From Klebsiella pneumoniae (GTDB taxonomy: Bacteria; Pseudomonadota; Gammaproteobacteria; Pseudomonadales; UBA5518), in the NCBI GenBank assembly GCA_945862145.1, contig CAMAXE010000004.1, positions 62,001 through 126,000 of the forward strand: a stretch of 64,000 bases of DNA. The letters are read 5' to 3'. Position 1 is the stretch's first letter. Every line of letters begins with the position of its first letter. Both the position numbers and the translations under genes were made by a program. The notes under the pieces were generated by a model. The model searched no databases. It was not told the DNA's origin and was given only the letters and a program-made list of their open reading frames with translations. This document shows, one piece after another, positions 1 through 64,000 of this stretch.

Positions 1-79
1 GCGTTTCCGCCCGCGCTTCGAGGCTGGACTGCCCATGCCTACACCCGATGTCATCTATTCCTACAGGTATTCACCGTGA
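1..79 (+). CDS. C-terminal end of an upstream gene, possibly TonB-like
   Basis: The frame beginning at base 2 stays open to a TGA at 77-79 and encodes about 25 residues ending RFRPRFEAGLPMPTPDV..YRYSP. The stop overlaps the GTG start of the next gene as GTGA, the same coupling seen further down the operon. The RFRPRF-x-x-G-x-P pattern is reminiscent of the last strands of TonB C-terminal domains in TPR/TonB-type proteins. That likeness rests on very few residues and is an inference. The rest of the gene lies outside the window. Confidence 0.4.
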   Translation, partial: RFRPRFEAGLPMPTPDVIYSYRYSP

Positions 80-1266
80 AACGTCATGCCCCGGTCGGGA
101 TGCTGGTGGTTGTGCTGCTCGCCCCACTGAGCGGCTGCAAGACCACCTCTTCGAGCAGCGAGCCCCCCTCTGCCCAGATGCCCTCCAGCAGTTCCTCATC
201 CTCCAGCAGTTCCTCCTCTTCCAGCAGTTCACCCTCGCAAAGCACACCCCAGTCGGGCAGCCAGTCATCGAGCAAGGCGTCCAGCCCCTCTGCGGGCAGC
301 TCGAGCAGCATGCCGAGCGCAGGCGGCATGCCCGAACAAAGCAACGGGCAACAGGGGCGCCCGGAAGCCAACCAGGGCGGCAGTGCGGGCGAGGCATCTG
401 CTGAGCGCCGCCCCCCGTGGGAGAAGAGCGGTGGTGAGCCCGGCGAAAGCGGAGAAGGCGCGCCACAGGATTCCGTGACCCTCGAAGACAGCGAAGAGAA
501 AAAAGCGGCAGCCGCAGCTGCAGCAGCAGCGGCGCAGGCAGAGGCTTCAGCGGACGCGGACGCAGCCGCCGCGCAGAGCGAATCGGAGGTGCTCGAGGAC
601 GCGGTCGAAGCCATGGCGCGCAAATCCGCCGAGGCCAGTCTCGATGAGGCCGCGGCAAGCGGTGGCGCCACAGCAGCCTCAGCGGGAGAAGCCGCCGCGC
701 CCGGCAGCCTCGAAGAAATCCAGCAGGCAGTTGATGCGGGTGCCAGCCAAGGGGGTGCGGCCGACGGCTCTGGGCGCGAGGCCGAGCGCCTGAACGCCGA
801 ATTGAATGCCTCCCTGGGCCGCTTCGACGGCGCCATGCTCGGCGAGCGCGATCGCGTGCAGGCCAAGGCCGAAGACACCGGCAGCGGCGCCTCGCAGGGC
901 GAGAACGCCGGCATGCTGGATCCGGACGCAGCCTCTGGCGAGGACGGTGCCGAAGGTGACTACGGCCGCGTGAGCGCAGGCCCCTCACCTGAAGCCGGTA
1001 CCGGCAAAGGCGGCGAAGCCACCGCCAACGACAGTTCGAGCGGCAGCGGCATGTCGACCATCGGTGGCGGCTCCGGCCGCCAGGGTGATCACACGCACAC
1101 TGCCGCAACCAACACCCCGCCGCCCGACATACCCGACGGCAGCGACGACGACGTGGTGGCGCGCCAGATCCGCGAGGCCGCCATGAAGGAAAAAGACCCT
1201 GAGCTGCGTGACAAGCTCTGGGACGAGTACCGCAAGTACGTGAACTCCGCAAAGAGGAAGTCCTGA
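76..1266 (+). CDS. Ser/Ala-rich low-complexity lipoprotein
   Basis: This 396-residue protein starts at a GTG and has a lipoprotein signal ending in LSGC, with the lipidated cysteine at residue 21. Lysine follows the cysteine, so sorting to the outer membrane is expected. Residues 25-80 are almost all serine with a run of about 16, and residues near 145-165 form an alanine run. The middle is acidic and Gly/Ala/Glu-rich, and the last 40 residues are charged and probably helical. It looks like an extended spacer carrying a short C-terminal interaction segment. Its TGA overlaps the next ATG (TGATG), so the two lipoproteins are translationally coupled. No family is recognised and the function is unknown. 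Confidence 0.8.
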   Translation: MKRHAPVGMLVVVLLAPLSGCKTTSSSSEPPSAQMPSSSSSSSSSSSSSSSSPSQSTPQSGSQSSSKASSPSAGSSSSMPSAGGMPEQSNGQQGRPEANQGGSAGEASAERRPPWEKSGGEPGESGEGAPQDSVTLEDSEEKKAAAAAAAAAAQAEASADADAAAAQSESEVLEDAVEAMARKSAEASLDEAAASGGATAASAGEAAAPGSLEEIQQAVDAGASQGGAADGSGREAERLNAELNASLGRFDGAMLGERDRVQAKAEDTGSGASQGENAGMLDPDAASGEDGAEGDYGRVSAGPSPEAGTGKGGEATANDSSSGSGMSTIGGGSGRQGDHTHTAATNTPPPDIPDGSDDDVVARQIREAAMKEKDPELRDKLWDEYRKYVNSAKRKS

Positions 1267-2441
1267 TGTCGTCACGCGGCCGAGGCTGTTGGCTCGCCAT
1301 TATCCCGCTCTTCGTGCTGCTGCTCGGCGGCTGTTCCTCCAACACGGTGCGGACCACCGAGGTAACGCCGGTGATCGCCGGCGACCCGGGCATGCCGGAA
1401 GACCAATTGCTCGATGTCGGCGTGCGGCTTTTCGACCCCAACAGCGCCGCTCTCACCGAGGAAGAGATCTTCACGTCACCCGAGATCCGCAAGGCCGAGG
1501 CGCGCTTCATGCCCACGGTCCTCGCCAGCACGCTGCAGAAGAGCGGGCACTGGGGCGCCGTGCGGGTAGCGCCCACCGAAACGGGCGTTAGCGATATCGT
1601 GGTGGCCGGCAAGATACTGGAGTCCACCGGGGAGAAACTCGCGCTGGAAATCAGCGTCTCGGACGCCTCGGGCGCGTCCTGGTACACCAAACAATACGAG
1701 GGTTTCGCGAGCAAATACTCCTACGACGCCAAGGTCGCTCCCGAGCCCTTCCAGGATGTCTACAACCGCATAACCAACGACTTGGCGATCGCCCGAGCCA
1801 AACTGTCCCCCGCCGAGGCGAAGCGCCTGCGGACCATCAGCGAGTTGCGGTTCGCCGAGAGCTTCGCGCCCAAGGCTTTCGGGGGTTTTCTGGACAAGGA
1901 CAAGAACGGGCGTTTCAGCGTGCGCCGGCTTCCCGCCGAGAACGACCCCATGCTCGCGCGCATCCGCAGCATTCGCGAACGCGACAACCTCTTCGTCGAC
2001 ACCCTGCAGGATTACTACAACGGCTTCTCACGGCAGATGTCGAGTCCCTATCAGGACTGGCGCAAGGAGAGCTACACCGAGAGCATCGCCTACCGCGAAC
2101 TGCGCAACCAGGCCACAGGGCGCACCATTGCCGGCGTGGCCTCGATCATTGCCGGCATCGCTGCCCAGACCGGCGACAGCTATGCCACGCGCGCCGCCGG
2201 AACAGTGGGCATCATCGGCGGTGCGGCTATGGTGAAGAGCGGTTTCGACAAGCGTGCGGAGTCGAAGATGCACGCCGAGACGCTGAAGGAACTCGGTGGC
2301 TCGCTGGGCGCCGAGATCGAACCGCAGGTGATCGAACTCGAGGACCACAGCGTGACACTGACCGGCAGCGTGCAGGACCAGTACACCCAGTGGCGCGAAA
2401 TATTGCATGGCATCTATGAGGCCGAGACGGGCAGCATCTGA
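1266..2441 (+). CDS. lipoprotein with a C-terminal hydrophobic glycine-rich segment
   Basis: The protein has 391 residues and a lipobox LGGC with the lipidated cysteine at 23. Residues 35-160 look like an alpha/beta domain (a DVGVRLF strand, then a strand-rich stretch around IVVAGKILES) of the general kind found in envelope lipoproteins of the LpoB/CsgG-like folds; this is a structural guess. Residues about 280-320 contain two short Gly/Ala-rich hydrophobic stretches resembling a glycine zipper. The start is fixed by the TGATG overlap with the preceding lipoprotein gene. A role in anchoring the downstream motor-like complex to the outer membrane is inferred from context only. Confidence 0.75.
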   Translation: MSSRGRGCWLAIIPLFVLLLGGCSSNTVRTTEVTPVIAGDPGMPEDQLLDVGVRLFDPNSAALTEEEIFTSPEIRKAEARFMPTVLASTLQKSGHWGAVRVAPTETGVSDIVVAGKILESTGEKLALEISVSDASGASWYTKQYEGFASKYSYDAKVAPEPFQDVYNRITNDLAIARAKLSPAEAKRLRTISELRFAESFAPKAFGGFLDKDKNGRFSVRRLPAENDPMLARIRSIRERDNLFVDTLQDYYNGFSRQMSSPYQDWRKESYTESIAYRELRNQATGRTIAGVASIIAGIAAQTGDSYATRAAGTVGIIGGAAMVKSGFDKRAESKMHAETLKELGGSLGAEIEPQVIELEDHSVTLTGSVQDQYTQWREILHGIYEAETGSI

Positions 2442-2473
2442 TCCCTCACTCCGATCCCGCAGCCATTACCGCC

Positions 2474-4003
2474 ATGTCCAACCATGACTTCGATCGCATC
2501 CAGCCTGCCGCGCTGGATGTAGCTCAAGACCCGATCCCCGCCGCCGTCGTACCGCAGGGGCGCGACGGCAGTTCTGCGCAGGGCGCGGCATTGCTGCTGG
2601 GCGGGCTGGTCCTGCTGGCGGCAGCCGTGGTGTTCGTGCTGCCCGGATATGTCAGCGAAGCAGCGGCGCCGGCGCCCCGCAGCGCGGAAAACCCCGCACC
2701 CGCCGATGCCGCGAAGGCAGCCGACCGAACCGCCCCAGCCGCAACCGCGGGGCAGTCACCGTGGCAACAGGCCCAGGCCGACCGCGAGCGCGCGGAATCC
2801 AAAGCAGCGCTCGACGCCCTGCTCGCCGTGCAGTACGGGCTGCAGGAGCGCAAGGTGGAGAGCTGGGCCCCGACCGAGTTTGCCGCTGCAACGGCAATCG
2901 CCCAGCAAGGAGACGCCGCCTATCGGGAATCGCGTTTCGCGGCGGCGACGGCACTCTACCGGGACGGTGAAGCGCAGCTGAAATCGCTGCGGGATGGCAT
3001 TCCGGCGCGGCTCGAGGCACGTCTGGCGGCAGCCGATGCGGCCTTCGCGGCAGGCGATCAGGCGGCAGCACTGGCAGCCTTCGGTGAGGCCGCTGCCATC
3101 GAGCCCGCTAACGAGCGCGCCCGCAACGGACTTGCGCGGGCGGCCCGCCTCGATCAACTGAATTCCCTGCGGGGTGCGGGAACGGCGCAGGAATCCAGTG
3201 GGCAATTCGGGCCGGCGGCCGCGAGCTACCGCGAGGCGCTGGCGCTGGACGGCGCCTGGGAGCCGGCGCGCGCGGCGCTTGCTGCGGTAGAGGCAAAAAT
3301 CAGTGCCGAGCGCAGCGCGGCGCGCGTGTCTTCTGGCTACAGCGCACTCGCGGCAGGACACCTTGAGGAGGCCCGAGGCGAATTCCGGTCTGCGCTCGCG
3401 CTGGGCGCCGGCACTGCGGCGCGCGAGGGGTTGCAGCAGGCGGAGTTCCAGCTCGGGCAGCAAGGCATCGGCGCCCTGCTGCAGGCCGCTACCGAGGCGC
3501 AGGGCGCGGAGGATTGGAAGCAGGCACTCCAGAGCTACGAGGCCGCGCTCGCCATCGACGCATCCCTCGGTCCGGCACGCTCGGGCCGGGAGCGCGCGCG
3601 CACGCGGCTCGCCCTCGACGAGGCCCTCACCCGGCTGGCGGCACAGCCCGCGAAGCTGGCCAGCGACAACGCACGCAGCGCTGCCGACAAGCTGATCGCC
3701 GCGGCGGCATCCATACCCGATCCCGGTGCGCGCCTGTCGGCCCAGATAGCAAAGGCCCGCAGCGCGCTTGTCTCGATGCGCACCGAGATCCCGGTGCAGC
3801 TCCGCTCCGATGGCACGACCGATGTCATCGTGTTCCGCGTCGGCAGTCTGGGGAGCTTCACTGAAAAGCAGATCGAGCTGCTGCCGGGCGACTATGTAGT
3901 GGTGGGGCGGCGCGATGGCTACCGCGACGTGCGCGTGGAATTCGCGCTGCGACCCGGCGCGCCGCCACCCCCGGTGACCGTGCAATGCGGGCAGAAAATC
4001 TGA
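2474..4003 (+). CDS. membrane-anchored TPR-repeat protein
   Basis: The protein has 509 residues, with a cytoplasmic N-terminus of about 37 residues, one transmembrane helix at 38-60 and a long periplasmic part. Residues 115-400 are alanine-rich helical repeats with TPR-like spacing (for example AAFAAGDQAAALAAFGEAAAIEP and similar units), so it is probably a scaffold. Residues 420-505 are beta-rich and resemble a PEGA-type domain with LLPGDYVVVGRRDGYRDV. The gene lies 32 nt after the lipoprotein gene and its TGA overlaps the next ATG. Partners are probably other products of this operon, which is inferred from gene order. Confidence 0.75.
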   Translation: MSNHDFDRIQPAALDVAQDPIPAAVVPQGRDGSSAQGAALLLGGLVLLAAAVVFVLPGYVSEAAAPAPRSAENPAPADAAKAADRTAPAATAGQSPWQQAQADRERAESKAALDALLAVQYGLQERKVESWAPTEFAAATAIAQQGDAAYRESRFAAATALYRDGEAQLKSLRDGIPARLEARLAAADAAFAAGDQAAALAAFGEAAAIEPANERARNGLARAARLDQLNSLRGAGTAQESSGQFGPAAASYREALALDGAWEPARAALAAVEAKISAERSAARVSSGYSALAAGHLEEARGEFRSALALGAGTAAREGLQQAEFQLGQQGIGALLQAATEAQGAEDWKQALQSYEAALAIDASLGPARSGRERARTRLALDEALTRLAAQPAKLASDNARSAADKLIAAAASIPDPGARLSAQIAKARSALVSMRTEIPVQLRSDGTTDVIVFRVGSLGSFTEKQIELLPGDYVVVGRRDGYRDVRVEFALRPGAPPPPVTVQCGQKI

Positions 4004-6075
4004 TGCCGCAAAACAGCCCGCTTGGCGATGCCGGCGATCACGAGACGCCCATCGCGCCGTTCAGTTATTCGCCCCCCGAGCCGGGTCTGCGTGCCCCCAC
4101 GCGCCGCCGTTTCGGCCGCCGTGAGCTGAGGATCGCCCTGCCCTTGCTGGGCGCCGCACTGTTCGCCGCTTTCCTGCTGAGCGCGCAGGCCGTACGTCTG
4201 CAGCCCACACCGGAAAATGCCCGGGTCGATATCGACGGCGGGTTGCAGCTGGTGCTGGGCGATACCGTCCTGTTGCGTCCGGGACCCTACGTGGCACGGG
4301 CTACGGCCGCGGGCTACTACCCGCTGGAACAGCCCTTCACGGTGCAAGACACCGGCAACGACCCCCTCGTGCTCGATCTGCGCAAACTGCCCGGCAAGCT
4401 GCTGCTCGCAACCCGGCCCGTGGCCGCCACGGCCATGCTCGATGGCGCGCCACTCGGCACGAGCAACGGGGAGCCACTCGACATTCCTGCCGGCACCCAC
4501 CGGCTGCGCGTCACCGCCGACCGCTATCTCCCCGTAGTACAGGACATCCGCATCGAGGGTCTGGGCAAGGAGCAGTCACTGGCACTCACCTTGGCGCCGG
4601 GCTGGGGTGCTTACCGCCTGGAAACCCAACCCCCCGGCGCCAGCGTCGAACTCGATGGCGCCAGCATCGGGACCACACCCACCACCCTCGAACTCATGCA
4701 GGGCCCGCGGCAGTTGCAGCTGCGGCTGGCGAACCACCGGGACGAGAGCGTCTTCGTCGAGGCCAAGGCCGGCGAATCACGCAGCCTCGAGCCGCTTGTG
4801 CTGGTCCGTGCCGATGCGCGGCTGCGCCTCAGCAGCACGCCCACGGGCGCCAGCATCACGCTCGATGGACAGTTCCGCGGCACCGCGCCGCTCGAGATCG
4901 CGCTGGAGTCGGGCAAAGCCCACACGCTGATTGCTTTCAAGGCCGGGCACGAAAAAGCCACACGCCGTTTCACCGCCGTGGCGGGAGAGCAGCAGATGAA
5001 CCTCGCACTGCGCGCGCTGACGGGCGATGTACGGATCGCTGTTACGCCCACCGATGCCGGCATCTACGCCGGAGAACGACTGCTCGCCCGCGGCAGCGCC
5101 ATGCTCACGCTAGCCGCCGGCCCGCAGACGCTCACGCTGCGACGCACGGGCCATGCCGACGAAACGCTGCGCATCACACCGCGCCCGGGTTATCCGCAGG
5201 AGTTCTCCGTCAGGCTTAAAACGCTGGCAGAAAAGCAACAGGCCGCCGTGCGCAAGAGCGTGCGCAGCGCCGCCGGACAGGAGCTCGCACTGATCCAGCC
5301 GGGCAGCTTCCGCATGGGATCTTCGCGACGCGAATCCGGCCGGCGCGCCAACGAGGCCATGCGTGACATCCGCCTGAGGCGGGCCTTCTACATCAGCCTC
5401 ACCGAGGTGAGCAACGCGGAGTTCAGGCAGTTCCGCTCCGGGCATTCCTCCGGCAACTTCAAGGGCAAAAGCCTGAACGGCGATACGCAGCCGGCCACCA
5501 ACCTCTCGTGGACAGACGCTGCGCTCTACTGCAACTGGTTGAGCGAACGCGAGGGTCTGAAACCCTTCTATCGCATCGCAGGCAAGGCCGTGGCGGGTTT
5601 CGAGCCGGGCTCGACGGGCTACCGCTTGCCCACCGAGGCCGAGTGGGCCTGGACTGCGACCGTCAAGGCCGATGGCGCGCTGCTACGCTTCCCGTGGGGT
5701 GATGCGGCGCCGCCGCCGGCCAAGGCGGGGAACTACGCCGACAAGAGCGGCGAGAGCATCCTCGGTGAGATCATCGCCGGCTACAACGACGGCTTCCCGG
5801 TAGCGGCTCCCGTGCGCAGCTTTGCCCCCGACCGGCGTGGCCTGTTCGACCTCGGCGGCAATGCGGCAGAATGGGTGCACGACCTCTACGAGGCCGCACC
5901 CGGTGACGCCGGCACGGCGACCGATCCACTGGGCGCGGACATCGGCGAGTATCACGTCATTCGCGGCGCGAGCTGGCGCAACGGCGGGCTGACGGAACTG
6001 CGGCTGGCATTCCGCGATTACGGCCTCGAGGCGCGCGCCGATGTCGGATTCCGCATCGCGAGGTATCTCAAGTGA
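4003..6075 (+). CDS. membrane-anchored PEGA-repeat protein with inactive SUMF1/FGE-like domain
   Basis: I use the ATG at 4003 (TGATG overlap with the upstream stop) rather than the in-frame ATG at 3985; this gives 690 residues. A transmembrane helix spans 43-64. About five PEGA-like beta repeats cover 66-410 (units such as PPGASVELDGASIGTTP and PTGASITLDGQFRGTAP). Residues 424-690 are a formylglycine-generating-enzyme/SUMF1 fold with the signatures GSFRMGS, YRLPTEAEWAWTA and LGGNAAEWVHD. The position that carries the two catalytic cysteines in true FGE (RGGSxxCxxxxC) reads RGASWRNGGLTEL here, so sulfatase activation is not expected. A binding or structural periplasmic role is likely. Confidence 0.88.
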   Translation: MPQNSPLGDAGDHETPIAPFSYSPPEPGLRAPTRRRFGRRELRIALPLLGAALFAAFLLSAQAVRLQPTPENARVDIDGGLQLVLGDTVLLRPGPYVARATAAGYYPLEQPFTVQDTGNDPLVLDLRKLPGKLLLATRPVAATAMLDGAPLGTSNGEPLDIPAGTHRLRVTADRYLPVVQDIRIEGLGKEQSLALTLAPGWGAYRLETQPPGASVELDGASIGTTPTTLELMQGPRQLQLRLANHRDESVFVEAKAGESRSLEPLVLVRADARLRLSSTPTGASITLDGQFRGTAPLEIALESGKAHTLIAFKAGHEKATRRFTAVAGEQQMNLALRALTGDVRIAVTPTDAGIYAGERLLARGSAMLTLAAGPQTLTLRRTGHADETLRITPRPGYPQEFSVRLKTLAEKQQAAVRKSVRSAAGQELALIQPGSFRMGSSRRESGRRANEAMRDIRLRRAFYISLTEVSNAEFRQFRSGHSSGNFKGKSLNGDTQPATNLSWTDAALYCNWLSEREGLKPFYRIAGKAVAGFEPGSTGYRLPTEAEWAWTATVKADGALLRFPWGDAAPPPAKAGNYADKSGESILGEIIAGYNDGFPVAAPVRSFAPDRRGLFDLGGNAAEWVHDLYEAAPGDAGTATDPLGADIGEYHVIRGASWRNGGLTELRLAFRDYGLEARADVGFRIARYLK

Positions 6076-6344
6076 ACAGATCTGCGCTAACTGCGATGCT
6101 GCTGATGCTCGTTGCCGCTGCGGGTGCCGTGGAGCCGGCAGCCAACCCTGCAGGCGCCACACCAACCAAGCTGCCCACAAGTGCCCAGCGCGCGGCACCG
6201 GCTGCACCGCAGCAGCCCGTCGAGACAGCACCCCCGACAAGCGCAGCCGACGAGGCCGCGGCCACGCGCCGGGCCGGTGAACGCTTCAAACCCTCAGAGA
6301 AAATCTCCGAGGATCTCTCCGTGTCGTTCCCCTCTGACATCTGA
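6072..6344 (+). CDS. small exported protein of unknown function
   Basis: This 90-residue product starts at a GTG overlapping the preceding stop (GTGA). Residues 1-20 form a signal peptide with a cleavable AGAVE-type end. A Pro/Ala/Thr-rich linker follows, and the last 20 residues (KPSEKISEDLSVSFPSDI) look structured and conserved. The gene lies directly before the ExbB-like gene. A small periplasmic accessory with an exposed C-terminal peptide is plausible, but no family is recognised. Confidence 0.65.
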   Translation: MNRSALTAMLLMLVAAAGAVEPAANPAGATPTKLPTSAQRAAPAAPQQPVETAPPTSAADEAAATRRAGERFKPSEKISEDLSVSFPSDI

Positions 6345-6395
6345 ACCGGCCGCGGCCACCGTCGCAACTACCCTACAAGGTCACGAGCACCGCCG

Positions 6396-7208
6396 ATGAA
6401 ACGACTTCTGGCCTCCGAGTTCCTCTTCCAGATATTTGCCCTGCTGTTGTCGCTGATCGTAGTGCACACGGTCTATGTGGCGGTGGTGTGGCCGCGCGCC
6501 GAGGCATACCTGAAGGCGCAGGCCGAGCGCATCGCCTCCGGCGACACCGCGGCACAGCCGCAATCGATGTTCGTGATCCTCAAAGACTACGAGCAGGAGT
6601 CCGAGGTGATCCTGTTTCTCTGGTGCATGGCCATCATGGGATTCAAGGGCGTACAGCTGCGCCACGAGCGCGCGCTGTTCCGCGAACCACTGGTGCAGGT
6701 GCCCGCCGGCACCAGCATTCTTCCCGAGGATGCCCGCGACTTCCTGCGCCCGATCGAGGCGCTGGCGCCGGAATCCCGCGAATGCCTGCTGCCGCGCGCG
6801 CTGGTCGCCGGTCTGCAACGCTTCGCGATCACGCACGGGATCCAGGACGCCTACGGGGCGATCCGTGAGACCTGCGTCACCGAGGGCGAGCGCCTTGACT
6901 CCGAACTTTCCATGATCCGCTACATCGCCTGGGCCATACCGGCGATCGGCTTCATCGGCACCGTGCGCGGCATCGGGATGGCGCTGAGCGAGGCCTACCG
7001 TGCGGTGGAGGGCGATATTGCGGGCGTGACCGACGCACTGGGCGTGGCCTTCAACTCCACGCTAGTGGCGCTGCTGCTCAGCATCATCCTGATGTTCCTG
7101 ATCCACCAGCTGCAGCTGCAGCAGGAACGCCTCTCGCTGAGCGCGCAGTCCTTCTGCGAAGGGCGCTTGCTGCCGCACCTCAAAGTGACGCGGGAGCTGC
7201 GTTCATGA
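6396..7208 (+). CDS. MotA/TolQ/ExbB-type proton channel subunit
   Basis: The protein has 270 residues with four predicted transmembrane segments at about 9-31, 70-88, 176-197 and 217-239. The last two carry the ExbB/TolQ signature: IPAIGFIGTVRGIGMAL (181-197) and AFNSTLVALLLSI (218-230), with Thr222 at the position of the channel-lining threonine. Members of this family form pentamers around a dimer of a single-helix, Asp-bearing partner (ExbD, TolR or MotB) and pass protons to drive periplasmic work. The partners here are probably the two VWA proteins downstream. The stop overlaps the next start (ATGA). The first helix pair is longer than in a minimal ExbB. Confidence 0.85.
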   Translation: MKRLLASEFLFQIFALLLSLIVVHTVYVAVVWPRAEAYLKAQAERIASGDTAAQPQSMFVILKDYEQESEVILFLWCMAIMGFKGVQLRHERALFREPLVQVPAGTSILPEDARDFLRPIEALAPESRECLLPRALVAGLQRFAITHGIQDAYGAIRETCVTEGERLDSELSMIRYIAWAIPAIGFIGTVRGIGMALSEAYRAVEGDIAGVTDALGVAFNSTLVALLLSIILMFLIHQLQLQQERLSLSAQSFCEGRLLPHLKVTRELRS

Positions 7209-8551
7209 GCCTTGCGGTACTCGACCTGAACGATGCCTCACTCACGCTGGGCGACATCGAAGGCATCCGCGCCCGCAGCCCCGGCTTCGCGCTGCTGGCG
7301 GCCGAGGCGCCGCTGCTGGGCGAGGCAGCGCGAAGCAAGGCACGCATCGACCCGCGCAGCACCAACAGCCAGTTCTGGCTGCGGCTGAGTACCGAACCGC
7401 TGCACCACGCGCCGGCCCATACCCGCCACAACGCCGATCTCGGCTATCGCCACCTGCTGCACGTGCATGAGCTGGCGGGACAGCCCGCCGAGCTGTTGCT
7501 GGCAGTGCCGGGAAGTTTCTCGCGCGAGCAACTGGCCATGCTGCTCGGGATCGCCGAACGCTGCCCCTTCCGGGCCTGCGGGTTGGTCGACAGCGCCCTC
7601 GCCGCTGCCAGCACAGAAGCGCTGCCCGGCGCCGCGTTGCACCTCGAGTTGCAACTGCACCAGGCCGTGCTGACACAGATCGAACACGCCGACGGCATGC
7701 TCACCCGCGGAGCCGTGCGCGCGCTGCCGGGCGCCGGGCTGGCGGCGCTGCAGGATCGCTGGGCGCGGCGCGCGGCCGAGTCCTTCATCCGACAGTCGCG
7801 TTTCGACCCGCTTCACGCGGCGGCCACCGAACAACAACTCCATGACCGCCTGCCGGGCTGGCTCGAGGTGCTCGCCGCGCAGGACACCGTCGAGGCGGAA
7901 CTCCAGCAGCAAAGCAATCGCTACCGGGCAACGCTGCGCGCGGGCGAGATGCTGGACGCGGTGCAGTCGATCTACGCCGATCTGCTCGAGGCCCTCGCCC
8001 GCGAGGGCACGAGCGCCACATTGCTGCTCGGCGCCCGGGCCGCGGGCCTGCCGCGTTTTGCCGAGCGTGTGCCCGAGGCACGGACCCTGGCAGACGATGC
8101 CGCCATCCGCGGCGCCCTGCGCCACGCCTCGCTGGTTCGCAGCGAGGAGCGCGCGCTGCGCTTCGTCACGCGCTTGCCTGCCGAGGTAGCGGCCGCAAGC
8201 ATCCACGCGCCCACACCTGTTAAACCCCCGGCGACGCGCGCACTCGCAAGCGCACCCACGCACCTGGTCTCCGGTGGTCGCGCACTGCGTCTGGACACCG
8301 GCACGCTGTATCTGCTCGGCAACGGCGAGGAGGGCTGGGCGCTTTCGCGAAATGCCACCGCCACCAGCCGCTGCCGGCTGGAGCAGGACGGCACGGACTG
8401 GTATGCCTGCGCCGTGCCGGGTGTGCTGCTGCGAATCGACGGATTGCCAGCGCCAGGACGCCTGCGGGTAGTCGCAGGCACACGCCTCGGCATCGAGAGC
8501 GAGGCTCTGGTGTTCGTGACCGAGGTCGCGGCCGACGGCAATGGCGCGTAG
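7205..8551 (+). CDS. soluble protein with degenerate Hsp70/actin-like ATPase fold and C-terminal FHA-like region
   Basis: The protein has 448 residues and no signal peptide or membrane helix, so it is cytoplasmic. Residues 3-15 (LAVLDLNDASLTL) sit where the first phosphate loop of actin/Hsp70 proteins would be. Residues 96-135 (ELLLAVPGSFSREQLAML.., then CGLVDSALAAAS) closely follow the Hsp70 pattern of TVPAxF..xQR....AG, ..NEPTAAAL. The second phosphate loop near 142-165 lacks the usual acidic/glycine motif, so ATP hydrolysis is doubtful. Residues about 355-445 (LYLLGNG..LSRNATATSRCRLEQ..) resemble an FHA sandwich with a recognisable LSR. Both assignments are fold-level inferences. It could regulate motor assembly from the cytoplasm. 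Confidence 0.55.
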   Translation: MSLAVLDLNDASLTLGDIEGIRARSPGFALLAAEAPLLGEAARSKARIDPRSTNSQFWLRLSTEPLHHAPAHTRHNADLGYRHLLHVHELAGQPAELLLAVPGSFSREQLAMLLGIAERCPFRACGLVDSALAAASTEALPGAALHLELQLHQAVLTQIEHADGMLTRGAVRALPGAGLAALQDRWARRAAESFIRQSRFDPLHAAATEQQLHDRLPGWLEVLAAQDTVEAELQQQSNRYRATLRAGEMLDAVQSIYADLLEALAREGTSATLLLGARAAGLPRFAERVPEARTLADDAAIRGALRHASLVRSEERALRFVTRLPAEVAAASIHAPTPVKPPATRALASAPTHLVSGGRALRLDTGTLYLLGNGEEGWALSRNATATSRCRLEQDGTDWYACAVPGVLLRIDGLPAPGRLRVVAGTRLGIESEALVFVTEVAADGNGA

Positions 8552-9629
8552 ACGCGATTTCACGATCTTCAGCCTGTCCTTCCTGGACGTGATGTCCTGT
8601 GGCTTCGGCGCGACCATCCTGCTCTACCTGATCCTCGATCACCGGCAGGAAATGGACACCCGCCAAAAGAGCAGCGCACTGCGCGGCGAGGTCGCGTTCC
8701 TCGAGCGCGAGGTGAAAGAAGGCACCGTGGACCTCGCGGAACTGCGCAACACGCTGTCGATGATCGATGACTCCCTCGCCGAGGCGAACGGACGCTCCCG
8801 CCAGATTCTCGCGCAGATCGCCGAGCGCCGCGACGAGACTGCCGAGGGCAAGGACGACACCCTCGCCCAGCGCGAGCATGTAAACCGCTTGAAGACCGAC
8901 CTCAAGCAACTCGAGGAAAACAACGAGCGCCTGCGCGCCGAGGGCGAGAAGCAGCGCGGGCAGGATGTGCGGCAGTTCCAGGGCGACGGCGACCGCCAAT
9001 ACCTTACCGGTCTGAAGCTCGGCGGACGGCGCATCCTGGTGCTGCTCGACCGTTCCGCGAGCATGCTCGACTACAGCCTGGTGAACGTGATCCGCCTGCG
9101 CAACATGCCCGCCCCGGTGCAGCTGCGCTCGGCCAAGTGGCAACATGCGGTGGCCACGGTCGACTGGCTGAGTACCCAATTGCCGCAGGGCAGCCAATAC
9201 CAGATCTACGGCTTCAACACGCGCGCCGAACCCGTGGTGGAAGGCAGCGCCGGCAAATGGCTGCAAGTCGCCGACCGCGCGCAGTTGAATGGAGCCATCG
9301 CGAAACTGCAGCAACTGGTGCCGGCCGAGGGCACGAGCCTGGCGAACGCCTTCGAGGTGGCAGCAAAGCTCTCGCCTGCACCGGACAATATCTACCTGAT
9401 CACCGACGGCCTGCCCACGCAAGGCGCCACGGGACCCAGCGGCTCCAAGGTGAGCGGACGCGACCGCCAGCGCCTGTTCAACCAGGCCCTGGAGAAGCTG
9501 CCCAAAGGCATACCCGTGAACGTCATCCTGGCGCCCATGGAGGGCGATCCGATGGCCGCCTCAGCGCTCTGGCAGCTGGCGATATCGACGCGGGGTGCAT
9601 TCCTCGCGCCGGCACGGGACTGGCCATGA
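8541..9629 (+). CDS. ExbD/TolR-like helix fused to coiled coil and VWA domain (first copy)
   Basis: The protein has 362 residues. A basic N-terminus MARRR precedes one transmembrane helix at 9-32 that reads LSFLDVMSCGFGATILLYLI. Asp16 in FLDV matches the position of the proton-carrying Asp in ExbD/TolR (PFLDVLLVLL). A coiled coil spans about 40-140. The VWA domain covers 160-360 with an intact metal site: D170-R-S172-A-S174, Thr265 in GTS and Asp289 in ITDG. Positive-inside topology puts the VWA domain in the periplasm. The start overlaps the upstream stop by 11 nt and the stop overlaps the next gene (ATGA). Confidence 0.85.
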   Translation: MARRRDFTIFSLSFLDVMSCGFGATILLYLILDHRQEMDTRQKSSALRGEVAFLEREVKEGTVDLAELRNTLSMIDDSLAEANGRSRQILAQIAERRDETAEGKDDTLAQREHVNRLKTDLKQLEENNERLRAEGEKQRGQDVRQFQGDGDRQYLTGLKLGGRRILVLLDRSASMLDYSLVNVIRLRNMPAPVQLRSAKWQHAVATVDWLSTQLPQGSQYQIYGFNTRAEPVVEGSAGKWLQVADRAQLNGAIAKLQQLVPAEGTSLANAFEVAAKLSPAPDNIYLITDGLPTQGATGPSGSKVSGRDRQRLFNQALEKLPKGIPVNVILAPMEGDPMAASALWQLAISTRGAFLAPARDWP

Positions 9630-10624
9630 GCCGCCGCCGTCGCGCGCCGGAGGAGTTCAGCCTCTCCTTCCTGGACGTGATCTGCTGCGGCTTCGGGGCG
9701 ATCATCCTGCTGTTGATCATCACGCGGGTCTCCGCCCCGGTGGTGCTCGAGGAGAGCACGCGCGATCTGGAGTCGCAGATCGCGGCCCTGCAGGAGCAGC
9801 TGTTCCGGCTCCGCGGCGAGTCGACGGTACTGAACCGCGACCTGACGGCACGACAAGAGCAGCTCTCCGAGATGATCGACAAGGTCGCCCGACTGGAGCG
9901 CGAACTCTCGTCGATCAAAGGCGAGTTCGCCGCCAGCGATACCGACTCCGTGTTGAACTCGCGGCTGGTGGGGCAACTCGAGAAAGCCAGGCAGCGCCTC
10001 AGCGATGAGATGAAACGTCTGCTCGGTGCCCAGGGCGGACGTCGCAACGACGCCATCGGCGGCATACCGGTGGACAGCGAGTACGTGATCTTCATCATCG
10101 ACACGTCCGGGAGCATGTTCAATTACGCGTGGCCGCGGGCCCAGCAGGAGATGATCAACATCCTCGACCTCTACCCGAAGGTGAAGGGGATACAGGTGCT
10201 GGACGACGAAGGCGGCTACATGTTTTCGAGCTACCGCGGACAATGGATTCCCGACACGCCGGCGCGACGCAAGGCGATCATCCAGCGTTTTGCCAGCTGG
10301 AACCCCTACTCCAACAGCAGCCCGGTCGAGGGCATCGTGTCGGCGATCCGCAACTTCTACGAGCCGGGACGCAAGATCAGCCTGTATGTGCTGGGCGACG
10401 AGTTCACCGGCAACTCGATAGAACAGGTGATCGACGTGGTGGACAAGATCAACCGCGAGGGCCCCGAGGGCGAGCGGCTGGTGCGGATCCACGCGATCGG
10501 CTTCCCGACCCAGTTTGCCAATCCGGCCCAATACCAGATCACCGGCATCCGCTTTGCCACCCTGATGCGCGATCTGTCGTGGAAGAACAACGGCACCTTC
10601 GTGGGTCTGAACGACTACCGCTGA
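9626..10624 (+). CDS. ExbD/TolR-like helix fused to coiled coil and VWA-like domain (second copy)
   Basis: I place the start at the ATG overlapping the preceding stop (ATGA), giving 332 residues. Residues 1-10 are basic, and the helix at 11-33 reads FSLSFLDVICCGFGAIILLL with Asp17 in FLDV, nearly the same as the first VWA protein. A coiled coil spans about 44-135. The VWA-like domain has D159-T-S161-G-S163, but the Thr position is replaced (SSPVEG), while an Asp-bearing strand (VLGDEFTG) is kept. The two proteins are divergent outside the helix, so they could form a heterodimer in place of the ExbD dimer. Confidence 0.85.
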   Translation: MSRRRRAPEEFSLSFLDVICCGFGAIILLLIITRVSAPVVLEESTRDLESQIAALQEQLFRLRGESTVLNRDLTARQEQLSEMIDKVARLERELSSIKGEFAASDTDSVLNSRLVGQLEKARQRLSDEMKRLLGAQGGRRNDAIGGIPVDSEYVIFIIDTSGSMFNYAWPRAQQEMINILDLYPKVKGIQVLDDEGGYMFSSYRGQWIPDTPARRKAIIQRFASWNPYSNSSPVEGIVSAIRNFYEPGRKISLYVLGDEFTGNSIEQVIDVVDKINREGPEGERLVRIHAIGFPTQFANPAQYQITGIRFATLMRDLSWKNNGTFVGLNDYR

Positions 10625-10693
10625 ATGCGGGCTTGGATACCCGGCGGGATTGACCCTATGATCTGCTTGTCCTTTGTCCCCGAGCGCGAACGC

Positions 10694-11314
10694 ATGCGCA
10701 CACGATTGCTGCTGTTACTTGTCTGCGTATTGCTGCCGGCCTGCGGGCCGCAGGTCGTGCAGATGAAAGCGCTGAACGAATTTCCCCGCCCGCTGGTCGA
10801 TCCACTGCCGATCCGCGTGGGGCTGCACATCCCGCCCGAGTTCGCCGCCTACACCTACCACGAAAAGCGCCCGGGACCGGCGGGCCAGGAGTGGACCATC
10901 AGCATCGGTCCGCCGCAGGCGCAGGTGTTCCAGGAGATCCTGGGGGCGCTGTTCAGCGGCGTCGATGTGCTGGATTCGCCCACTGCGGGCGGCAGCGGTC
11001 TCGCCGCTGTGATCGTGCCCGGCGTGGCGGAATTCCAGTTCGCGCTGCCCGCCGACACCAAGGCCAAGGTGTTCGAGATCTGGGTCAAATACGATCTTGG
11101 CATCCGCACCGCCAAGGGCGAGGAGATCGGCCACTGGCAGTTCACCGCCTACGGCAAAACCCCCACCGCATTCCTGAAATCCGACGAGGAGGCGATCCGC
11201 GCGGCCACCATCGTTGCACTGCGCGATGCAGGCGCCTCGCTGGTGAGCGGTCTGGAGCGCGACCCCAGGCTGCGCGAATGGCTGGGCGTGGAGCAGCCCG
11301 CCGACACACAGTGA
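10694..11314 (+). CDS. lipoprotein closing the envelope operon
   Basis: The 206-residue form beginning at 10694 is preferred because it starts directly with a type II signal MRTRLLLLLVCVLLPAC, lipidated at Cys17. In-frame ATGs at 10625 and 10658 would bury that signal. The mature part begins with a PLVDPLPIRVGLHIPPEF strand and continues as an alpha/beta domain ending in helices. This is the layout of small envelope lipoproteins of the DUF799/LpoB-like kind, which is a weak resemblance. It sits 69 nt after the second VWA gene and its end lies 2 nt from the convergent peptidase gene. Confidence 0.7.
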   Translation: MRTRLLLLLVCVLLPACGPQVVQMKALNEFPRPLVDPLPIRVGLHIPPEFAAYTYHEKRPGPAGQEWTISIGPPQAQVFQEILGALFSGVDVLDSPTAGGSGLAAVIVPGVAEFQFALPADTKAKVFEIWVKYDLGIRTAKGEEIGHWQFTAYGKTPTAFLKSDEEAIRAATIVALRDAGASLVSGLERDPRLREWLGVEQPADTQ

Positions 11315-11315
11315 C

Positions 11316-13001
11316 TCAGCGCCCTGGCGCGGCGGCTCGCCGCAGATCGGCCAGCAACGCATCGGGATTGGGCGCTCTTCCCAGAAAATCCCGCAGCACC
11401 GTGTTTGCGCTTCTCTCCCGCCCGAAACGAAACAAACGCTCGGAGATCCACGCGTAGTAACCCGCATCCCGACCGCTCGCCGGGCCTCTAAACTCGCGAG
11501 CGCGGGCGCGGATGTCCGCCGCCAGCACCGCGCCGAGCCCGTAATTGATCATGTAGCCAGGGCTCTCCACGAGTTGCCCTCGCCGTGCCCACCACGACAG
11601 TCCCGGGTGCGGGCGCACGTGCAGGTAGCGCGCGGCGATGTCATTCCAGACACGGTCAGGATCCGCCGCAGGGTCGGCGTAGACCCGCAGTTCAAAAAGA
11701 CTCCAGGCCACATCCAGCACGATGCCGGCATAGCGGCTGCGCAGGTTGTCCGCCACCGATGCCCGGGCGCCGAGCCAGCGTTGCTGCCAGGGCTGCTCGT
11801 AGACTTCCTGCGAGAAGATCTCGGCGATCGCCTCGGTGAACGCGTTGCTGTCAGGCCAGTCGGCAAAGGCCGGCGACGTCCGGATCGCAGCGATGTGGAT
11901 GGCGTGCCCGGTCTCATGGAGTATCTCGTTCAGATTGCCGATGCCGCCCGTCGCATAGCCGGCGATGACCCAGGGCTCACCTGTCGACCAGCTCCCGTCC
12001 GCTCGCCGCCAGGGTCGGGCACCGAAATCCGTGAAGGCGACTGCCGCCTTGCCCGGGCGGCGCTCGATGTCGTAGTGGATGTTGAGTGCGGCGATATCGG
12101 CACCCAGGCTGGCGTGGAAGGCGTCGTTGATTTCCCGCAGTCGCCCGAGGGGCACCCGCTCGCCCAGTTGGCGCTCCACCGGATTGCCGGCATATTCGTA
12201 GTCCCACGGTTCGAGATCATCGCCCGCCGTGAGCTCGCTCCACGCCTGCAACACAGCCACCAGCCAGGGCTCCAGCTGTACCTCATCCAGGCCGAGCGCG
12301 CGCATATTGTCCGCAACCGGCGAACGGCCCGCGCGCCACTCGGCTGCCACCATCGGCTGCATGCGGCGAAACGGACTTTGCTCGCCACCATCCCCATTGA
12401 TGCTCCGGAACATCGGCTGCATTGCCTCGAGCACGTGCCTGCGCCGCGCCGGATCGGGCGAACGGGCCATGTCGGCAAGGAGCGTCAAACGATCGGTGAC
12501 GCGACCGTCAAGCGCGATGGCGTTGGCCGCCAGGCTATAGCAGGCGTAAGTCCACGACCGCAACGCGGCGAGCGGGGCATCCCGGGCGGGCGCTTTTTCG
12601 CAACCGGATACGGACGCGCCATCAGCAGCGGGTGCCGGCGGCAGATCCAGTTCCCCGCGCGCGAAGGCGCTGCGCATCGCCTCTGCGGGTGCGCCTGCGG
12701 AATCGGGCAATAGCGCGGCAACGGCGCGCTGCAACGCAGGGTAAGCGGCGCGCTCGAGCGTGGCGTCCTCGCCGCGCGCTTCGCGCGTGCGGATGCGATC
12801 GCCGCGCTCGCGCAACTCGAGGAAGCGTGACTCGAGGGCAGGATCTCTGCCCGGTGAATACGCGGGCTGCGCTCCGGGTGCGGCCAGGCCGGCATGCGAC
12901 AGGACCGCCGCGGCAAGGACGAAGGCGAGAATCAGCGCCGCGCACCGCGGCCCGGAGGCGACCCCCGGGATCGTGCAGCGCGGCTCAGTGGACCGCGGCA
13001 C
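11316..13001 (-). CDS. secreted M3-like zinc metallopeptidase
   Basis: The protein has 561 residues from a GTG start, with a hydrophobic signal segment at about 20-42. Residues near 355-372 contain HETGHAIH, an HExxH zinc motif, and about 30 residues later NAFTEAIAEIFSQE supplies the third ligand Glu, as in gluzincin M3/M2-like peptidases. The catalytic domain is all-helical. It should cleave oligopeptides in the periplasm. The gene overlaps ytfJ upstream by 17 nt and is last in a P450-ytfJ-peptidase operon. The exact subfamily is uncertain. Confidence 0.7.
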   Translation of the reverse strand: MPRSTEPRCTIPGVASGPRCAALILAFVLAAAVLSHAGLAAPGAQPAYSPGRDPALESRFLELRERGDRIRTREARGEDATLERAAYPALQRAVAALLPDSAGAPAEAMRSAFARGELDLPPAPAADGASVSGCEKAPARDAPLAALRSWTYACYSLAANAIALDGRVTDRLTLLADMARSPDPARRRHVLEAMQPMFRSINGDGGEQSPFRRMQPMVAAEWRAGRSPVADNMRALGLDEVQLEPWLVAVLQAWSELTAGDDLEPWDYEYAGNPVERQLGERVPLGRLREINDAFHASLGADIAALNIHYDIERRPGKAAVAFTDFGARPWRRADGSWSTGEPWVIAGYATGGIGNLNEILHETGHAIHIAAIRTSPAFADWPDSNAFTEAIAEIFSQEVYEQPWQQRWLGARASVADNLRSRYAGIVLDVAWSLFELRVYADPAADPDRVWNDIAARYLHVRPHPGLSWWARRGQLVESPGYMINYGLGAVLAADIRARAREFRGPASGRDAGYYAWISERLFRFGRERSANTVLRDFLGRAPNPDALLADLRRAAAPGR

Positions 13002-13554
13002 CGGGCTCGCCGTTGCGCACCACGCGCAAGGCCTCCTCGATGTCGGCTGGCTGCATGGGGCCCTGATGGAAGTAGAGCACCCTGCTGGCGGTATCGAGCA
13101 TGATCACTGCGCTCGATCCCTCCTGCAGATTCCACAGTGCGCGCCCACGGCCCGCCTCGTCGGCGACGATGGTCGAGAGGCCGTACTTGCGCTTGTTCTT
13201 CTCGAGCTCCGACAACACCATTCCCCGGGTGCCAAACATGGCGTCGTCGAGATTGACCACCGTGGTGATGTGATAGCGGGAATAGGGTATGCCCGACTTT
13301 TCGAGGCTGTCGGTAAAGGGCTTGCTCTGCCTGCGCGCCGACATCCGGGCCGCCATGTACTGCACGATATGGATACGATCCCCGAGCGGGGCGCTCTGCC
13401 ACGGCCGGAAGCCCATCTTGCCGTCCTGCACCAGGATCTCCCCGAGCTTCTCGACCTGCAGCAGTGGCAGCGGATCGCCCGCCTGCAGGGCATGCAGCGG
13501 TGCCGCAGCGAGCAGGCAGAGCGCGAGCAACAGCCCCCGCACAGACTCAGTCAT
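12985..13554 (-). CDS. ytfJ: YtfJ-family periplasmic thioredoxin-fold protein
   Basis: The protein has 189 residues with a signal peptide ending near ALHA (residue 22). The sequence follows E. coli YtfJ throughout: GKMGFRPWQSAPLGDRIHIVQ, then RYHITTVVNLDDAMFGTRG and SSAVIMLDTASRV. YtfJ proteins have a thioredoxin-like fold without the CxxC, as here, and no established function. The gene overlaps both the P450 gene upstream (8 nt) and the peptidase gene downstream (17 nt), so the three are co-translated. Confidence 0.85.
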   Translation of the reverse strand: MTESVRGLLLALCLLAAAPLHALQAGDPLPLLQVEKLGEILVQDGKMGFRPWQSAPLGDRIHIVQYMAARMSARRQSKPFTDSLEKSGIPYSRYHITTVVNLDDAMFGTRGMVLSELEKNKRKYGLSTIVADEAGRGRALWNLQEGSSAVIMLDTASRVLYFHQGPMQPADIEEALRVVRNGEPGAAVH

Positions 13555-14926
13555 GATGGATAGGCTCGAGCCTGAGCGGCAGGTCGTCCATCAACTTCGA
13601 GAAGGGGAAATGCATGATCGCAGGCGGATCGGCATAGCCCGCCGGCAGGCTGAAGCGAAAATTGCGCAGCATCTCAACCATCACGCACTTGAAGAGCATG
13701 TCTGCGAAGTGCAGGCCGATGCACTTGTGGGCCCCGCCGCCGAAAGGCACCCACAGGTAGGGATGCTGCTTGTTCTCCTGGCGCTCGGGGCCGAAGCGGT
13801 CCGGATCGAAACGGTGCGGCTCCTTCCAGTACTCCGTCATCCGATGACAGAAAATCGGGGAGATGATGACCATGGTGTCGGCGGGAATGCGGTAACCGCC
13901 CAGTTCGGTCTCGCGGATGGTACGGCGCATCAACTGCGGCACCGGCGGGTGCATGCGCAGGATCTCGTGAAAAGTCTGCTCCACCAGCGGCACGTTCTGC
14001 CCCATGTCCTCGTAGGTGAGGCTGTGGCCCAACGCGTCAACCTCGGCACGCAGCCGCTCCTGCCACTCTGGATGCCGCGCAAGGTAATAGCTCGCCATGG
14101 TGAGCGCGCTGGTGGTGGTGTCGTGCGCGGCGAGCAGCAGGAAGATCAGGTGGTCAGCAACGACCTTGTCTGCATAGAGCTCACCATCCTCGCTGCGTTC
14201 GCGGCTGAAATGGCTCATCATGTCCATGCCGTCGTCATTGCGCTTGGCAGGCACCAGGCCCTCGAAGTATCGCCCCAGCGCTCGTCGTCCCTCCATGCCG
14301 CGTCGGTAACTCAGCCCGAGCCCCGGCCAGTCCTTGCGGATGATGGCAAGCGTGCCCGCCATCATGTCGAGGAAGGCCTTGTTCAGGCTGTCGATGTCGC
14401 TCTCGAGCCCCACACCCACGAACACGCGGGCACCGATCTCGAGCAGCAAGGACTTGATCTGCGGGTAGAAGTGGAAATCCGCAACCCCGGGCCACTCACG
14501 CGTGGTGCGTTCGGCCAGTTCGTTCGCGCTGTGGATGTAGTGCTGCATCGAACTCGTCTTGAAGGCCGACTGCATGATGCGACGGTGAAACTTGTGCTCC
14601 GCGAAATCGCGCACGAGCAAGCCGCCGTCAAAGAAGTCACCGAGCGGCGCGTCATAGCCCATGCGCGCCGAGTAGAGCTGCTGCTGATCCATGACAAGTT
14701 CGCGGTTGAAGTCAGGCCCGAGGGCCCAGACCATGTTCTGCCCGGTCAGACGCGCACGCGAGACCGCACCGAAGCGGTCGTAGTGAGCCTTGAGAACCGC
14801 GTAGGGATCCTTCAGCAACGGGATCATGAACCCGAGATAGGGCAAGCCGTAGGCACCCGGGATATGGCTCAGATCACGGTTGTCTTTGCGCAGGGTGTAA
14901 TCCTGCCCGATACCAGCCGCTTTCAT
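13547..14926 (-). CDS. cytochrome P450 (class E-like, about 459 residues)
   Basis: I use the ATG at 14926 because AGGAG lies 9 nt upstream; an in-frame start at 14992 lacks a comparable site. The I-helix oxygen-binding motif AAHDTTTSA, the ExxR motif EILR and the haem loop FGGGAHKCIG with the axial cysteine are all present. The length and the GGGAHKCIG loop are more like CYP51/CYP136-type enzymes than short soluble bacterial camphor-type P450s; this placement is tentative. The substrate is probably a sterol, terpenoid or fatty acid. It heads an operon with ytfJ and a peptidase. Confidence 0.88.
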   Translation of the reverse strand: MKAAGIGQDYTLRKDNRDLSHIPGAYGLPYLGFMIPLLKDPYAVLKAHYDRFGAVSRARLTGQNMVWALGPDFNRELVMDQQQLYSARMGYDAPLGDFFDGGLLVRDFAEHKFHRRIMQSAFKTSSMQHYIHSANELAERTTREWPGVADFHFYPQIKSLLLEIGARVFVGVGLESDIDSLNKAFLDMMAGTLAIIRKDWPGLGLSYRRGMEGRRALGRYFEGLVPAKRNDDGMDMMSHFSRERSEDGELYADKVVADHLIFLLLAAHDTTTSALTMASYYLARHPEWQERLRAEVDALGHSLTYEDMGQNVPLVEQTFHEILRMHPPVPQLMRRTIRETELGGYRIPADTMVIISPIFCHRMTEYWKEPHRFDPDRFGPERQENKQHPYLWVPFGGGAHKCIGLHFADMLFKCVMVEMLRNFRFSLPAGYADPPAIMHFPFSKLMDDLPLRLEPIHHD

Positions 14927-14985
14927 CACGTGGAGCTCCTGCAGGCCGGAAAAATCGGGTGGCCTTATTGCCCCCTTCCTGCCTG

Positions 14986-15031
14986 CTGACAATTTAACCG
15001 GAGACTATGTCATCGCTAACCGGCTGACAAT
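14986..15031. repeat. paired CTGACAAT and TAACCGG elements upstream of the P450 operon
   Basis: CTGACAAT occurs at 14986-14993 and 15024-15031, and TAACCGG at 14995-15001 and 15017-15023. The order is CTGACAAT, TAACCGG, then TAACCGG, CTGACAAT, all on the same strand. They lie in the 155-bp gap before the P450 start. They could be regulator half-sites or a small local duplication; nothing in the sequence distinguishes these. No other feature was seen in this gap. Confidence 0.35.
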
Positions 15032-15081
15032 CGCGGCAGGGGCGCAACATCTGCACATGGACGGACCGTAAAGCGGAACCG

Positions 15082-15567
15082 CTAGTTCCGGTTTGCCGGT
15101 TTGCTGAAAGGGTCCTGGCTGCGACGATCTTCTCCCGAACGGCGATCTTCGCTCATGCGCACATCCTCACGACGGTCGATGTGGATACGACGAGAACTGC
15201 GTCGGCGGCCCACCACAGTGTGCACCTGGCATTGGCATGTTTCGCGATCACAACCGGGCACCGGGATGGACGGGATGCGCCCCTCGGGGAAGGTCTTGCC
15301 GAGCAGGAGCACGGCGGCGTCACAGGGCGAGGGTTGCGGAAACAGCATGCCGCCGCGGAACTTATCGACAAAATCGGCATCTCGCACAGGCTGCGAAGCG
15401 GGCGGAAAGGGCGAGGTTCGTGACACCGGGGAGCCGCCGCGCGATGAGGTCTGGGCCTTGGGCACTGCAGCGGCGCCCCGAGCGGATTTATCGCCACCCC
15501 TGATCAGGAAAAAGTACAACAGCGCCGCCGCGATCGCGAGACCTGCCAGCACTATCGCTTCAATCAT
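15082..15567 (-). CDS. single-pass membrane protein with Cys cluster and basic tail
   Basis: The protein has 161 residues. Residues 3-23 are one transmembrane helix (EAIVLAGLAIAAALLYFFLI), so it is an N-out or N-in anchored protein with a cytoplasmic-type basic tail. After a Ser/Pro/Arg linker come LFPQPSPCDAAVLLLGKTFP and PGCDRETCQCQVHTVV, whose Cys-x4-Cys-x-Cys could bind metal. The last 45 residues are rich in Arg/Asp/Glu pairs (RRxxRR, EDRRSGEDRRS). No known family is recognised. It stands alone between the P450 operon and trpS. Confidence 0.55.
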   Translation of the reverse strand: MIEAIVLAGLAIAAALLYFFLIRGGDKSARGAAAVPKAQTSSRGGSPVSRTSPFPPASQPVRDADFVDKFRGGMLFPQPSPCDAAVLLLGKTFPEGRIPSIPVPGCDRETCQCQVHTVVGRRRSSRRIHIDRREDVRMSEDRRSGEDRRSQDPFSKPANRN

Positions 15568-15636
15568 TGCCGCTCACCCTCGGTTCGGCCGGTACTGGGC
15601 TTCACGCACGATGGCGTGACAGTGAAGTATAGGCCA

Positions 15637-16647
15637 TCAGCGATCGAGGGGGCGCAGACCCACGGCTGCACGCACGGAGCTCATCAAGGGCACGCTGAAC
15701 TGGCGGGCTCGCACCGCACCCTCGCGGAGCAGTTGCTCGATTTTCCCGGGGTCTGCCAGAAGCGCTTCGTAGCGCTCGCGTGGGCCCATCAACTGCGTGT
15801 TGAGCAGTTCGAAAAGCTGGCGCTTGGCTTCACCCCAGCCGATGCCATCGGCAAAGGCCTGGCGCATGGCGGCGCTCTGTTGGGGCGTGGCAAATGCCTG
15901 CCAGATCTGGAATACGGCGGACGCGTCGGGATCCTTCGGCTCGCCAGGCTCCTGCAGGTTGGTCTTGATGCGATTGATGTGTTTCTGGAGCTGTTTCTCG
16001 GGAAGGAACAGCGGGATGGTGTTGCCGTAGCTCTTGCTCATCTTGCGGCCGTCAAGGCCTGCCAGCACGGCAGAGTTGTCATCGACCGCCGCGCTGGGCA
16101 GCACGAAGTGCTCGCCGTAGTGGTGGTTGAAGCGCTGCGCGATATCGCGCGCCATCTCCACGTGCTGCACCTGGTCACGCCCTACGGGCACGAGGTCCGT
16201 GCCGAACAACAGGATGTCCGCGGCCATCAGCACCGGGTAGCTGTAAAGGCCCATGGTGATGGCGAAGTCGGGATCCTCGCCAGACTCCTGGTTGGACTGC
16301 ACCGCAGCCTTGTAGGCGTGGGCCCGATTCATCAGCCCCTTGGCCGTGTTGCAGGTGAGGATCCAGGTGAGCTCGGGAATCTCGGGGATATCGGACTGGC
16401 GGTAGAAAATCACCCGATCCGGATCCAGTCCGCAGGCGAGCCAGGTGGCTGCAATTTCGCGGGTGGCGCGGTGCACGACCTCCGGGTCCTGGCACTTGAT
16501 CAGCGCGTGGAAATCCGCAAGAAAGAAGAACGACTGCACGTCCTGGCGCCGACTCGCCTCGATGGCAGGACGGAACATGCCCACGTAGTTGCCGAGGTGC
16601 GGAGTGCCACTCGGCGTGATGCCGGTGAGAACGCGCTGATGTTTCAT
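15637..16647 (-). CDS. trpS: tryptophanyl-tRNA synthetase
   Basis: The ATG at 16647 gives 336 residues, matching the roughly 334 of E. coli TrpRS; the open frame extends upstream but that part is not TrpRS. The class I signatures are present: [11 protein letters not shown] (HIGH-equivalent) near residues 10-20 and [10 protein letters not shown] (KMSKS) near 195. It charges tRNA-Trp with tryptophan in the cytoplasm. It is divergent from the enoyl-CoA hydratase gene, with 94 bp between the starts. Confidence 0.95.
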
Positions 16648-16741
16648 GGATTTGGCGGCCCGGTGTACAAGCTGGGTATGATACGGACGCACCGGGATGT
16701 GGGCCAGCCGCCTCCCGCGATCACCCAGCCCGGAGAACACC

Positions 16742-17533
16742 ATGAGCAGCTTCAGCACCCTCGAATTCGTCCGCGACGGCGCCCTGGCGCGAATCACTCT
16801 GAACCGGCCCGATGCCGCCAACGGCCTCAACATGGAGATGGCCAAGGAACTGCTTGCAGTCTCCATCGCCTGCCGTGCCGATGCCGGTGTACGCGCCGTG
16901 ATCCTGAGCGGTCGGGGACGCTTCTTCTGCGCCGGCGGTGACCTGAAGGGCTTCGTCGACAACGCCGACACGCTCTATCCCTTCGTCAAGGAACTCACCA
17001 CCCACCTGCATTGCGCGATCAGCAATTTCGCGCGCATGCGCGCACCGCTGATAGTGGCCGTGAACGGTGCAGCAGCTGGCGCAGGCTTCAGCCTGGCCGC
17101 GGCGGGCGATCTGGTGATCGCAGCACGCTCGGCCAAGTTCTCGATGGCTTACACCGGCGCGGGACTGGTGCCCGATGGCAGCAGCAGCTGGTACCTGCCC
17201 CGCATCGTCGGGATCCGTCGTACGCAGGAACTGATGCTCACCAACCGTCGCCTGAGCGCCGAGGAAGCCCTCGACTGGGGCATCCTCACCCGCGTGGTGG
17301 ATGACGCCGAGCTGGCGGCAGAAACCGAGAAGCTCGCGCAACAAATGGCCTCGGGGCCCACTGTTGCTTACGGCGCCGTGAAAAAACTGCTGGCGCTCAG
17401 TTTCGAGTCGTCGCTGGAGGCGCAACTCGAGCACGAGTCGCAGGCCATCTCGGAGGCGGCCATCACGGCCGACGGTCGCGAGGGTGTAGTGGCATTCTTT
17501 GCCAAGCGCACGCCAGACTACCGCGGCGCTTGA
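16742..17533 (+). CDS. enoyl-CoA hydratase/isomerase (PaaG-like)
   Basis: The ATG at 16742 gives 263 residues of the crotonase fold. The oxyanion-hole segments [14 protein letters not shown] and [17 protein letters not shown] are present. At the second catalytic glutamate position the sequence is [17 protein letters not shown], with Asp instead of Glu, as in the PaaG-type isomerases. It probably hydrates or isomerises an unsaturated acyl-CoA. The gene is alone on this strand and convergent with apeB; the 47-bp gap holds a GC hairpin but no T run. Confidence 0.85.
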
Positions 17534-17580
17534 GTCGCAGCCGGGCGCGCGCCGGCAGCGCGCCTCCGGAGCCGTAATCC

Positions 17581-18873
17581 CTAGAGTCGCTCCTCGTCAA
17601 AGAAGCGCGCCAGCACCCGCGCCAAGGCGTGCGGATCGCTGGCCCCGGCGAGTTCGCGGGGCGAGTGCATCGCCAAGGTAGGCACGCCGACATCCACCGT
17701 GCGTACGCCGACGGCCGCGGCGGTGAGCGGCCCTATGGTGCTGCCGCACGCCATGTCGCTGCGGACGGCAAAAGTCTGCAGTGGCACGCCCTCGGCCTCG
17801 CAGAGCCAGCGCAGCAGCGCGCCGGTCTCGCCGCTGGTGGCGTAACGCTGGTTTGCATTGAGCTTGAGTACCGGGCCCGCGTTCAGCAAGGGACCGTGAT
17901 TAGCGTCGTGCTTGTCGGCAAAGTTGGGATGCACGCCATGGGCGTTATCAGCCGACACCAGCAGCGAGCGGGCGATGGCACGATCGCGCTGCTCCCGGTC
18001 GGGCAGCAGGCGCGCCAGCACGGCGGCCAGCATGGGCCCGGAGGCGCCCACGGCGGACACGCTTCCCACTTCCTCGTGGTCGGTACAGACGAGCAAGGCA
18101 TCCACCGCACCGCTCGCCTCGGCGATGGCCATGGCACCCGCGTAACAGCTCAGCAGATTGTCGAGACGTGCGCCGGCGATGAACTCGCGGTGCAGCCCCA
18201 CCAGCGCCGGTGGCTGGGTGTCGTAGAAACACAGGTCAAAACCAAACACCTGGCGCGCGCCGCAGCCAGGGTGTTCCTCCAGCAGCCGTGCGAGCAGCAG
18301 GGCATCGAAACCACGCGGCTCGCTCGCCTCGGCGCAGAGCAGCACCGGCAGGTGCGTCTGTGCATTGATGGCGCGGCCCTCGTTCGCCGAGCGGTCGAGA
18401 TGAATCGCCAGGCTGGGAATGATCGCGATGGGTGCGTCGAAATCGATCAATGCATGCCCAACCCCCTCGGCGCAGCCATAGCTCACTCTCCCGGCCAGCG
18501 ACAGCTCGCGATCGAACCAGGGATTGAGGAGCGCGCCTCCGTATACCTCGACGCCCAACTGCAGATAGCCATGGCGGCGCAATTCCGGCCGCGGCTTAGG
18601 CTTCAGGCAGGGGCTGTCGGTGTGGGCCCCGACCAGCCGCAGGCCGGTATCGGTGGCTGCGCTGCGGCCTTTCACGAAGGCGATCAGGGACGAGCCATTA
18701 CGTCGCACGAAGTAACGCCCGCCCGCCTCCAGCGACCAGGAATCCGCCTCGGCCAGTTCGCGGAAGCCATGCTCGGCGAGCAGCGCAGAGAGAGCGCGTA
18801 CCGCATGGAAGGGCGTCGGCGACTCGGCGATGAAATCGAGCAAGCCCGTGTTGAATGTCTGCAGGTCTTTCAT
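17581..18873 (-). CDS. apeB: M18-family aspartyl aminopeptidase
   Basis: The protein has 430 residues. M18 hallmarks are [15 protein letters not shown] (zinc ligand His and Asp), the substrate-binding ELSLAGRV region, TDHEEVGS (catalytic Glu pair) and the final HSPRE.. segment with the last His ligand. It is a cytoplasmic dodecameric zinc aminopeptidase that removes N-terminal acidic or hydrophobic residues. Its ATG overlaps the stop of the dehydrogenase gene upstream (4 nt), so the two form an operon. Confidence 0.92.
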
Positions 18874-19763
18874 TCGAGGCGTCCTCCGCCGTCACGGTGA
18901 CGTTCGAGTCGCGCGAGCAGGCTGGAGGTATCCCAACGACGGCCACCCATTGCCTGGACCTCAGCGTAGAACTGGTCGACCAAGGCAGTCAGCGGCAGGC
19001 TGCTGCCGTTGCGCCGTGACTCCTCCAGCACGATACCGAGATCCTTGCGCATCCAGTCGACGGCGAATCCAAAATCAAAGCGCCCCTCGAGCATGCTGGC
19101 GTAGCGGTTTTCCATCTGCCAGGACTGGGCAGCGCCCTGACGAATCACCTCGACCACAGCACCGGCATCGAGGCCCGAGGCCTGCGCGAAATGCAGCCCC
19201 TCGGCAAGACCTTGCACGATGCCCGCAATGCAGATCTGGTTGACCATCTTGGCGAGCTGCCCGGCACCGGCGGGCCCCAGCAGCCTCGCACAGCGCGCGT
19301 AGCATCCGAGAAATGCCTCGACGGCAGCGAAGGCCTGCGACTCGCCACCGCACATGATCGTGAGTTTGCCGTTCTCTGCTCCGACCTGACCGCCCGAGAC
19401 CGGTGCATCGAGCCAGCCGATGCCTCGCGCGGCACATGTCAGGGCCAATTCACGCGCCAACTCGGCCGATGCGGTGGTGTGATCGACCAAGACCGCGCCC
19501 GGCGCCATCGCATCGAGCAGGCCCTGCGGACCGAGCACGACCTCACGAACGCTGGCGTCATTGCCCAGGCACAGGAAAACGGCCTCTGCGCCTTCTACCG
19601 CTTGCCGGGCGCTGGCAGCCGCGGTGCCGGCGTGGGCTTCACGCCAGCGGGCAGTCTTGGTGTGATCGCGATTGAACACCGCTACGGCATGACCGGCGCG
19701 GGCCAGATGCCCAGCCATCGGGAACCCCATGACGCCCAGACCGACAAAGGCCAGTGATGCCAT
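18870..19763 (-). CDS. beta-hydroxyacid dehydrogenase (3-hydroxyisobutyrate dehydrogenase family)
   Basis: The ATG at 19763 has AGGAG 8 nt upstream and is preferred over an in-frame TTG two codons earlier; 297 residues. The N-terminal Rossmann motif is [14 protein letters not shown]. The substrate loop [16 protein letters not shown] and the catalytic lysine in GQLAKMVNQ follow the family pattern. It should oxidise a small beta-hydroxyacid or reduce a succinic semialdehyde-like substrate with NAD(P). The precise substrate cannot be told. Confidence 0.85.
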
Positions 19764-19796
19764 CCGCAACTCCTGAAAGGAGGCGCGCGACGCGCC

Positions 19797-20138
19797 TCAG
19801 ACGTAGATATCGATGCCCAGCAATTCGCCGTAAGACGGATCGGTGAGGGTGCCGTTCTTGACGTTCAGATAGGCCGCTATGCCGGGGCGAACAGCCTCGT
19901 CAATCACCTGGCTGAGACGGATACGCTCAGGACGCGCCTCGCGTGCGGGGGCGACTTCGCTGGCGCGCTGAGCGGAGACGGGCTCTGCCTCGACGCGCGT
20001 GAGGCGATCGGTGACGGGCTCTTCGCGGGCCTCGGTCGCCTCGCGACGACGCGCGGACAGCGCGGCGCGCTGGGCCTCGAGCCCGAAGCCGCCCACGCCG
20101 GATGCTGTGGACCCAATACCGATAGCCACCGTTGCCAA
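19797..20138 (-). CDS. short uncharacterised protein
   Basis: The reading frame is open from above 20228, but the likely start is the TTG at 20138 (MATVAIGIGSTASG...; 113 residues), because upstream it overlaps the tsaB end and loses any structure. The N-terminal 20 residues are Gly/Ala/Ser-rich. The middle is Arg/Glu/Ala-rich and probably helical or disordered. The last 45 residues (IRLSQVIDEAVRPGIAAYLN.., GELLGIDIYV) look folded. No clear ribosome site was found and the start is uncertain. It follows tsaB by 50 nt. Function is unknown. Confidence 0.45.
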   Translation of the reverse strand: MATVAIGIGSTASGVGGFGLEAQRAALSARRREATEAREEPVTDRLTRVEAEPVSAQRASEVAPAREARPERIRLSQVIDEAVRPGIAAYLNVKNGTLTDPSYGELLGIDIYV

Positions 20139-20188
20139 GTATCCCGACCGAAGGGGCGGCGCGAGTATATCAGCAGATGTTCCCGAAC

Positions 20189-20896
20189 TCAGCCACGAGA
20201 TGCGGCTTGGGCCTCGCGGGTCTTCCACGCCGAGACGCCGCGCACATAAGCGGGTTCGGCATGCCGGGCCTCGATCCAGAGGGCCGGATCCAGCGTCGCT
20301 GCGATCGTCAGCACGCGGGCCGCGGCAGGGCCCGCCGATTCATCGAGCCGCGAGGCGGGCGGAGAAATCGAGGGGTACTGCGTCCAGCCATCGCCCGCCA
20401 GAACGGTAGTGGCGGGCTCACAGGCCTGCGGGAAGGTGTAGCTATCAACCCGGGCAAGCGGCAGCAGCGGAAGCGGCAGAACGTTTTCGCCGCACCGCAC
20501 GAAGGCCGCGCAGTAGATCTCGCCCATGTGGGCATCAACGGCCACCGCGACATGCGTCTCGACATCCCGGCAGGAGGCCCCGAGATGCGCATCGAGCGCG
20601 ATGGCCTGCAGCGAGCACACCGGAATCAGCGGACGGGACAACGCGAAACCCAGCCCTTGAGCAAAGGCCACGGCGATGCGAACACCGGTAAAAGAACCCG
20701 GGCCACGTCCGAAGGCGATCGCATCCAGCGCCTGGGGCGAGAGACCCGCCTCGGCCAGCAGTTCTGCCGCGAGCGGCAGAATCAGCGCATGGTGTTCGCG
20801 CGGTCGCTCGAGGTTGCGTTCAATGAGGAATCGACCGTCACCGAGTGCCACGCAACAGCGCGGGCCGGAGGCCTCGATGGCGAGGATCAGGGGCAT
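20189..20896 (-). CDS. tsaB: tRNA threonylcarbamoyladenosine biosynthesis protein TsaB
   Basis: The ATG at 20896 gives 235 residues starting MPLILAIEASG, the typical TsaB opening. The ASKHA-fold motifs LDAIAFGRGPGSFTGVRIAV and the VDAHMGEIYCA loop are present. TsaB is the non-catalytic partner of TsaD and, with TsaE, makes t6A37 in ANN-decoding tRNAs. The gene begins about 35 nt past the terminator hairpin of the AlgP-like gene, so it probably has its own start of transcription or uses read-through. Confidence 0.93.
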   Translation of the reverse strand: MPLILAIEASGPRCCVALGDGRFLIERNLERPREHHALILPLAAELLAEAGLSPQALDAIAFGRGPGSFTGVRIAVAFAQGLGFALSRPLIPVCSLQAIALDAHLGASCRDVETHVAVAVDAHMGEIYCAAFVRCGENVLPLPLLPLARVDSYTFPQACEPATTVLAGDGWTQYPSISPPASRLDESAGPAAARVLTIAATLDPALWIEARHAEPAYVRGVSAWKTREAQAASRG

Positions 20897-20930
20897 CGGA
20901 GGGGTACTGCTGCAGGAGAAGTAGCGCTGA

Positions 20931-20972
20931 AACAAAAAGGCCCGCGGATCGGCATGCCGATCACGCGGGCCC
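20931..20972 (-). terminator. Rho-independent terminator after the AlgP-like gene
   Basis: GGCCCGCG at 20939-20946 pairs with CGCGGGCC at 20964-20971. Between them lies the self-complementary 16-mer at 20947-20962, giving a long stem with one bulged base. Read on the minus strand, the hairpin is followed by TTTTTGTT. Its position 22 nt past the AlgP-like stop codon fits a terminator for that gene. Confidence 0.85.
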
Positions 20973-20993
20973 GGGGGCTTCTCGCCGCAGAGG

Positions 20994-21425
20994 TCAGGCC
21001 GCGGGTGCTGCTGCCGGAGCCGCCGGCGCCACAACGGGCGCTGCCACTTTGGGCTTGCGTGCCGCAGGCTTACGCTTGGCACCCTTTTTCTTCGCCGCAG
21101 CAAGTTTAGCTGCGTGACGCTTCTTCACCTCCGCGAGGCGCTTGGCGTTGTGACGTGCACGCTGCTTGACGAAAGCAGCCTTGGTTTTCTCGACGAGCTT
21201 GCCCAAATCGGCACGGGCGCGCTTCTCGAGATCCTTGGCAAGTCCCTTGAGGGCTTTCTCGGCGTCTTTCTCGAGCTGCATCACGCGCTCGGCGAGCGTC
21301 GGTGCGGGCTTCTTCTTGCTCGCGGGCTTCTTCTTGGCTGCGGCCTTTTTGGGCACTGCCTTGGCGGCGGCAGGCTTCTTGGCGACGGGTTTTTTAACGG
21401 CTTTTTTTGCGGGCTTCGTGGCCAT
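20994..21425 (-). CDS. AlgP/histone H1-like Lys-Ala-rich protein
   Basis: The ATG at 21425 has AGGAG 8 nt upstream; 143 residues. Residues 1-55 consist of Lys-Pro-Ala-Ala repeats (KPVAKKPAAAKA.. type), residues 55-100 form a charged helix or coiled coil (LAERVMQLEKDAEKALKGLA), and the tail returns to basic Ala/Pro/Lys repeats. This is the layout of AlgP-like histone H1-type proteins of Pseudomonas and relatives, which bind DNA without sequence preference. It is monocistronic with its own promoter and terminator. Confidence 0.75.
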   Translation of the reverse strand: MATKPAKKAVKKPVAKKPAAAKAVPKKAAAKKKPASKKKPAPTLAERVMQLEKDAEKALKGLAKDLEKRARADLGKLVEKTKAAFVKQRARHNAKRLAEVKKRHAAKLAAAKKKGAKRKPAARKPKVAAPVVAPAAPAAAPAA

Positions 21426-21490
21426 CCAGGGACTCCTCGTGTTTATCGGTCGTGGACGCTGTCGATACGCTTCGATACAGAGTCGTGAAG

Positions 21491-21520
21491 ACCATAGCAC
21501 ACGCCTGAAATTACGAGCAA
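21491..21520 (-). promoter_or_regulatory. putative sigma-70 promoter of the AlgP-like gene
   Basis: On the minus strand TTGCTC (21520-21515) and TATGGT (21496-21491) are separated by 18 nt. They lie about 65 nt before the ATG at 21425, in the 108-bp gap after hemH. The match to TTGACA/TATAAT is fair, and the assignment rests on position. Confidence 0.4.
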
Positions 21521-21533
21521 TCCGCGGCGACGA

Positions 21534-22547
21534 TCAGCTGATCCCGAGCGCAGCACGCGCTACCGCAGCAAGCATGGCCACGTGATCGGCGCGTTCGTTC
21601 AGGCAGGAGATGTAGCGGTACTCGCGCCCACCGCTTTCGATGAACAACTCGCGATTGGCAATGGCCATTTCCTCGAGTGTCTCGAGGCAGTCGGCGGAGA
21701 AGGCCGGACAGATCACGTCCAACGCGTCGACGCCCTCACGCGCGAGCCGGCGCAGCGTCTCGTCGGTATAAGGCTGCAGCCATTTCTGGCGACCGAACCG
21801 TGATTGGAATGCCAGCGTCCATTCCTCAGGCCGCAACTGCAGCGCCTCGGCAAGCAACTCGCCGGTGCGCAGCGACTGCTGCTGATAGGGGTCACCCTTG
21901 CGGACGTTGACCTCCGGGATGCCGTGAAAAGACAGCAGGAGGTGCCCGGAGTTGCCGTGCGTCGCGCGGTACTCGCGCACGCTCGACGCCAGTGCCTCGA
22001 TGTAGCCGGGATGATCGTGGTAGTCGCGCACCAGTGCGAAATGCGGCAGAGGACGCGAGGCCTGCATGAAGCGCGCGACCTGGTCGAACACCGATGCGGT
22101 GGTGGTGGCCGAATACTGCGGATAGAGCGGCAGCACACAGATACGCTGCACGCCCGCCTCGAGCATCTCCCGCAGCACGTCGGCGATGACGGGGCCCTGG
22201 TAACTCATGGCAAGCCGCACCCAGGGCGCCCGGTCCCCCAGCGTATCCCGCAGCAGGTCTTGCAGCGCGGCTCGCTGGCGTTCGCTCACCACGCGCAGCG
22301 GTGAGTCGCCATCCCAGATAGTCTCGTAGGCGTGGGCCACGCGGGCTGCCCGCAGGGGAATCACGATGCCGCGCAGGATCGGCTGCCACAGCAGTGCCGG
22401 CAGCTCGACGACGCGGCGGTCGGAGAGGAACTCGGCCAGGAACGCGCTGACCGCCGTGCGGGTCGGCGCGCGCGGCGTGCCCAGATTCACCAGCATCACG
22501 GCCGTGTCGGGAGCCCATGCGGGCAACAAGGTTTGGTTCTCGCTCAT
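21534..22547 (-). CDS. hemH: ferrochelatase
   Basis: The ATG at 22547 gives 337 residues starting MSENQTLLPAW; the open frame runs further upstream without family similarity. Typical motifs are VMLVNLGTPRAPT near the N-terminus, LLLSFHGIPEVNVRKGDPY with the metal-inserting His, and FQSRFGRQKWLQPYTDETL. It inserts iron into protoporphyrin IX to make haem. It follows adk on the same strand by 37 nt. Confidence 0.95.
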   Translation of the reverse strand: MSENQTLLPAWAPDTAVMLVNLGTPRAPTRTAVSAFLAEFLSDRRVVELPALLWQPILRGIVIPLRAARVAHAYETIWDGDSPLRVVSERQRAALQDLLRDTLGDRAPWVRLAMSYQGPVIADVLREMLEAGVQRICVLPLYPQYSATTTASVFDQVARFMQASRPLPHFALVRDYHDHPGYIEALASSVREYRATHGNSGHLLLSFHGIPEVNVRKGDPYQQQSLRTGELLAEALQLRPEEWTLAFQSRFGRQKWLQPYTDETLRRLAREGVDALDVICPAFSADCLETLEEMAIANRELFIESGGREYRYISCLNERADHVAMLAAVARAALGIS

Positions 22548-22584
22548 GCGGCAATCCAGGGTGGGAGAAAACGCGCTGCGGTGT

Positions 22585-23310
<726 letters not shown>

Positions 23311-23345
23311 TTACAGACCCGCGGAGCCCTAAACAAGCTGCCGGG

Positions 23346-24158
23346 CTACCCGACACGAACCTTCGCCTCGCGCCACAGCGCATCCAGAACCTCAGGATCG
23401 CGGCCCGCGAGCGCCTCGCCCCGCTCGCCAACGACGCTCTCCATGGCCCGGAAACGCCGCTCGAACTTGGCGCTGGCGTGCCGCAGCGCAGACTCGGCGT
23501 CTACGCCAAGATGCCTCGCGAGGTTCACGCAGGTGAACAAAAGGTCGCCGAGCTCGTCCTCGCAGGCCCGCGTGTCGCCCGCCTGCATTGCCTCGACGAG
23601 TTCGGCTATTTCCTCGTCGAGCTTCTCCAGTACGCCGTCCCGGTGCTGCCAGTCGAAGCCTTCGCGGGCGGCCCGTCGCTGCAGTTTTTCGGCACGGGCG
23701 AGAGCCGGCAGGTTGGCAGGCACATCGTCCAGCGCACCGAAGCGGGCACGTGCATGACGGTCTTCCTGCTTGATGCTCTCCCAGCGCTCCCTGATACCGG
23801 CCGTGTCGGGGATCGGACCGGGCGCCCGGACGCTGGCCAGGGTTCCATCAGGAAACACGTGCGGATGCCGGCGCAGGAGTTTGCGGACAATGGCATCGCT
23901 CACATCATCGAGGTCAAAATCACCCCGCTCGGCGGCGATCTGGGCGTAGAAGACCGCCTGAAAAAGATAGTCGCCCAGCTCATCGCGCACCTCGCCGGGC
24001 TCGCCGCGCTCCACGGCATCGGCCAGTTCATAGGCTTCCTCGAGTGTGTGCCGCACCAGGCTGCGCGCATCCTGGGCGAGATCCCAGGGGCAGCCGGTCT
24101 CCGGGTCGCGCAGGCGACGCATGAGTTCGCGCAGATCCGCAATGCCGTGGCGTGACAT
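23346..24158 (-). CDS. mazG: nucleoside triphosphate pyrophosphohydrolase MazG
   Basis: The ATG at 24158 has GGAGA 7 nt upstream; 270 residues, close to the 263 of E. coli MazG. Two tandem MazG domains are visible. The first has LRDPETGCPWDLAQ and the metal-binding LEEAYELADAVE with a later ELGDYLFQAVFYAQ. The second has LDEEIAELVEAM and DELGDLLFTCVNLARH. It hydrolyses (d)NTPs to monophosphates and limits MazF/ppGpp effects in E. coli. Its position after relA is conserved in Gammaproteobacteria, and here the relA copy is gutted. Confidence 0.94.
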   Translation of the reverse strand: MSRHGIADLRELMRRLRDPETGCPWDLAQDARSLVRHTLEEAYELADAVERGEPGEVRDELGDYLFQAVFYAQIAAERGDFDLDDVSDAIVRKLLRRHPHVFPDGTLASVRAPGPIPDTAGIRERWESIKQEDRHARARFGALDDVPANLPALARAEKLQRRAAREGFDWQHRDGVLEKLDEEIAELVEAMQAGDTRACEDELGDLLFTCVNLARHLGVDAESALRHASAKFERRFRAMESVVGERGEALAGRDPEVLDALWREAKVRVG

Positions 24159-24178
24159 AGATGTCTCCGGTAGTGGGT

Positions 24179-24796
24179 TCATTCGAGATGACGGACGGCG
24201 CTGAGCACGCCATCGATGCGGCGGATACGCTCGAGCACGCGACCCAGAGCCCCCAGCGAGCCGATCTCGATGGTGAGCCGCACGTTAGCCAGGCGACGGT
24301 GGCGGTCCACCGTGGTGCCCAAGTCCAGCACGTTGATGCGCTCGTTGCCCAGCAGATTCACCAGATCGCGCAGCAGTCCGGGCCGGTCCTGCGCCACCAC
24401 CTTTACGGCAACGGCGTGCAGCCGTGGCTGTTCGCCCTGCCAGGCGAGCTCCATGATCCGCGCGGGCGCACTGCGGGCAAGCGAGAGCAGCTTGCTGCAG
24501 TCGGCGCGGTGCACGCTCACGCCACGACCACTGGTGACGTAGCCGGATATCGCATCCCCGGGAAGCGGCCGACAGCAGCCGGCGAACTGCGTGAGGAGGT
24601 TGTCGACGCCGGCTTCGAGCATCGGTACGCAAAACAGCCCCGCCACCAGCGACTCATCGTCCAGCCCGAGCAGCGCGAGGATCTCCAGTATGTCCAGAGC
24701 GGCGCGCAGGCGCGGCGAGCCAATGGCCTCGAGCACCCCCGCCGCCGTGTCAGGCAGGCTGTGCAGGAGAGAGTGCGCCTCGCGGATCCGGACCAT
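24179..24796 (-). pseudogene. relA: relA with a large in-frame internal deletion
   Basis: The 205-residue open frame joins two RelA ends. Residues 1-55 resemble the RelA N-terminus (MVRIREAH.., then ALDILEILALLGLDDESLVAGL, the first helices of the HD region). Residues about 63-205 are the C-terminal regulatory part: the zinc-finger segment LLTQFAGCCRPLPGD with HRADC, then an ACT domain (QDRPGLLRDLVNLLGNERINVL). A full RelA has about 740 residues, so the rest of the HD domain, the whole synthetase, TGS and helical domains are gone. The junction lies near 24605-24635. Flanking cysM and mazG are intact and correctly spaced. It cannot make ppGpp. It might act as a ribosome-binding competitor, be decaying, or be an assembly deletion. 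Confidence 0.82.
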
Positions 24797-24810
24797 CTGC
24801 GCCGCGCCGC

Positions 24811-25749
24811 TCAGGCGGCGCCGAACACGCCGGTGGACAGGTAACGGTCGCCGCGGTCGCAGATGATCGCCACGATGAGCGCGTTCTCGGTGGTTGCAGC
24901 CACACGCAGCGCACCGGCCACGGCGCCACCCGCCGACACGCCGCAGAGGATGCCCTCCTCCCGCCCGAGACGGCGCATGGTCTGCTCGGCCTCCGATTGG
25001 CCGATATCGAGTATCAGGTCGACCCGTGCCGGCTCGAAGATGCGGGGCAGGTAGGCCTCAGGCCAGCGACGGATTCCGGGAATACTGGCGCCGGCTTCAG
25101 GCTGCAGTCCCACAATGCAGATGTCGGGGTTGCGCTCCTTCAGGTAGCGCGACACGCCCATGATGGTGCCGGTGGTGCCCATGGAGCTCACGAAATGCGT
25201 GATCCGCCCCCCGGTCTGCTCCCAGAGTTCGGGCCCGGTGCTGTGGTAGTGGGCGAGCGGGTTGTCAGGGTTGGCGAACTGGTCGAGAACCTTGCCATGC
25301 CCTTCTGCCTGCATGCGGAGCGCGAGATCGCGCGCCTCTTCCATGCCTCCCTCGCGGCTCACCTCGATCAGGTCGGCGCCATAGGCGCTCATGGAGAGCT
25401 TGCGCTCCGCGCTCATGTGGGCGGGCATGATCAGCACCATTTTGTAGCCGCGCATCGCGGCGACCATGGCGAGCGCGATGCCGGTATTGCCACTGGTCGC
25501 CTCGATCAGGGTGTCACCGGGGCGAATCTCGCCGCGCTGCTCGGCGCCGATAATCATGCCGAGAGCCGGCCGGTCCTTCACCGATCCGGCGGGGTTATCG
25601 CCCTCGAGCTTGCCGAGGATCGTGTTGCCACGCCCCACCGTCATGCGCTGGAGGCGCACCAGCGGCGTGGCACCCACGGTGGACTCCACGGTGGGGAACT
25701 CGACGCCGGGTGCCGCGGCCAGTGGTGGGTGTTCCGGAGGCGTATTCAT
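24811..25749 (-). CDS. cysM: cysteine synthase B
   Basis: The ATG at 25749 gives 312 residues. The PLP lysine is Lys58 in NPAGSVKDRPA, and the phosphate-binding/asparagine loop is EATSGNTGIALAMV. The later GTTGTIMGVSRYLKE loop is also typical. It makes cysteine from O-acetylserine with sulfide or thiosulfate. It lies 7 nt after recO and 14 nt before the relA remnant, so it is part of the long operon. Confidence 0.93.
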   Translation of the reverse strand: MNTPPEHPPLAAAPGVEFPTVESTVGATPLVRLQRMTVGRGNTILGKLEGDNPAGSVKDRPALGMIIGAEQRGEIRPGDTLIEATSGNTGIALAMVAAMRGYKMVLIMPAHMSAERKLSMSAYGADLIEVSREGGMEEARDLALRMQAEGHGKVLDQFANPDNPLAHYHSTGPELWEQTGGRITHFVSSMGTTGTIMGVSRYLKERNPDICIVGLQPEAGASIPGIRRWPEAYLPRIFEPARVDLILDIGQSEAEQTMRRLGREEGILCGVSAGGAVAGALRVAATTENALIVAIICDRGDRYLSTGVFGAA

Positions 25750-25756
25750 GGGCTTG

Positions 25757-26506
25757 CTACCGATCGGATTCCGGCTCCCATGATACCGGCGCGCGCGCAG
25801 GGCGGAAGTACTCACGGCTGCGCAGAGGGCGCTCGCCAATCACACTGCCCAGCGCCTCGCGCATGAGCCGCCGGGCAAGGCGCCGGGTCACCGGATCGGC
25901 GTAGTCGCCCGCGGCCATCGCCACGATCGCCCAGCCGGGATAGGCGTGGGTCGCGTCAATGCCGGGAGGCTGCGAGACAAAGCCAATCTCGGGGTCAAAG
26001 CCGTAGAAGGCCGTGGGTTCCAGCAGTTCACCGCCCGAGGCCTCGAAGCGAAGATCCACGCCATAGCCGAGCTCGCGCAGCAACAGCAGCTCGAACTCCC
26101 GCAGCAGTGGCTCGTGGTCGGCGGCCTCGGCGAGTCCTGGCAGGAGTGCAGCATAGGCGTCGAAAAGCGCTGCGTGTGGATCCTGCGGTGCCAGCGCCCG
26201 GACCAGCACCTCGTTGATGTAAAGCGCACTGAACAGCCGCTCCCCTGCGACCATGGGCAGAAAAGCCGCCCGATCGGCACCGGTGAGCGTCTTCAGATCG
26301 CCCCGCCCGGACCAGGAAATCACCAAGGACTGGAAAGGCTGCAGCAGGCTGCCAAGGCCCTTCCTGGAACCGCGAGCGGCGCGCGCTACCACCCCGATGC
26401 GTCCGAAATCGCGCGTCAGCAGATCGAGCAACAGACTGCTCTCGCGGTAAGCGCGGCTATGGAGTACGAAGGCGGGCTGGCGGTCGACCCGCACGGCGGC
26501 GCTCAC
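25757..26506 (-). CDS. recO: DNA repair protein RecO
   Basis: The protein has 249 residues. The N-terminal OB fold has the family pattern AFVLHSRAYRESSLLLDLLTRDFGRIGVVARAARG, interrupted here for brevity after ARAARG, followed by LLQPFQ. The helical C-terminal half includes LRELGYGVDL. It anneals SSB-coated DNA and loads RecA with RecR. It starts 4 nt after era. Confidence 0.92.
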   Translation of the reverse strand: MSAAVRVDRQPAFVLHSRAYRESSLLLDLLTRDFGRIGVVARAARGSRKGLGSLLQPFQSLVISWSGRGDLKTLTGADRAAFLPMVAGERLFSALYINEVLVRALAPQDPHAALFDAYAALLPGLAEAADHEPLLREFELLLLRELGYGVDLRFEASGGELLEPTAFYGFDPEIGFVSQPPGIDATHAYPGWAIVAMAAGDYADPVTRRLARRLMREALGSVIGERPLRSREYFRPARAPVSWEPESDR

Positions 26507-26510
26507 GGGC

Positions 26511-27407
26511 TCAGTCGTCCTCGCGGTAACCGAGGCTCGCGAGCGCGCGCTCGTCGTCAGCCCAGCCGCCGCGTACCTTGACCCACAGCCGCAGCATGGC
26601 CTTGCGGCCGATCAACCTCTCGATGTCGATGCGCGCTTCCTGGCCCACGCGCTTCAGCCGGTCACCGCCCTGCCCGATCACGATGGCCTTCTGGCCCTCT
26701 TTCTCGACCAGTATCACGGCGCCGATGTGGGTGCTGCGCTCGCGCTCGCTGTACTCCTCGATCATCACCGCGTTGGCGTAGGGCAACTCGGCGCCCAGCT
26801 GGCGCATGAGTTTCTCGCGCACGATCTCGGCTACCAGAAAGCGCTCGCTGCGGTCGGTGAGCTGGTCGGGCGGAAAGAGATGCGGTCCCTCGGGCAGGGA
26901 GTCGGCGATCTGCTTCTCGAGAGCCTCGAGGTTGTGTCCGCGCAAGGCTGAAACCGGCAGCACGGCCTGGAACAGGTTCATCTCGCCCAAACGGGCGATC
27001 TGGGGCAACAGCTCTGCCTTGTCCTCCAGTCGATCGACCTTGTTCAGCAGAAGCAGCGCCGGCTTGCCGCTGGTCCGCACCTCGGCCAGCACCCGCTCAT
27101 CGTCGTCGGTCCAGCGCGCGCGATCGATCACCATGAGCACCAGATCGACATCGCGCATGGCACTGAGTGCCGCGCGGTTCATGGCGCGGTTGAGGGCGCG
27201 GCCCTCGCCCCGGTGCAGACCGGGGGTATCGACGTAGATTATCTGCAGCTCGTCGCGCGTACTCACACCGAGGATCCGATGGCGCGTCGTCTGGGGTTTG
27301 CGCGAGGTGATGCTGATTTTCTGGCCCAGCAGGTGATTGAGCAGCGTGGATTTGCCCACATTGGGGCGCCCCACAATGGCGACCAGCCCGCAGCGTGTCG
27401 GTGTCAT
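26511..27407 (-). CDS. era: GTPase Era
   Basis: The protein has 298 residues. GTPase motifs are [12 protein letters not shown] (G1), DTPGLHRGE (G3) and LLNKVD (G4), and the C-terminal KH domain has YNAV-type residues replaced by [13 protein letters not shown] with [12 protein letters not shown]. Era matures the 16S rRNA 3' end and assembles the small subunit. The start overlaps the rnc stop by 4 nt, the standard rnc-era coupling. Confidence 0.96.
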
Positions 27408-28105
27408 ACAGTGCTTCCCCGTGACTGTTGCAGGCGTTCGAGCGCGAGGCGTGCGGCCTGCTGCTCGGCAAGGCGGCGATTACGGCCAGTGCCGCCGACC
27501 GGTGTATCCAGACCCTCAACATGGCACTCCACGCGGCAGTCACCGCCGGCGGGATCGGGCATCGCGAGCACCTCATAACGTGGCAGCGGCTGTCGCCGCG
27601 CCTGCAGGAACTCCTGCAGCTCGGTCTTGGGATCCTTGTGCGAGACGGCGGGATCCTGCGCCTCAAGGAGCGGTCCGAACCAGCGCGACACAGCGCCGAG
27701 CGCTGCCTCCGTTCCAGCGTCCAGCTGAATCGCCGCGATCAGGGCCTCGACCGCATCGGCCAGGATCGAGTCACGATCGCGCCCGCCCGCCGAGGCCTCA
27801 CCGCTGCCAAGACGCAGACGCGCACCGATACCGAGCGTGCGACCGACTACCGCGAGGGTTTCCTGCCGCACCAGGTTCGCGCGCAGGCGGCTCAACTGAC
27901 CCTCGCGCAGGTCCGGATAGCGCGTATAGAGTTCTGCGGCTATCGCGAGGTTCAGCAGCGCGTCGCCGAGGAATTCGAGCCGTTCGTTGTGCGTGGCGCC
28001 GAAACTCGGGTGCGTGAGCGCCAGCTCCAACAGGTCTCTCCGGGAAAAGCGGTGACCGAGTGACGCCTCGAAACTGCCGCCGTTCGGGCGGCCCGACTCA
28101 GCCAC
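27404..28105 (-). CDS. rnc: ribonuclease III
   Basis: I choose the GTG at 28105, whose first bases overlap the DUF4845 stop by 8 nt; this gives 233 residues against 226 in E. coli. The catalytic signature [18 protein letters not shown] lies near residues 35-52, and the second acidic cluster [13 protein letters not shown] follows. A C-terminal dsRNA-binding domain ([14 protein letters not shown]..) completes it. It cuts double-stranded RNA, including the rRNA precursor. Confidence 0.94.
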
Positions 28106-28514
28106 CGCCACCGGGGATGGGGATCTCGACGACGTTGTCCTTGAAGACCACCACGGCGTCGATATTGGCAATGACGTGGACGCGCGCCTCGTAGTTACCG
28201 TCGATGCGCAGCATGCTCTTGGTCTTTTCGATCTTGAGGCAGGCCTTCTCCTTGTCGCGGCAGACCGCCTGAACGACGTCGATCTGGTTCACGTCGAACT
28301 TGCGCTCGATGGCCAGGCGGATTTCCATGACGGACTTCTGCGCGAGCTCGGGCTCGTTCTGCAACGATTTGATGGTCGACTGCACGGAGAAATTGATCAT
28401 GAAACGAGGCCCGATGGCAACCACGATGGTGAGGCTGAGCCCCACCACCAGCAGCACGAGCAGAATCTGCCATGCCGACATGCCTTGCTGCAGTCTCCTG
28501 CCGGTGTGAGCCAT
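28098..28514 (-). CDS. DUF4845 membrane protein
   Basis: The ATG at 28514 gives 138 residues. The N-terminus QQGMSAWQILLVLLVVG starts a transmembrane helix at about 14-36, followed by a mixed alpha/beta periplasmic domain (QSTIKSLQNEPEL.., VQAVCRDKEKACLKIEKT). The family is found between lepB and rnc in many Gammaproteobacteria, as here. Its role is unknown. The stop overlaps the rnc start by 8 nt. Confidence 0.88.
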   Translation of the reverse strand: MAHTGRRLQQGMSAWQILLVLLVVGLSLTIVVAIGPRFMINFSVQSTIKSLQNEPELAQKSVMEIRLAIERKFDVNQIDVVQAVCRDKEKACLKIEKTKSMLRIDGNYEARVHVIANIDAVVVFKDNVVEIPIPGGGG

Positions 28515-28560
28515 GTGCCTGTGTCCGATTTTGCCGAGTCGAGCAGGAGTGTAGACGCCG

Positions 28561-29400
28561 TCAGCGGATCGTGCCCGCGCGAGAGAAATCCGGGAGACTG
28601 AAGAAACTGTCCCAGTGCATCCAGATGGCAAAAGCCTTGCCGACGACATTGGCCTCGGGTACCTGACCCCAGACGCGGCTGTCGCTGCTGTTGTCGCGGT
28701 TGTCGCCCATCATGAAGTAATGCTCAGGCTCCACCGTGATCTCGAAATTGTCGGGTCCGCTGCGCTGCAACTCCTTGCGCACTACGTGATGCGTGCCACC
28801 CAGATTCTCCTCGAGGATCTGGTAGGTGGGTGCTGCCGGCGGCATCTGCATCATCAGCTCCTGGGGCACCTCCTCGCCGTTCACGTAGAGCACCTTGCCG
28901 CGGTAGGCGATGCGGTCACCCGGCAGGCCGATCACACGCTTGATGAAGTACTCGGGGCGGTTGGGCGGAAAGAACACCATCACGTCACCACGCCGGGGCT
29001 GCCCGAGCTCGATCACCTTGGTGTTCAGCACCGGGAGGCGGATGCCCCAGGTGAACTTGTTGACCAGGATGTAGTCACCCACCAGCAGCGTGGGAACCAT
29101 TGAAGGCGAGGGTATCTGGAACGGCTCGAAGAGGAAGCTGCGCAGCACCAGCACCGCGGCCAGCACCGGCAGGAAGGAACGCGCATATTCCACCACCAGC
29201 GGCTCGCGCAGGGCCCGCGAGGCCTCTGCGGCATAGCCCAACGCATCGGCGGAGCCCTGCTGCTCCCAACCCGGGAAGCGCTGGCGCAGACCTGCATCGC
29301 GCCGGGCCCGGCGCGGCGCGAGCGCAAGGCGATCGAGCAGCCATATGGCGAAGGCAATGGCTGTCAGTACGACCAGTATCAGGGGGTAGTTGATATCCAT
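28561..29400 (-). CDS. lepB: signal peptidase I
   Basis: The protein has 279 residues. Helix 1 is at 5-23 and helix 2 near 76-92. The catalytic serine is Ser100 in PSPSMVPTLL, and the general base is Lys154 in YFIKRVIGLPGD. The C-terminal box GDNRDNSSDSRVWG is present. It removes signal peptides of exported proteins at the periplasmic face. It lies 14 nt after lepA. Confidence 0.95.
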   Translation of the reverse strand: MDINYPLILVVLTAIAFAIWLLDRLALAPRRARRDAGLRQRFPGWEQQGSADALGYAAEASRALREPLVVEYARSFLPVLAAVLVLRSFLFEPFQIPSPSMVPTLLVGDYILVNKFTWGIRLPVLNTKVIELGQPRRGDVMVFFPPNRPEYFIKRVIGLPGDRIAYRGKVLYVNGEEVPQELMMQMPPAAPTYQILEENLGGTHHVVRKELQRSGPDNFEITVEPEHYFMMGDNRDNSSDSRVWGQVPEANVVGKAFAIWMHWDSFFSLPDFSRAGTIR

Positions 29401-29414
29401 GTGTTCCGGATCCG

Positions 29415-31214
29415 TCAGGAGTCGACCTTGAGCACGGCAAGGAAGGCCGACTGCGGAATCTCCACGCGACCGACCTGCTTCATGCGCTTCTTGCCCTCTT
29501 TCTGCTTCTCGAGGAGCTTTTTCTTACGCGTGACGTCGCCGCCGTAACACTTGGCGGTGACGTTCTTACGCAGCGCCTTGACCGTCTGCCGCGCGATGAT
29601 GTGCGAACCGATCGCCGCCTGTATCGCCACGTCGAACATCTGTCGCGGGATCAGCTCGCGCATTTTCTCGACCAGCGCCCGGCCGCGATAATGGGCCTGG
29701 TCGCGGTGCACGATGACCGCCAGCGCATCGACCTTCTCGCTGTTGATCAGCACGTCGAGCTTGACCAGATTGGCGGCCTGAAAACGCTCGAAGCTGTAGT
29801 CGAGGGACCCGTAACCACGGGTAAGCGACTTCAGGCGGTCGAAGAAATCGAGCACCACCTCGGAGAGCGGCAACTCCCAGGTGAGCGAGACCTGCCGACC
29901 GAGAAACTGCATGTCTTTCTGCACGCCGCGCTTCTCGACGCAGAGGGTGATCGCAGCGCCCACGTAGTCCTGCGGCACCAGGATGTTCGCGCGCACGATG
30001 GGCTCGCGCATCTCGGCGACGTGCGCCGGGTCCGGCAACCGCGACGGGTTGTCGACCATCACGATCTCGCCGCGGGTGGTCTCGATCTCGTAGACCACGG
30101 TGGGTGCAGTGGTGATCAGGTCGAGATCGTATTCGCGCTCGAGGCGTTCCTGGATGATCTCCATGTGGAGCATGCCGAGGAATCCGCAGCGGAAACCAAA
30201 ACCCAGCGCGTCCGAGGTCTCAGGCTCGTAGAACAGCGAGGCGTCGTTCAGCGTGAGCTTTGCGAGCGCATCTCTAAAGGACTCGTAATCCTCGGAGTTG
30301 ACCGTGAACACGCCCGCATAGACCTGCGGCTGCACCTTCTTGAATCCCGGCAGTGCGGCCACGCCGGGCGTCTTGTTGTGGGTGAGCGTGTCGCCTACCG
30401 GTGCGCCCTGGATGTCCTTGATCCCGGCCACGATGAAACCCACCTCGCCCGCCCGCAAGACAGTGCGCCGCACGCGCTTGGGGGTGAAAACCCCGACCTG
30501 GTCGACCTCGTGCGCGCGCCCGATGGATTTGGTGATGATTTTCTCGCCCGGTCGCAGCGTCCCGTTCACCACGCGAACCAGCGAAACCACGCCGAGATAG
30601 CTGTCGAACCAGGAATCCACGATGAGCGCCTGAAGCGGGGCATCGGGATCGCCCTTGGGCGGCGGGATGACGCGAACCAGTTCCTCCAGCAACTCGTCCA
30701 CCCCGAGCCCGCTCTTCGCGCTCACGCGGCAGGCATCGGTGGCGTCAATGCCGATGATTTCCTCGATCTCTTTGATGACGCGCTCGGGCTCCGCCTGCGG
30801 CAGATCCATCTTGTTCAGGACCGGGAGAACCTCCAGCCCCTGCTCGATCGCCGTGTAGCAGTTGGCGACGGACTGCGCCTCCACGCCCTGCGCCGCATCG
30901 ACCACCAGCAAGGCACCTTCGCAGGCGGCCAGCGAACGCGAGACTTCGTAGGCAAAGTCCACGTGCCCGGGGGTATCGATGAAATTCAACTGGTACGTCA
31001 GGCCATCGCGCGCGATGTAGTCGAGGGTGACGCTCTGGGCCTTGATGGTGATGCCACGCTCGCGCTCGATGTCCATCGAGTCGAGGACCTGCGCCTGCAT
31101 CTCGCGCTCGCTCAGACCGCCGCAAGCCTGAATGAAGCGATCGGCCAGCGTGGATTTGCCGTGGTCGATGTGAGCGATTATCGAGAAATTACGGATATGG
31201 GAAAGGGCAGTCAC
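29415..31214 (-). CDS. lepA: elongation factor 4 (LepA)
   Basis: The protein has 599 residues, the exact usual length. GTPase motifs are [27 protein letters not shown] and LNKMDLP. The LepA-specific C-terminal domain includes [20 protein letters not shown]. It acts on ribosomes during translation and assembly under stress. The gene follows mucD after a 110-bp gap and is coupled to lepB. Confidence 0.97.
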
Positions 31215-31324
31215 GAGCGCATCACCACATGCCGGAAAGGGAAATCGGCCAGTTCTCTACTCTACGTGAGAGCAGCCCGGCTGACCCCGTTCCGGAGCGC
31301 GCAATACTACCCGAGGGCCAGTCC

Positions 31325-32731
31325 TCACTCCTCGATGCGCAGCGCAATGAAGCCCGCCTGTCCGCCCCGGATCAAGCGCAGCGGCACATGGATGTTCCCC
31401 GGGAGCGCAGCGACGATCGCCTCGAAGTCCGCGGCTTTCCGGACCGGCTCATTGCCCACCTGCGCGATGATGTCGCCCGGCATGAGCCCGGCGCGGGCGG
31501 CCGCCTTACCCGGCGCGACGGTGCGCACGACCACGCCGCCAGCAAGCCGCATGCGGGCTTTCTGCTGATCACTCAAGTCCTCCACCTCGAGGCCGATGCG
31601 GTCTCCGGCCCCGCCCGCGGCGGCGACATCCTGCGGCTCGTCGCCCGCGAGTTTCCCGACCTGCACATCAAGGGTGCGCGGCTTGCCCTCGCGGAAGAGC
31701 TTCACCGCGACGCGGGTGCCTGGCTTGATGAGGCCGACGGCATGCGGCAGATCGGCGGATTCACCGACTTCCCGACCATCAAGCTCGACGATCACGTCAC
31801 CGATCTTGATGCCGGCCTTCTCGGCCGGGCCGCCGGGTTCCAACTGGGAGATCAGGGCTCCCATCGGGCGGTCGAGACCGAAGCTCTCGGCGAGGTTGCG
31901 ATCGACATCCTGGATGCCTACACCCAGCCAGCCACGGACCACGGCACCGGTCTCGCGCAGCTGCTGCGCCACATCGCGTGCGACCTCGACGGGAATGGCG
32001 AAGGACAAGCCGATCGAGCCACCCGAGCGCGTGTAGATCTGCGAGTTGATGCCAATCACCTCCCCTTTCAGGTTGAACAGCGGCCCCCCCGAGTTACCGG
32101 GGTTGATGGCAACATCGGTCTGTATGAACGGCACGTAGTTGTCACCGGTCTCGGTCGGGAGGCTGCGACCGCGTGCACTGACGATGCCTGCGCTCACCGA
32201 GTAGTCGAGTCCGAAGGGCGAGCCGATGGCCACCACCCACTCACCAGCCTCTACGGCCTCGGAGTCACCCAGCGTGACTGCCTGCAGACCCGTCGCATCG
32301 ATTTTGAGCAGCGCTATATCGCTGCGCTTGTCACTGCCGATCACCTTGGCCTCGAATTCGCGACGGTCATTGAGCCGGACCGTCACCGAGTCGGCACCGT
32401 CGACTACGTGATGATTGGTGAGGACGTACCCATCTGGCGAGGTGATGAACCCCGAGCCCATGGCCTGACGCTCGCGCGGTTCGCGCTGGCCGCGCTGCTC
32501 CAGGAGGTGGCGAAAGATATCGGGCAACTGTTCGAGCTGGCGGGGGTCGATGTCCTGTGGCACGCCGCCCGGCCCCTGCTGCGCACGCTGTGTGCTCAGA
32601 ATTTTTACGACCGCACCGGAATTCTGGCGAACGATCTGCCTGAAGTCCGGCAGATCGGCGGCCTGCAACGGAGCAGCAGAGAGCCAGGCAAAGGCGAACA
32701 CAGCGACGACAACAGACCAGACACGCTTCAT
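31325..32731 (-). CDS. mucD: periplasmic serine protease MucD/DegP family
   Basis: The ATG at 32731 gives 468 residues with a signal peptide ending at AAPLQA (residue 24). The trypsin-like triad is His108 in NHHVV, Asp138 in SDIALLK and Ser214 in GNSGGPLF. Two PDZ domains follow (about 255-345 and 365-460). It degrades or refolds misfolded envelope proteins and feeds back on sigma-E. It is fourth in the rpoE-rseA-rseB-mucD order known from Pseudomonas. Confidence 0.95.
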   Translation of the reverse strand: MKRVWSVVVAVFAFAWLSAAPLQAADLPDFRQIVRQNSGAVVKILSTQRAQQGPGGVPQDIDPRQLEQLPDIFRHLLEQRGQREPRERQAMGSGFITSPDGYVLTNHHVVDGADSVTVRLNDRREFEAKVIGSDKRSDIALLKIDATGLQAVTLGDSEAVEAGEWVVAIGSPFGLDYSVSAGIVSARGRSLPTETGDNYVPFIQTDVAINPGNSGGPLFNLKGEVIGINSQIYTRSGGSIGLSFAIPVEVARDVAQQLRETGAVVRGWLGVGIQDVDRNLAESFGLDRPMGALISQLEPGGPAEKAGIKIGDVIVELDGREVGESADLPHAVGLIKPGTRVAVKLFREGKPRTLDVQVGKLAGDEPQDVAAAGGAGDRIGLEVEDLSDQQKARMRLAGGVVVRTVAPGKAAARAGLMPGDIIAQVGNEPVRKAADFEAIVAALPGNIHVPLRLIRGGQAGFIALRIEE

Positions 32732-32763
32732 GGCGACTCCGTAAAAGGGGAACAAAAAGGGAC

Positions 32764-33696
32764 TCAGGGGGCGGCGAAACTCACGGCGTTGGCAACCAGA
32801 CGAGCGGTTTCGGGAGGAATCTCGCCGACCACCGTGACTACGCCCTCGGGCAGCCGCGGGGTCACATAGGCAACGGTGGCCCCCTGTGCGGCCTGGCCCG
32901 GGCCCGTCACGTCGGCGTCGGACTGGTGTTCGACAAAGACACTGAACACCGCAAGGCCGTCGGTGAACATACGGGTCTCGACCTCCCGGCCGGAGTCGCC
33001 CTGGCGGCGCTCGCGGGCGCTCTCGGCAAAGCCCGCAGGCAGCCAGGACACGCTCCAGGAAAAACGCCCCGCCTCATCGTCGCGCGAGACGGCATGCGAG
33101 GTATCGATCCGTTCGCCGGGCGTAGCGATAGACATTTCAGCCGCCGGACTGGCTCCACCAACCACCAGCTCGACGAACTGGACACGCTCAAGCACCCGGC
33201 CCGCGCCATCGGTGGTCTCGGCCTTCAGCGGCAGCGCGCTGTCGACGTCGAGGACCAAGGTCATGCCATAGCGGTAGGGGTCACGCGGGCTGATTCGCAG
33301 GCGCCGGCCCTCGCGGCTGGCGATACGCTCGGTGCCATCCATCTCCACGGCATAGAACTGCGCGATCCCGGGGTTCGACAGCGATGCAGCCGCAGCCGGT
33401 GACGACAACAGCCGGTGGCCGGCATGCTCGCAGTCGAGCGGGTGCTGCATCCGCAGGAACTCCCGGCCTGCGCCGTCCAGATCCTGCAGTCGCTCCTGCT
33501 CCACACCATCAACAACGGTGTGCACGATGCGCGCAGAACTGGTGCGCTGCCCTTCCTGATACGTGAATATGCCGTGGTAGTTGGTTCCGCGCACGTTGCG
33601 GGCCATGAGCTCCAGCAGCGGAAAGGCCGCTTCCTCGGCAAACGCGGCACTGGTACCAAGCAGCAGGGAGAGCGCGCCGCAGACCCGGGCCTTCAT
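32764..33696 (-). CDS. rseB: sigma-E regulatory protein RseB/MucB
   Basis: The ATG at 33696 gives 310 residues with a signal peptide ending near SAAFA. The N-terminal LolA-like domain includes NYHGIFTYQEGQRTSSARIVH and the segment LQDLDGAGREFLR. The C-terminal domain starts near FSWSVSWLPAGF. RseB binds the periplasmic part of RseA and blocks its cleavage until mislocalised lipids or proteins appear. It starts 4 nt after rseA. Confidence 0.92.
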   Translation of the reverse strand: MKARVCGALSLLLGTSAAFAEEAAFPLLELMARNVRGTNYHGIFTYQEGQRTSSARIVHTVVDGVEQERLQDLDGAGREFLRMQHPLDCEHAGHRLLSSPAAAASLSNPGIAQFYAVEMDGTERIASREGRRLRISPRDPYRYGMTLVLDVDSALPLKAETTDGAGRVLERVQFVELVVGGASPAAEMSIATPGERIDTSHAVSRDDEAGRFSWSVSWLPAGFAESARERRQGDSGREVETRMFTDGLAVFSVFVEHQSDADVTGPGQAAQGATVAYVTPRLPEGVVTVVGEIPPETARLVANAVSFAAP

Positions 33697-33700
33697 GGGC

Positions 33701-34345
33701 TCAGGGCCGCTCGGAGGAATCGACACGAACAAAGGGGATCATGCCTTGCGGGCCATTGAAGGATGCGTTCTGGGCGTGATCGAGCATGAACATCCGGAGC
33801 CTGAGCTCTGCGGCACGGTCGGCGCCGGAACCGGCCGGCGGCAGCGGCGAACCGAGGCCCACAGGCATCGCACCGCCGCGCGCCACCATGGGCACCATGG
33901 CCGGCGCACCGAGACTGCCCAAGGCCATTCCCGAGGCCGCCACGGCGTTACCGGCAGATCCCGCGGGAGAATCCGCGTCCGCGAGCATGTGGGCACCAAG
34001 CACCGTCACAAGGCAGACCGAGGCCGCAACAGCGGCGCCACCGGCCCAAGTGCGCCAGCGGGCCACAGCCCCAGAGGCAGCCAGAGGCGCCTCGTCGTGC
34101 AAGGCCGCCAGAACGGCGGCCGTCAGCTCAGGCGGACACAGGGTGGAGGCCTCGCGACACATGAGCGTGCGCACCGTGTAATGGCGCTCGACAAGACCCC
34201 GGACCTCCAGGTCTGCAAGGGAGTCGAGCAGACGCCGGATTTCAAAATCGCTCGCCTCGCCATCGACGAGGGCCGAGACCATCTCTCGCAGGGGTTCTGT
34301 CGTTCTGGCCAAAGCGTGCTCGCCTCCCGGTTCGTTACCCTTCAT
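33701..34345 (-). CDS. rseA: anti-sigma-E factor RseA/MucA
   Basis: The ATG at 34345 has a strong GGAGGAGG site upstream; 214 residues. The cytoplasmic anti-sigma domain has LREMVSALVDGEASDFEIRR, the usual RseA_N pattern. One transmembrane helix lies near 100-120 (GGAAVAASVCLVTVLGAHML). The periplasmic part is Gly/Ala/Pro/Met-rich and longer than average. It holds RpoE inactive until cleaved by DegS and RseP. Confidence 0.9.
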   Translation of the reverse strand: MKGNEPGGEHALARTTEPLREMVSALVDGEASDFEIRRLLDSLADLEVRGLVERHYTVRTLMCREASTLCPPELTAAVLAALHDEAPLAASGAVARWRTWAGGAAVAASVCLVTVLGAHMLADADSPAGSAGNAVAASGMALGSLGAPAMVPMVARGGAMPVGLGSPLPPAGSGADRAAELRLRMFMLDHAQNASFNGPQGMIPFVRVDSSERP

Positions 34346-34364
34346 CGGATACCTCCTCCACGAA

Positions 34365-34952
34365 TTAGTTCCCTGGCAGCAAGGGAAGAATGTCCGCGTC
34401 CACAGCCTCACGCGCCCGGAAGATCCGGGAGCGCACGGTGCCGACCGGGCATTGCATCGCCGCGGCGATCTCTTCGTAACTCAAGCCGTCAAATTCGCGC
34501 AGGGTGAGTGCGACCCGCAGGTCCTCCGGCAGGCGGCGTATCGCCTCTTCGATGGCCTGGCGCAACTGCTCGGTCATCAGCTGGCTTTCCGGGTCGTCGA
34601 TGTCGCGCAGCGCCCAGCCCCCATCGACATGCTCGGCATCCTCGATGTCGATATCCGCGCCGGGCGGTCGGCGCGAGCGCGAGACCAGATAATTCTTGGC
34701 GGTGTTGATCGCGATCCGGTAGAGCCAGGTGTAGAACGCGCTCTCGCCGCGAAAGGAGCCGAGCGCCCGGTAGGCCTTGATGAAGGCCTCCTGCACGACA
34801 TCCTGCACCTCGTCGGGATCGCGCACGAAGCGCGATGCGAGGGAATGGATGCGGTGGCGGTATTTGAGGAACAGCAGATCAAAGGCGCGCCGGTCGCCCT
34901 GCTGCACGCGAACGACGAGCTGCGCGTCGCTGTCGTCGGCGGACAGCATCAT
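34365..34952 (-). CDS. rpoE: RNA polymerase sigma-E factor (RpoE/AlgU)
   Basis: The protein has 195 residues. Region 2 includes DLLFLKYRHRIHSLASRFV and EVQDVVQEAFIKAYRAL, and region 4 ends in LSYEEIAAAMQCPVGTVRSR, one residue over the usual helix-turn-helix. It directs envelope-stress promoters. It is divergent from nadB as in Pseudomonas. I looked for an autoregulatory GGAACTT..TCTGA promoter in the 199-bp gap and did not find a convincing one. Confidence 0.96.
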   Translation of the reverse strand: MMLSADDSDAQLVVRVQQGDRRAFDLLFLKYRHRIHSLASRFVRDPDEVQDVVQEAFIKAYRALGSFRGESAFYTWLYRIAINTAKNYLVSRSRRPPGADIDIEDAEHVDGGWALRDIDDPESQLMTEQLRQAIEEAIRRLPEDLRVALTLREFDGLSYEEIAAAMQCPVGTVRSRIFRAREAVDADILPLLPGN

Positions 34953-35151
34953 GCCCGCATGCCGGGCATGGATGTCTCGGGGCGCACCGGCTCGGTGGAC
35001 ATGCGGCGGCCCGACTCCCCGGGATGATGTAACACTACGACTATACGGCCTGCGGCAGACCCCGAAAAGGCCGGAATCCCTACGCTAAACGCGGAATCGC
35101 GCAGGTGGCAGCGCTGTGCTATGTTCCGGCCTCTTTCCAGCGGTCCACTCC

Positions 35152-36726
35152 ATGCCACGGCGATACTCCCACGATGTACTGGTGATAGGCAGCGGTGCTG
35201 CAGGATTGAGTGTCGCGATCCAGATTGCAGCGCACGCCCGCGTGGCGGTCATCTGCAAGGGCAAATTAGACGAGGGCTCCACAGCCTGGGCGCAAGGTGG
35301 CATCGCCGCGGTGCTCGATGACACCGACAGCATCGACGCCCATGTGGAAGACACGCTCCGCGCAGGCGCCGGGCTCTGCCATGAGGATGTGGTCCGCTTC
35401 ACCGTGAGCCACAGCCGCGAGAGCATCCAGTGGCTGGTCGATCTGGGCGTCGGCTTCACCAAACTGGTCACGCCCGATGGCAACGAGGATTTCCACCTCA
35501 CCATGGAAGGTGGGCACAGCCACCGCCGCATCATCCATGCAGCCGACGCCACGGGTCGGGCGGTCTCCGACACCCTGAGCGGGCAGGTCCGCCGCCACGA
35601 ATCGATCGAAGTCTTCGAGCAGCACATCGCCGTCAACCTGATAACCCGTGACGGGCGGTGCTGCGGGGCCTACGTGCTGGACATCGAGAAAAATTCCGTC
35701 GATCTGTTCGCGGCACCTTTCGTGGTGCTGGCCACGGGCGGCGCGAGCAAGGCCTATCTCTACACCACCAACCCCGATACCGCGACGGGCGACGGGATCG
35801 CCATGGCCTGGCGGGCCGGATGCCGCGTGGCCAACCTCGAGTTCAACCAGTTCCATCCCACCTGTCTCTATCATCCGCGAGCCAAGAGCTTTCTGGTGTC
35901 CGAGGCGGTGCGCGGCGAGGGCGGCGTGCTGCGCCTGCCGGGTGGGGAGCGCTTCATGGATCGCTTCCACCCGCAGGCCGAACTCGCCCCGCGCGACATC
36001 GTTGCCCGCGCCATCGACCACGAGATGAAGCGCCTGGGCATCGACTGCGTCTACCTCGATATCACGCACAAGGGCGAGGCATTTATCCGCGAGCACTTCC
36101 CGACCATCCATTCCCGCTGCCTGGAGCTTGGGTTCGACATGTCACGCGAGGCGCTGCCGGTGGTGCCGGCTGCGCACTACACCTGCGGCGGCGTGCTTAT
36201 AGACTTGCAGGGCCAAACCGATGTGCCCGGTCTGTACGCGGCCGGCGAGACGGCGTTCACGGGTTTGCATGGCGCCAACCGCATGGCCAGCAACTCGCTG
36301 CTCGAGTGTTTCGTGTTCGCGCGCGCCGCGGCGCAGAGCATCGCCGCGCAACTCGGCACGGTCTCGTCACCGGCCGGGATACCCGACTGGGATGCCTCGC
36401 AGGTGCGCGATTCCGACGAGGATGTGGTGATCTCGCACAACTGGGACGAGTTGCGCCGCTTCATGTGGGATTACGTCGGCATCGTACGGACCACCAAACG
36501 GCTGCGACGCGCCCAGAACCGCGCCCAACTGCTGCAACTGGAGATCGCCGAGTACTACAGCAACTACCGCATCACCGCGGATCTGGTGGAGTTGCGCAAC
36601 CTGGCGCTGGTGGCCGAGCTGATCATCGCCAGCGCCCTCGAGCGACGCGAGAGCCGTGGCCTGCACTACACGCTCGATTACCCGCACACCTCAGCGCAGG
36701 CCCTCGACACCATCCTGGCGCCCTGA
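35152..36726 (+). CDS. nadB: L-aspartate oxidase
   Basis: The ATG at 35152 gives 524 residues. The FAD-binding motif is [17 protein letters not shown], and the family motif [15 protein letters not shown] follows at about 40-56. The active-site region [16 protein letters not shown] and [13 protein letters not shown] are intact. It oxidises aspartate to iminoaspartate for NAD synthesis. The last 36 bases overlap the convergent ygfX gene. Confidence 0.95.
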
Positions 36727-37134
36727 GCGCCCCTCGCACAGTCGCAGCCGCGTCCGCAGCCGACGCAGGTCTGCGTGCATGGCCGAATCGGGCAACAGCA
36801 CCAGCGACCTCACCCCATCGGCGCAGCGCAATCGCAGCACGACCATCCACGACCACACCGTACTGTCAGGCAGCAGGGCCACGGCCTGTGACTCGCCATC
36901 ACGCCGCAGACTCCAGACGCCCGCCCGCGTCTCGAGAGCGAGTTCACCGCGCCACCACGCCGCAGGCCAGGCCCGCAGCAGACTGAAGAGCACGAGCAAG
37001 GCAAGTACCGCACGCAACCAATCGGGAAGGTTTGCGCACCAGGGTGCGACGAGGGCGGCCCCGTGCAGCAACAGCAACGCGAGCAGCAGCAGCCGCGAGG
37101 GGCTAAGGGGTATGCGCAGTTCGGGCCCGTCCAT
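36691..37134 (-). CDS. ygfX: YgfX-like inner-membrane protein
   Basis: The protein has 147 residues with two adjacent transmembrane helices at about 14-33 and 40-56, then a beta-rich cytoplasmic domain ([38 protein letters not shown]). This layout and the position directly after sdhE match YgfX/CptA. E. coli work reported toxin activity towards FtsZ/MreB; elsewhere its role is unclear. The start overlaps sdhE by 32 nt and the end overlaps nadB on the other strand. Confidence 0.78.
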
Positions 37135-37372
37135 AGGCCAGGATGCTCTCCACGATGGCGTCGATTAAGGGGTCGGGGGCCGCAGCCCGGTGCATCAGCC
37201 AGTCGAAGATATCGGTGTCCTCGGCCTCCAGCAAGCGGCGGTAAGTAAATTGTTCGGCCGGCGCGAGCCCGGGGTACCGGAACTCCGCGAAGGGCATCAG
37301 CGCGAGATCGAGTTCGAGCATGCCGCGGCGACTGTGCCAATAGACGCGCCGATTCTCTGCAGACGTATCCAT
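37103..37372 (-). CDS. sdhE: succinate dehydrogenase assembly factor SdhE
   Basis: The ATG at 37372 gives 89 residues. The key motif RRGMLELDL near residues 16-24 is the flavinylation motif of SdhE/YgfY, followed by YRRLLEAEDTDIFDWLM. It helps attach FAD covalently to SdhA and FrdA. It is divergent from ygfZ with 69 bp between starts. Confidence 0.93.
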   Translation of the reverse strand: MDTSAENRRVYWHSRRGMLELDLALMPFAEFRYPGLAPAEQFTYRRLLEAEDTDIFDWLMHRAAAPDPLIDAIVESILAYGRARTAHTP

Positions 37373-37441
37373 GGCAGACGGGCTCCGGGAAGTCATGAAA
37401 CGTGGCTATTATACGAGCGTCGCTGTCCTCCGGGCCTGTAC

Positions 37442-38365
37442 ATGACCGATCTTGCACCCATCTCTGCAACAGCATGCCTGATACCCCTCGAGAGCTACGG
37501 ATTCCTGTCTGTCGAGGGGGCGCGCGCTGCGGAGTTCCTCCAAGGACAGTTCACCTGCGACCTGCGCCAGGCGAGCGCGGAGCACGCGATCGGCGGGGCC
37601 TGGTGCACACCCAAGGGCCGTGTGCTTTGCAGCTTCCTGCTGTGGCAGGTCTCGCCCGAGCAGGTGCTGCTGCGGCTGCGTGCAGATCTGCTGCAGTCAA
37701 CCCTTGAGCAGCTATCCCGGTACGGAGCACTCTCGCGGGTGCGCATTGTCGAGGCACCGATGCGTTGCCTCGGCATCCTCGGCGAGCCCTCCACCGCAGC
37801 CCGGGCAGCGCTAGCGCAAACCTGGCCCGCCGAGGCCAGCCATCTCACACCCGTGGAGGGCGGTGTGTTGCTCCGGGCCGACGCCGCCGGTCAGCGCCAC
37901 GAACTCTGGCTCGATCCGCAGGCCGCGGCGCAGTGGGCCGGGCGTCTGGGCGAATTGCTCCCCGGTGGCAGCGAGAGCGACTGGCGCCTTGCGCTGGTGC
38001 GTGCGGATGCCGCGGAGATCCAGGCGGCCACCCGCGAAATCTTCCTGCCGCAGATGCTGCGCTACGACACCAGCGGCAGCGTGAGCTTCCGCAAGGGCTG
38101 CTACACGGGACAGGAGATCGTGGCGCGCACGCATTACAAGGGAGGCGTCAAGCGTCACCTGCAACGCCTGACAGGCGCCGCGAGCCCGCCGCCCCCGGGC
38201 AGCAGTCTGAGCGCGGGCACCCAGCCTGCGGGAACCGTGGTCGAGTCGGCGCCGGACGGGCGTGGTGGCTGCGAGGTGCTTGCCGTACTGGCCGACGACC
38301 TCGCAACCGGACCCTCGGGGGCCTTCCTGAGCGAGGCCGGAGACACACTGCGTTTGCCGCCCTGA
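37442..38365 (+). CDS. ygfZ: folate-binding Fe-S cluster protein YgfZ
   Basis: The ATG at 37442 gives 307 residues. The family signature KGCYTGQEIVAR lies near residue 220, and the N-terminal part LSVEGARAAEFLQGQFTCDL matches the aminomethyltransferase-like fold. It supports Fe-S enzyme repair and maturation with tetrahydrofolate. It stands in the usual sdhE/nadB neighbourhood. Confidence 0.93.
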   Translation: MTDLAPISATACLIPLESYGFLSVEGARAAEFLQGQFTCDLRQASAEHAIGGAWCTPKGRVLCSFLLWQVSPEQVLLRLRADLLQSTLEQLSRYGALSRVRIVEAPMRCLGILGEPSTAARAALAQTWPAEASHLTPVEGGVLLRADAAGQRHELWLDPQAAAQWAGRLGELLPGGSESDWRLALVRADAAEIQAATREIFLPQMLRYDTSGSVSFRKGCYTGQEIVARTHYKGGVKRHLQRLTGAASPPPPGSSLSAGTQPAGTVVESAPDGRGGCEVLAVLADDLATGPSGAFLSEAGDTLRLPP

Positions 38366-38383
38366 CAACCGGATGGGTATGAT
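38354..38383 (+). promoter_or_regulatory. putative sigma-70 promoter of the HDOD gene
   Basis: TTGCCG at 38354-38359 and TATGAT at 38378-38383 are separated by 18 nt. The second element lies about 50 nt before the ATG at 38435 and past the ygfZ stop. The -10 match is good and the -35 fair. Confidence 0.4.
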
Positions 38384-38434
38384 CTCGGCGCGTGCTGCGC
38401 CTTCCTTGGCCAGCAACGCCCAAAGGAGATGCCC

Positions 38435-39271
38435 ATGTCGAGCCTGGTCGATGAGATCCGCGCTCAACTGATCGAAGCCATCAAGAACAATCGCATCGTG
38501 CTGCCGACGCTCCCCGAGGTGGCGCTGCGCATACGCGATGCCGCCGAGGATCCACGCTCGGACATCGCCTCCTTCGCCCGTGAACTCGGCTTCGATGCGG
38601 CGCTGTCGGCGCGCGTGATCCGGGTGGCGAACAGTCCGTTGATGCGCGGCAGTTCGCCCGTCACGGACGTCAAGGGCGCCGCGGCCCGGCTCGGCATCCA
38701 GTATTCCTGCAACCTGGCGGTCGGCCTTGCCATGGAACAGATGTTCCAGGCCACCTCGGATGCCGTCGACGAGCGCATGCGCCAGATCTGGACCCACAGC
38801 ACCGAGGTAGCCGGCATCAGCGCCGTGCTGGCACGAACCTACACCCGCCTGAAGCCCGACCAGGCGATGCTCGCCGGCCTGGTGCACCGCATCGGCGCGC
38901 TGCCGATCCTCCGTTTCGCTGAAGAAGACCCTAAGCTGCTGAAAGATCTTGACGTCCTCGATAACCTCATCGAGGCGCTGCACGGCGAGATCGGCAAACT
39001 CATCCTCGACACCTGGGCCTTCACCCCGGAGATCGCGACAGTCCCGTTGTCCTACCTCGATTTCGCGCGCAAGCCGACTGCCGTGGACATCACCGATATC
39101 GTGATGGTGGCCAACCTGCAGAGCTATATGGGCTCCTCGCATCCGCTGGCCGCGCTCGACTGGACAACCGTAAGCGCCTTCAGTCGCATCGGCCTCGATC
39201 CCAACGTGAGCTCGATGGAGGCCGAGGATCTGAGCGAGGCCATGGCCGCGAGCATCGCCGCGCTTCAGTAG
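38435..39271 (+). CDS. HDOD-domain signalling protein
   Basis: The ATG at 38435 is chosen because AAAGGAG ends 6 nt upstream; an ATG two codons earlier is too close. It has 278 residues, nearly all one HDOD domain, with [13 protein letters not shown] at the N-terminus and helices such as [24 protein letters not shown] proteins are catalytically inactive HD-like hubs in signalling or motility. No second domain is fused. The 3' end overlaps ung by 7 nt, convergently. Confidence 0.88.
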
Positions 39272-39975
39272 GCCTCTGAACCCCAGTCGACGGGGTCGAT
39301 GCCGTTATCTGCCAGGTAGCGGTTGGCGCTGGAGAAGTGCCCGTTGCCGATGAAGCCCCGGTACGCGGAAAGCGGCGAGGGATGCGGCGAAACAAGCACC
39401 AGATGCCGGCTCCTGTCGACGATTCGACCCTTGCGTTGGGCATAACTGCCCCACAGCATAAACACCAAATGCTCGCACCGGGCACTCAGCACGCCCACCA
39501 CGCGATCGGTGAACGTCTCCCAGCCCTTGCCTTGATGCGAGCCCGCATCGCTGCGCTCCACCGTAAGCACGCTATTAAGCAACAGCACGCCCTGCTCGGC
39601 CCAGCGATCAAGGCAACCGTGCGCCGGTCGCGGCAGACCGAGATCGCGCTCGAGTTCGGCAAGGATGTTGACCAGCGAAGGCGGCGGGGCAACGCCCCGC
39701 GGCACGGAAAAACACAAGCCATGCGCCTGTCCGGGTCCGTGATAGGGATCCTGCCCGAGGATCACCACTTTCACGGCAGGAAAGGGCGTGCTGCGGAAGG
39801 CCGCGAACCAGTTAGCCGCCTCGGGGTATATCTCCGCCCCGCGCCGCTTTTCGGCGATCAGGAAGGCCCGCAACTGCTGCATATAAGGCTGGTCGAACTC
39901 GGCCCCGAGCTCCGCGAGCCAGCCGGGTTCGAGGTCGATGCGCCGACCCGGATCAGCGCTCGTCGGGGACGCCAT
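39265..39975 (-). CDS. ung: uracil-DNA glycosylase
   Basis: The ATG at 39975 gives 236 residues. The catalytic motif [18 protein letters not shown] with its Asp, the [10 protein letters not shown] strand and the [11 protein letters not shown] leucine-loop motif identify family 1 UDG. It removes uracil from DNA. The start overlaps the end of the sulfotransferase gene by 23 nt on the same strand. Confidence 0.95.
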
Positions 39976-41224
39976 GACGCCGCTGGTATGCGCTGAACAG
40001 TTCGCGCTCTCGCGCCTGGAACTCGGCATCGCCCGCCTCGTACCGGTGGGCCCCGAACTTCCCCTTGGGCTTGCCGGCGATATAGGCGCGCATGCGCGCC
40101 TCGGCCACCGCCCCGAGGGGCATCGAGAGCCGGTCGTAGAGATCGCGGACGGCGACGAGCGGATCGTCCATCAGCTCCTGGTAGCGCGAATCAACGACAC
40201 GATCGGCCGGCACGGTGCCGAGGTCACGCTGACGCATGACGTTCTCGAGGCGCGACGCCGTGGCCGCCCCCATGATCAGATCCTCGAAGGCTGAGGAGTC
40301 GAAAGCCTTGTCGCTGCGCATCCAGTAGAGGCAACCGAGCAGGTTGGTGGCCGAGGCCATGCACTTCAGCGGGTCGCGGTGCGTCTGCACCACGCGGGCA
40401 TCCGGATAGGTGGCGAATAGCGTGGGCAGGTGGCCCAAGTGATTCGGTGCCTTGAGCAGCCAGCGTGTCGCGTCACCGGCGCGCCATTGCAGCAGCTTCA
40501 GGACACGGCGGTGATACCGGTAGGCGAGACTCCACTCATGGGTGAAGAGCCAGGCGTCGTAGGAAGGCGTCTGCTGCAGCGCAGGAAAGTGCTCGCTCAG
40601 AAAGGTATTGGCCATGATCATGCCGCACTCCGAGGGAATGCGTCCGCCCATCTCGTGCATCGCGGCATAGGCCGGCACCACGCGGGCCCACTGCGTTACC
40701 AGATGATCGGCACGTTGAATGCGCGCCTCGATGTCATCGGTGCTGGCGAGCGCTGGCGGCGGGCAGGAGAACAGGAGCATCCAGGTCTCGGGAATCGTGA
40801 AGCCCTGGTCCTGCGCCAGCAGCTCGAAAAGAATGGAGGTGCCGGAGCGCGGCAGTCCGGCAATGAACAGCGGCTCGCGGATTTCCTCCTCGTCGATCTC
40901 GGGATGGCGCCGGTACCAGTCCTCGATATGCAGTCGGTTCTGCAGGAACACCAGCAGTTCGCTGCGGCACATGATGCGGCCGGTGAGGTTGAGCTCTGCC
41001 TCAGACTCGAGCGCCTCGACCAGCACCCGGAACGGCGCCTCCCACTCGGGATCGCCAAAGTCCTCGAGCCCCGTGGCGCGGCAGGCGGCGTTGATCAGGC
41101 TCGCGGCATCGAGCGGCACGACGGCGCTGATATCCATGCCACGCCCTTCCGCATTCAGCCGCTCCGCCCAGTCTGCGCGTGGCGGTGGCGTCCAGCGATC
41201 CCGGCGATCGTCGCTTGCGCTCAT
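39953..41224 (-). CDS. PAPS-dependent sulfotransferase family protein
   Basis: The ATG at 41224 gives 423 residues. The 5'-phosphosulfate loop is [19 protein letters not shown] near residue 120, and the 3'-phosphate site is [18 protein letters not shown]. This is the large soluble sulfotransferase type frequent in mycobacteria and in marine catabolic bacteria, often near P450 and F420-dependent genes. The acceptor is unknown. It lies 16 nt after the SnoaL-like gene, at the end of the F420-type operon. Confidence 0.82.
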
Positions 41225-41240
41225 AAGAACGGAGCGCGCC

Positions 41241-41684
41241 TCAGGACTCGTAGGCTTGGTCGATATTCGGGGCAAAGAGCTCCATGCCCGCGGGCACGCT
41301 GGCGCAGCTCTCGTCCCAGAAGGCGCGGGCGCGCTGGATCAGACCGGCGTCGTTCAGCTCGAAGTAATCGACCACGGCAAGATCGAGGCCTTTGTTCTCC
41401 GCCGGGACGCGCACTTGCATGGTAAAGCGCAGTATCCCTTCATGGCCGTTGGCAATGATCTGGTCGATGCGCGGCAGGATGGTGCGGCCCTGATCGGCGC
41501 CCATATGCGCGAAATCCCAGAACTTCGACACCCCCGCGTGACCGATGAAGGGCGGCGTGCCCACCGGATCCTCCCAGGTGGCATCGGGCGCGAATATGCC
41601 GAGTAACAGAGCCTTGTCGCCCGTGGCCCAGGCCTGCATGTAGGTGCGGATGGCGTGTCTTACCTGATCGGGGGTCGCGGCCAT
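41241..41684 (-). CDS. SnoaL/NTF2-like protein
   Basis: The ATG at 41684 follows GAGGAG; 147 residues. The cone-shaped NTF2 fold is suggested by RHAIRTYMQAWATGDKALLL, the FAPDATWEDPVGTPPFIGH strand and the following sheet. Such proteins act as isomerases, hydratases or steroid-binding proteins. The gene lies 34 nt after the luciferase-like gene and may handle the same pathway intermediate. Confidence 0.75.
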   Translation of the reverse strand: MAATPDQVRHAIRTYMQAWATGDKALLLGIFAPDATWEDPVGTPPFIGHAGVSKFWDFAHMGADQGRTILPRIDQIIANGHEGILRFTMQVRVPAENKGLDLAVVDYFELNDAGLIQRARAFWDESCASVPAGMELFAPNIDQAYES

Positions 41685-41718
41685 GGGGTGTTCTCCTCGG
41701 CGTATCGTGGCTGGAAAC

Positions 41719-42615
41719 TCAGCGGTGGATGACCTGCTCGGCGAAGCGCTGCATCGCGGCACGCTTGCTCTCGCGCAGGGCGGGATTGGCACCCGGATCA
41801 AACCAGGGCGCCGTGATGAAAGGATTGGGCATCCACGGGCTCATGATCATCAAACCCGTGACACCCGCGTCCTCTAGTTCGGCGATGGTCGCTGGCTCGT
41901 GTGGCTCAGTAAGCGCGATGTTCACGGCAAGCCCCTCAGCGCCCAAGCCCGCAGCAAGGCGCTCCCGCCGCAGCGTCTCGACCATCGGCACGGCGGCGGC
42001 GCGATCGAGCGGCAACCCAAGCCAACCGTCATTGCGGGCGGCGCGACGCAACGCGGGCGCGGCGGCCCCGCCGCACCACACCGGCACCGTAGCGGGCGGT
42101 GGCGGGCACATGATGCCCTCGTCGAAGCCAAAGAACTCGCCGCGATGCGAGACCGGCTGCCCACTCCAGAGCCGGCGCATGACGACCAGCAGCTCATCGA
42201 GTCGACGGCCACGGCTGGCGAAGTCGACGCCCATCAACTCGTACTCCTCGCGCAGCCAACCTGCCGCCACGCCGAGCACGATACGCCCATTGGAGAGCAC
42301 GCTCGCTGTCGACACGGCTTTGGCGAGAGTGATCGGATCGCGCATCGCAGCGATGCAGATATTGGACGCGAGCCGCAGACGGGAGGTGACCGCACCCATG
42401 GCGGCGAGAGTGACCCAGGGGTCGGGCCAGGGCGTGTCTGGCGGCCACCACATGGCGCCGTCCTCGGTGTAGGGGTAGCGGCTGTCAATCCGGGTGGGCA
42501 TCAGCAGATGGTCAGCCACCGTGATGCCATCGAAGCCGGCTTCCTCGGCCATGCGCGCGACATCGAGCAACTGGTCCTGCTCAGGTATCGTGGTGATGGA
42601 AAGCCAATATTCCAT
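41719..42615 (-). CDS. luciferase-like F420-dependent oxidoreductase
   Basis: The protein has 298 residues of the LLM TIM barrel. MEYWLSITTIPEQDQLLDVARMAEEAGF, cut here to the family opening only, is followed by GITVADHLLMP, SNICIAAMRDP and the phosphate-binding RIVLGVAAGWLREEYELMGV pattern of F420-type members. The direct neighbour is the F420 biosynthesis operon, which supports F420 rather than FMN as cofactor. The substrate is unknown. Confidence 0.82.
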   Translation of the reverse strand: MEYWLSITTIPEQDQLLDVARMAEEAGFDGITVADHLLMPTRIDSRYPYTEDGAMWWPPDTPWPDPWVTLAAMGAVTSRLRLASNICIAAMRDPITLAKAVSTASVLSNGRIVLGVAAGWLREEYELMGVDFASRGRRLDELLVVMRRLWSGQPVSHRGEFFGFDEGIMCPPPPATVPVWCGGAAAPALRRAARNDGWLGLPLDRAAAVPMVETLRRERLAAGLGAEGLAVNIALTEPHEPATIAELEDAGVTGLMIMSPWMPNPFITAPWFDPGANPALRESKRAAMQRFAEQVIHR

Positions 42616-42644
42616 GAACGATCTTCCAGGTCTTTCCGCGACGC

Positions 42645-45140
42645 TCAGCCGCCGCAGCTGGCCATCGAATCACGGGCGATTATCCCCGCCCGGCGCTCGC
42701 CGGCCGGTGCCTTGCGTACCGGCGCATTGACGATATCCACAAGCGGTGCTGCCGCCAGCGAGACGGCACGGCGATCAGGATCGGCACTCCCATAAAGCGT
42801 GCTGCGCTGCCAGGGCCGACGTCCCACCGCGCTGATCAGTTGCTCGAGCGCCGCTGGCGGAAATTCCTGCCCGTGCTCCGCGCCCGCCGCCCGGGTGATC
42901 GACTCGTTCATCAGCGTGCCACCGGCATCGTTGGCGCCAGCGTTCAGGCAGGCCCGCAAGCCCTCCGGACCGAGCTTCACCCAGGAGGCCTGCACGCTGG
43001 GGATTTCCGGATACAGCACGAGTCGCGCTACGGCGTGCATCAGCACGGATTCGCGAAAGGTGGGGCCGCGGCGCGCGCGGCCACGGCGGAAGAGCGGTGC
43101 TTCCTCGGCCACGAAAGGCAGCGGCACGAACTCGGTGAAGCCGTGATGCTCGCGCGCCAGCGCCTTGACCCGCAGCAGGTGTCGCGCAAGATGCTCGGGC
43201 TTCTCGACATGCCCGAACATCACGGTGGCCGTAGTCTTGATGCCGAGCGCGTGCGCGGTGCGCATGACCTCGAGCCACTGCTCGGTGTTTATCTTGTCTG
43301 GGGCTATCACGGCGCGGACCTCGTCATCGAGGATTTCTGCCGCCGTCCCCGGCAGCGTCGCCAGACCCGCCTCGCGCAGCCGTGAGAGGAAGTCCGCGAG
43401 TGACAGGCCGAGTGTTTTTGCACCCTGCCAGATCTCAAGCGGCGAGAAGGCGTGAATGTGGATCCCCGGCACGGCCGCTTTGACGACCGCGCAGACATCG
43501 AGGTACTTCTGGCCGGTGTACGCGGGATGGATTCCGCCCTGCAGGCAGACCTCGGTAGCACCGCGCTCCCAGGCCTCGGCTACGCGGCGGCCCAGTTCGG
43601 CATCGTCGATGTCGTAGGGCGTGCCGCGTAGATCGTCGTGGCCCTTGCCCTTGGAGAACGCGCAGAAGTTGCAGTGGAAATAGCACACGTTGGTGTAGTT
43701 GATGTTGCGGTTGACCACGTAGCTCACGCGATCGCTGTGCAGTCGCTCGCGCAGCGCATCGGCGGCCGCACAAACCGCCGCGAAGTCCGCGCCGCGCGCG
43801 CGGAGCAGCCAGGCGATTCCGGCCTCGTCGGGCTCCGCGCCCTCGGCAGCCCGGGAGAGCAGCGCAGCCGTACGCGCCGAAACGCTGCCGGCGTGCTTGG
43901 CACGCCCCTCGAGCAGAGCTGTTTCAAACTCGGGCAGCCGGGTCGAGGAGCCTGTAACCCAATCATCCGTGCGCGGAAAACCGTCACCATCGACGGACGC
44001 AAGGAGTGTCGGCAACAGCGCCACATCAGACCAGAGCGCGGCGTCACGCACCCAGGCCGGATAGATCGTGAGGCGCTCCTGCAGGAACTTGCCCGTGGAC
44101 GCGGTCTCGGCGGCGAGTTGGTCGAGCTGCGGCCAGGGTGCCTCGGGATTCACGAAATCGGGCGTGAGCGGCGAGACGCCACCCCAGTCGTTGATGCCCG
44201 CCTCGAGCAGCCGCGGCAGCACGCCGGGGCTCAGGTTGGGCGGCGCCTGGATGCTGATCGAGGCGCCCAGCACCAGCCGCGCCACCGCGATGGTCCAGAG
44301 CAGGTCTTCGAGGTCGGGCTCCGGTGAGCCGGCCATGCGAGTGCCCGGCTTGGCGCGAAAATTCTGGATGATCACTTCCTGCAGATGCCCGTGCTCGCGC
44401 CCCAGGGCACGCAAGGCCAGCAGGGCCTCAATGCGCTCGGCCCGCGTCTCGCCGATACCGATCAGGATGCCCGAGGTGAAAGGCACGCGCGCCTCGCCCG
44501 CAAGTCGCAGGGTCTCGAGGCGCACGGCAGGCAGCTTGTCGGGTGAGCCGTGATGGGGCATGCCCTTGCCGCAGAGCCGCTCGGAGACGGACTCCAGCAT
44601 GATGCCCATGGACGGTGCCACGCGCCGCAGCATCGCGATCTCGGTGGCGTTCATGTTGCCGGCGTTTATGTGGGGGAACAGACCGGTCTGCTCGAACACG
44701 GCACCGGCCACATGGGCGAGGTACTCGAGCGTGCTGGCGAAACCCAGCGCCTCGAGCGCCTCGCGTGCAGCGGGGTAACGCAGTTCGGGTTTTTCACCCA
44801 GCGTGAACAGCGCCTCCTTGCAACCAAGCCGGGCGCCGGCGCGTGCCACCTCGAGCACCTGCTCGAGACTCATGAACGGCTGCTCGATGCGTTTTGGCGT
44901 GCGGGCGAAGGTGCAGTAGTGACACACGTCACGGCACAAGTGCGTGAGCGGAATGAACACTTTTCGCGAATACGTGATGACGTTGCCGAATCCGCTGTCG
45001 CGCAGCGTAGCCGCAACCTGCATGAGCGCGCCCGTGTCCTCGGCGCCGGCCAGCGCGAGCGCCTGGTCGTCGGAGAGTCCTCTCGGGGAAGCGGCTGCCT
45101 CGAGTATTGCGTCAAGCGGATCGGTCACGAGCACCTGCAC
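42645..45140 (-). CDS. fbiC: FbiC: fused CofG/CofH FO synthase
   Basis: I place the start at the GTG at 45140, which has AGGAG 9 nt upstream and lies 31 nt past the cofC stop; in-frame ATGs at 45230 and 45257 would overlap cofC by 59-86 nt. This gives 831 residues. Two radical-SAM domains are present: CofG with CRDVCHYC (Cys69, 73, 76) and CofH with CYFHCNFC (Cys486, 490, 493). Together they make the deazaflavin FO from tyrosine and the ribityl-diaminouracil. The single fused chain is the actinobacterial arrangement; archaea use two genes. Confidence 0.93.
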   Translation of the reverse strand: MQVLVTDPLDAILEAAASPRGLSDDQALALAGAEDTGALMQVAATLRDSGFGNVITYSRKVFIPLTHLCRDVCHYCTFARTPKRIEQPFMSLEQVLEVARAGARLGCKEALFTLGEKPELRYPAAREALEALGFASTLEYLAHVAGAVFEQTGLFPHINAGNMNATEIAMLRRVAPSMGIMLESVSERLCGKGMPHHGSPDKLPAVRLETLRLAGEARVPFTSGILIGIGETRAERIEALLALRALGREHGHLQEVIIQNFRAKPGTRMAGSPEPDLEDLLWTIAVARLVLGASISIQAPPNLSPGVLPRLLEAGINDWGGVSPLTPDFVNPEAPWPQLDQLAAETASTGKFLQERLTIYPAWVRDAALWSDVALLPTLLASVDGDGFPRTDDWVTGSSTRLPEFETALLEGRAKHAGSVSARTAALLSRAAEGAEPDEAGIAWLLRARGADFAAVCAAADALRERLHSDRVSYVVNRNINYTNVCYFHCNFCAFSKGKGHDDLRGTPYDIDDAELGRRVAEAWERGATEVCLQGGIHPAYTGQKYLDVCAVVKAAVPGIHIHAFSPLEIWQGAKTLGLSLADFLSRLREAGLATLPGTAAEILDDEVRAVIAPDKINTEQWLEVMRTAHALGIKTTATVMFGHVEKPEHLARHLLRVKALAREHHGFTEFVPLPFVAEEAPLFRRGRARRGPTFRESVLMHAVARLVLYPEIPSVQASWVKLGPEGLRACLNAGANDAGGTLMNESITRAAGAEHGQEFPPAALEQLISAVGRRPWQRSTLYGSADPDRRAVSLAAAPLVDIVNAPVRKAPAGERRAGIIARDSMASCGG

Positions 45141-45171
45141 TGCCTCTCTCCTGGCCAAGGCCGCCGCCGAT

Positions 45172-45864
45172 TCATCCCGCTTGCCGACGGTAGCTGTGAA
45201 TCCAAGCCTGGCTGCGCTCGCCGAGAGCATTGTCTTGAGTTTCACCGGGGTGCACAAGCAGCGCGAGATCGGCCGGGACGTCGATATCGAACGCGAGCGC
45301 AGGCTCCGTCAATTCACGGCAAGGCAGCCCCGCCTCGGCGCAAGCCTGCACGTGGCGGGCGCGGCTTCCAGGCCCGAAGAGCAGGGAAATAGCAAGCGGC
45401 GGCGAGAGCAGGAGGCAGTTGGTGCCGGTGCCCTCCCGATCGCTCACCAGCGTCGCACGGGGGATGGGCTGGTCAACCGCATGGGCTTCGAGCAAGCCTC
45501 GCAGCGCCAGCGCGCTCGCACGGGGCAGATCCGCATGGATCATCAGCACGGCCTCGGCGCCGGACTCGGCTGCGCGGCTCGCGGCCTCCGCAAGCGCGGC
45601 GTTAAGCGGATCGCAAGCCGCGGGCGACGGCCGGAACAGGGCCACGCCAAGCCGTAGGGCCAAGGTCGCGACCTCGGGATCCTCGGAAACCAGCACGATC
45701 TGCGTGGAAGGCAACGGCAACTCGAGCAGCGCTCGGACCAGATCCTCGGCCATCGCCTCGACCAGCGCGCGGCGCGCGGCGGCAGGCAGCACGCCGGCGA
45801 GCCGCTCCTTGCCGCCAGCAAGCTGCCTGAGCGGCACCAACGCCCAGGTGCCGCTACCGCTCAT
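45172..45864 (-). CDS. cofC: phospholactate/phosphoenolpyruvate guanylyltransferase CofC
   Basis: The protein has 230 residues. The nucleotide-binding N-terminus is WALVPLRQLAGGKERLAGVL, and the metal site lies in VLMIHADLPR. The TLVSDREGTGTNCLLL loop is typical of CofC. It activates a three-carbon phosphate (2-phospholactate, PEP or 3-phosphoglycerate, not decidable here) with GTP for CofD. The start overlaps the cofD stop by 4 nt. Confidence 0.9.
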   Translation of the reverse strand: MSGSGTWALVPLRQLAGGKERLAGVLPAAARRALVEAMAEDLVRALLELPLPSTQIVLVSEDPEVATLALRLGVALFRPSPAACDPLNAALAEAASRAAESGAEAVLMIHADLPRASALALRGLLEAHAVDQPIPRATLVSDREGTGTNCLLLSPPLAISLLFGPGSRARHVQACAEAGLPCRELTEPALAFDIDVPADLALLVHPGETQDNALGERSQAWIHSYRRQAG

Positions 45865-46805
45865 GCCGCAAGCCCTGCGAGAAACTCCAGCACCTCGGCG
45901 GCGAGGCGCTGCTTAGAGGCAACATCGGTCATCACCGTGTCGGTGACCAACACCGCCATGCCCAGTGCGCGCACCGCCTCTGCTTGCCCGGCATCAACCC
46001 GATCCAGCACGAAGCCGCGCAGCAGGCCACGGTAATGACGGGCAACCTCGAAGGCCGAGGGAACAAGACCCAGTTGCTCCATCAGGGCTGCTGCCGGCCC
46101 CTTGATCGCTCGCCCACCCACGATCGGCGAGATCGCCACCGTGGAGGCAGCGGCCAGCCGCGACCGCAGATCGCCCAGGGCGAGTATCGGGTCGACGCTC
46201 AGCCAGGGATTGGAGGGGCAGATCACCACGGCGGCGCCGCTGTCCAGCCACTCGAGCAGTGCAGGGTTGGGGCGGGCACTGGCAGCGCCCTCGTAGCGCA
46301 ATGCATGCACGCGGGGCGCACAGCGCTCACGCACGAAATAGGCCTGGAAAGCGAGCTCGCCCCGATCGGTCGTGAGCAGTGTGCGCACCGGGTCGTCGCT
46401 CATCGGCAAGAGCGCATGGCGCACACCGAGCGCGGCGCAGAGCCGCGCCGTGACCTTCGAGAGCGTGTCGCCTGCTCGCAGCATGAGGCTGCGCTGAAGG
46501 TGGGTGGCCAGATCCCGGTCACCGAGACGGAACCAGTCCGGCCCACCCAGCGCGGCCATCGCCTCCATACACTGCCAGGACTCCCCCGCGAGGCCCCAGC
46601 CACGCTCGGGATCCGCGAGACTTGCGAGCGTATACATCACGGTGTCGAGATCGGGACAGATGCTGAGCCCCAAGTGCTCAAAGTCATCGGCGGTGTTGGC
46701 GAGGATCGCGAGCTCGTCCGGGCCAAGACATGCCGTGAGTCCCAGCGCCAGTTTGGCGCCGCCCACCCCGCCGGACAGGGCGATGACCCGCGCTGGCCTG
46801 CTCAC
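45861..46805 (-). CDS. cofD: 2-phospho-L-lactate transferase CofD/FbiA
   Basis: The protein has 314 residues. It opens with VIALSGGVGGAKLALGL, the glycine-rich loop of CofD, followed by ILANTADDFEHLGLSICPDLDT and CPSNPWLSVDPIL. It transfers the activated phospho-acid onto FO to give F420-0 or dehydro-F420-0. Both junctions are 4-nt overlaps with cofE and cofC. Confidence 0.94.
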   Translation of the reverse strand: MSRPARVIALSGGVGGAKLALGLTACLGPDELAILANTADDFEHLGLSICPDLDTVMYTLASLADPERGWGLAGESWQCMEAMAALGGPDWFRLGDRDLATHLQRSLMLRAGDTLSKVTARLCAALGVRHALLPMSDDPVRTLLTTDRGELAFQAYFVRERCAPRVHALRYEGAASARPNPALLEWLDSGAAVVICPSNPWLSVDPILALGDLRSRLAAASTVAISPIVGGRAIKGPAAALMEQLGLVPSAFEVARHYRGLLRGFVLDRVDAGQAEAVRALGMAVLVTDTVMTDVASKQRLAAEVLEFLAGLAA

Positions 46806-47563
46806 CGACGGAACAGATCCTTGGCCGGGTCACGGATGAGTGCGCGCATGCCCTCCTCCGATGGCTCCAACCGGGCCCCGCGCACCAGCACGGCGGGAAT
46901 ACCCTCATCGGCCTGACCCATCAGGAACGAGGCGGCAGCGGCAAGCTCGTCTGCAACGGCTACCTCGGTCATTTCCAGCAGGCGCCCGAAAAGATCCGGC
47001 TGACCGATACGGTTCACCACCGGGCGGAACCCGGCGCAACCGATCGCAAAGCCGGTGATGCCATTGCGCCACGCCCGACCCGCGCTGTCGTTGATGACCA
47101 CGCAGACGTCACGGCCGGTGGCATTCCGCACACCACTGCGCAAGGCGCGCGCACTGGCGTCGGGGTCTTCGGGCAGCAGCAGCACACGGTTCGAGTCCGC
47201 CACATTGGAGCGATCCACCCCGGCGTTGGCGTGCACATAACCCAGCCGGTGCTCGACGATCAACGCCCCGGGACGCTGCCGCAGCACCGCCACCGATTCG
47301 CGGAGGATCACCTCGATCAGCCGCGGGTCCTTGTCGGCCAGCGGCGCCAGCCTCTCGGCCTCGGCCGAGGCCGTCACATCGCGCAGGTCGACGTAACGGT
47401 TCTCGGCTTTGGAGACGATCTTCTGTGCGACGACCAACAGATCGCCGTCGATGAAGCCGCCGGCCGCCCGCTCTGCAGCCGCAAGAATCGGCGCGACGAT
47501 ATCGTCGCCCGGCTCGATCAGCGGGATGCCGTCGAGGGCGTAGAGCCGCAGCGACTCACTCAC
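46802..47563 (-). CDS. cofE: F420-0:gamma-glutamyl ligase CofE
   Basis: I use the GTG at 47563, overlapping the npdG stop by 8 nt; 253 residues, the usual CofE size. Motifs are LIEPGDDI, VVAQKIVSKAENRYVDL and CVVINDSAGRAWRNGITGFAIG. It adds glutamates to F420-0. There is no C-terminal nitroreductase-like domain as in FbiB, so if dehydro-F420-0 is made its reductase must be elsewhere. Confidence 0.92.
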   Translation of the reverse strand: MSESLRLYALDGIPLIEPGDDIVAPILAAAERAAGGFIDGDLLVVAQKIVSKAENRYVDLRDVTASAEAERLAPLADKDPRLIEVILRESVAVLRQRPGALIVEHRLGYVHANAGVDRSNVADSNRVLLLPEDPDASARALRSGVRNATGRDVCVVINDSAGRAWRNGITGFAIGCAGFRPVVNRIGQPDLFGRLLEMTEVAVADELAAAASFLMGQADEGIPAVLVRGARLEPSEEGMRALIRDPAKDLFRR

Positions 47564-48236
47564 CGTGACTGTCGGTCCCGGTGATGCGGATGCCGGCATG
47601 GCATTTGAAAGTGCGGTTGATATTGATGATCACGGAAGTGAGCGCCTCGGCGGCGGCGGCGTTGGCTATGGGGCCGGCATGGAAGCCGCGCATGCCGCAG
47701 TCCTCGATCAGCGCGATCACCTCGGCGCGCGCGTCCTTGTCGTTGCCGCATACGAGAACATCGCACTCGATGCCTTGGCCTTCCTGCAGGTGATGGGCGG
47801 CGACGTTCTGAAACGCGGAGACCACCTTCACGCCATCCCCGCAGATCTGCTGGGCGGCCTGCCCTGCAGAACCCTCTGCCGGCAGCTGCACCGTGCCCAC
47901 CTTGGGTGGCATGAGCGGTACCGTCACATCTACCAGGATCTTGCCCTCCAACGCGGACTTCACGTGCTCGAGCGTACTGCGCTGGTGCGCGAACGGCACC
48001 GTGAGGACGACCAGATCGGCCGCGCGCGCAGCCTCGAGGTTTTCCATGGCCAGCACGCCGCCGGCATCGGCGCCGCGCTCGGCCATGACCTTGCGCAGAT
48101 CCTCGAGCGCCTCAAGGGCCTTCTCCTCGGAGCGCGAACCGATGATCACGCGGTGACCGGCCTGGGTCCAGCGACGCGCGAGACCAGTGCCAAGCGCACC
48201 GGTGCCGCCGAGAATGGCGATGCTTTTGGAACTCAT
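47556..48236 (-). CDS. npdG: F420-dependent NADP reductase
   Basis: The protein has 226 residues. The NADP Rossmann motif is IAILGGTGALGTGLARRW with GSRSEEK after the second strand, and GNDKDARAEVIALIED is typical of NpdG/Fno. It exchanges hydride between F420H2 and NADPH and here probably supplies reduced F420. It is the first gene of the F420 operon and diverges from an SDR gene across 133 bp; in that gap AGTATACT (around 48282-48289) is the only promoter-like string I saw. Confidence 0.9.
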   Translation of the reverse strand: MSSKSIAILGGTGALGTGLARRWTQAGHRVIIGSRSEEKALEALEDLRKVMAERGADAGGVLAMENLEAARAADLVVLTVPFAHQRSTLEHVKSALEGKILVDVTVPLMPPKVGTVQLPAEGSAGQAAQQICGDGVKVVSAFQNVAAHHLQEGQGIECDVLVCGNDKDARAEVIALIEDCGMRGFHAGPIANAAAAEALTSVIININRTFKCHAGIRITGTDSHGE

Positions 48237-48369
48237 GAATCCTCCAGAATGGGTGGGGCTGACTGCCGCGCAAAGGGGCGCCAGTATACTTAGCCCGCGA
48301 CGCGTGGCGGTATCCTTACCCCGATCACGTGCAATCGGATCCCCCCGTTCCCCCAGGAGTCACCGGCCA

Positions 48370-49149
48370 ATGCAGAATCCGCTCGACATGCAAGGGCGCC
48401 TCGCCGTTGTCACCGGAGGTGCCCGCGGCGTGGGCGCGGGCATCAGCCGCAGCTTCCTCGAAGCTGGCGCCGATGTTGCCGTTATCGGGCGCAGCGCCCC
48501 GAATACGCCCGTGTCGGCTGGCGGGCGGGAGGCCGTATTCTTTGCCGCGGACGTCCGCGACCCCGAGCAACTGACCGCGGCCTTCACGGCGATCGTGGAG
48601 CGTTTCGGACGAATCGACGTGCTGGTGAACAACGCCGGCGGGTCGCCGCCCTCGGAGGCCGCCACCGCCTCGCCGCGCTTTGCGGAGTCGATCATCCGCC
48701 TGAACCTGCTGGCGCCGCTCAATGCGGCGCAATGCGCCAATCGCGTGATGCAGCAGCAAGCCGATGGCGGCACCATCATCAATATCGCCAGCGTCAGCGC
48801 GATACGCCCCTCCCCGGGCACGGCCGCCTACGGCGCGGCCAAGGCGGGACTGGTCAACATCACCGCCTCACTCGCGGTGGAATGGGCCCCGAAGGTGCGG
48901 GTGGTGGCAGTGATCTCGGGACTGGTCGACACCGAACAGTCACACCTCTACTACGGCGACGCCGAGGGTGTGGCAGCGGTGGGCAGGACCATCCCGCTCG
49001 GCCGGATGGCCGTGCCGGCGGACATCGGGCAGGTCTGCCTCTTCCTGGCCTCGCCGATGGCCTCATACGTGTCGGGATCGGCGCTGACGGTGCATGGCGG
49101 CGGCGAAGCCCCGGCCTTCCTTGCGGCCTCGAACGCGACCGCGCGCTAA
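48370..49149 (+). CDS. short-chain dehydrogenase/reductase
   Basis: The ATG at 48370, preceded by AGGAG, gives 259 residues. The classical SDR motifs are TGGARGVGAGI, NNAGG and the catalytic Ser in NIASVSA with Tyr/Lys in YGAAKAG. It interconverts an alcohol and a ketone with NAD(P). It is divergent from npdG. Its stop overlaps the stop of the phasin remnant on the other strand. Confidence 0.88.
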   Translation: MQNPLDMQGRLAVVTGGARGVGAGISRSFLEAGADVAVIGRSAPNTPVSAGGREAVFFAADVRDPEQLTAAFTAIVERFGRIDVLVNNAGGSPPSEAATASPRFAESIIRLNLLAPLNAAQCANRVMQQQADGGTIINIASVSAIRPSPGTAAYGAAKAGLVNITASLAVEWAPKVRVVAVISGLVDTEQSHLYYGDAEGVAAVGRTIPLGRMAVPADIGQVCLFLASPMASYVSGSALTVHGGGEAPAFLAASNATAR

Positions 49150-49463
49150 ACCTGCCTCAGGTCTTGCGCGAGCCCGCTTTTGGCGCCACGCGTGCTGAGC
49201 GCACCGAGCCCGGACGGGAACGCTTTGCGGGTGCCTTCGTTCTGGTCGGGGCGCGCCTCGTCGATACGACTGCGGATGCCGCTGCGGCTGTGCTCTTCGA
49301 TCTGCTGGCCCTTGTCGACCAGTTCCTGGAAGAGTCGCGAGGCCTCGCCCCCGGCACGGTCGAGGTGTTGCTGCGCGTCCTCGAGACTCTGGCAGTAGGC
49401 ACCGAGACCCGCGAGCCATATCCTGCGCGAACCGCTGGCGCTGCGCGCGCCCGCCCGGCCCGA
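49146..49463 (-). pseudogene. frameshifted phasin (PHA granule protein) remnant
   Basis: The minus frame between a TAG at 49464-49466 and the TAG at 49146-49148 has no start codon but encodes RIWLAGLGAYCQSLEDAQQ, then GGEASRLFQELVDKGQQIEE, the phasin core pattern. Just upstream, another frame opening at GTG 49479 gives QRQRFAQD, which would continue naturally into IWLAGLGAY after an indel near 49421. Downstream, a third frame ends TKAPAKRSRPG..APKAGSRKT, like a phasin tail. Two frameshifts are therefore suggested. The divergent DUF1499 gene starts only 14 nt from that GTG, leaving no promoter. Confidence 0.6.
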
Positions 49464-49493
49464 CTAACCCTGACAACACCCGGAAGCAACACG

Positions 49494-50216
49494 ATGGACA
49501 AACCTACGCCCCCGAAAATCCTGAAAATCTGCGGATTCCTCGCCCTCGCTCTACTGGCCGCGTTGCCGCTGGCGCCGCTCGCCACGCGCTTCGGGCTACT
49601 CGGCTGGCAGTCAGGCCTGCCGCTCACGGCGCTCGCGGTGGTGGGTTCCGGCCTGCTGCTCTGCGTGCTGCTGTTCCTGTTCTTCCGGCCCGCGCTGCGC
49701 GCGGCACGTCCGCTCACCGCGGCCATCGCGGGCGTGGCGCTCGCACCGGTGCTGGCCGGCGCCCTGGTGGTGCTGCCTGCCAGCGACAAACCGGTCATCC
49801 ACGACATCAGCACGGACCTCACCGACCCGCCGCAATTTATCGCCGGCCCCGCGCGACGCGGCCCGGACGCCAATCCGCTCGAGCGCGGCCCCGAAGTCGA
49901 CGCACTCCAATCCTCGGGCTACCCAAAGCTCACCGGCATCGAATCCCCGCTGGCGCCGCAGGCGGCCTTCGCGCGGGCACTCGAGGTGGCGAAGAGCCTG
50001 GGCTGGGAGGTTTACGCGCAAGACGCCGCGGCGGGCACGCTGGAGGCAAGCCAGACGACGTTCTGGTTCGGCTTCGTGGATGACGTGGCGATCCGGATAC
50101 GCCCCACACCGAACGGCAGCCGCGTGGATTTGCGCTCGGCAAGCCGGGTGGGGCGCGGCGACCTTGGCGCCAACGCAGCACGCATCCAGCGCTTCGAGAC
50201 TGCCTTCAACCACTAA
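49494..50216 (+). CDS. DUF1499 membrane protein
   Basis: The ATG at 49494 gives 240 residues. Three transmembrane helices lie at about 10-31, 42-66 and 76-98. The C-terminal DUF1499 domain covers about 100-238, with the SGYPKLTGIESPLAP and LEASQTTFWFGFVDDVAIRI pattern. The function of the domain is not known. The 84-bp gap to the convergent gene after it shows no terminator. Confidence 0.85.
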   Translation: MDKPTPPKILKICGFLALALLAALPLAPLATRFGLLGWQSGLPLTALAVVGSGLLLCVLLFLFFRPALRAARPLTAAIAGVALAPVLAGALVVLPASDKPVIHDISTDLTDPPQFIAGPARRGPDANPLERGPEVDALQSSGYPKLTGIESPLAPQAAFARALEVAKSLGWEVYAQDAAAGTLEASQTTFWFGFVDDVAIRIRPTPNGSRVDLRSASRVGRGDLGANAARIQRFETAFNH

Positions 50217-50300
50217 CCGAGGCTGATCTCCACGCATGTTCCTTGCGGGGAATAACGACCGCAGGTTGCGCCGCGCGGCATGCCCTCGCATTGACCCGGG

Positions 50301-51866
50301 TCAAGCCGCAGGGAAAACCACCGCGCGCAGCGCGTCCACCAGGAGCGCCAGGCTGGCCGCATCGTCTCCCGGCACACGCAGCGTGCCGGGTTCACGCGCG
50401 GGATCCGGCGGCTCGCAGACCGCGAGTTGTGATTCGAGCACGCCAATGTCGGCCTCGGAGGCATCACTGCCGGCGGCATGGCGCACGGCAACGCGACGCC
50501 GCAGTTCTTCGCTCGGGGCATCGCAGTGCAGCACCACGAAAGGCACACCGAGCCGCACCGCCAGTGCGCGGAAGCGTTCGCGCAGCCCGCGCTGAATGAA
50601 GGTGGCATCGAGGATCACCGGATGCCCCGCCGCAATCACCGTCACGGCGAGCTCCTCGAGCTGCGCAAAAGTGCGCCCACCGGCCTCGCGCGTGTAAATG
50701 TCCGGCATGCCCGGCAAGCGCGTGTCGGCATCGGCAGCGAGCCCGAAAAGCCGCTTGCGTTCGACGTCCGAGCGGATCCGGATCGCGTGCAGTTCCCCGG
50801 CCAGCGCCAGCGCGACGGTTGACTTGCCGGAACCCGAGACCCCGCAGGTGATGGCGAGAAACCGCTGACGTGGCTGCCCGAAACCGCAGGCAAGCGCGGC
50901 ATAACGCCGGAATTCCAGGTGCGCCGGGGAGTCGCTCTCGACCGGGGGCCGTCCGGCCAGCAGCGCGACCTTGGCGCGCACCACCGCGCGATAGCAACGG
51001 CAGAGATCGAGGATGCCGAGCCCCGCGTAATCGCCGCTCGCCTCGAGCCAGGCATTCAGGGCCACGAAACCGCCTGCCGGCACGCCACGGGCCTCGCAGT
51101 CCATGACGAGGAAAGCCATCTCGCTCATCACATCGATCCAGCGCAGGCGCGCGCTGAACTCGATGCAGTCGAAGGGGAGCACGCGCTCATCCTCCAGCAG
51201 CAGGTTGCCAAGATGCAGATCGCCGTGGCACTCGCGCACCCACTCCGCGGCGTGACGGCGCCACAACAGGCTCTCCAGCCGGCGCCAGTCCGCCCAGCTA
51301 CGCTCCTCCACCACATTCAGTACGTCGATGTCGCTGCGATCGCGCAGATAGGGCCTGATCTGCCGCAGATTCTCTGCGAGCGCATCGCGGAAATGCGGCG
51401 GCACGCCCTCGCAATCGGGATCGTCCGCGGGAGCACGCGGCAGCGCGAGATGCAGCCGTGCGAGATCGGCGCCGAGTCGCCACCAGAGAGACCGCGGCAC
51501 GACACCGTCGGCCGCGCGCTCGGCGAGCAGCGCGCCGTCGGCAAAGCGGCGCATGCGCACCGCGAACTCGAGCACCTCGCCCGCCCCCGCCACGCAGGGA
51601 CCATCCGGCCCGCGGACGATGGCCACCACATCGAGATACAGCGCCGGGGCGAAACGGCGGTTCAGCCGCAGTTCCTCGAAGCAGAACCGGCGTCTTGCCT
51701 CAAGGCTGGAAAAATCGAGAAAACCGAAGGAAACCGGTTTTTTCAGCTTGTAGGCGAAATCTCCGGCGAGGAATACCCACGATATACGGGTCTCGATCAG
51801 CCGCACGCCATCTACCGGGTGCGGGTAGGCGCGCGGTTCCAGCAGCGCCGCAGTCAGCGTGTCCAT
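50301..51866 (-). CDS. APH-like kinase fused to P-loop kinase (AAA)
   Basis: The ATG at 51866 gives 521 residues. The N-terminal half is aminoglycoside-phosphotransferase-like, with FLDFSSLEARRRFCFEELRLN and the catalytic HGDLHLGNLLL and FDCIEFS. The C-terminal half has a Walker A GVSGSGKSTVALAL near residue 350 and a zeta-toxin/gluconate-kinase-like remainder. The two-domain protein is common in Proteobacteria with no assigned substrate. The start overlaps the amidotransferase stop by 13 nt. Confidence 0.85.
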   Translation of the reverse strand: MDTLTAALLEPRAYPHPVDGVRLIETRISWVFLAGDFAYKLKKPVSFGFLDFSSLEARRRFCFEELRLNRRFAPALYLDVVAIVRGPDGPCVAGAGEVLEFAVRMRRFADGALLAERAADGVVPRSLWWRLGADLARLHLALPRAPADDPDCEGVPPHFRDALAENLRQIRPYLRDRSDIDVLNVVEERSWADWRRLESLLWRRHAAEWVRECHGDLHLGNLLLEDERVLPFDCIEFSARLRWIDVMSEMAFLVMDCEARGVPAGGFVALNAWLEASGDYAGLGILDLCRCYRAVVRAKVALLAGRPPVESDSPAHLEFRRYAALACGFGQPRQRFLAITCGVSGSGKSTVALALAGELHAIRIRSDVERKRLFGLAADADTRLPGMPDIYTREAGGRTFAQLEELAVTVIAAGHPVILDATFIQRGLRERFRALAVRLGVPFVVLHCDAPSEELRRRVAVRHAAGSDASEADIGVLESQLAVCEPPDPAREPGTLRVPGDDAASLALLVDALRAVVFPAA

Positions 51867-52573
51867 GCGTGGTTCAGGAAGGCGACGATCCAGCGCGCCA
51901 CGCGAGGCGCGTCCGTCTCCTTGGCGAGCGAGCTGATGCCGGCATCGATGCACTCCCCGCCGATCAGGCCCCGGCGCACCTCCATCAAATCGCGGGAGTA
52001 CTCGCGACTGAATTCCGGGTGCGCCTGCATGGCAAAGATGTGATCGCCCACGTGATACATCGCCACCGGGCAGAAGGCGCTCGAGGCGAGGGGCTCGGCG
52101 CACTCGGGCAGCGCCGTCACCTGGTCCTGGTGGCTCACCACCAGCCGAAAACTGCGGGCATCAGGATCAATCCACGACGCCTGTCCGGTGATGCCGGCTT
52201 CGTGCACGCCCACACCCCAGCCCTGCGGCGCTTTAGTGACTGCGCCGCCCAGCGCGCGGGCGATCAGCTGGTGGCCGAAGCAGATGCCAACCAGCGGAAT
52301 GCGCCGGGTGTCGAGCTCGCGGATGAAGCCCTCCAGCCAGCCGATCCAGGGCAGATCCTCGTAGGCGGCGTGGCGGCTGCCGGTGATCAGCCAGGCGTCG
52401 TGGGCCTGCGGTCCGGCGGGGTAATCGCCGGCACGGATGTCGTACTGCCGGAAGGACATCGAGGCGTCTGCCGTGTGGAGCAGTTCTGCGGTCATGGTGC
52501 CGTAGCCGCGATAGCGATCGGCGAGTTCCACCGGCGGTTCGCCCGCCACCAGAATTCCCAGCGTGTGCCCCAT
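51854..52573 (-). CDS. class I glutamine amidotransferase
   Basis: The protein has 239 residues. The nucleophile elbow is VGICFGHQLIARALGG with the catalytic Cys, and the His/Glu pair is in MQAHPEFS. It resembles GuaA-like stand-alone amidotransferases that release ammonia from glutamine or from gamma-glutamyl compounds. It is coupled to the kinase gene downstream. Confidence 0.88.
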   Translation of the reverse strand: MGHTLGILVAGEPPVELADRYRGYGTMTAELLHTADASMSFRQYDIRAGDYPAGPQAHDAWLITGSRHAAYEDLPWIGWLEGFIRELDTRRIPLVGICFGHQLIARALGGAVTKAPQGWGVGVHEAGITGQASWIDPDARSFRLVVSHQDQVTALPECAEPLASSAFCPVAMYHVGDHIFAMQAHPEFSREYSRDLMEVRRGLIGGECIDAGISSLAKETDAPRVARWIVAFLNHAWTR

Positions 52574-52593
52574 CTCCCTCGACCTCCCGTGGA

Positions 52594-53343
52594 TCAGGAC
52601 AGCGTACCGCCGTCAACACGGATGTCCTCGCCGTTGATATGCGCGGCGTCATCCGAGGCGAGCATCGCGATCACACCGGCCACCACCTCCGGCGGCCGCG
52701 GCCCGTGCAGCGCCTTGCAGCGATCTATCCAGCTAAAATCCACCCCCTGCGGCATCTTCACGCCCGTGGACATGGGCGTGGCGATATCGCCCGGCGACAC
52801 ACTGTTGGCGCGTAGCCCAAGGCGACCGTACTCGACGGCGATGGTGCGCGTCATGGCAAGCACCGCACCCTTGGATGCCGAGTAGACGCCACCCCACGGC
52901 AGGCCCGCGTGCGAGGAGGTGGAGGCCGCATTCACGATGTTGCCTCCGGTCTTCAGCAGGTGCGGAATGGACTCGCGGCAGAACAGGAAGGTGCCGTAGA
53001 GATTCACCTCGATCACACGCTTGAAATCATCCAGCGCGATCTCGTGGAAATGGTCGAAGCGCAGAATGCCGGCCATGTTGCTCAGGTGGTCGAGCCGGCC
53101 CCACGCCGCCACGGCCGCCGCCACTGTGGCGCGCATCTCGTCCTCGTTGGACACATCACAGCGCCCCGCGAGCGCAACGCCTCCGGCCTGACGGGCAGCC
53201 TCGCAGGTCTGCTCCAGCGACTCGGCGTGCAGATCGGCGCAGAACACGCGCGCCCCCTCGCTCGCCAGTCGCAGCGCCACCGCCCGCCCGATGCCAGATC
53301 CCGCACCAGTGACCAACGCCACCTTGCCCTCGAAACGCTTCAT
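52594..53343 (-). CDS. short-chain dehydrogenase/reductase
   Basis: The ATG at 53343 gives 249 residues. Motifs are VTGAGSGIGRAVALRL, a degenerate NMAG for NNAG, Ser in AASTSSHAG, and YSASKGA. It probably oxidises a hydroxyacyl-CoA or sterol-type alcohol. It is divergent from the paired acyl-CoA dehydrogenase genes across 198 bp. Confidence 0.9.
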   Translation of the reverse strand: MKRFEGKVALVTGAGSGIGRAVALRLASEGARVFCADLHAESLEQTCEAARQAGGVALAGRCDVSNEDEMRATVAAAVAAWGRLDHLSNMAGILRFDHFHEIALDDFKRVIEVNLYGTFLFCRESIPHLLKTGGNIVNAASTSSHAGLPWGGVYSASKGAVLAMTRTIAVEYGRLGLRANSVSPGDIATPMSTGVKMPQGVDFSWIDRCKALHGPRPPEVVAGVIAMLASDDAAHINGEDIRVDGGTLS

Positions 53344-53364
53344 TGGCTGCTCCTGCGCACACGG

Positions 53365-53378
53365 TGTTGCCGGCAACA
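53365..53378. promoter_or_regulatory. perfect 14-bp palindrome, possible operator
   Basis: TGTTGCCGGCAACA is its own reverse complement and lies 22 bp before the SDR start in the divergent SDR/acyl-CoA dehydrogenase gap. Size and place suit a dimeric repressor such as a TetR-type regulator. No regulator gene is adjacent. The rest of this 198-bp gap holds nothing else I could identify. Confidence 0.4.
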
Positions 53379-53541
53379 ACCCGACATTCCCATGGTAAAG
53401 GAAGCGGAGCTCCCCGTAGAGGCCGCTGACGCTTCTGGCTACTGACGCGTATAGCCAGCCGGGCGCGACCCAAACCGTCATTCGCGCACACCGGACGATG
53501 CATTACCATGCTCGCGCCATCTCACATTCCGGTGACCCACC

Positions 53542-54738
53542 ATGAGCGACACCGCTGCATTCCGCGCCACCGTGCACCGCTGGCTGGAAGAAAACTGCCC
53601 CGCAAGCCAACGCCAGCCCATCACGCCCGGCGAGCAATACTGGGGCGGCCGCAACGGCAGCTTCCCCTCGGAGGACGCCCGCATCTGGTTCGAGCGCATG
53701 CGCGAGCAGCGCTGGGTCGTGCCGGAATGGCCGCTCGCCTACGGCGGCGCGGGCTTGGGCGAGCAGGAGGCGCGAATCATCAAGGACGAGATGCGCAAGC
53801 TCGGCTGCCGCTCCCCGCTCTACAGCCTGGGCATCTGGATGCTCGGCCCGGCGCTGCTTGAATTCGGCAGCGAGGCGCAGAAAGACGAGCATCTGCCGGC
53901 CATCGCACAAGGTCGCGCGCGCTGGTGCCAAGGCTACAGCGAACCGGGAGCAGGCTCGGACCTGGCGAGCCTGCAGATGCGCGCCGAGATCCTTGACGAC
54001 CACTTCGTGCTGAACGGCTCCAAGATCTGGACCTCACAGGCCGATCGCTCCGACTGGATATTCTGTCTGGTGCGCACCGACCCCGCCGCCCGCAAGCAGG
54101 AGGGCATCAGCTTCCTGCTGGTCGATATGGCCTCCCCCGGAATCACCGTGCGCCCGATCGAACTGATCAGCGGCGCATCCGAGTTCTGCCAGACTTTCTT
54201 CGACAATGTGCGGGTGCCGCGCGGCAATCTGGTGGGCCCGCTGCACGGGGGCTGGGGCGTGGCCAAGGCGCTGCTCAAGCACGAGCGCAAGCTCATGTCG
54301 GAGATCGGCATCGAGAGCGCTACCCGCGCCTATGGCGCGGTTGAATGCGCGAAGCGCTACCTGCCGATGGACACAGCCGGCCAGGTGGCCGATGCCGTGA
54401 TGCGCGACCGTCTGGCGCGCCACGAAATGCAGATGCACGCCATCGGTCTCACCCAGCAGCGCATCATCGAGGAATCGAAAGCCCGCGCCGGCTCCGGCCT
54501 CACCGCGATGGTGATGAAGTACTGCGGCACGGAAGAGGAAAAGCGCCGCCAGGAACTGATGGTCGCCATGATGGGAAGCCAGGGGCTCGGCTGGGAGGGA
54601 GAGGATTTTTCCGGCCCGGAGATCGACACCGTGCGCGGCATGCTGGGCTCCAAGGCGCTCAGCATCGCCGGCGGCAGCTCCGAGATCCAGTTGAACATCA
54701 TCGCCAAGCGGGCCCTCGGCCTGCCCGGCGTGACCTGA
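53542..54738 (+). CDS. acyl-CoA dehydrogenase (first of a pair)
   Basis: The protein has 398 residues of the ACAD fold. Family motifs are YSEPGAGSDLASLQ with the FAD-contacting loop, NGSKIWTSQA and the terminal IAGGSSEIQLNIIAKRALGLP. It inserts a double bond next to a CoA thioester using FAD. A second ACAD gene follows by 31 nt, as in the alpha2-beta2 heteromers of steroid side-chain degraders. Confidence 0.9.
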   Translation: MSDTAAFRATVHRWLEENCPASQRQPITPGEQYWGGRNGSFPSEDARIWFERMREQRWVVPEWPLAYGGAGLGEQEARIIKDEMRKLGCRSPLYSLGIWMLGPALLEFGSEAQKDEHLPAIAQGRARWCQGYSEPGAGSDLASLQMRAEILDDHFVLNGSKIWTSQADRSDWIFCLVRTDPAARKQEGISFLLVDMASPGITVRPIELISGASEFCQTFFDNVRVPRGNLVGPLHGGWGVAKALLKHERKLMSEIGIESATRAYGAVECAKRYLPMDTAGQVADAVMRDRLARHEMQMHAIGLTQQRIIEESKARAGSGLTAMVMKYCGTEEEKRRQELMVAMMGSQGLGWEGEDFSGPEIDTVRGMLGSKALSIAGGSSEIQLNIIAKRALGLPGVT

Positions 54739-54769
54739 TCGCAGCCCACCGCAGCGGGAAACCAGATCC

Positions 54770-55909
54770 ATGTCCCTAGTACCCACCGACGAACAGCGCC
54801 AGCTCGCCGATACCGCCCGCGAGTTCCTGCGTGAACACGCGAGCGTGACGGCGCTGCGGCAGTTGCGCGACACCCGCGATCCGCTGGCGTATTCCATGGA
54901 TCTCTGGACACGCATGGCCGAGCTTGGCTGGGCTGGCATCACCATCCCCGAGCAGTACGGCGGACTCGATTTCGGTTTCGCCGGGACGGGCCTGCTGATG
55001 CAGGAGTGCGGCCGCACGCTGGCGGCGTCACCGCTGTTCGCGAGCTGCGTGCTGGGCGCCGGAGCAATCGCGCTCGCGGGTAACGACGCGCAGAAGCAGC
55101 AGTTGCTGCCGCTGGTGGCGACAGGCGAGTTGCGGCTTGCACTCGCGCTGGAGGAAACGCACCGCCACGACCCGGCGGGGGTGGGGCTCGCCGCAACGCG
55201 CTCCGCGCGCGGCTGGGAGCTCTCGGGGGTCAAGCAATTCGTGATCGATGGCCACAGCGCAGAGCAACTGGTGGTGGTGGCACGCACGGGCGGGGCGCCC
55301 GGCGAGCGAGGTGGGCTAAGCCTGTTCGTGGTGGATGCAGGAGCGCCCGGACTGGAGCGCCGCCGGCTGGCACTGCTCGACAGCCGCAATGCCGCACGCC
55401 TCGAATTCCGCAGCGTACATGTGGATGACGCGATGCGCCTCGGCGAGGCAGGCGAGGCCTGGCCGGCACTGCAGCAGGTGCTCGATCGCGGCCGCGCCGC
55501 ATTGGCTGCCGAGATGCTCGGCGGGGCCGAGGAGTGCTTCGAACGCACCCTCGCCTACCTCAAGCAACGTGAGCAGTTCGGCGCGGTGATCGGCAGCTTC
55601 CAGGCGCTGCAGCATCGGGCCGCGCAGATGTTCGCCGAACTGGAGCTCCTGCGCAGCAGCGTGCGCGCAGCCTGCGACGCGGTGGACGCGAACCCGTCGA
55701 TGCTGCCGCTGCTGGCGAGCTTGGCGAAGGCACGCGCCAACGACTGCGCCGAGCTCGTGACCAACGAGGCCGTGCAGCTGCACGGCGGCATCGGCACCAC
55801 CGACGACCTGGATATCGGGCTGTTCCTGAAGCGCGCCCGCGTCTGCATGCAGCTACTGGGCGACAGCGCCTTCCACCGGGCTCGCTACGCCTCGCTGCGC
55901 GGCTTCTGA
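54770..55909 (+). CDS. acyl-CoA dehydrogenase (second of a pair)
   Basis: The protein has 379 residues and is shorter and more divergent than its neighbour. The N-terminal helix domain (PTDEQRQLADTAREFLREH), the central ALALEETHRHD region in place of the usual TEPxAGSD loop, and VQLHGGIGTTDDLDIGLFLKRA are visible. The altered central loop suggests this subunit binds FAD less conventionally and works together with the upstream ACAD. Conditions for activity cannot be told from sequence. Confidence 0.87.
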   Translation: MSLVPTDEQRQLADTAREFLREHASVTALRQLRDTRDPLAYSMDLWTRMAELGWAGITIPEQYGGLDFGFAGTGLLMQECGRTLAASPLFASCVLGAGAIALAGNDAQKQQLLPLVATGELRLALALEETHRHDPAGVGLAATRSARGWELSGVKQFVIDGHSAEQLVVVARTGGAPGERGGLSLFVVDAGAPGLERRRLALLDSRNAARLEFRSVHVDDAMRLGEAGEAWPALQQVLDRGRAALAAEMLGGAEECFERTLAYLKQREQFGAVIGSFQALQHRAAQMFAELELLRSSVRAACDAVDANPSMLPLLASLAKARANDCAELVTNEAVQLHGGIGTTDDLDIGLFLKRARVCMQLLGDSAFHRARYASLRGF

Positions 55910-56088
55910 GCGCAGCCCGCACGCTGAAGCCCAGACCCCAGAAGTACAGCAGGGCAAGCGCAGCTGCCCGGGGCCGCCAGATTGCCAGCGCGGCAACAAA
56001 TCGGGCCACCGTCGCCAGATGCAGCACCGAGAAATTCTCCCGGTACTCCATCAGGAAGCCCCGCGCAATCAGGAAGCCCCGCGCGGAC
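55910..56088 (-). other. gap with a membrane-protein-like remnant and a tandem repeat
   Basis: The minus frame here reads RGFLMEYRENFSVLHLATVA followed by a hydrophobic helix (ALALLYFWGLGFSVRAA) and then runs on antisense to the ACAD gene without a natural end. It looks like the C-terminal piece of a lost membrane protein, but no family is recognised. At its start a 17-bp unit ATCAGGAAGCCCCGCGC occurs twice in tandem (56050-56066 and 56068-56084). Confidence 0.35.
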
Positions 56089-56262
56089 TCAGCCTTTCAT
56101 CAGATCGAAGTCGAACTTGCTGATGCCGCAATCGGGACACTCGAAATCCTCGGGGACATCCTTCCAGCGCGTGCCCGGCGCTATGCCGTGGTCCGGAAGA
56201 CCCAGGGCCTCGTCGTAGATGAAGCCGCAGATCACGCACTCCCACTTCCTGAAATCACTCAT
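56089..56262 (-). CDS. rubA: rubredoxin
   Basis: The ATG at 56262 with GGAG 7 nt upstream gives 57 residues. The two iron-binding knuckles are CVICGFIYDEALG and CPDCGISKFDF, and the GIAPGTRWKDVPEDF loop is typical. It carries single electrons, for example to alkane or fatty-acid hydroxylases. No hydroxylase or reductase gene is adjacent, although two P450s are in the window. Confidence 0.95.
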   Translation of the reverse strand: MSDFRKWECVICGFIYDEALGLPDHGIAPGTRWKDVPEDFECPDCGISKFDFDLMKG

Positions 56263-56573
56263 CGTTTTCTCCGCGTTGACGTTGCCGGGCGCCACCGCTG
56301 CCGGACTTGCGGCGCGGGCGCGGGCTGCTTGCACCAGGGCGAGAGCAGGCCTGCAGGCGCAGGATACAGGATCGGAAGCTGCGGCTGATCGCGGTTGCGT
56401 CCGGCCACCGCAGGCAGATCATCCGGTGACGCGGCGGTGTACAGCCCCGTCCCTGTCCTGCGGCTCGCAGGCAGCATGCGGAAATTATCGACCATCAGGT
56501 GGTGCCGCGGGAATAGCGGTTGGCAATGGCTGGAGCCTGGCAGAGAATGCCAAAAAAACGCCGGCAAACCCGC
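56263..56573. other. 311-bp gap between divergent rubA and the PHA-region gene
   Basis: This gap separates rubA (-) from the PHA-region gene (+). One minus frame from ATG 56495 to a stop overlapping the rubA start encodes 78 Pro/Arg-rich residues, but it has no ribosome site and no recognisable domain. I see no clear promoter, terminator or RNA gene here. Confidence 0.4.
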
Positions 56574-56999
56574 ATGAGTCGCATCTACCTGCAGCGCGAG
56601 CATGGCCTCGATCGCCAGACCGTGCGCCGACGCGCCGAGGCGCTGGCAAAGCAGCTGCAGTCCCAATACGGCGGCAATTACCGCTGGGAGGGCGACACGG
56701 TGAACTACCACTATTCGGGCGGCATCGACGCGCGCCTCAGGCTGCAGGGCAACGGCATCCCGGTCGACGTGAAGCTCGGCGTGCTAATGCTGATGCTGAT
56801 GCTGATGCTGATGCTGAAGGGTGCGCTCAGGCGCGAAATCGGGCGCTACCTCGAGGAACACCTGAGCCGATCGCCTCAGTCGAGCCGCAGCACGCCGTCC
56901 TGCACCCGGGCCGCAAGACCGCAGCATTCGCTGGTCTCGATGCGCTCCATCACCGCGGGATCCCGGCTGCTGGCGAGGCTTCGCGAGCCATCGGCCTGA
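56574..56999 (+). CDS. polyhydroxyalkanoic acid system family protein with altered C-terminus
   Basis: Starting at ATG 56574, residues 1-95 follow the PHA granule-region family: MSRIYLQREHGLDRQTVRRR, QLQSQYGGNYRWEGDTVNY, then KGALRREIGRYLEEHL. The family normally ends soon after this helix, near base 56872. Here no stop occurs and the frame continues about 40 Ser/Arg-rich residues, antisense to the 3' end of the convergent thiolase-like gene. A Leu-Met repeat interrupts the domain (see the adjoining repeat). Either the stop was lost or an indel changed the frame. Confidence 0.65.
   Translation: MSRIYLQREHGLDRQTVRRRAEALAKQLQSQYGGNYRWEGDTVNYHYSGGIDARLRLQGNGIPVDVKLGVLMLMLMLMLMLKGALRREIGRYLEEHLSRSPQSSRSTPSCTRAARPQHSLVSMRSITAGSRLLARLREPSA
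56787..56816 (+). repeat. five tandem copies of the hexanucleotide ATGCTG
   Basis: Five exact ATGCTG copies run from 56787 to 56816 inside the PHA-region gene and encode (Met-Leu)5. The unit is two codons long, so gain or loss of a copy keeps the reading frame. It sits between the KLGV strand and the KGALRRE helix of the domain. Confidence 0.9.
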
Positions 57000-58357
57000 T
57001 CCACCACGGCCACCGCGCAGAGCGCACGATCCTCGTGGTACATCACGGTGCAGCCGACGATGCTGACCGGGCCCGCGACCAGTGCGGCCACGGCACGCGC
57101 GGGCGATTCCGCTGCCACCTCGTCGCTCACGTCGGCAAAGCCGAAACCCGAAGGGCCCGGCGCCATGGACCACACACCAAAACCCTGCTTGGTCAGATAG
57201 CCCGAAACCGAGCTGACCAGCCCGGTCTGCGCACCTCCAGCCCGCAACAGTTCGGCCATGCGCGCGGTGGCCTGCAGGACGTAATTGTTAAGCGGCCCGC
57301 CGGCGAAGGGCATGCCACCGGTCACGGTGAGATCGCGCCCATCCGCCACACCAAGTTCGGCCGCGTAGCTCTCCACGGCGATCGGGAAACAGGAGTAGAG
57401 CTCGAGCAGATCCACATCCTCGATGTTCAGGCCAGACAGCGCGAGCGCCCGGCGCCCGGCAATGCGCGCTCCGGGGCAGCGGTGGAGCTCGGCACGCTGC
57501 GACAGCGCCAGCATGTGGTTGGATTCGGTGCTCGCCCGCGGAAACACCCAGCGTTCGCGCGGCACGCCCAGTTCCGCGGCCACACCCGCGGAGCAAAACA
57601 GCAGCGCCGCCGCCTGATCGACATTCCAGGAGGTGTTGTGGAGCTTCGTGTAGGGGAATGCCAGCATGCGGTTCCTAGGTGAGGCGTCGCGGATCTGCGC
57701 CGCCGCCACGCGCTCGCGCTTCCACGCCTGCGGGTTATCTACGGCGATCTCGCTGCAGCGCTCGTAGAGCGCGGCCATGCGGTCGCGGTGTTCCGCCACG
57801 CCCCAGCCCATGGCGTGGCGGAAGGCGCTCTCGATGATCGCGTAGTAGCCGACCGGCATGTAGCCGAGCCCGCTGCCCGTCTCCACCTCGAGCACCAGCT
57901 CGGTCGCGGGTTTCAGGGTCTCGTCGGGGAGTTCTGCGAAGGGTGTCTCCGGTGCCTCCTGTCCGGCGATCTGCGCCTGCAGCTGCCGGAATCGCGCCTC
58001 GCCGCCCACCACCATCGCCACCTCGATTTCCCCTGCGGCGATACGCTGGCAGACATCACCCATCAGGGCCTGCTGCAAGATGCCGAGCTGCGCGTAAACG
58101 GTGCGCGCGCCCGGCGCGCCGAGTTCCCGGGCAAGCATGCGGGCGGGGTCGGCGTAGCCCCAGAGTCCCTGCGGCACAGCAATGCGCTCGAGACGCGCGA
58201 GCAGGTCGGGAGCGCCGCTGTCGGCACCGGCAAGACGTGCGGCTGCGCTCATGAGGGCAACGGCCTCGCGGGCCACGGCGGGGTCCTTTTCCTTCTGCTG
58301 CACCACGCCTATCCCCACCAGGACGGGCGTGCGTGGATCGATGACCGGCATGTTCAT
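56876..58357 (-). CDS. thiolase-like acetyl-CoA acetyltransferase, nucleophile Cys absent
   Basis: The ATG at 58357 gives 493 residues. It opens RTPVLVGIGVVQQKEKDP as in the SCP2/acetyl-CoA acetyltransferase group. The segment where thiolases carry the nucleophilic Cys (C-x-SG) reads QLGILQQALMGDV and has none. The later ESNHMLALS and LLELYSCFPIAVE (Cys near 340) are kept. Similar proteins in mycobacteria and marine bacteria act in side-chain degradation, often with a small DUF35 partner, which is not seen here. The reaction is uncertain. Confidence 0.75.
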   Translation of the reverse strand: MNMPVIDPRTPVLVGIGVVQQKEKDPAVAREAVALMSAAARLAGADSGAPDLLARLERIAVPQGLWGYADPARMLARELGAPGARTVYAQLGILQQALMGDVCQRIAAGEIEVAMVVGGEARFRQLQAQIAGQEAPETPFAELPDETLKPATELVLEVETGSGLGYMPVGYYAIIESAFRHAMGWGVAEHRDRMAALYERCSEIAVDNPQAWKRERVAAAQIRDASPRNRMLAFPYTKLHNTSWNVDQAAALLFCSAGVAAELGVPRERWVFPRASTESNHMLALSQRAELHRCPGARIAGRRALALSGLNIEDVDLLELYSCFPIAVESYAAELGVADGRDLTVTGGMPFAGGPLNNYVLQATARMAELLRAGGAQTGLVSSVSGYLTKQGFGVWSMAPGPSGFGFADVSDEVAAESPARAVAALVAGPVSIVGCTVMYHEDRALCAVAVVDQADGSRSLASSRDPAVMERIETSECCGLAARVQDGVLRLD

Positions 58358-58376
58358 GGTTACTGCACTCGCGGTT

Positions 58377-59561
58377 TCAGGAAGCGCGCGGGCCGGGCTC
58401 GACCCACAGCGCACGCGGCCCGCGCAAGACCGCGCTCACGATCTCCACGGGCTCGCCGGGCACCAGACGCATCTGCGGATAGCGACGCAGCAGCACCTTC
58501 AGCGCGGTCTCGAGTTCGCGTCGCGCGAGGTGCGAACCCAGGCAGAAATGCACGCCGTGGCCAAACGCCATGTTCTTGTTGCCGCGATCAGGATCGAAAC
58601 GACGCGGCTCGGGAAAAACCGCCGGATCGTTATTGCCCGGGGTGATGCCGAAGAGTATCCAGTCCCCGGCACGGATCTGCTGCCCACCGAGCAGGCGGTC
58701 CTTGTCACAGCGGCGCGGCAGCAGCGAGGTGGGCGGCTCGATGCGGAGCCCTTCCTGCACGATCGCCTCGCGATCGGCGTCCGAGTGCAGAGCGCGCTCG
58801 CGCAGCGCCGGATCGGCCAGCACATGCGCAAGCAGGCTGCCCAGGTTCTTGTAAGTGGTATCGGAACCGGCCGGAAACAGCAGCCGGAAAAACGACATGA
58901 TCTCCTCGTCGCTCAGGGCCTGACCCTCGAGCTGCGCGGTTGCCAGCAGCGAGACGAGGTCACCGCCGGGCGCAGCGCGGCGCTCAGCGATGAGCGGGAG
59001 CATGTACGCGTCGAAGCCGGCCTTCGCGCGCATCGCCCCCTCGGGGTCCCAAGGGTAGTCGATCAGCTTGGCCGCCCACTCGAGGCACAGGCGCTCATCG
59101 TGCACCGGGATACCAAGCATCCGCGTGATCACCGAGAACGGAAACGGCCGCGAGAAGGCCTCGACCAGATCGACCCGCGCCATGCCCTCGATGGCCGCGA
59201 GCCAGCGCTCCGCCTCCGGCTCGATGATCGCCTCGATATAGCCGCGCACCTGCTTGGGGAAAAAAGCGTTGGAGACGAGTGCGCGGTTCATGCGGTGCTG
59301 CTCGCCCGACATGGTCTGCATGGTGCGTCCCATCGAGGGTTCGCTGTGAATGCGATAAGCCGCGGCGCTGGGGAAGTGCTCCTCGTCGGAGAAGGCTTCC
59401 TTCAATTCCGCGAAGCGGGTGATAAGCCAGCACGGTGCGCCCATGTACATGATCCTTACCACGGCGGCGCTCTCGCGCAACTCGTCCAGGACATCGTGCA
59501 GGTCGGGCAGATCGGCGCGGGCGAAATCGATGTCGGGTCTGAGCGGTGCAGGAAGTGTCAT
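58377..59561 (-). CDS. cytochrome P450 (soluble bacterial type)
   Basis: The protein has 394 residues. The I-helix is LLFPAGSDTTYKNLG, the ExxR motif is EGLR and the haem loop is FGHGVHFCLGSHLARRE. The size and HFCLGSHLAR loop are typical of soluble class I P450s fed by a ferredoxin; none is encoded nearby. It lies 19 nt before the thiolase-like gene, suggesting a shared pathway for a sterol- or terpenoid-like substrate. Confidence 0.93.
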   Translation of the reverse strand: MTLPAPLRPDIDFARADLPDLHDVLDELRESAAVVRIMYMGAPCWLITRFAELKEAFSDEEHFPSAAAYRIHSEPSMGRTMQTMSGEQHRMNRALVSNAFFPKQVRGYIEAIIEPEAERWLAAIEGMARVDLVEAFSRPFPFSVITRMLGIPVHDERLCLEWAAKLIDYPWDPEGAMRAKAGFDAYMLPLIAERRAAPGGDLVSLLATAQLEGQALSDEEIMSFFRLLFPAGSDTTYKNLGSLLAHVLADPALRERALHSDADREAIVQEGLRIEPPTSLLPRRCDKDRLLGGQQIRAGDWILFGITPGNNDPAVFPEPRRFDPDRGNKNMAFGHGVHFCLGSHLARRELETALKVLLRRYPQMRLVPGEPVEIVSAVLRGPRALWVEPGPRAS

Positions 59562-59629
59562 GGCGGGTTTCCGGTTGTGCGCGAACTGCGCGTTCAGGGA
59601 CGGTGGATTGGCTGGCGTAGCGCGCGGCC

Positions 59630-60598
59630 TCAGAGCCAGCGCGCGCGACGGAAGCCCCAGAGCAGCGCTGCCGCGATCACACCCATGCCTCCGAGCAGCA
59701 GGTAGTAGCCGTCCTCGGCATGCAATTCGGGCATGTTTTCGAAATTCATGCCGTAAATGCCGGCGAGGAACGTGAGCGGCAGGAAAATGACCGAGGCAAT
59801 CGTGAGCGCCTTCATGATCGAGTTGAGCCGGTGACCCGAGAGCGAGATGTGGCCCTCGAGAAGGTCGCGGGCCAGTTCCTGGAGCAAGGTCGAGAGGCTC
59901 GCCATGCGCTCCATGTGCTCGAAGAGATCCTGGAACTCGTGGCTCGCGCGCGCATGCAGCAGCGGCGATTGCGCATGCAACAGTTCGGCGAAACAGGCCT
60001 GCTGGTAACCGAAAGTGCGACGAAGCTTGCGCAGACGGATCACGTAGCGCTGCAGCTCGATCAGCAGCGCATCGCCCGGGCGCTCGGCGATCTCCTCCTC
60101 GAGTGCATCGAGGCGCTGCTCCAAACCCAGTATCACGGGTGCGTAGCGATCGACCACTCGCCGCAGGACTCGGTAGGCGAGATGCGAGGGCCCCGCTCCC
60201 AGCGCCTGCGCGGCGGCAGCGGGATCTGCGAGTATCGCATCGACCGAGGGGGAGGCCAGACGGTGCACGGTGAGAAGGAATCCGCGCCCCACAAAAAGAG
60301 AAATGTGCACCACCGAAAAATTGATGTCAGCGGTCTCGGCGGTAAAGCCTTTCACCAGCAGGAACAGGCAGTTGTCGAACCACTCGATTTTCGGCGGATG
60401 CCGCTCGCGAAGTGCGTCGGAAACAGCCAGCGTGTCGATGCCGAAACGCCCCGTCAAGAGCGCGCGCGCGGACGCGTCGTCGTGGCGGTCGATATCGACC
60501 CATGCCAGCACGCCGGCGGCCGGATCCCAGCGCGACAGGATTGTCTCGTCACCGAACTCGTGGCTGCCGTCGGGGTGGCGCAGGAGGACCCTGATCAT
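59630..60598 (-). CDS. CorA-family metal/zinc transporter
   Basis: The protein has 322 residues, with a soluble N-terminal domain and two C-terminal transmembrane helices (FLPLTFLAGIYGMNFENMPEL and LLLGGMGVIAAALLWGF). GMN after the first helix is the CorA signature. The family moves Mg, Co or Zn; the ZntB-like sequence context leaves the ion open. The start overlaps the acyl-CoA ligase stop by 4 nt. Confidence 0.9.
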   Translation of the reverse strand: MIRVLLRHPDGSHEFGDETILSRWDPAAGVLAWVDIDRHDDASARALLTGRFGIDTLAVSDALRERHPPKIEWFDNCLFLLVKGFTAETADINFSVVHISLFVGRGFLLTVHRLASPSVDAILADPAAAAQALGAGPSHLAYRVLRRVVDRYAPVILGLEQRLDALEEEIAERPGDALLIELQRYVIRLRKLRRTFGYQQACFAELLHAQSPLLHARASHEFQDLFEHMERMASLSTLLQELARDLLEGHISLSGHRLNSIMKALTIASVIFLPLTFLAGIYGMNFENMPELHAEDGYYLLLGGMGVIAAALLWGFRRARWL

Positions 60599-62133
60599 GG
60601 GCTTCGCAGTTGCTCCCGAAGTTGGTACTTGAGCACCTTGCCGGCCGGATTGCGCGGCATTTCGTCGAGAAAATGGAGCTTGAGCGGCAGCTTGTAGCGG
60701 GCGAGCCGCGCCGTCGCGAATTCGCGCAACTCCGGCAACGTGAGCGCAGCGCCGTTCTTCAGGCGCACCACGGCGGTCACGGCTTCACCCCATTTTTCAT
60801 CGGGCAGCCCGATGACCGCCACCTCGGCAATGGCAGGGTGCTCGTAGAGAACGCCTTCGACCTCTGCCGGATACACGTTCTCGCCGCCCGTGATGACCAT
60901 GTCCCTGACGCGGTCGCAGAGGTACAGGAAACCCTCGCTGTCGAAGTAACCGACGTCGCCGGTGTGAAACCAGCCGGCGGCGTCGATCGCCTCGCGCGTG
61001 GCCTCGGGGCGATTCCAGTAGCCATGCATCACGTTCGGTCCCCGCACGCAGACCTCGCCGCGCTCGCCGTGCGGCAGGGCACGATTTTCTGCATCGACAA
61101 CGCGCACCTCGGCATAGAGTGGCGGCTGGCCCGCCGAGCCCGGCTTGCTCTCGATCCAGCGGCTCCCGAGGAACGTGGCGAAGGGCGCGGTCTCGGTGAG
61201 ACCGTAGCCCTGGCAGAGCTTCACGTCGCGGGCCTTGTAGATCTGGATCAGGGCTTCCGGCACCGGCGCGCCTCCGCCGCACAACACCTCGATGCTGGAG
61301 AGGTCGGTGCTCGCGAAATCAGGATGCTGCGCCATGAACAGGAACATCGCCGGCGCACCGAACATCGCCTGTGCGCGGTGCTCCGCGATCGCCGCAAGCA
61401 CTGCGCCGGCATCGAAATTGCGAAGCAGGATGACGTGACCGCCCGTCTGGAGAGTGAGCATGGTGGTGACATTCAGGCCGCCGATGTGGAACAGCGGCGC
61501 GCAACTGAGGCTCACCTCGACGGCGAGGTTCTCCGGGCTGAAACGCGAGTTCACGTTGTTCCAGAACAGGTTGCCGTGCGTGAGCATGGCGCCCTTGGGG
61601 CGACCGGTGGTGCCGGAGGTGTACATGATGAGGGCCGTGCCCTGCTCGCCTACGCTCTCCGGCTCGGCAACGGCTACGGCGTCCGCCACGAAATCTCTCT
61701 CCTCGATCCATCCGGGAGACGGGCTCTCGACAGCCACGAAATTCCGGCAATGCAGCATCGGGCGGATGCCGTCTGCCACGGGGATGCGCAGATCGTCGAC
61801 GAGCAGCGTGTGCACGCCGGCATCGTTCAGGATGAATTCGAGCTCGGGACCGGTCAGGCGGAAATTGATCGGCACGAAGATCGCGCCGATCACCGCCGCG
61901 GCATACATCGTCTCGAGAAAAACCGGGTGGTTGGCACCGAGGAAAGCAACCCGATCGCCGCGGTTGACGCCGGCGCGCCGCAGAGCACCGGCCATGAGGC
62001 GAATGCGCCGCCCGAAGCCGGCATAGTCGAGCGTGGCGCCCTCAAAACTCAGCGCGGGCAGCGCCGGGCTAAGCGCGCAGCGCCTCAAGATCATGGTGCC
62101 GAGGCCGATATCCGGCTGCGTGGTGTAGGGCAT
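60595..62133 (-). CDS. long-chain-type acyl-CoA ligase (AMP-forming)
   Basis: The ATG at 62133 gives 512 residues. The AMP-binding loop is LIMYTSGTTGRPKGAML, the core motif GYGLTETAPF, and the hinge/ligase motif GWFHTGDVGYFD with the catalytic lysine near NPAGKVLKY. It activates a carboxylic acid with ATP and CoA. It is coupled to corA. Confidence 0.92.
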   Translation of the reverse strand: MPYTTQPDIGLGTMILRRCALSPALPALSFEGATLDYAGFGRRIRLMAGALRRAGVNRGDRVAFLGANHPVFLETMYAAAVIGAIFVPINFRLTGPELEFILNDAGVHTLLVDDLRIPVADGIRPMLHCRNFVAVESPSPGWIEERDFVADAVAVAEPESVGEQGTALIMYTSGTTGRPKGAMLTHGNLFWNNVNSRFSPENLAVEVSLSCAPLFHIGGLNVTTMLTLQTGGHVILLRNFDAGAVLAAIAEHRAQAMFGAPAMFLFMAQHPDFASTDLSSIEVLCGGGAPVPEALIQIYKARDVKLCQGYGLTETAPFATFLGSRWIESKPGSAGQPPLYAEVRVVDAENRALPHGERGEVCVRGPNVMHGYWNRPEATREAIDAAGWFHTGDVGYFDSEGFLYLCDRVRDMVITGGENVYPAEVEGVLYEHPAIAEVAVIGLPDEKWGEAVTAVVRLKNGAALTLPELREFATARLARYKLPLKLHFLDEMPRNPAGKVLKYQLREQLRSP

Positions 62134-62288
62134 GTGCAATCTCCCGTCCGGTGTTGGCCGTCGCGTGCCGCGGGGAACCCGATCATAACGCAGCCGCGCC
62201 TTGGCGCCACGGTGAGCGGCATGCGCACCCCGGGACGCGCGGCGGGACACCGGGTCTGGCCGGACGGTTACCAGGGCACTATCCTTCA

Positions 62289-63323
62289 GTGGCGGCTGAC
62301 AACAGCCGCCGGGAGCATGATACGAACGGCACGGGCACCAACGGCGACACAACACACACCCCCCACCACGACGGCTTCCAGTCCCTCGAGGTGACCGTCG
62401 TGCTGGCCGATCTGCGCGGCTACACGGCGGTGGGTACCGCACACGACGACCGCACGCTGATCGAGATTCTTGACTGCTTCCTGGGGACCATGAGCGATGT
62501 GGTGCTCGCACACGGCGGCACCGTGGACAAGTTCTTGGGGGACGCGATCATGGCGGTGTTCGGCGCTCCCGAGCCCTGCCCGGACCATGTGCGCAGGGGA
62601 CTCGCCTGCGCCGCGGCGATGCAGCTCGCGATGGACGGCATCAATACCGCCAATAGCGCCAGGCTGCTGCCCGAACTCCACTGCGGCGTCGGGGTAAACA
62701 CCGGCATGGTGATGGCGGGCTGGGTGGGCTCGGCGCGACACCGCGAATACGCGGTGGTCGGGGATACCGTCAACCTCGCATCCCGCATCGAATCGCTCAG
62801 CCTGCGGGGCCAGGTGCTGATGGGCGAACAGACCCGCATCGCCGCCGGCGCCTTTGCGACCACCGGAGAGCCGGTCGAGGCATTCCTGAAGGGTCAGCCC
62901 CGGACAGTGAAAATATGCGAGCTGAAGGGCATACCCGAACTCGGCCTCGTGGTGAATCGACGCGACTTGCGTCGCAGCCACCGCGTCCGCGTGCGCATGC
63001 CTTTCACCTTCCAGGTACTCGATGGCAAACGTGTGGATCCCACGGTGCGTCAGGGTACGGTGCGCGATATTGGCTATCAGGGCATGCTGGCAGAACTCGA
63101 CGCTCACCTGCCGGATTTCACCGATATCAAGCTCGCGTTGGATCTGGCGCCCCTGGGTCATCGCGCCGCTGATGTGTATGGCAAGGTACTGCATACCAAA
63201 CAACGCGGCTCCCGCAGCCTGAGCGGCATCGAGTTCACGTCAATCAACCCCGAGAGCGATCTCAGCATCCGCCAGTTCGTCCAGATGCTGCTGCAAGGCT
63301 GCCCGGGGGATGGCAGCGACTGA
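62289..63323 (+). CDS. class III nucleotide cyclase fused to a PilZ domain
   Basis: No good ribosome site fixes the start; the GTG at 62289 gives 344 residues with the cyclase domain at about 33-215. All catalytic positions are kept: metal Asp41 and Asp85, base-selecting Lys81 with Asp159 (an adenylate-type pair), and Asn162/Arg166. Residues about 228-340 are a PilZ domain with RRSHRVRVRMPF, but the DxSxxG motif reads DIGYQG, with Gly for Ser. It would make cAMP under possible c-di-GMP control. The gene is divergent from the acyl-CoA ligase and convergent with the REC-Hpt gene. Confidence 0.83.
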   Translation: MAADNSRREHDTNGTGTNGDTTHTPHHDGFQSLEVTVVLADLRGYTAVGTAHDDRTLIEILDCFLGTMSDVVLAHGGTVDKFLGDAIMAVFGAPEPCPDHVRRGLACAAAMQLAMDGINTANSARLLPELHCGVGVNTGMVMAGWVGSARHREYAVVGDTVNLASRIESLSLRGQVLMGEQTRIAAGAFATTGEPVEAFLKGQPRTVKICELKGIPELGLVVNRRDLRRSHRVRVRMPFTFQVLDGKRVDPTVRQGTVRDIGYQGMLAELDAHLPDFTDIKLALDLAPLGHRAADVYGKVLHTKQRGSRSLSGIEFTSINPESDLSIRQFVQMLLQGCPGDGSD

Positions 63324-63330
63324 GCGAAAC

Positions 63331-64000
63331 TCAGCCGGCCTCGGGCGGAAATCGCTCGGCGATTTCCTCACACACCGCTTCGAGCTGCCGCTCCAGCGCC
63401 GCAAGGGCGCCGGGGGTTGCGCCGTCCGCGGCAATCGCCTGCTCGAGCTGCAGGCAAGCGGCCCGCAACTCCAGCGCGCCCACCGTGGCGGCAATGCTCT
63501 TCAGGGAATGCGCGACCCTCGCAGCGCCCGGGGCATCGCCCGCGGCCAACAATTCGCGCACGACGCCGACATCACCACGCCGCAGCTCGAGGAAGCGCCG
63601 CAGCATCCGCCGGTAAGCCGCCTCACGACCACTGAAATAAGCGAGCCCGACCTCCGCATCGATGGCGTGGGCTCCCGGCTGGCTTGCCGGTGAATGCTGG
63701 CCGTCCGCGGACCGCGCATCCCGGGCGCAGACCTCCGGAGAAAGGGCATCTCGCGCAGGAAGCCAGCGCGCCAGCGCGGCACGCAGTTCCGCGGGATCGA
63801 CAGGCTTGGGCACATGAGCGTCCATGCCTACGGCAATACAGCGGTGCAGGTCTTGCGCGAAGACGTTGGCGCTCATGGCGAGGATGGGGAGTCCTGCGCG
63901 GTCAGGCAGGGCGCGGATCTGGCGCGTTGCCTCGAGCCCATCCATCACGGGCATCTGGATATCCATGAGCACCAGATCCCAGGGCTCCGCGCGGACACGT
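63331..64000 (-). CDS. REC-Hpt phosphorelay protein, 5' end outside the window
   Basis: The frame is open to base 64000, so the start lies beyond the window. The visible N-terminal part is a response-regulator receiver (EPWDLVLMDIQMPVMDG, with the phospho-acceptor Asp in LMDIQMP, and KPVDPAEL). A linker leads to an Hpt domain with the phospho-His in VAHSLKSIAATVGA. This is the tail of a hybrid sensor kinase or a phosphotransfer protein. The gene ends 7 nt from the convergent cyclase gene. Confidence 0.88.
   Translation of the reverse strand, partial: RVRAEPWDLVLMDIQMPVMDGLEATRQIRALPDRAGLPILAMSANVFAQDLHRCIAVGMDAHVPKPVDPAELRAALARWLPARDALSPEVCARDARSADGQHSPASQPGAHAIDAEVGLAYFSGREAAYRRMLRRFLELRRGDVGVVRELLAAGDAPGAARVAHSLKSIAATVGALELRAACLQLEQAIAADGATPGALAALERQLEAVCEEIAERFPPEAG

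Follow-up and report, generated by a model that had tools for sequence, protein, structure and literature searches.

Two VWA proteins as probable axle subunits of an ion-driven motor

Two overlapping genes in a 64,000-nucleotide stretch of DNA (the window; C4:62001-126000) encode the paralogues VWA1 and VWA2, which are very probably the axle subunits, in the role of ExbD, TolR or MotB, of an ion-driven motor of the 5:2 type. VWA1 (8541..9629, forward strand, as are all features below) consists of a basic tail, an N-terminal transmembrane (TM) helix containing Asp16, a long helical region and a VWA domain (PF13519, 8e-8), the last of which is presumably periplasmic. VWA2 (9626..10624) has the same helix, with its Asp at position 17, followed by a helical region and a VWA-like domain, and its start codon overlaps the stop codon of VWA1 (ATGA). 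The N-termini read MARRRDFTIFSLSFLDVMSCGFGATILLYLI in VWA1 and MSRRRRAPEEFSLSFLDVICCGFGAIILLLII in VWA2, each with an FLDxxxCGxGA helix after the basic tail. Both helices quoted in the earlier note are thus confirmed exactly, in proteins that are otherwise divergent (26% identity across 177 aa, E 5e-13).

The predicted AF2 model of VWA1 has a mean pLDDT of 79, and its VWA part resembles 4fx5 (Z 18.0, 166 residues, rmsd 2.4), a comparison against the PDB that bears on the VWA part and scarcely covers the N-terminal helix and shaft. The VWA_2 profile matches VWA2 here below its cut-off and is matched by 5/19 VWA2 family members at E 0.01. The DxSxS motif, which in VWA1 we take to be a metal-site (MIDAS) motif, is invariant in 20/20 VWA1 proteins (D170, S172 and S174; 9048..9062) and in 19/19 VWA2 proteins (D159, S161 and S163; 10100..10114). 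Pfam gave no match to a peptidoglycan-binding domain. Carriage of VWA2 by phages or plasmids was rejected, since it was without a match in both the phage and the plasmid collection.

The ring of the motor would be formed by a TolQ/ExbB/MotA-like subunit encoded upstream (6396..7208; PF01618, 4e-13). Its Thr189 (codon 6960-6962) and Thr222 (codon 7059-7061) are each kept in 95/95 sequences and align with T145 and T178 of TolQ, which are reported, in excerpts of PMC12583513 and PMC12965293, to meet D23 of TolR.

The transmembrane helix and its invariant aspartate

The TM helix spans residues 14-32 of VWA1 (8580..8636; assigned from hydrophobicity, by eye) and residues 15-33 of VWA2 (9668..9724). 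In each helix a conserved Cys sits one helical turn from the Asp: the codons are 8586-8588 for Asp16 and 8598-8600 for Cys20 in VWA1, and 9674-9676 for Asp17 and 9686-9688 for Cys21 in VWA2. The Asp, which had been proposed as a proton carrier, shows no variation among homologues, being conserved in 103/103 rows of VWA1 and 103/103 rows of VWA2. These 103-row tallies, and the 104-locus tallies below, include four genomes twice. An FLD pattern was partly used to pick VWA2 rows in the scan, whereas the VWA1 rows could hardly be selected in this way, as the pattern wants Ile/Val and VWA1 has Met in 100/103. Excluded before counting were two rows with no FLD helix (G010/L071 and G125/L072), four that were weak and had no helix (G293, G339, G392 and G408) and one that was cut and had no helix (G348/L243). 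The divergent relative L073 is counted in the VWA2 and ring-protein conservation tallies and is omitted from the hhalign, column-constraint and pairing/spacing analyses.

In a distant family, the FLD of the helix is kept in 12/12 genomes for VWA1 and 12/12 for VWA2, although the nearby Cys and Gly vary; in 8/12 genomes the Cys is replaced by Ser, with CGFGA of VWA2 becoming SAFAA. Over 85 loci, 8/19 helix columns are invariant (at least 98%) in each VWA protein, the corresponding figure being 0/20 for each of two further single-TM anchors encoded in the operon. The FLDV pattern occurs three times in the DNA of the window against 0.30 expected, and two of these occurrences are the VWA1 and VWA2 helices.

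An N-terminal segment in which basic residues precede a hydrophobic stretch with an internal Cys could also be a signal peptide, ordinary or lipoprotein-type, that is cleaved off and in which the Asp is incidental. We regard this as highly improbable. Conservation argues against cleaved leaders: each helix varies much less than the remainder of its protein (mean entropy 0.50 vs 1.64 in VWA1 and 0.45 vs 1.33 in VWA2). The layout also differs from that of a lipobox, since the Asp lies near the start of the stretch and the Cys precedes most of the hydrophobic core, and in the AF2 model of VWA1 a single helix runs from residue 22 to 101 (partly at pLDDT 70-76). On conservation and layout, the signal peptide or lipobox reading was rejected; the earlier note had named cleavage as something that would refute its reading, and the segment does not behave in that way.

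Comparison with ExbD, MotB and ZorB

Using hhalign, profiles of residues 1-50 of VWA1 and VWA2 were compared with those of ExbD/TolR (34 sequences), MotB (30 sequences, after one of 31 was dropped) and five TM regions serving as controls. The probabilities against ExbD were 1.6% and 3.3%, and those against MotB, whose alignment is in register with Asp on Asp, were 14.9% and 12.8%; for reference, the known pair ExbD-MotB gave 23.3% and the negative controls at most 5.5%. By itself, this comparison gives no proof of ExbD homology, the ExbD score being like noise, and the similarity to the MotB profile is only suggestive. In a Pfam search, neither VWA protein matched PF02472 (ExbD/TolR), even at E values up to 0.1, or PF13677 (MotB plug); nor does PF02472 feature in the Pfam lists (E 0.01 or lower) of 20 and 19 family members.

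The resemblance to ExbD/TolR claimed in the earlier note is to be qualified in its details. The string PFLDVLLVLL, given there as an ExbD/TolR sequence, differs both from LLDVLLVLLL of TolR, as quoted in an excerpt of PMC12583513, and from an ExbD of this genome, VVPYIDVMLVLLIIFM. The distance of the Asp from the tail, described as the same, is similar and not identical: the Asp stands at position 16 or 17 here and at 19-25 in 34/34 ExbD/TolR proteins from related genomes, whose start codons were picked by script. The reading of the segment as a proton helix is well supported: the Asp is constant, the segment does not behave as a cleaved leader, the TolQ/ExbB-like partner keeps the two Thr of the proton path and the window contains no ExbD or MotB match. 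Counting against the axle reading are the low ExbD scores, the missing ExbD or MotB Pfam matches in VWA1 and VWA2, and the failure to match a peptidoglycan-binding domain that could hold axle or ring still.

These results also bear on whether VWA1 and VWA2 bind to the side of the ring in the manner of TolA/TonB, like the first vWA family of PMC12204202, with another protein as the axle. An ExbD from elsewhere could serve the ring, as the genome has five PF02472 matches (and two PF13677 matches). However, none of these lies within the window, both helices have an invariant Asp but, by eye, no S-H-L-S pattern, and their conservation resembles that of a pore element. Side binding is thus very unlikely, and it was rejected on the ExbD-free window and the missing SHLS pattern. 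The ring protein also matches ZorA weakly (4e-5), and ZorB has no match in VWA1 or VWA2; a Zorya (ZorA/ZorB) defence system was rejected, as no ZorB-like axle protein was found in VWA1/VWA2 (six proteins searched).

Pairing of VWA1 with VWA2

With VWA1 and VWA2 as axle proteins, the two helices may share one ring or occupy it separately. To our knowledge, the axle in the studied 5:2 motors consists of two like proteins, and by this precedent VWA1 and VWA2 could form separate 5:2 complexes or alternate in the ring as homodimers. In favor of such homodimers, L073, which is outside the 104-locus count, has one VWA protein with the helix SALDLFASAMGA, and for AglQ/AglS the choice between homo- and heterodimer is likewise not settled, according to an excerpt of PMC9389320. 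By contrast, both copies are present in 101/104 loci, the three single-copy loci lying at contig ends, and the two genes overlap here at start and stop. The Cys-to-Ser change in the distant family is joint, with S/S in VWA1/VWA2 in 8 genomes, C/C in 4 and a mixed state in none (n=12), possibly reflecting one event only. The spacing from the Asp to the DxS motif also covaries between VWA1 and VWA2 (Pearson 0.85, Spearman 0.55, kinship ignored), as computed over 97 of the 101 pairs, the other four being left out as the motif was not found by script. We consider the homodimeric axle somewhat doubtful. A heterodimer of VWA1 and VWA2 is plausible on these sequence patterns, because both copies occur in 101 of the 104 loci and the Cys changes jointly.

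The surrounding cluster and a proposed mechanism

Between the ring gene and VWA1 lies a gene (7205..8551) for a protein with a predicted Hsp70-nucleotide-binding-domain fold and an FHA-like C-terminal domain, which is presumably cytoplasmic. Its AF2 model (mean pLDDT 90) resembles DnaK 2v7y (Z 29.8, 313 residues, rmsd 2.9), and an FHA Pfam match is found in 2/16 members of its family, the one here not among them. The nucleotide-binding loops of Hsp70 contain GTT and GGGT motifs; these loops are not visible by eye in the protein here, which has no Pfam match. Upstream of the ring gene are a small protein of 90 aa with a signal-like start (6072..6344), a single-TM protein with PEGA repeats and an FGE-sulfatase-like domain (3985..6075; PF08308, 2e-33; PF03781, 1e-36) and a single-TM TPR-like protein (2474..4003; TPR matches below cut-off). 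Among NCBIfam models GldK matches the PEGA/FGE protein best, but its 89.7 bits fall short of the cut-off of 350. Three lipoproteins are predicted from the lipobox consensus by eye: a Ser-rich one (LSGC; 76..1266), a second (LLGGC; 1266..2441) and a third downstream of VWA2 (LPAC; 10625..11314), whose true start may be within the frame.

The ring gene, the Hsp70-like gene, VWA1 and VWA2 occur together in 71/80 scanned loci, and the other 9/80 start at most 360 bases from their first cluster gene. Among incomplete clusters, 16/24 are cut on the left, 2/24 (L111 and L118) are without the first three genes despite 5.8 kb of sequence there, and 6/24 have no recognised last lipoprotein despite at least 3.6 kb of sequence. 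Judging from record titles, the cluster is present in named strains, for example of Microbulbifer and Pseudoalteromonas.

We propose that a TolQ/ExbB-like pentamer would encircle one VWA1 helix and one VWA2 helix, and that Asp16 and Asp17 may accept an ion, probably H+, beside Thr189 and Thr222 of the ring. Rotation would reach the VWA heads through a helical shaft of ~100 residues, which would measure ~15 nm if straight; by means of their metal-site motif, the heads might grip the lipoproteins of the same cluster or the PEGA/FGE and TPR partners near the outer membrane. The Hsp70-like and FHA-like partner hints instead at a scaffold, in which the Asp would be a structural or assembly residue of a dead motor with no ion flow; this seems unlikely, as the two Asp and the two ring Thr are jointly invariant and would be needless in a dead channel. 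More tentatively, at somewhat less than an even chance, the heterodimeric axle (5:1:1, with built-in asymmetry) may belong to a larger, conserved machine spanning the envelope, in which the Hsp70-fold/FHA-like protein would serve as a cytoplasmic scaffold and the PEGA/FGE, TPR and lipoprotein components would lie on the periplasmic side, a counterpart of GldKLM in layout and not in descent. Two distinct axle proteins, each with an invariant Asp and a conserved Cys one turn away, would make the role of asymmetry in such motors directly testable, and the conserved neighbours suggest specific candidates for the targets of the motor.

Comparison with known systems

In common with TolQR/ExbBD, the system has the PF01618 ring family, the Thr pair, and a short tail leading into a single TM helix with an Asp close to its beginning. 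It differs in having two different axle proteins, in the Cys and GxGA that its helices conserve, and in a helical shaft with a VWA domain in place of the small TolR/ExbD domain. Outside the family, MotAB (the MotB plug) aligns best at the profile level, with Asp on Asp, whereas no OmpA-like or MotB-plug match is found here.

The GldLM/GldK system of type IX secretion and gliding belongs to a different phylum. As described in an excerpt of PMC9389320, it is a motor with a long periplasmic shaft, a feature that it shares with the motor proposed here. The NCBIfam match of the PEGA/FGE protein to GldK is a second point in common; the differences are the sub-cut-off GldK score, the PEGA repeats and the lack of a GldM match among those listed. 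AglRQS of Myxococcus likewise combines one ring protein with two MotB-like proteins that both conserve an Asp, but the domains described for AglQ/S are TolR-like and peptidoglycan-binding, in place of VWA (both from an excerpt of PMC9389320), and the D28N mutation of AglQ abolished proton conductance (excerpt of PMC3858216). The term vWA is absent from the main text of PMC12505986, and the residue names looked for in PMC12215075 gave no match.

The closest known system is that of PMC12204202 (Mol Biol Evol 2025), in which such a motor was predicted from TPH-vWA proteins with TolQ-like rings in a sample of homologues of an Idiomarina protein. Section 8 of that paper presents AF3 models of the TPH-vWA family; its second vWA family is described by models and not by experiments, and the function of the first vWA family is called unknown. 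The TPH-vWA family is characterized by TM-anchored vWA proteins in heterologous pairs, a TolQ-like gene that has no tolR/exbD with it, a conserved Asp in a TolR/ExbD-like helix and a Thr ring. The same features are found here, namely an adjoining ring gene, a heterologous vWA pair, the conserved Asp and the Thr ring, with no tolR, exbD or motB nearby in the window. The words PEGA, Hsp70, forkhead and formylglycine are absent from the main text of PMC12204202, which describes neither a surrounding cluster (Hsp70-fold/FHA-like, PEGA/FGE and lipoproteins) nor a joint Cys-to-Ser change. By its features the VWA1/VWA2 system fits the TPH-vWA/TolQ-like family, with no difference found; the idea of the motor was published in 2025, and the present case is a clear new example of it rather than a new kind.

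Paired VWA proteins with an invariant helix Asp

VWA1 (window 8541–9629, + strand, 362 amino acids) and VWA2 (9626–10624, + strand, 332 amino acids) each carry a basic tail followed by a hydrophobic helix at the N-terminus, LSFLDVMSCGFGATILL and LSFLDVICCGFGAIILL, respectively. The N-termini of both reading frames thus agree with the helices quoted in the earlier note, whose observation is confirmed, and beyond the helix the two proteins are indeed divergent (26% identity over 177 amino acids). A VWA domain was found by Pfam in VWA1, and the VWA part of its AF2 model (mean pLDDT 79) matches 4fx5 with Z 18.0 over 166 residues (rmsd 2.4). VWA2 of the window lies below the Pfam cut-off for VWA; a VWA_2 match at E 0.01 was obtained for 5/19 members of its family, all 19 of which keep the DxSxS motif and, further along, an Asp (D258).

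The helix Asp, proposed to be a proton carrier as in ExbD/TolR, shows no variation, being D in 103/103 VWA1 rows and in 103/103 VWA2 rows, the latter partly selected for FLD through a scan pattern containing FLD that was one of two baits. The VWA1 rows were hardly selected by this pattern, since 100/103 have Met where it wants Ile or Val. The rows were drawn from genome searches and from a contig scan of named genomes that retained 80 loci from 569 relatives, with four genomes shared between the two sources. A phylum-wide search of 299 genomes revealed a second, distant group of 13 genomes from one family, listed as sharing only the phylum. Here FLD is retained in 12/12 VWA1 and 12/12 VWA2 helices, whereas the helix Cys changes to Ser, in VWA2 as CGFGA to SAFAA (8/12), so FLD outlasts other conserved helix residues. 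Beyond this group, one VWA2 (locus L149) has FID and the helix of a divergent locus, L073, has ALD, with the Asp kept in both.

The helices might instead be cleaved leaders. Across 85 loci with all five genes, 8/19 helix columns are invariant in VWA1 and 8/19 in VWA2, with mean entropies of 0.50 and 0.45, compared with 1.64 and 1.33 elsewhere in the respective proteins. By comparison, no column is invariant in the transmembrane anchor of either the PEGA/FGE protein (0/20) or the TPR protein (0/20) of these loci, and the first transmembrane segment of the ring protein has 3/21. Such constraint is unexpected for a cleaved signal and makes the leader reading very unlikely.

Proposed relation to proton-driven motors

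Profile comparison gives at most a hint of the proposed likeness. By hhalign, VWA1 and VWA2 score 1.6% and 3.3% against ExbD/TolR, within the range of negative controls (at most 5.5%), but 14.9% and 12.8% against MotB, with Asp aligned on Asp; the known relatives ExbD and MotB reach 23.3% with each other. These sequence scores are suggestive, not proof, of relatedness to motor axle helices.

The ring protein (6396–7208) matches PF01618 (4e-13), and its profile weakly matched TolQ among solved structures (E 0.014). In this weak match, Thr189 and Thr222 align with TolQ T145 and T178, and both are present in 95/95 rows. In TolQR, both threonines reportedly lie in contact with the TolR Asp D23 (PMC12583513, PMC12965293). 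The proton-helix reading draws its support from the lack of variation at the Asp, from the two threonines and from the genomic setting, which together bear out the main part of the interpretation. The window holds no ExbD/TolR or MotB-plug match, while the whole genome has five and two, respectively. Outside the window, two ring-protein and two ExbD matches lie in tandem (G000:C14:57736-59443, in the genome of the window), possibly another mixed-axle motor.

Possible pairing of VWA1 and VWA2

Both VWA proteins occur in 101/104 loci having either, the three singles lying at contig ends. In 12 distant genomes (L231–L257, family f225) the helices are Cys/Cys in four, Ser/Ser in eight and mixed in none; the joint change may be a single event. 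The distance from Asp to DxS also varies in concert between the two copies (Pearson 0.85, Spearman 0.55; 97/101 pairs, 18 distinct, uncorrected for kinship). Because of this co-occurrence, the unmixed Cys/Ser state and the covarying distances, a VWA1/VWA2 heterodimer, as the earlier note considered possible, is favoured but unproven. The divergent L073, beyond the 104, encodes only one VWA protein, whose helix (SALDLFASAMGA) contains LD, alongside a ring protein, FHA proteins, a PP2C phosphatase and a trypsin-like protease with FHA; this related motor, at 6122–10750, is perhaps a phospho-regulated single-VWA version.

Gene cluster and Hsp70-like protein

The order lipoprotein, TPR, PEGA+FGE, ring protein, Hsp70-like, VWA1, VWA2, lipoprotein is found in 56/80 scanned loci. 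Among the remaining 24, the left side is cut in 16, the first three genes are missing from L111 and L118 despite 5.8 kb of sequence there, and six have no recognised last lipoprotein. Some more distant loci depart from this order: in L065 (7382–11614) the ring gene lies after VWA2 rather than before VWA1, and in L068, L069 and L070 no Hsp70-like gene was recognised. Downstream of the cluster, L116 encodes an M48 metallopeptidase (11461–12873; PF01435, 1e-33) whose single-linkage family is present in 57/80 scanned loci, the Pfam assignment coming from the L116 member alone; by eye, the window has a different gene on the opposite strand at this place. A further predicted lipoprotein downstream of VWA2 in L112 (10630–11448), without a Pfam match, has family members in 49/80 loci.

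The Hsp70-like protein (7205–8551) of the window has no Pfam or NCBIfam match. Its AF2 model (pLDDT 90) matches 2v7y with Z 29.8 over 313 residues (rmsd 2.9), so the predicted structure has the Hsp70 nucleotide-binding fold. The C-terminal domain of the family is assigned to FHA by Pfam in 2/16 members. Hsp70 has loops that bind nucleotide; these are not evident by eye in the protein sequence, and it may therefore act as a scaffold.

Distribution and comparison with a predicted motor family

After removal of weak matches, the VWA pair or part of it was found in 13/55 nearer genomes, 12/185 genomes across the class, plus the divergent G143, and 15/299 across the phylum; the genome of the window is in every set and G019 in two. 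In the scan the cluster comes mostly from marine-type species; L115, from a MAG labelled Klebsiella pneumoniae, also carries it and is probably a mislabelled assembly.

A VWA/TolQ-like motor family was recently predicted in PMC12204202 (Mol Biol Evol 2025), and among titles and abstract starts no second paper was recognised as describing it. The main text of that paper contains no mention of PEGA, Hsp70, forkhead or formylglycine. Our comparison reveals that the window locus has every feature of this family testable here, so that the two families are equated by features rather than by direct alignment with the Idiomarina protein used there. The VWA motor interpretation is thus already in print as a prediction.
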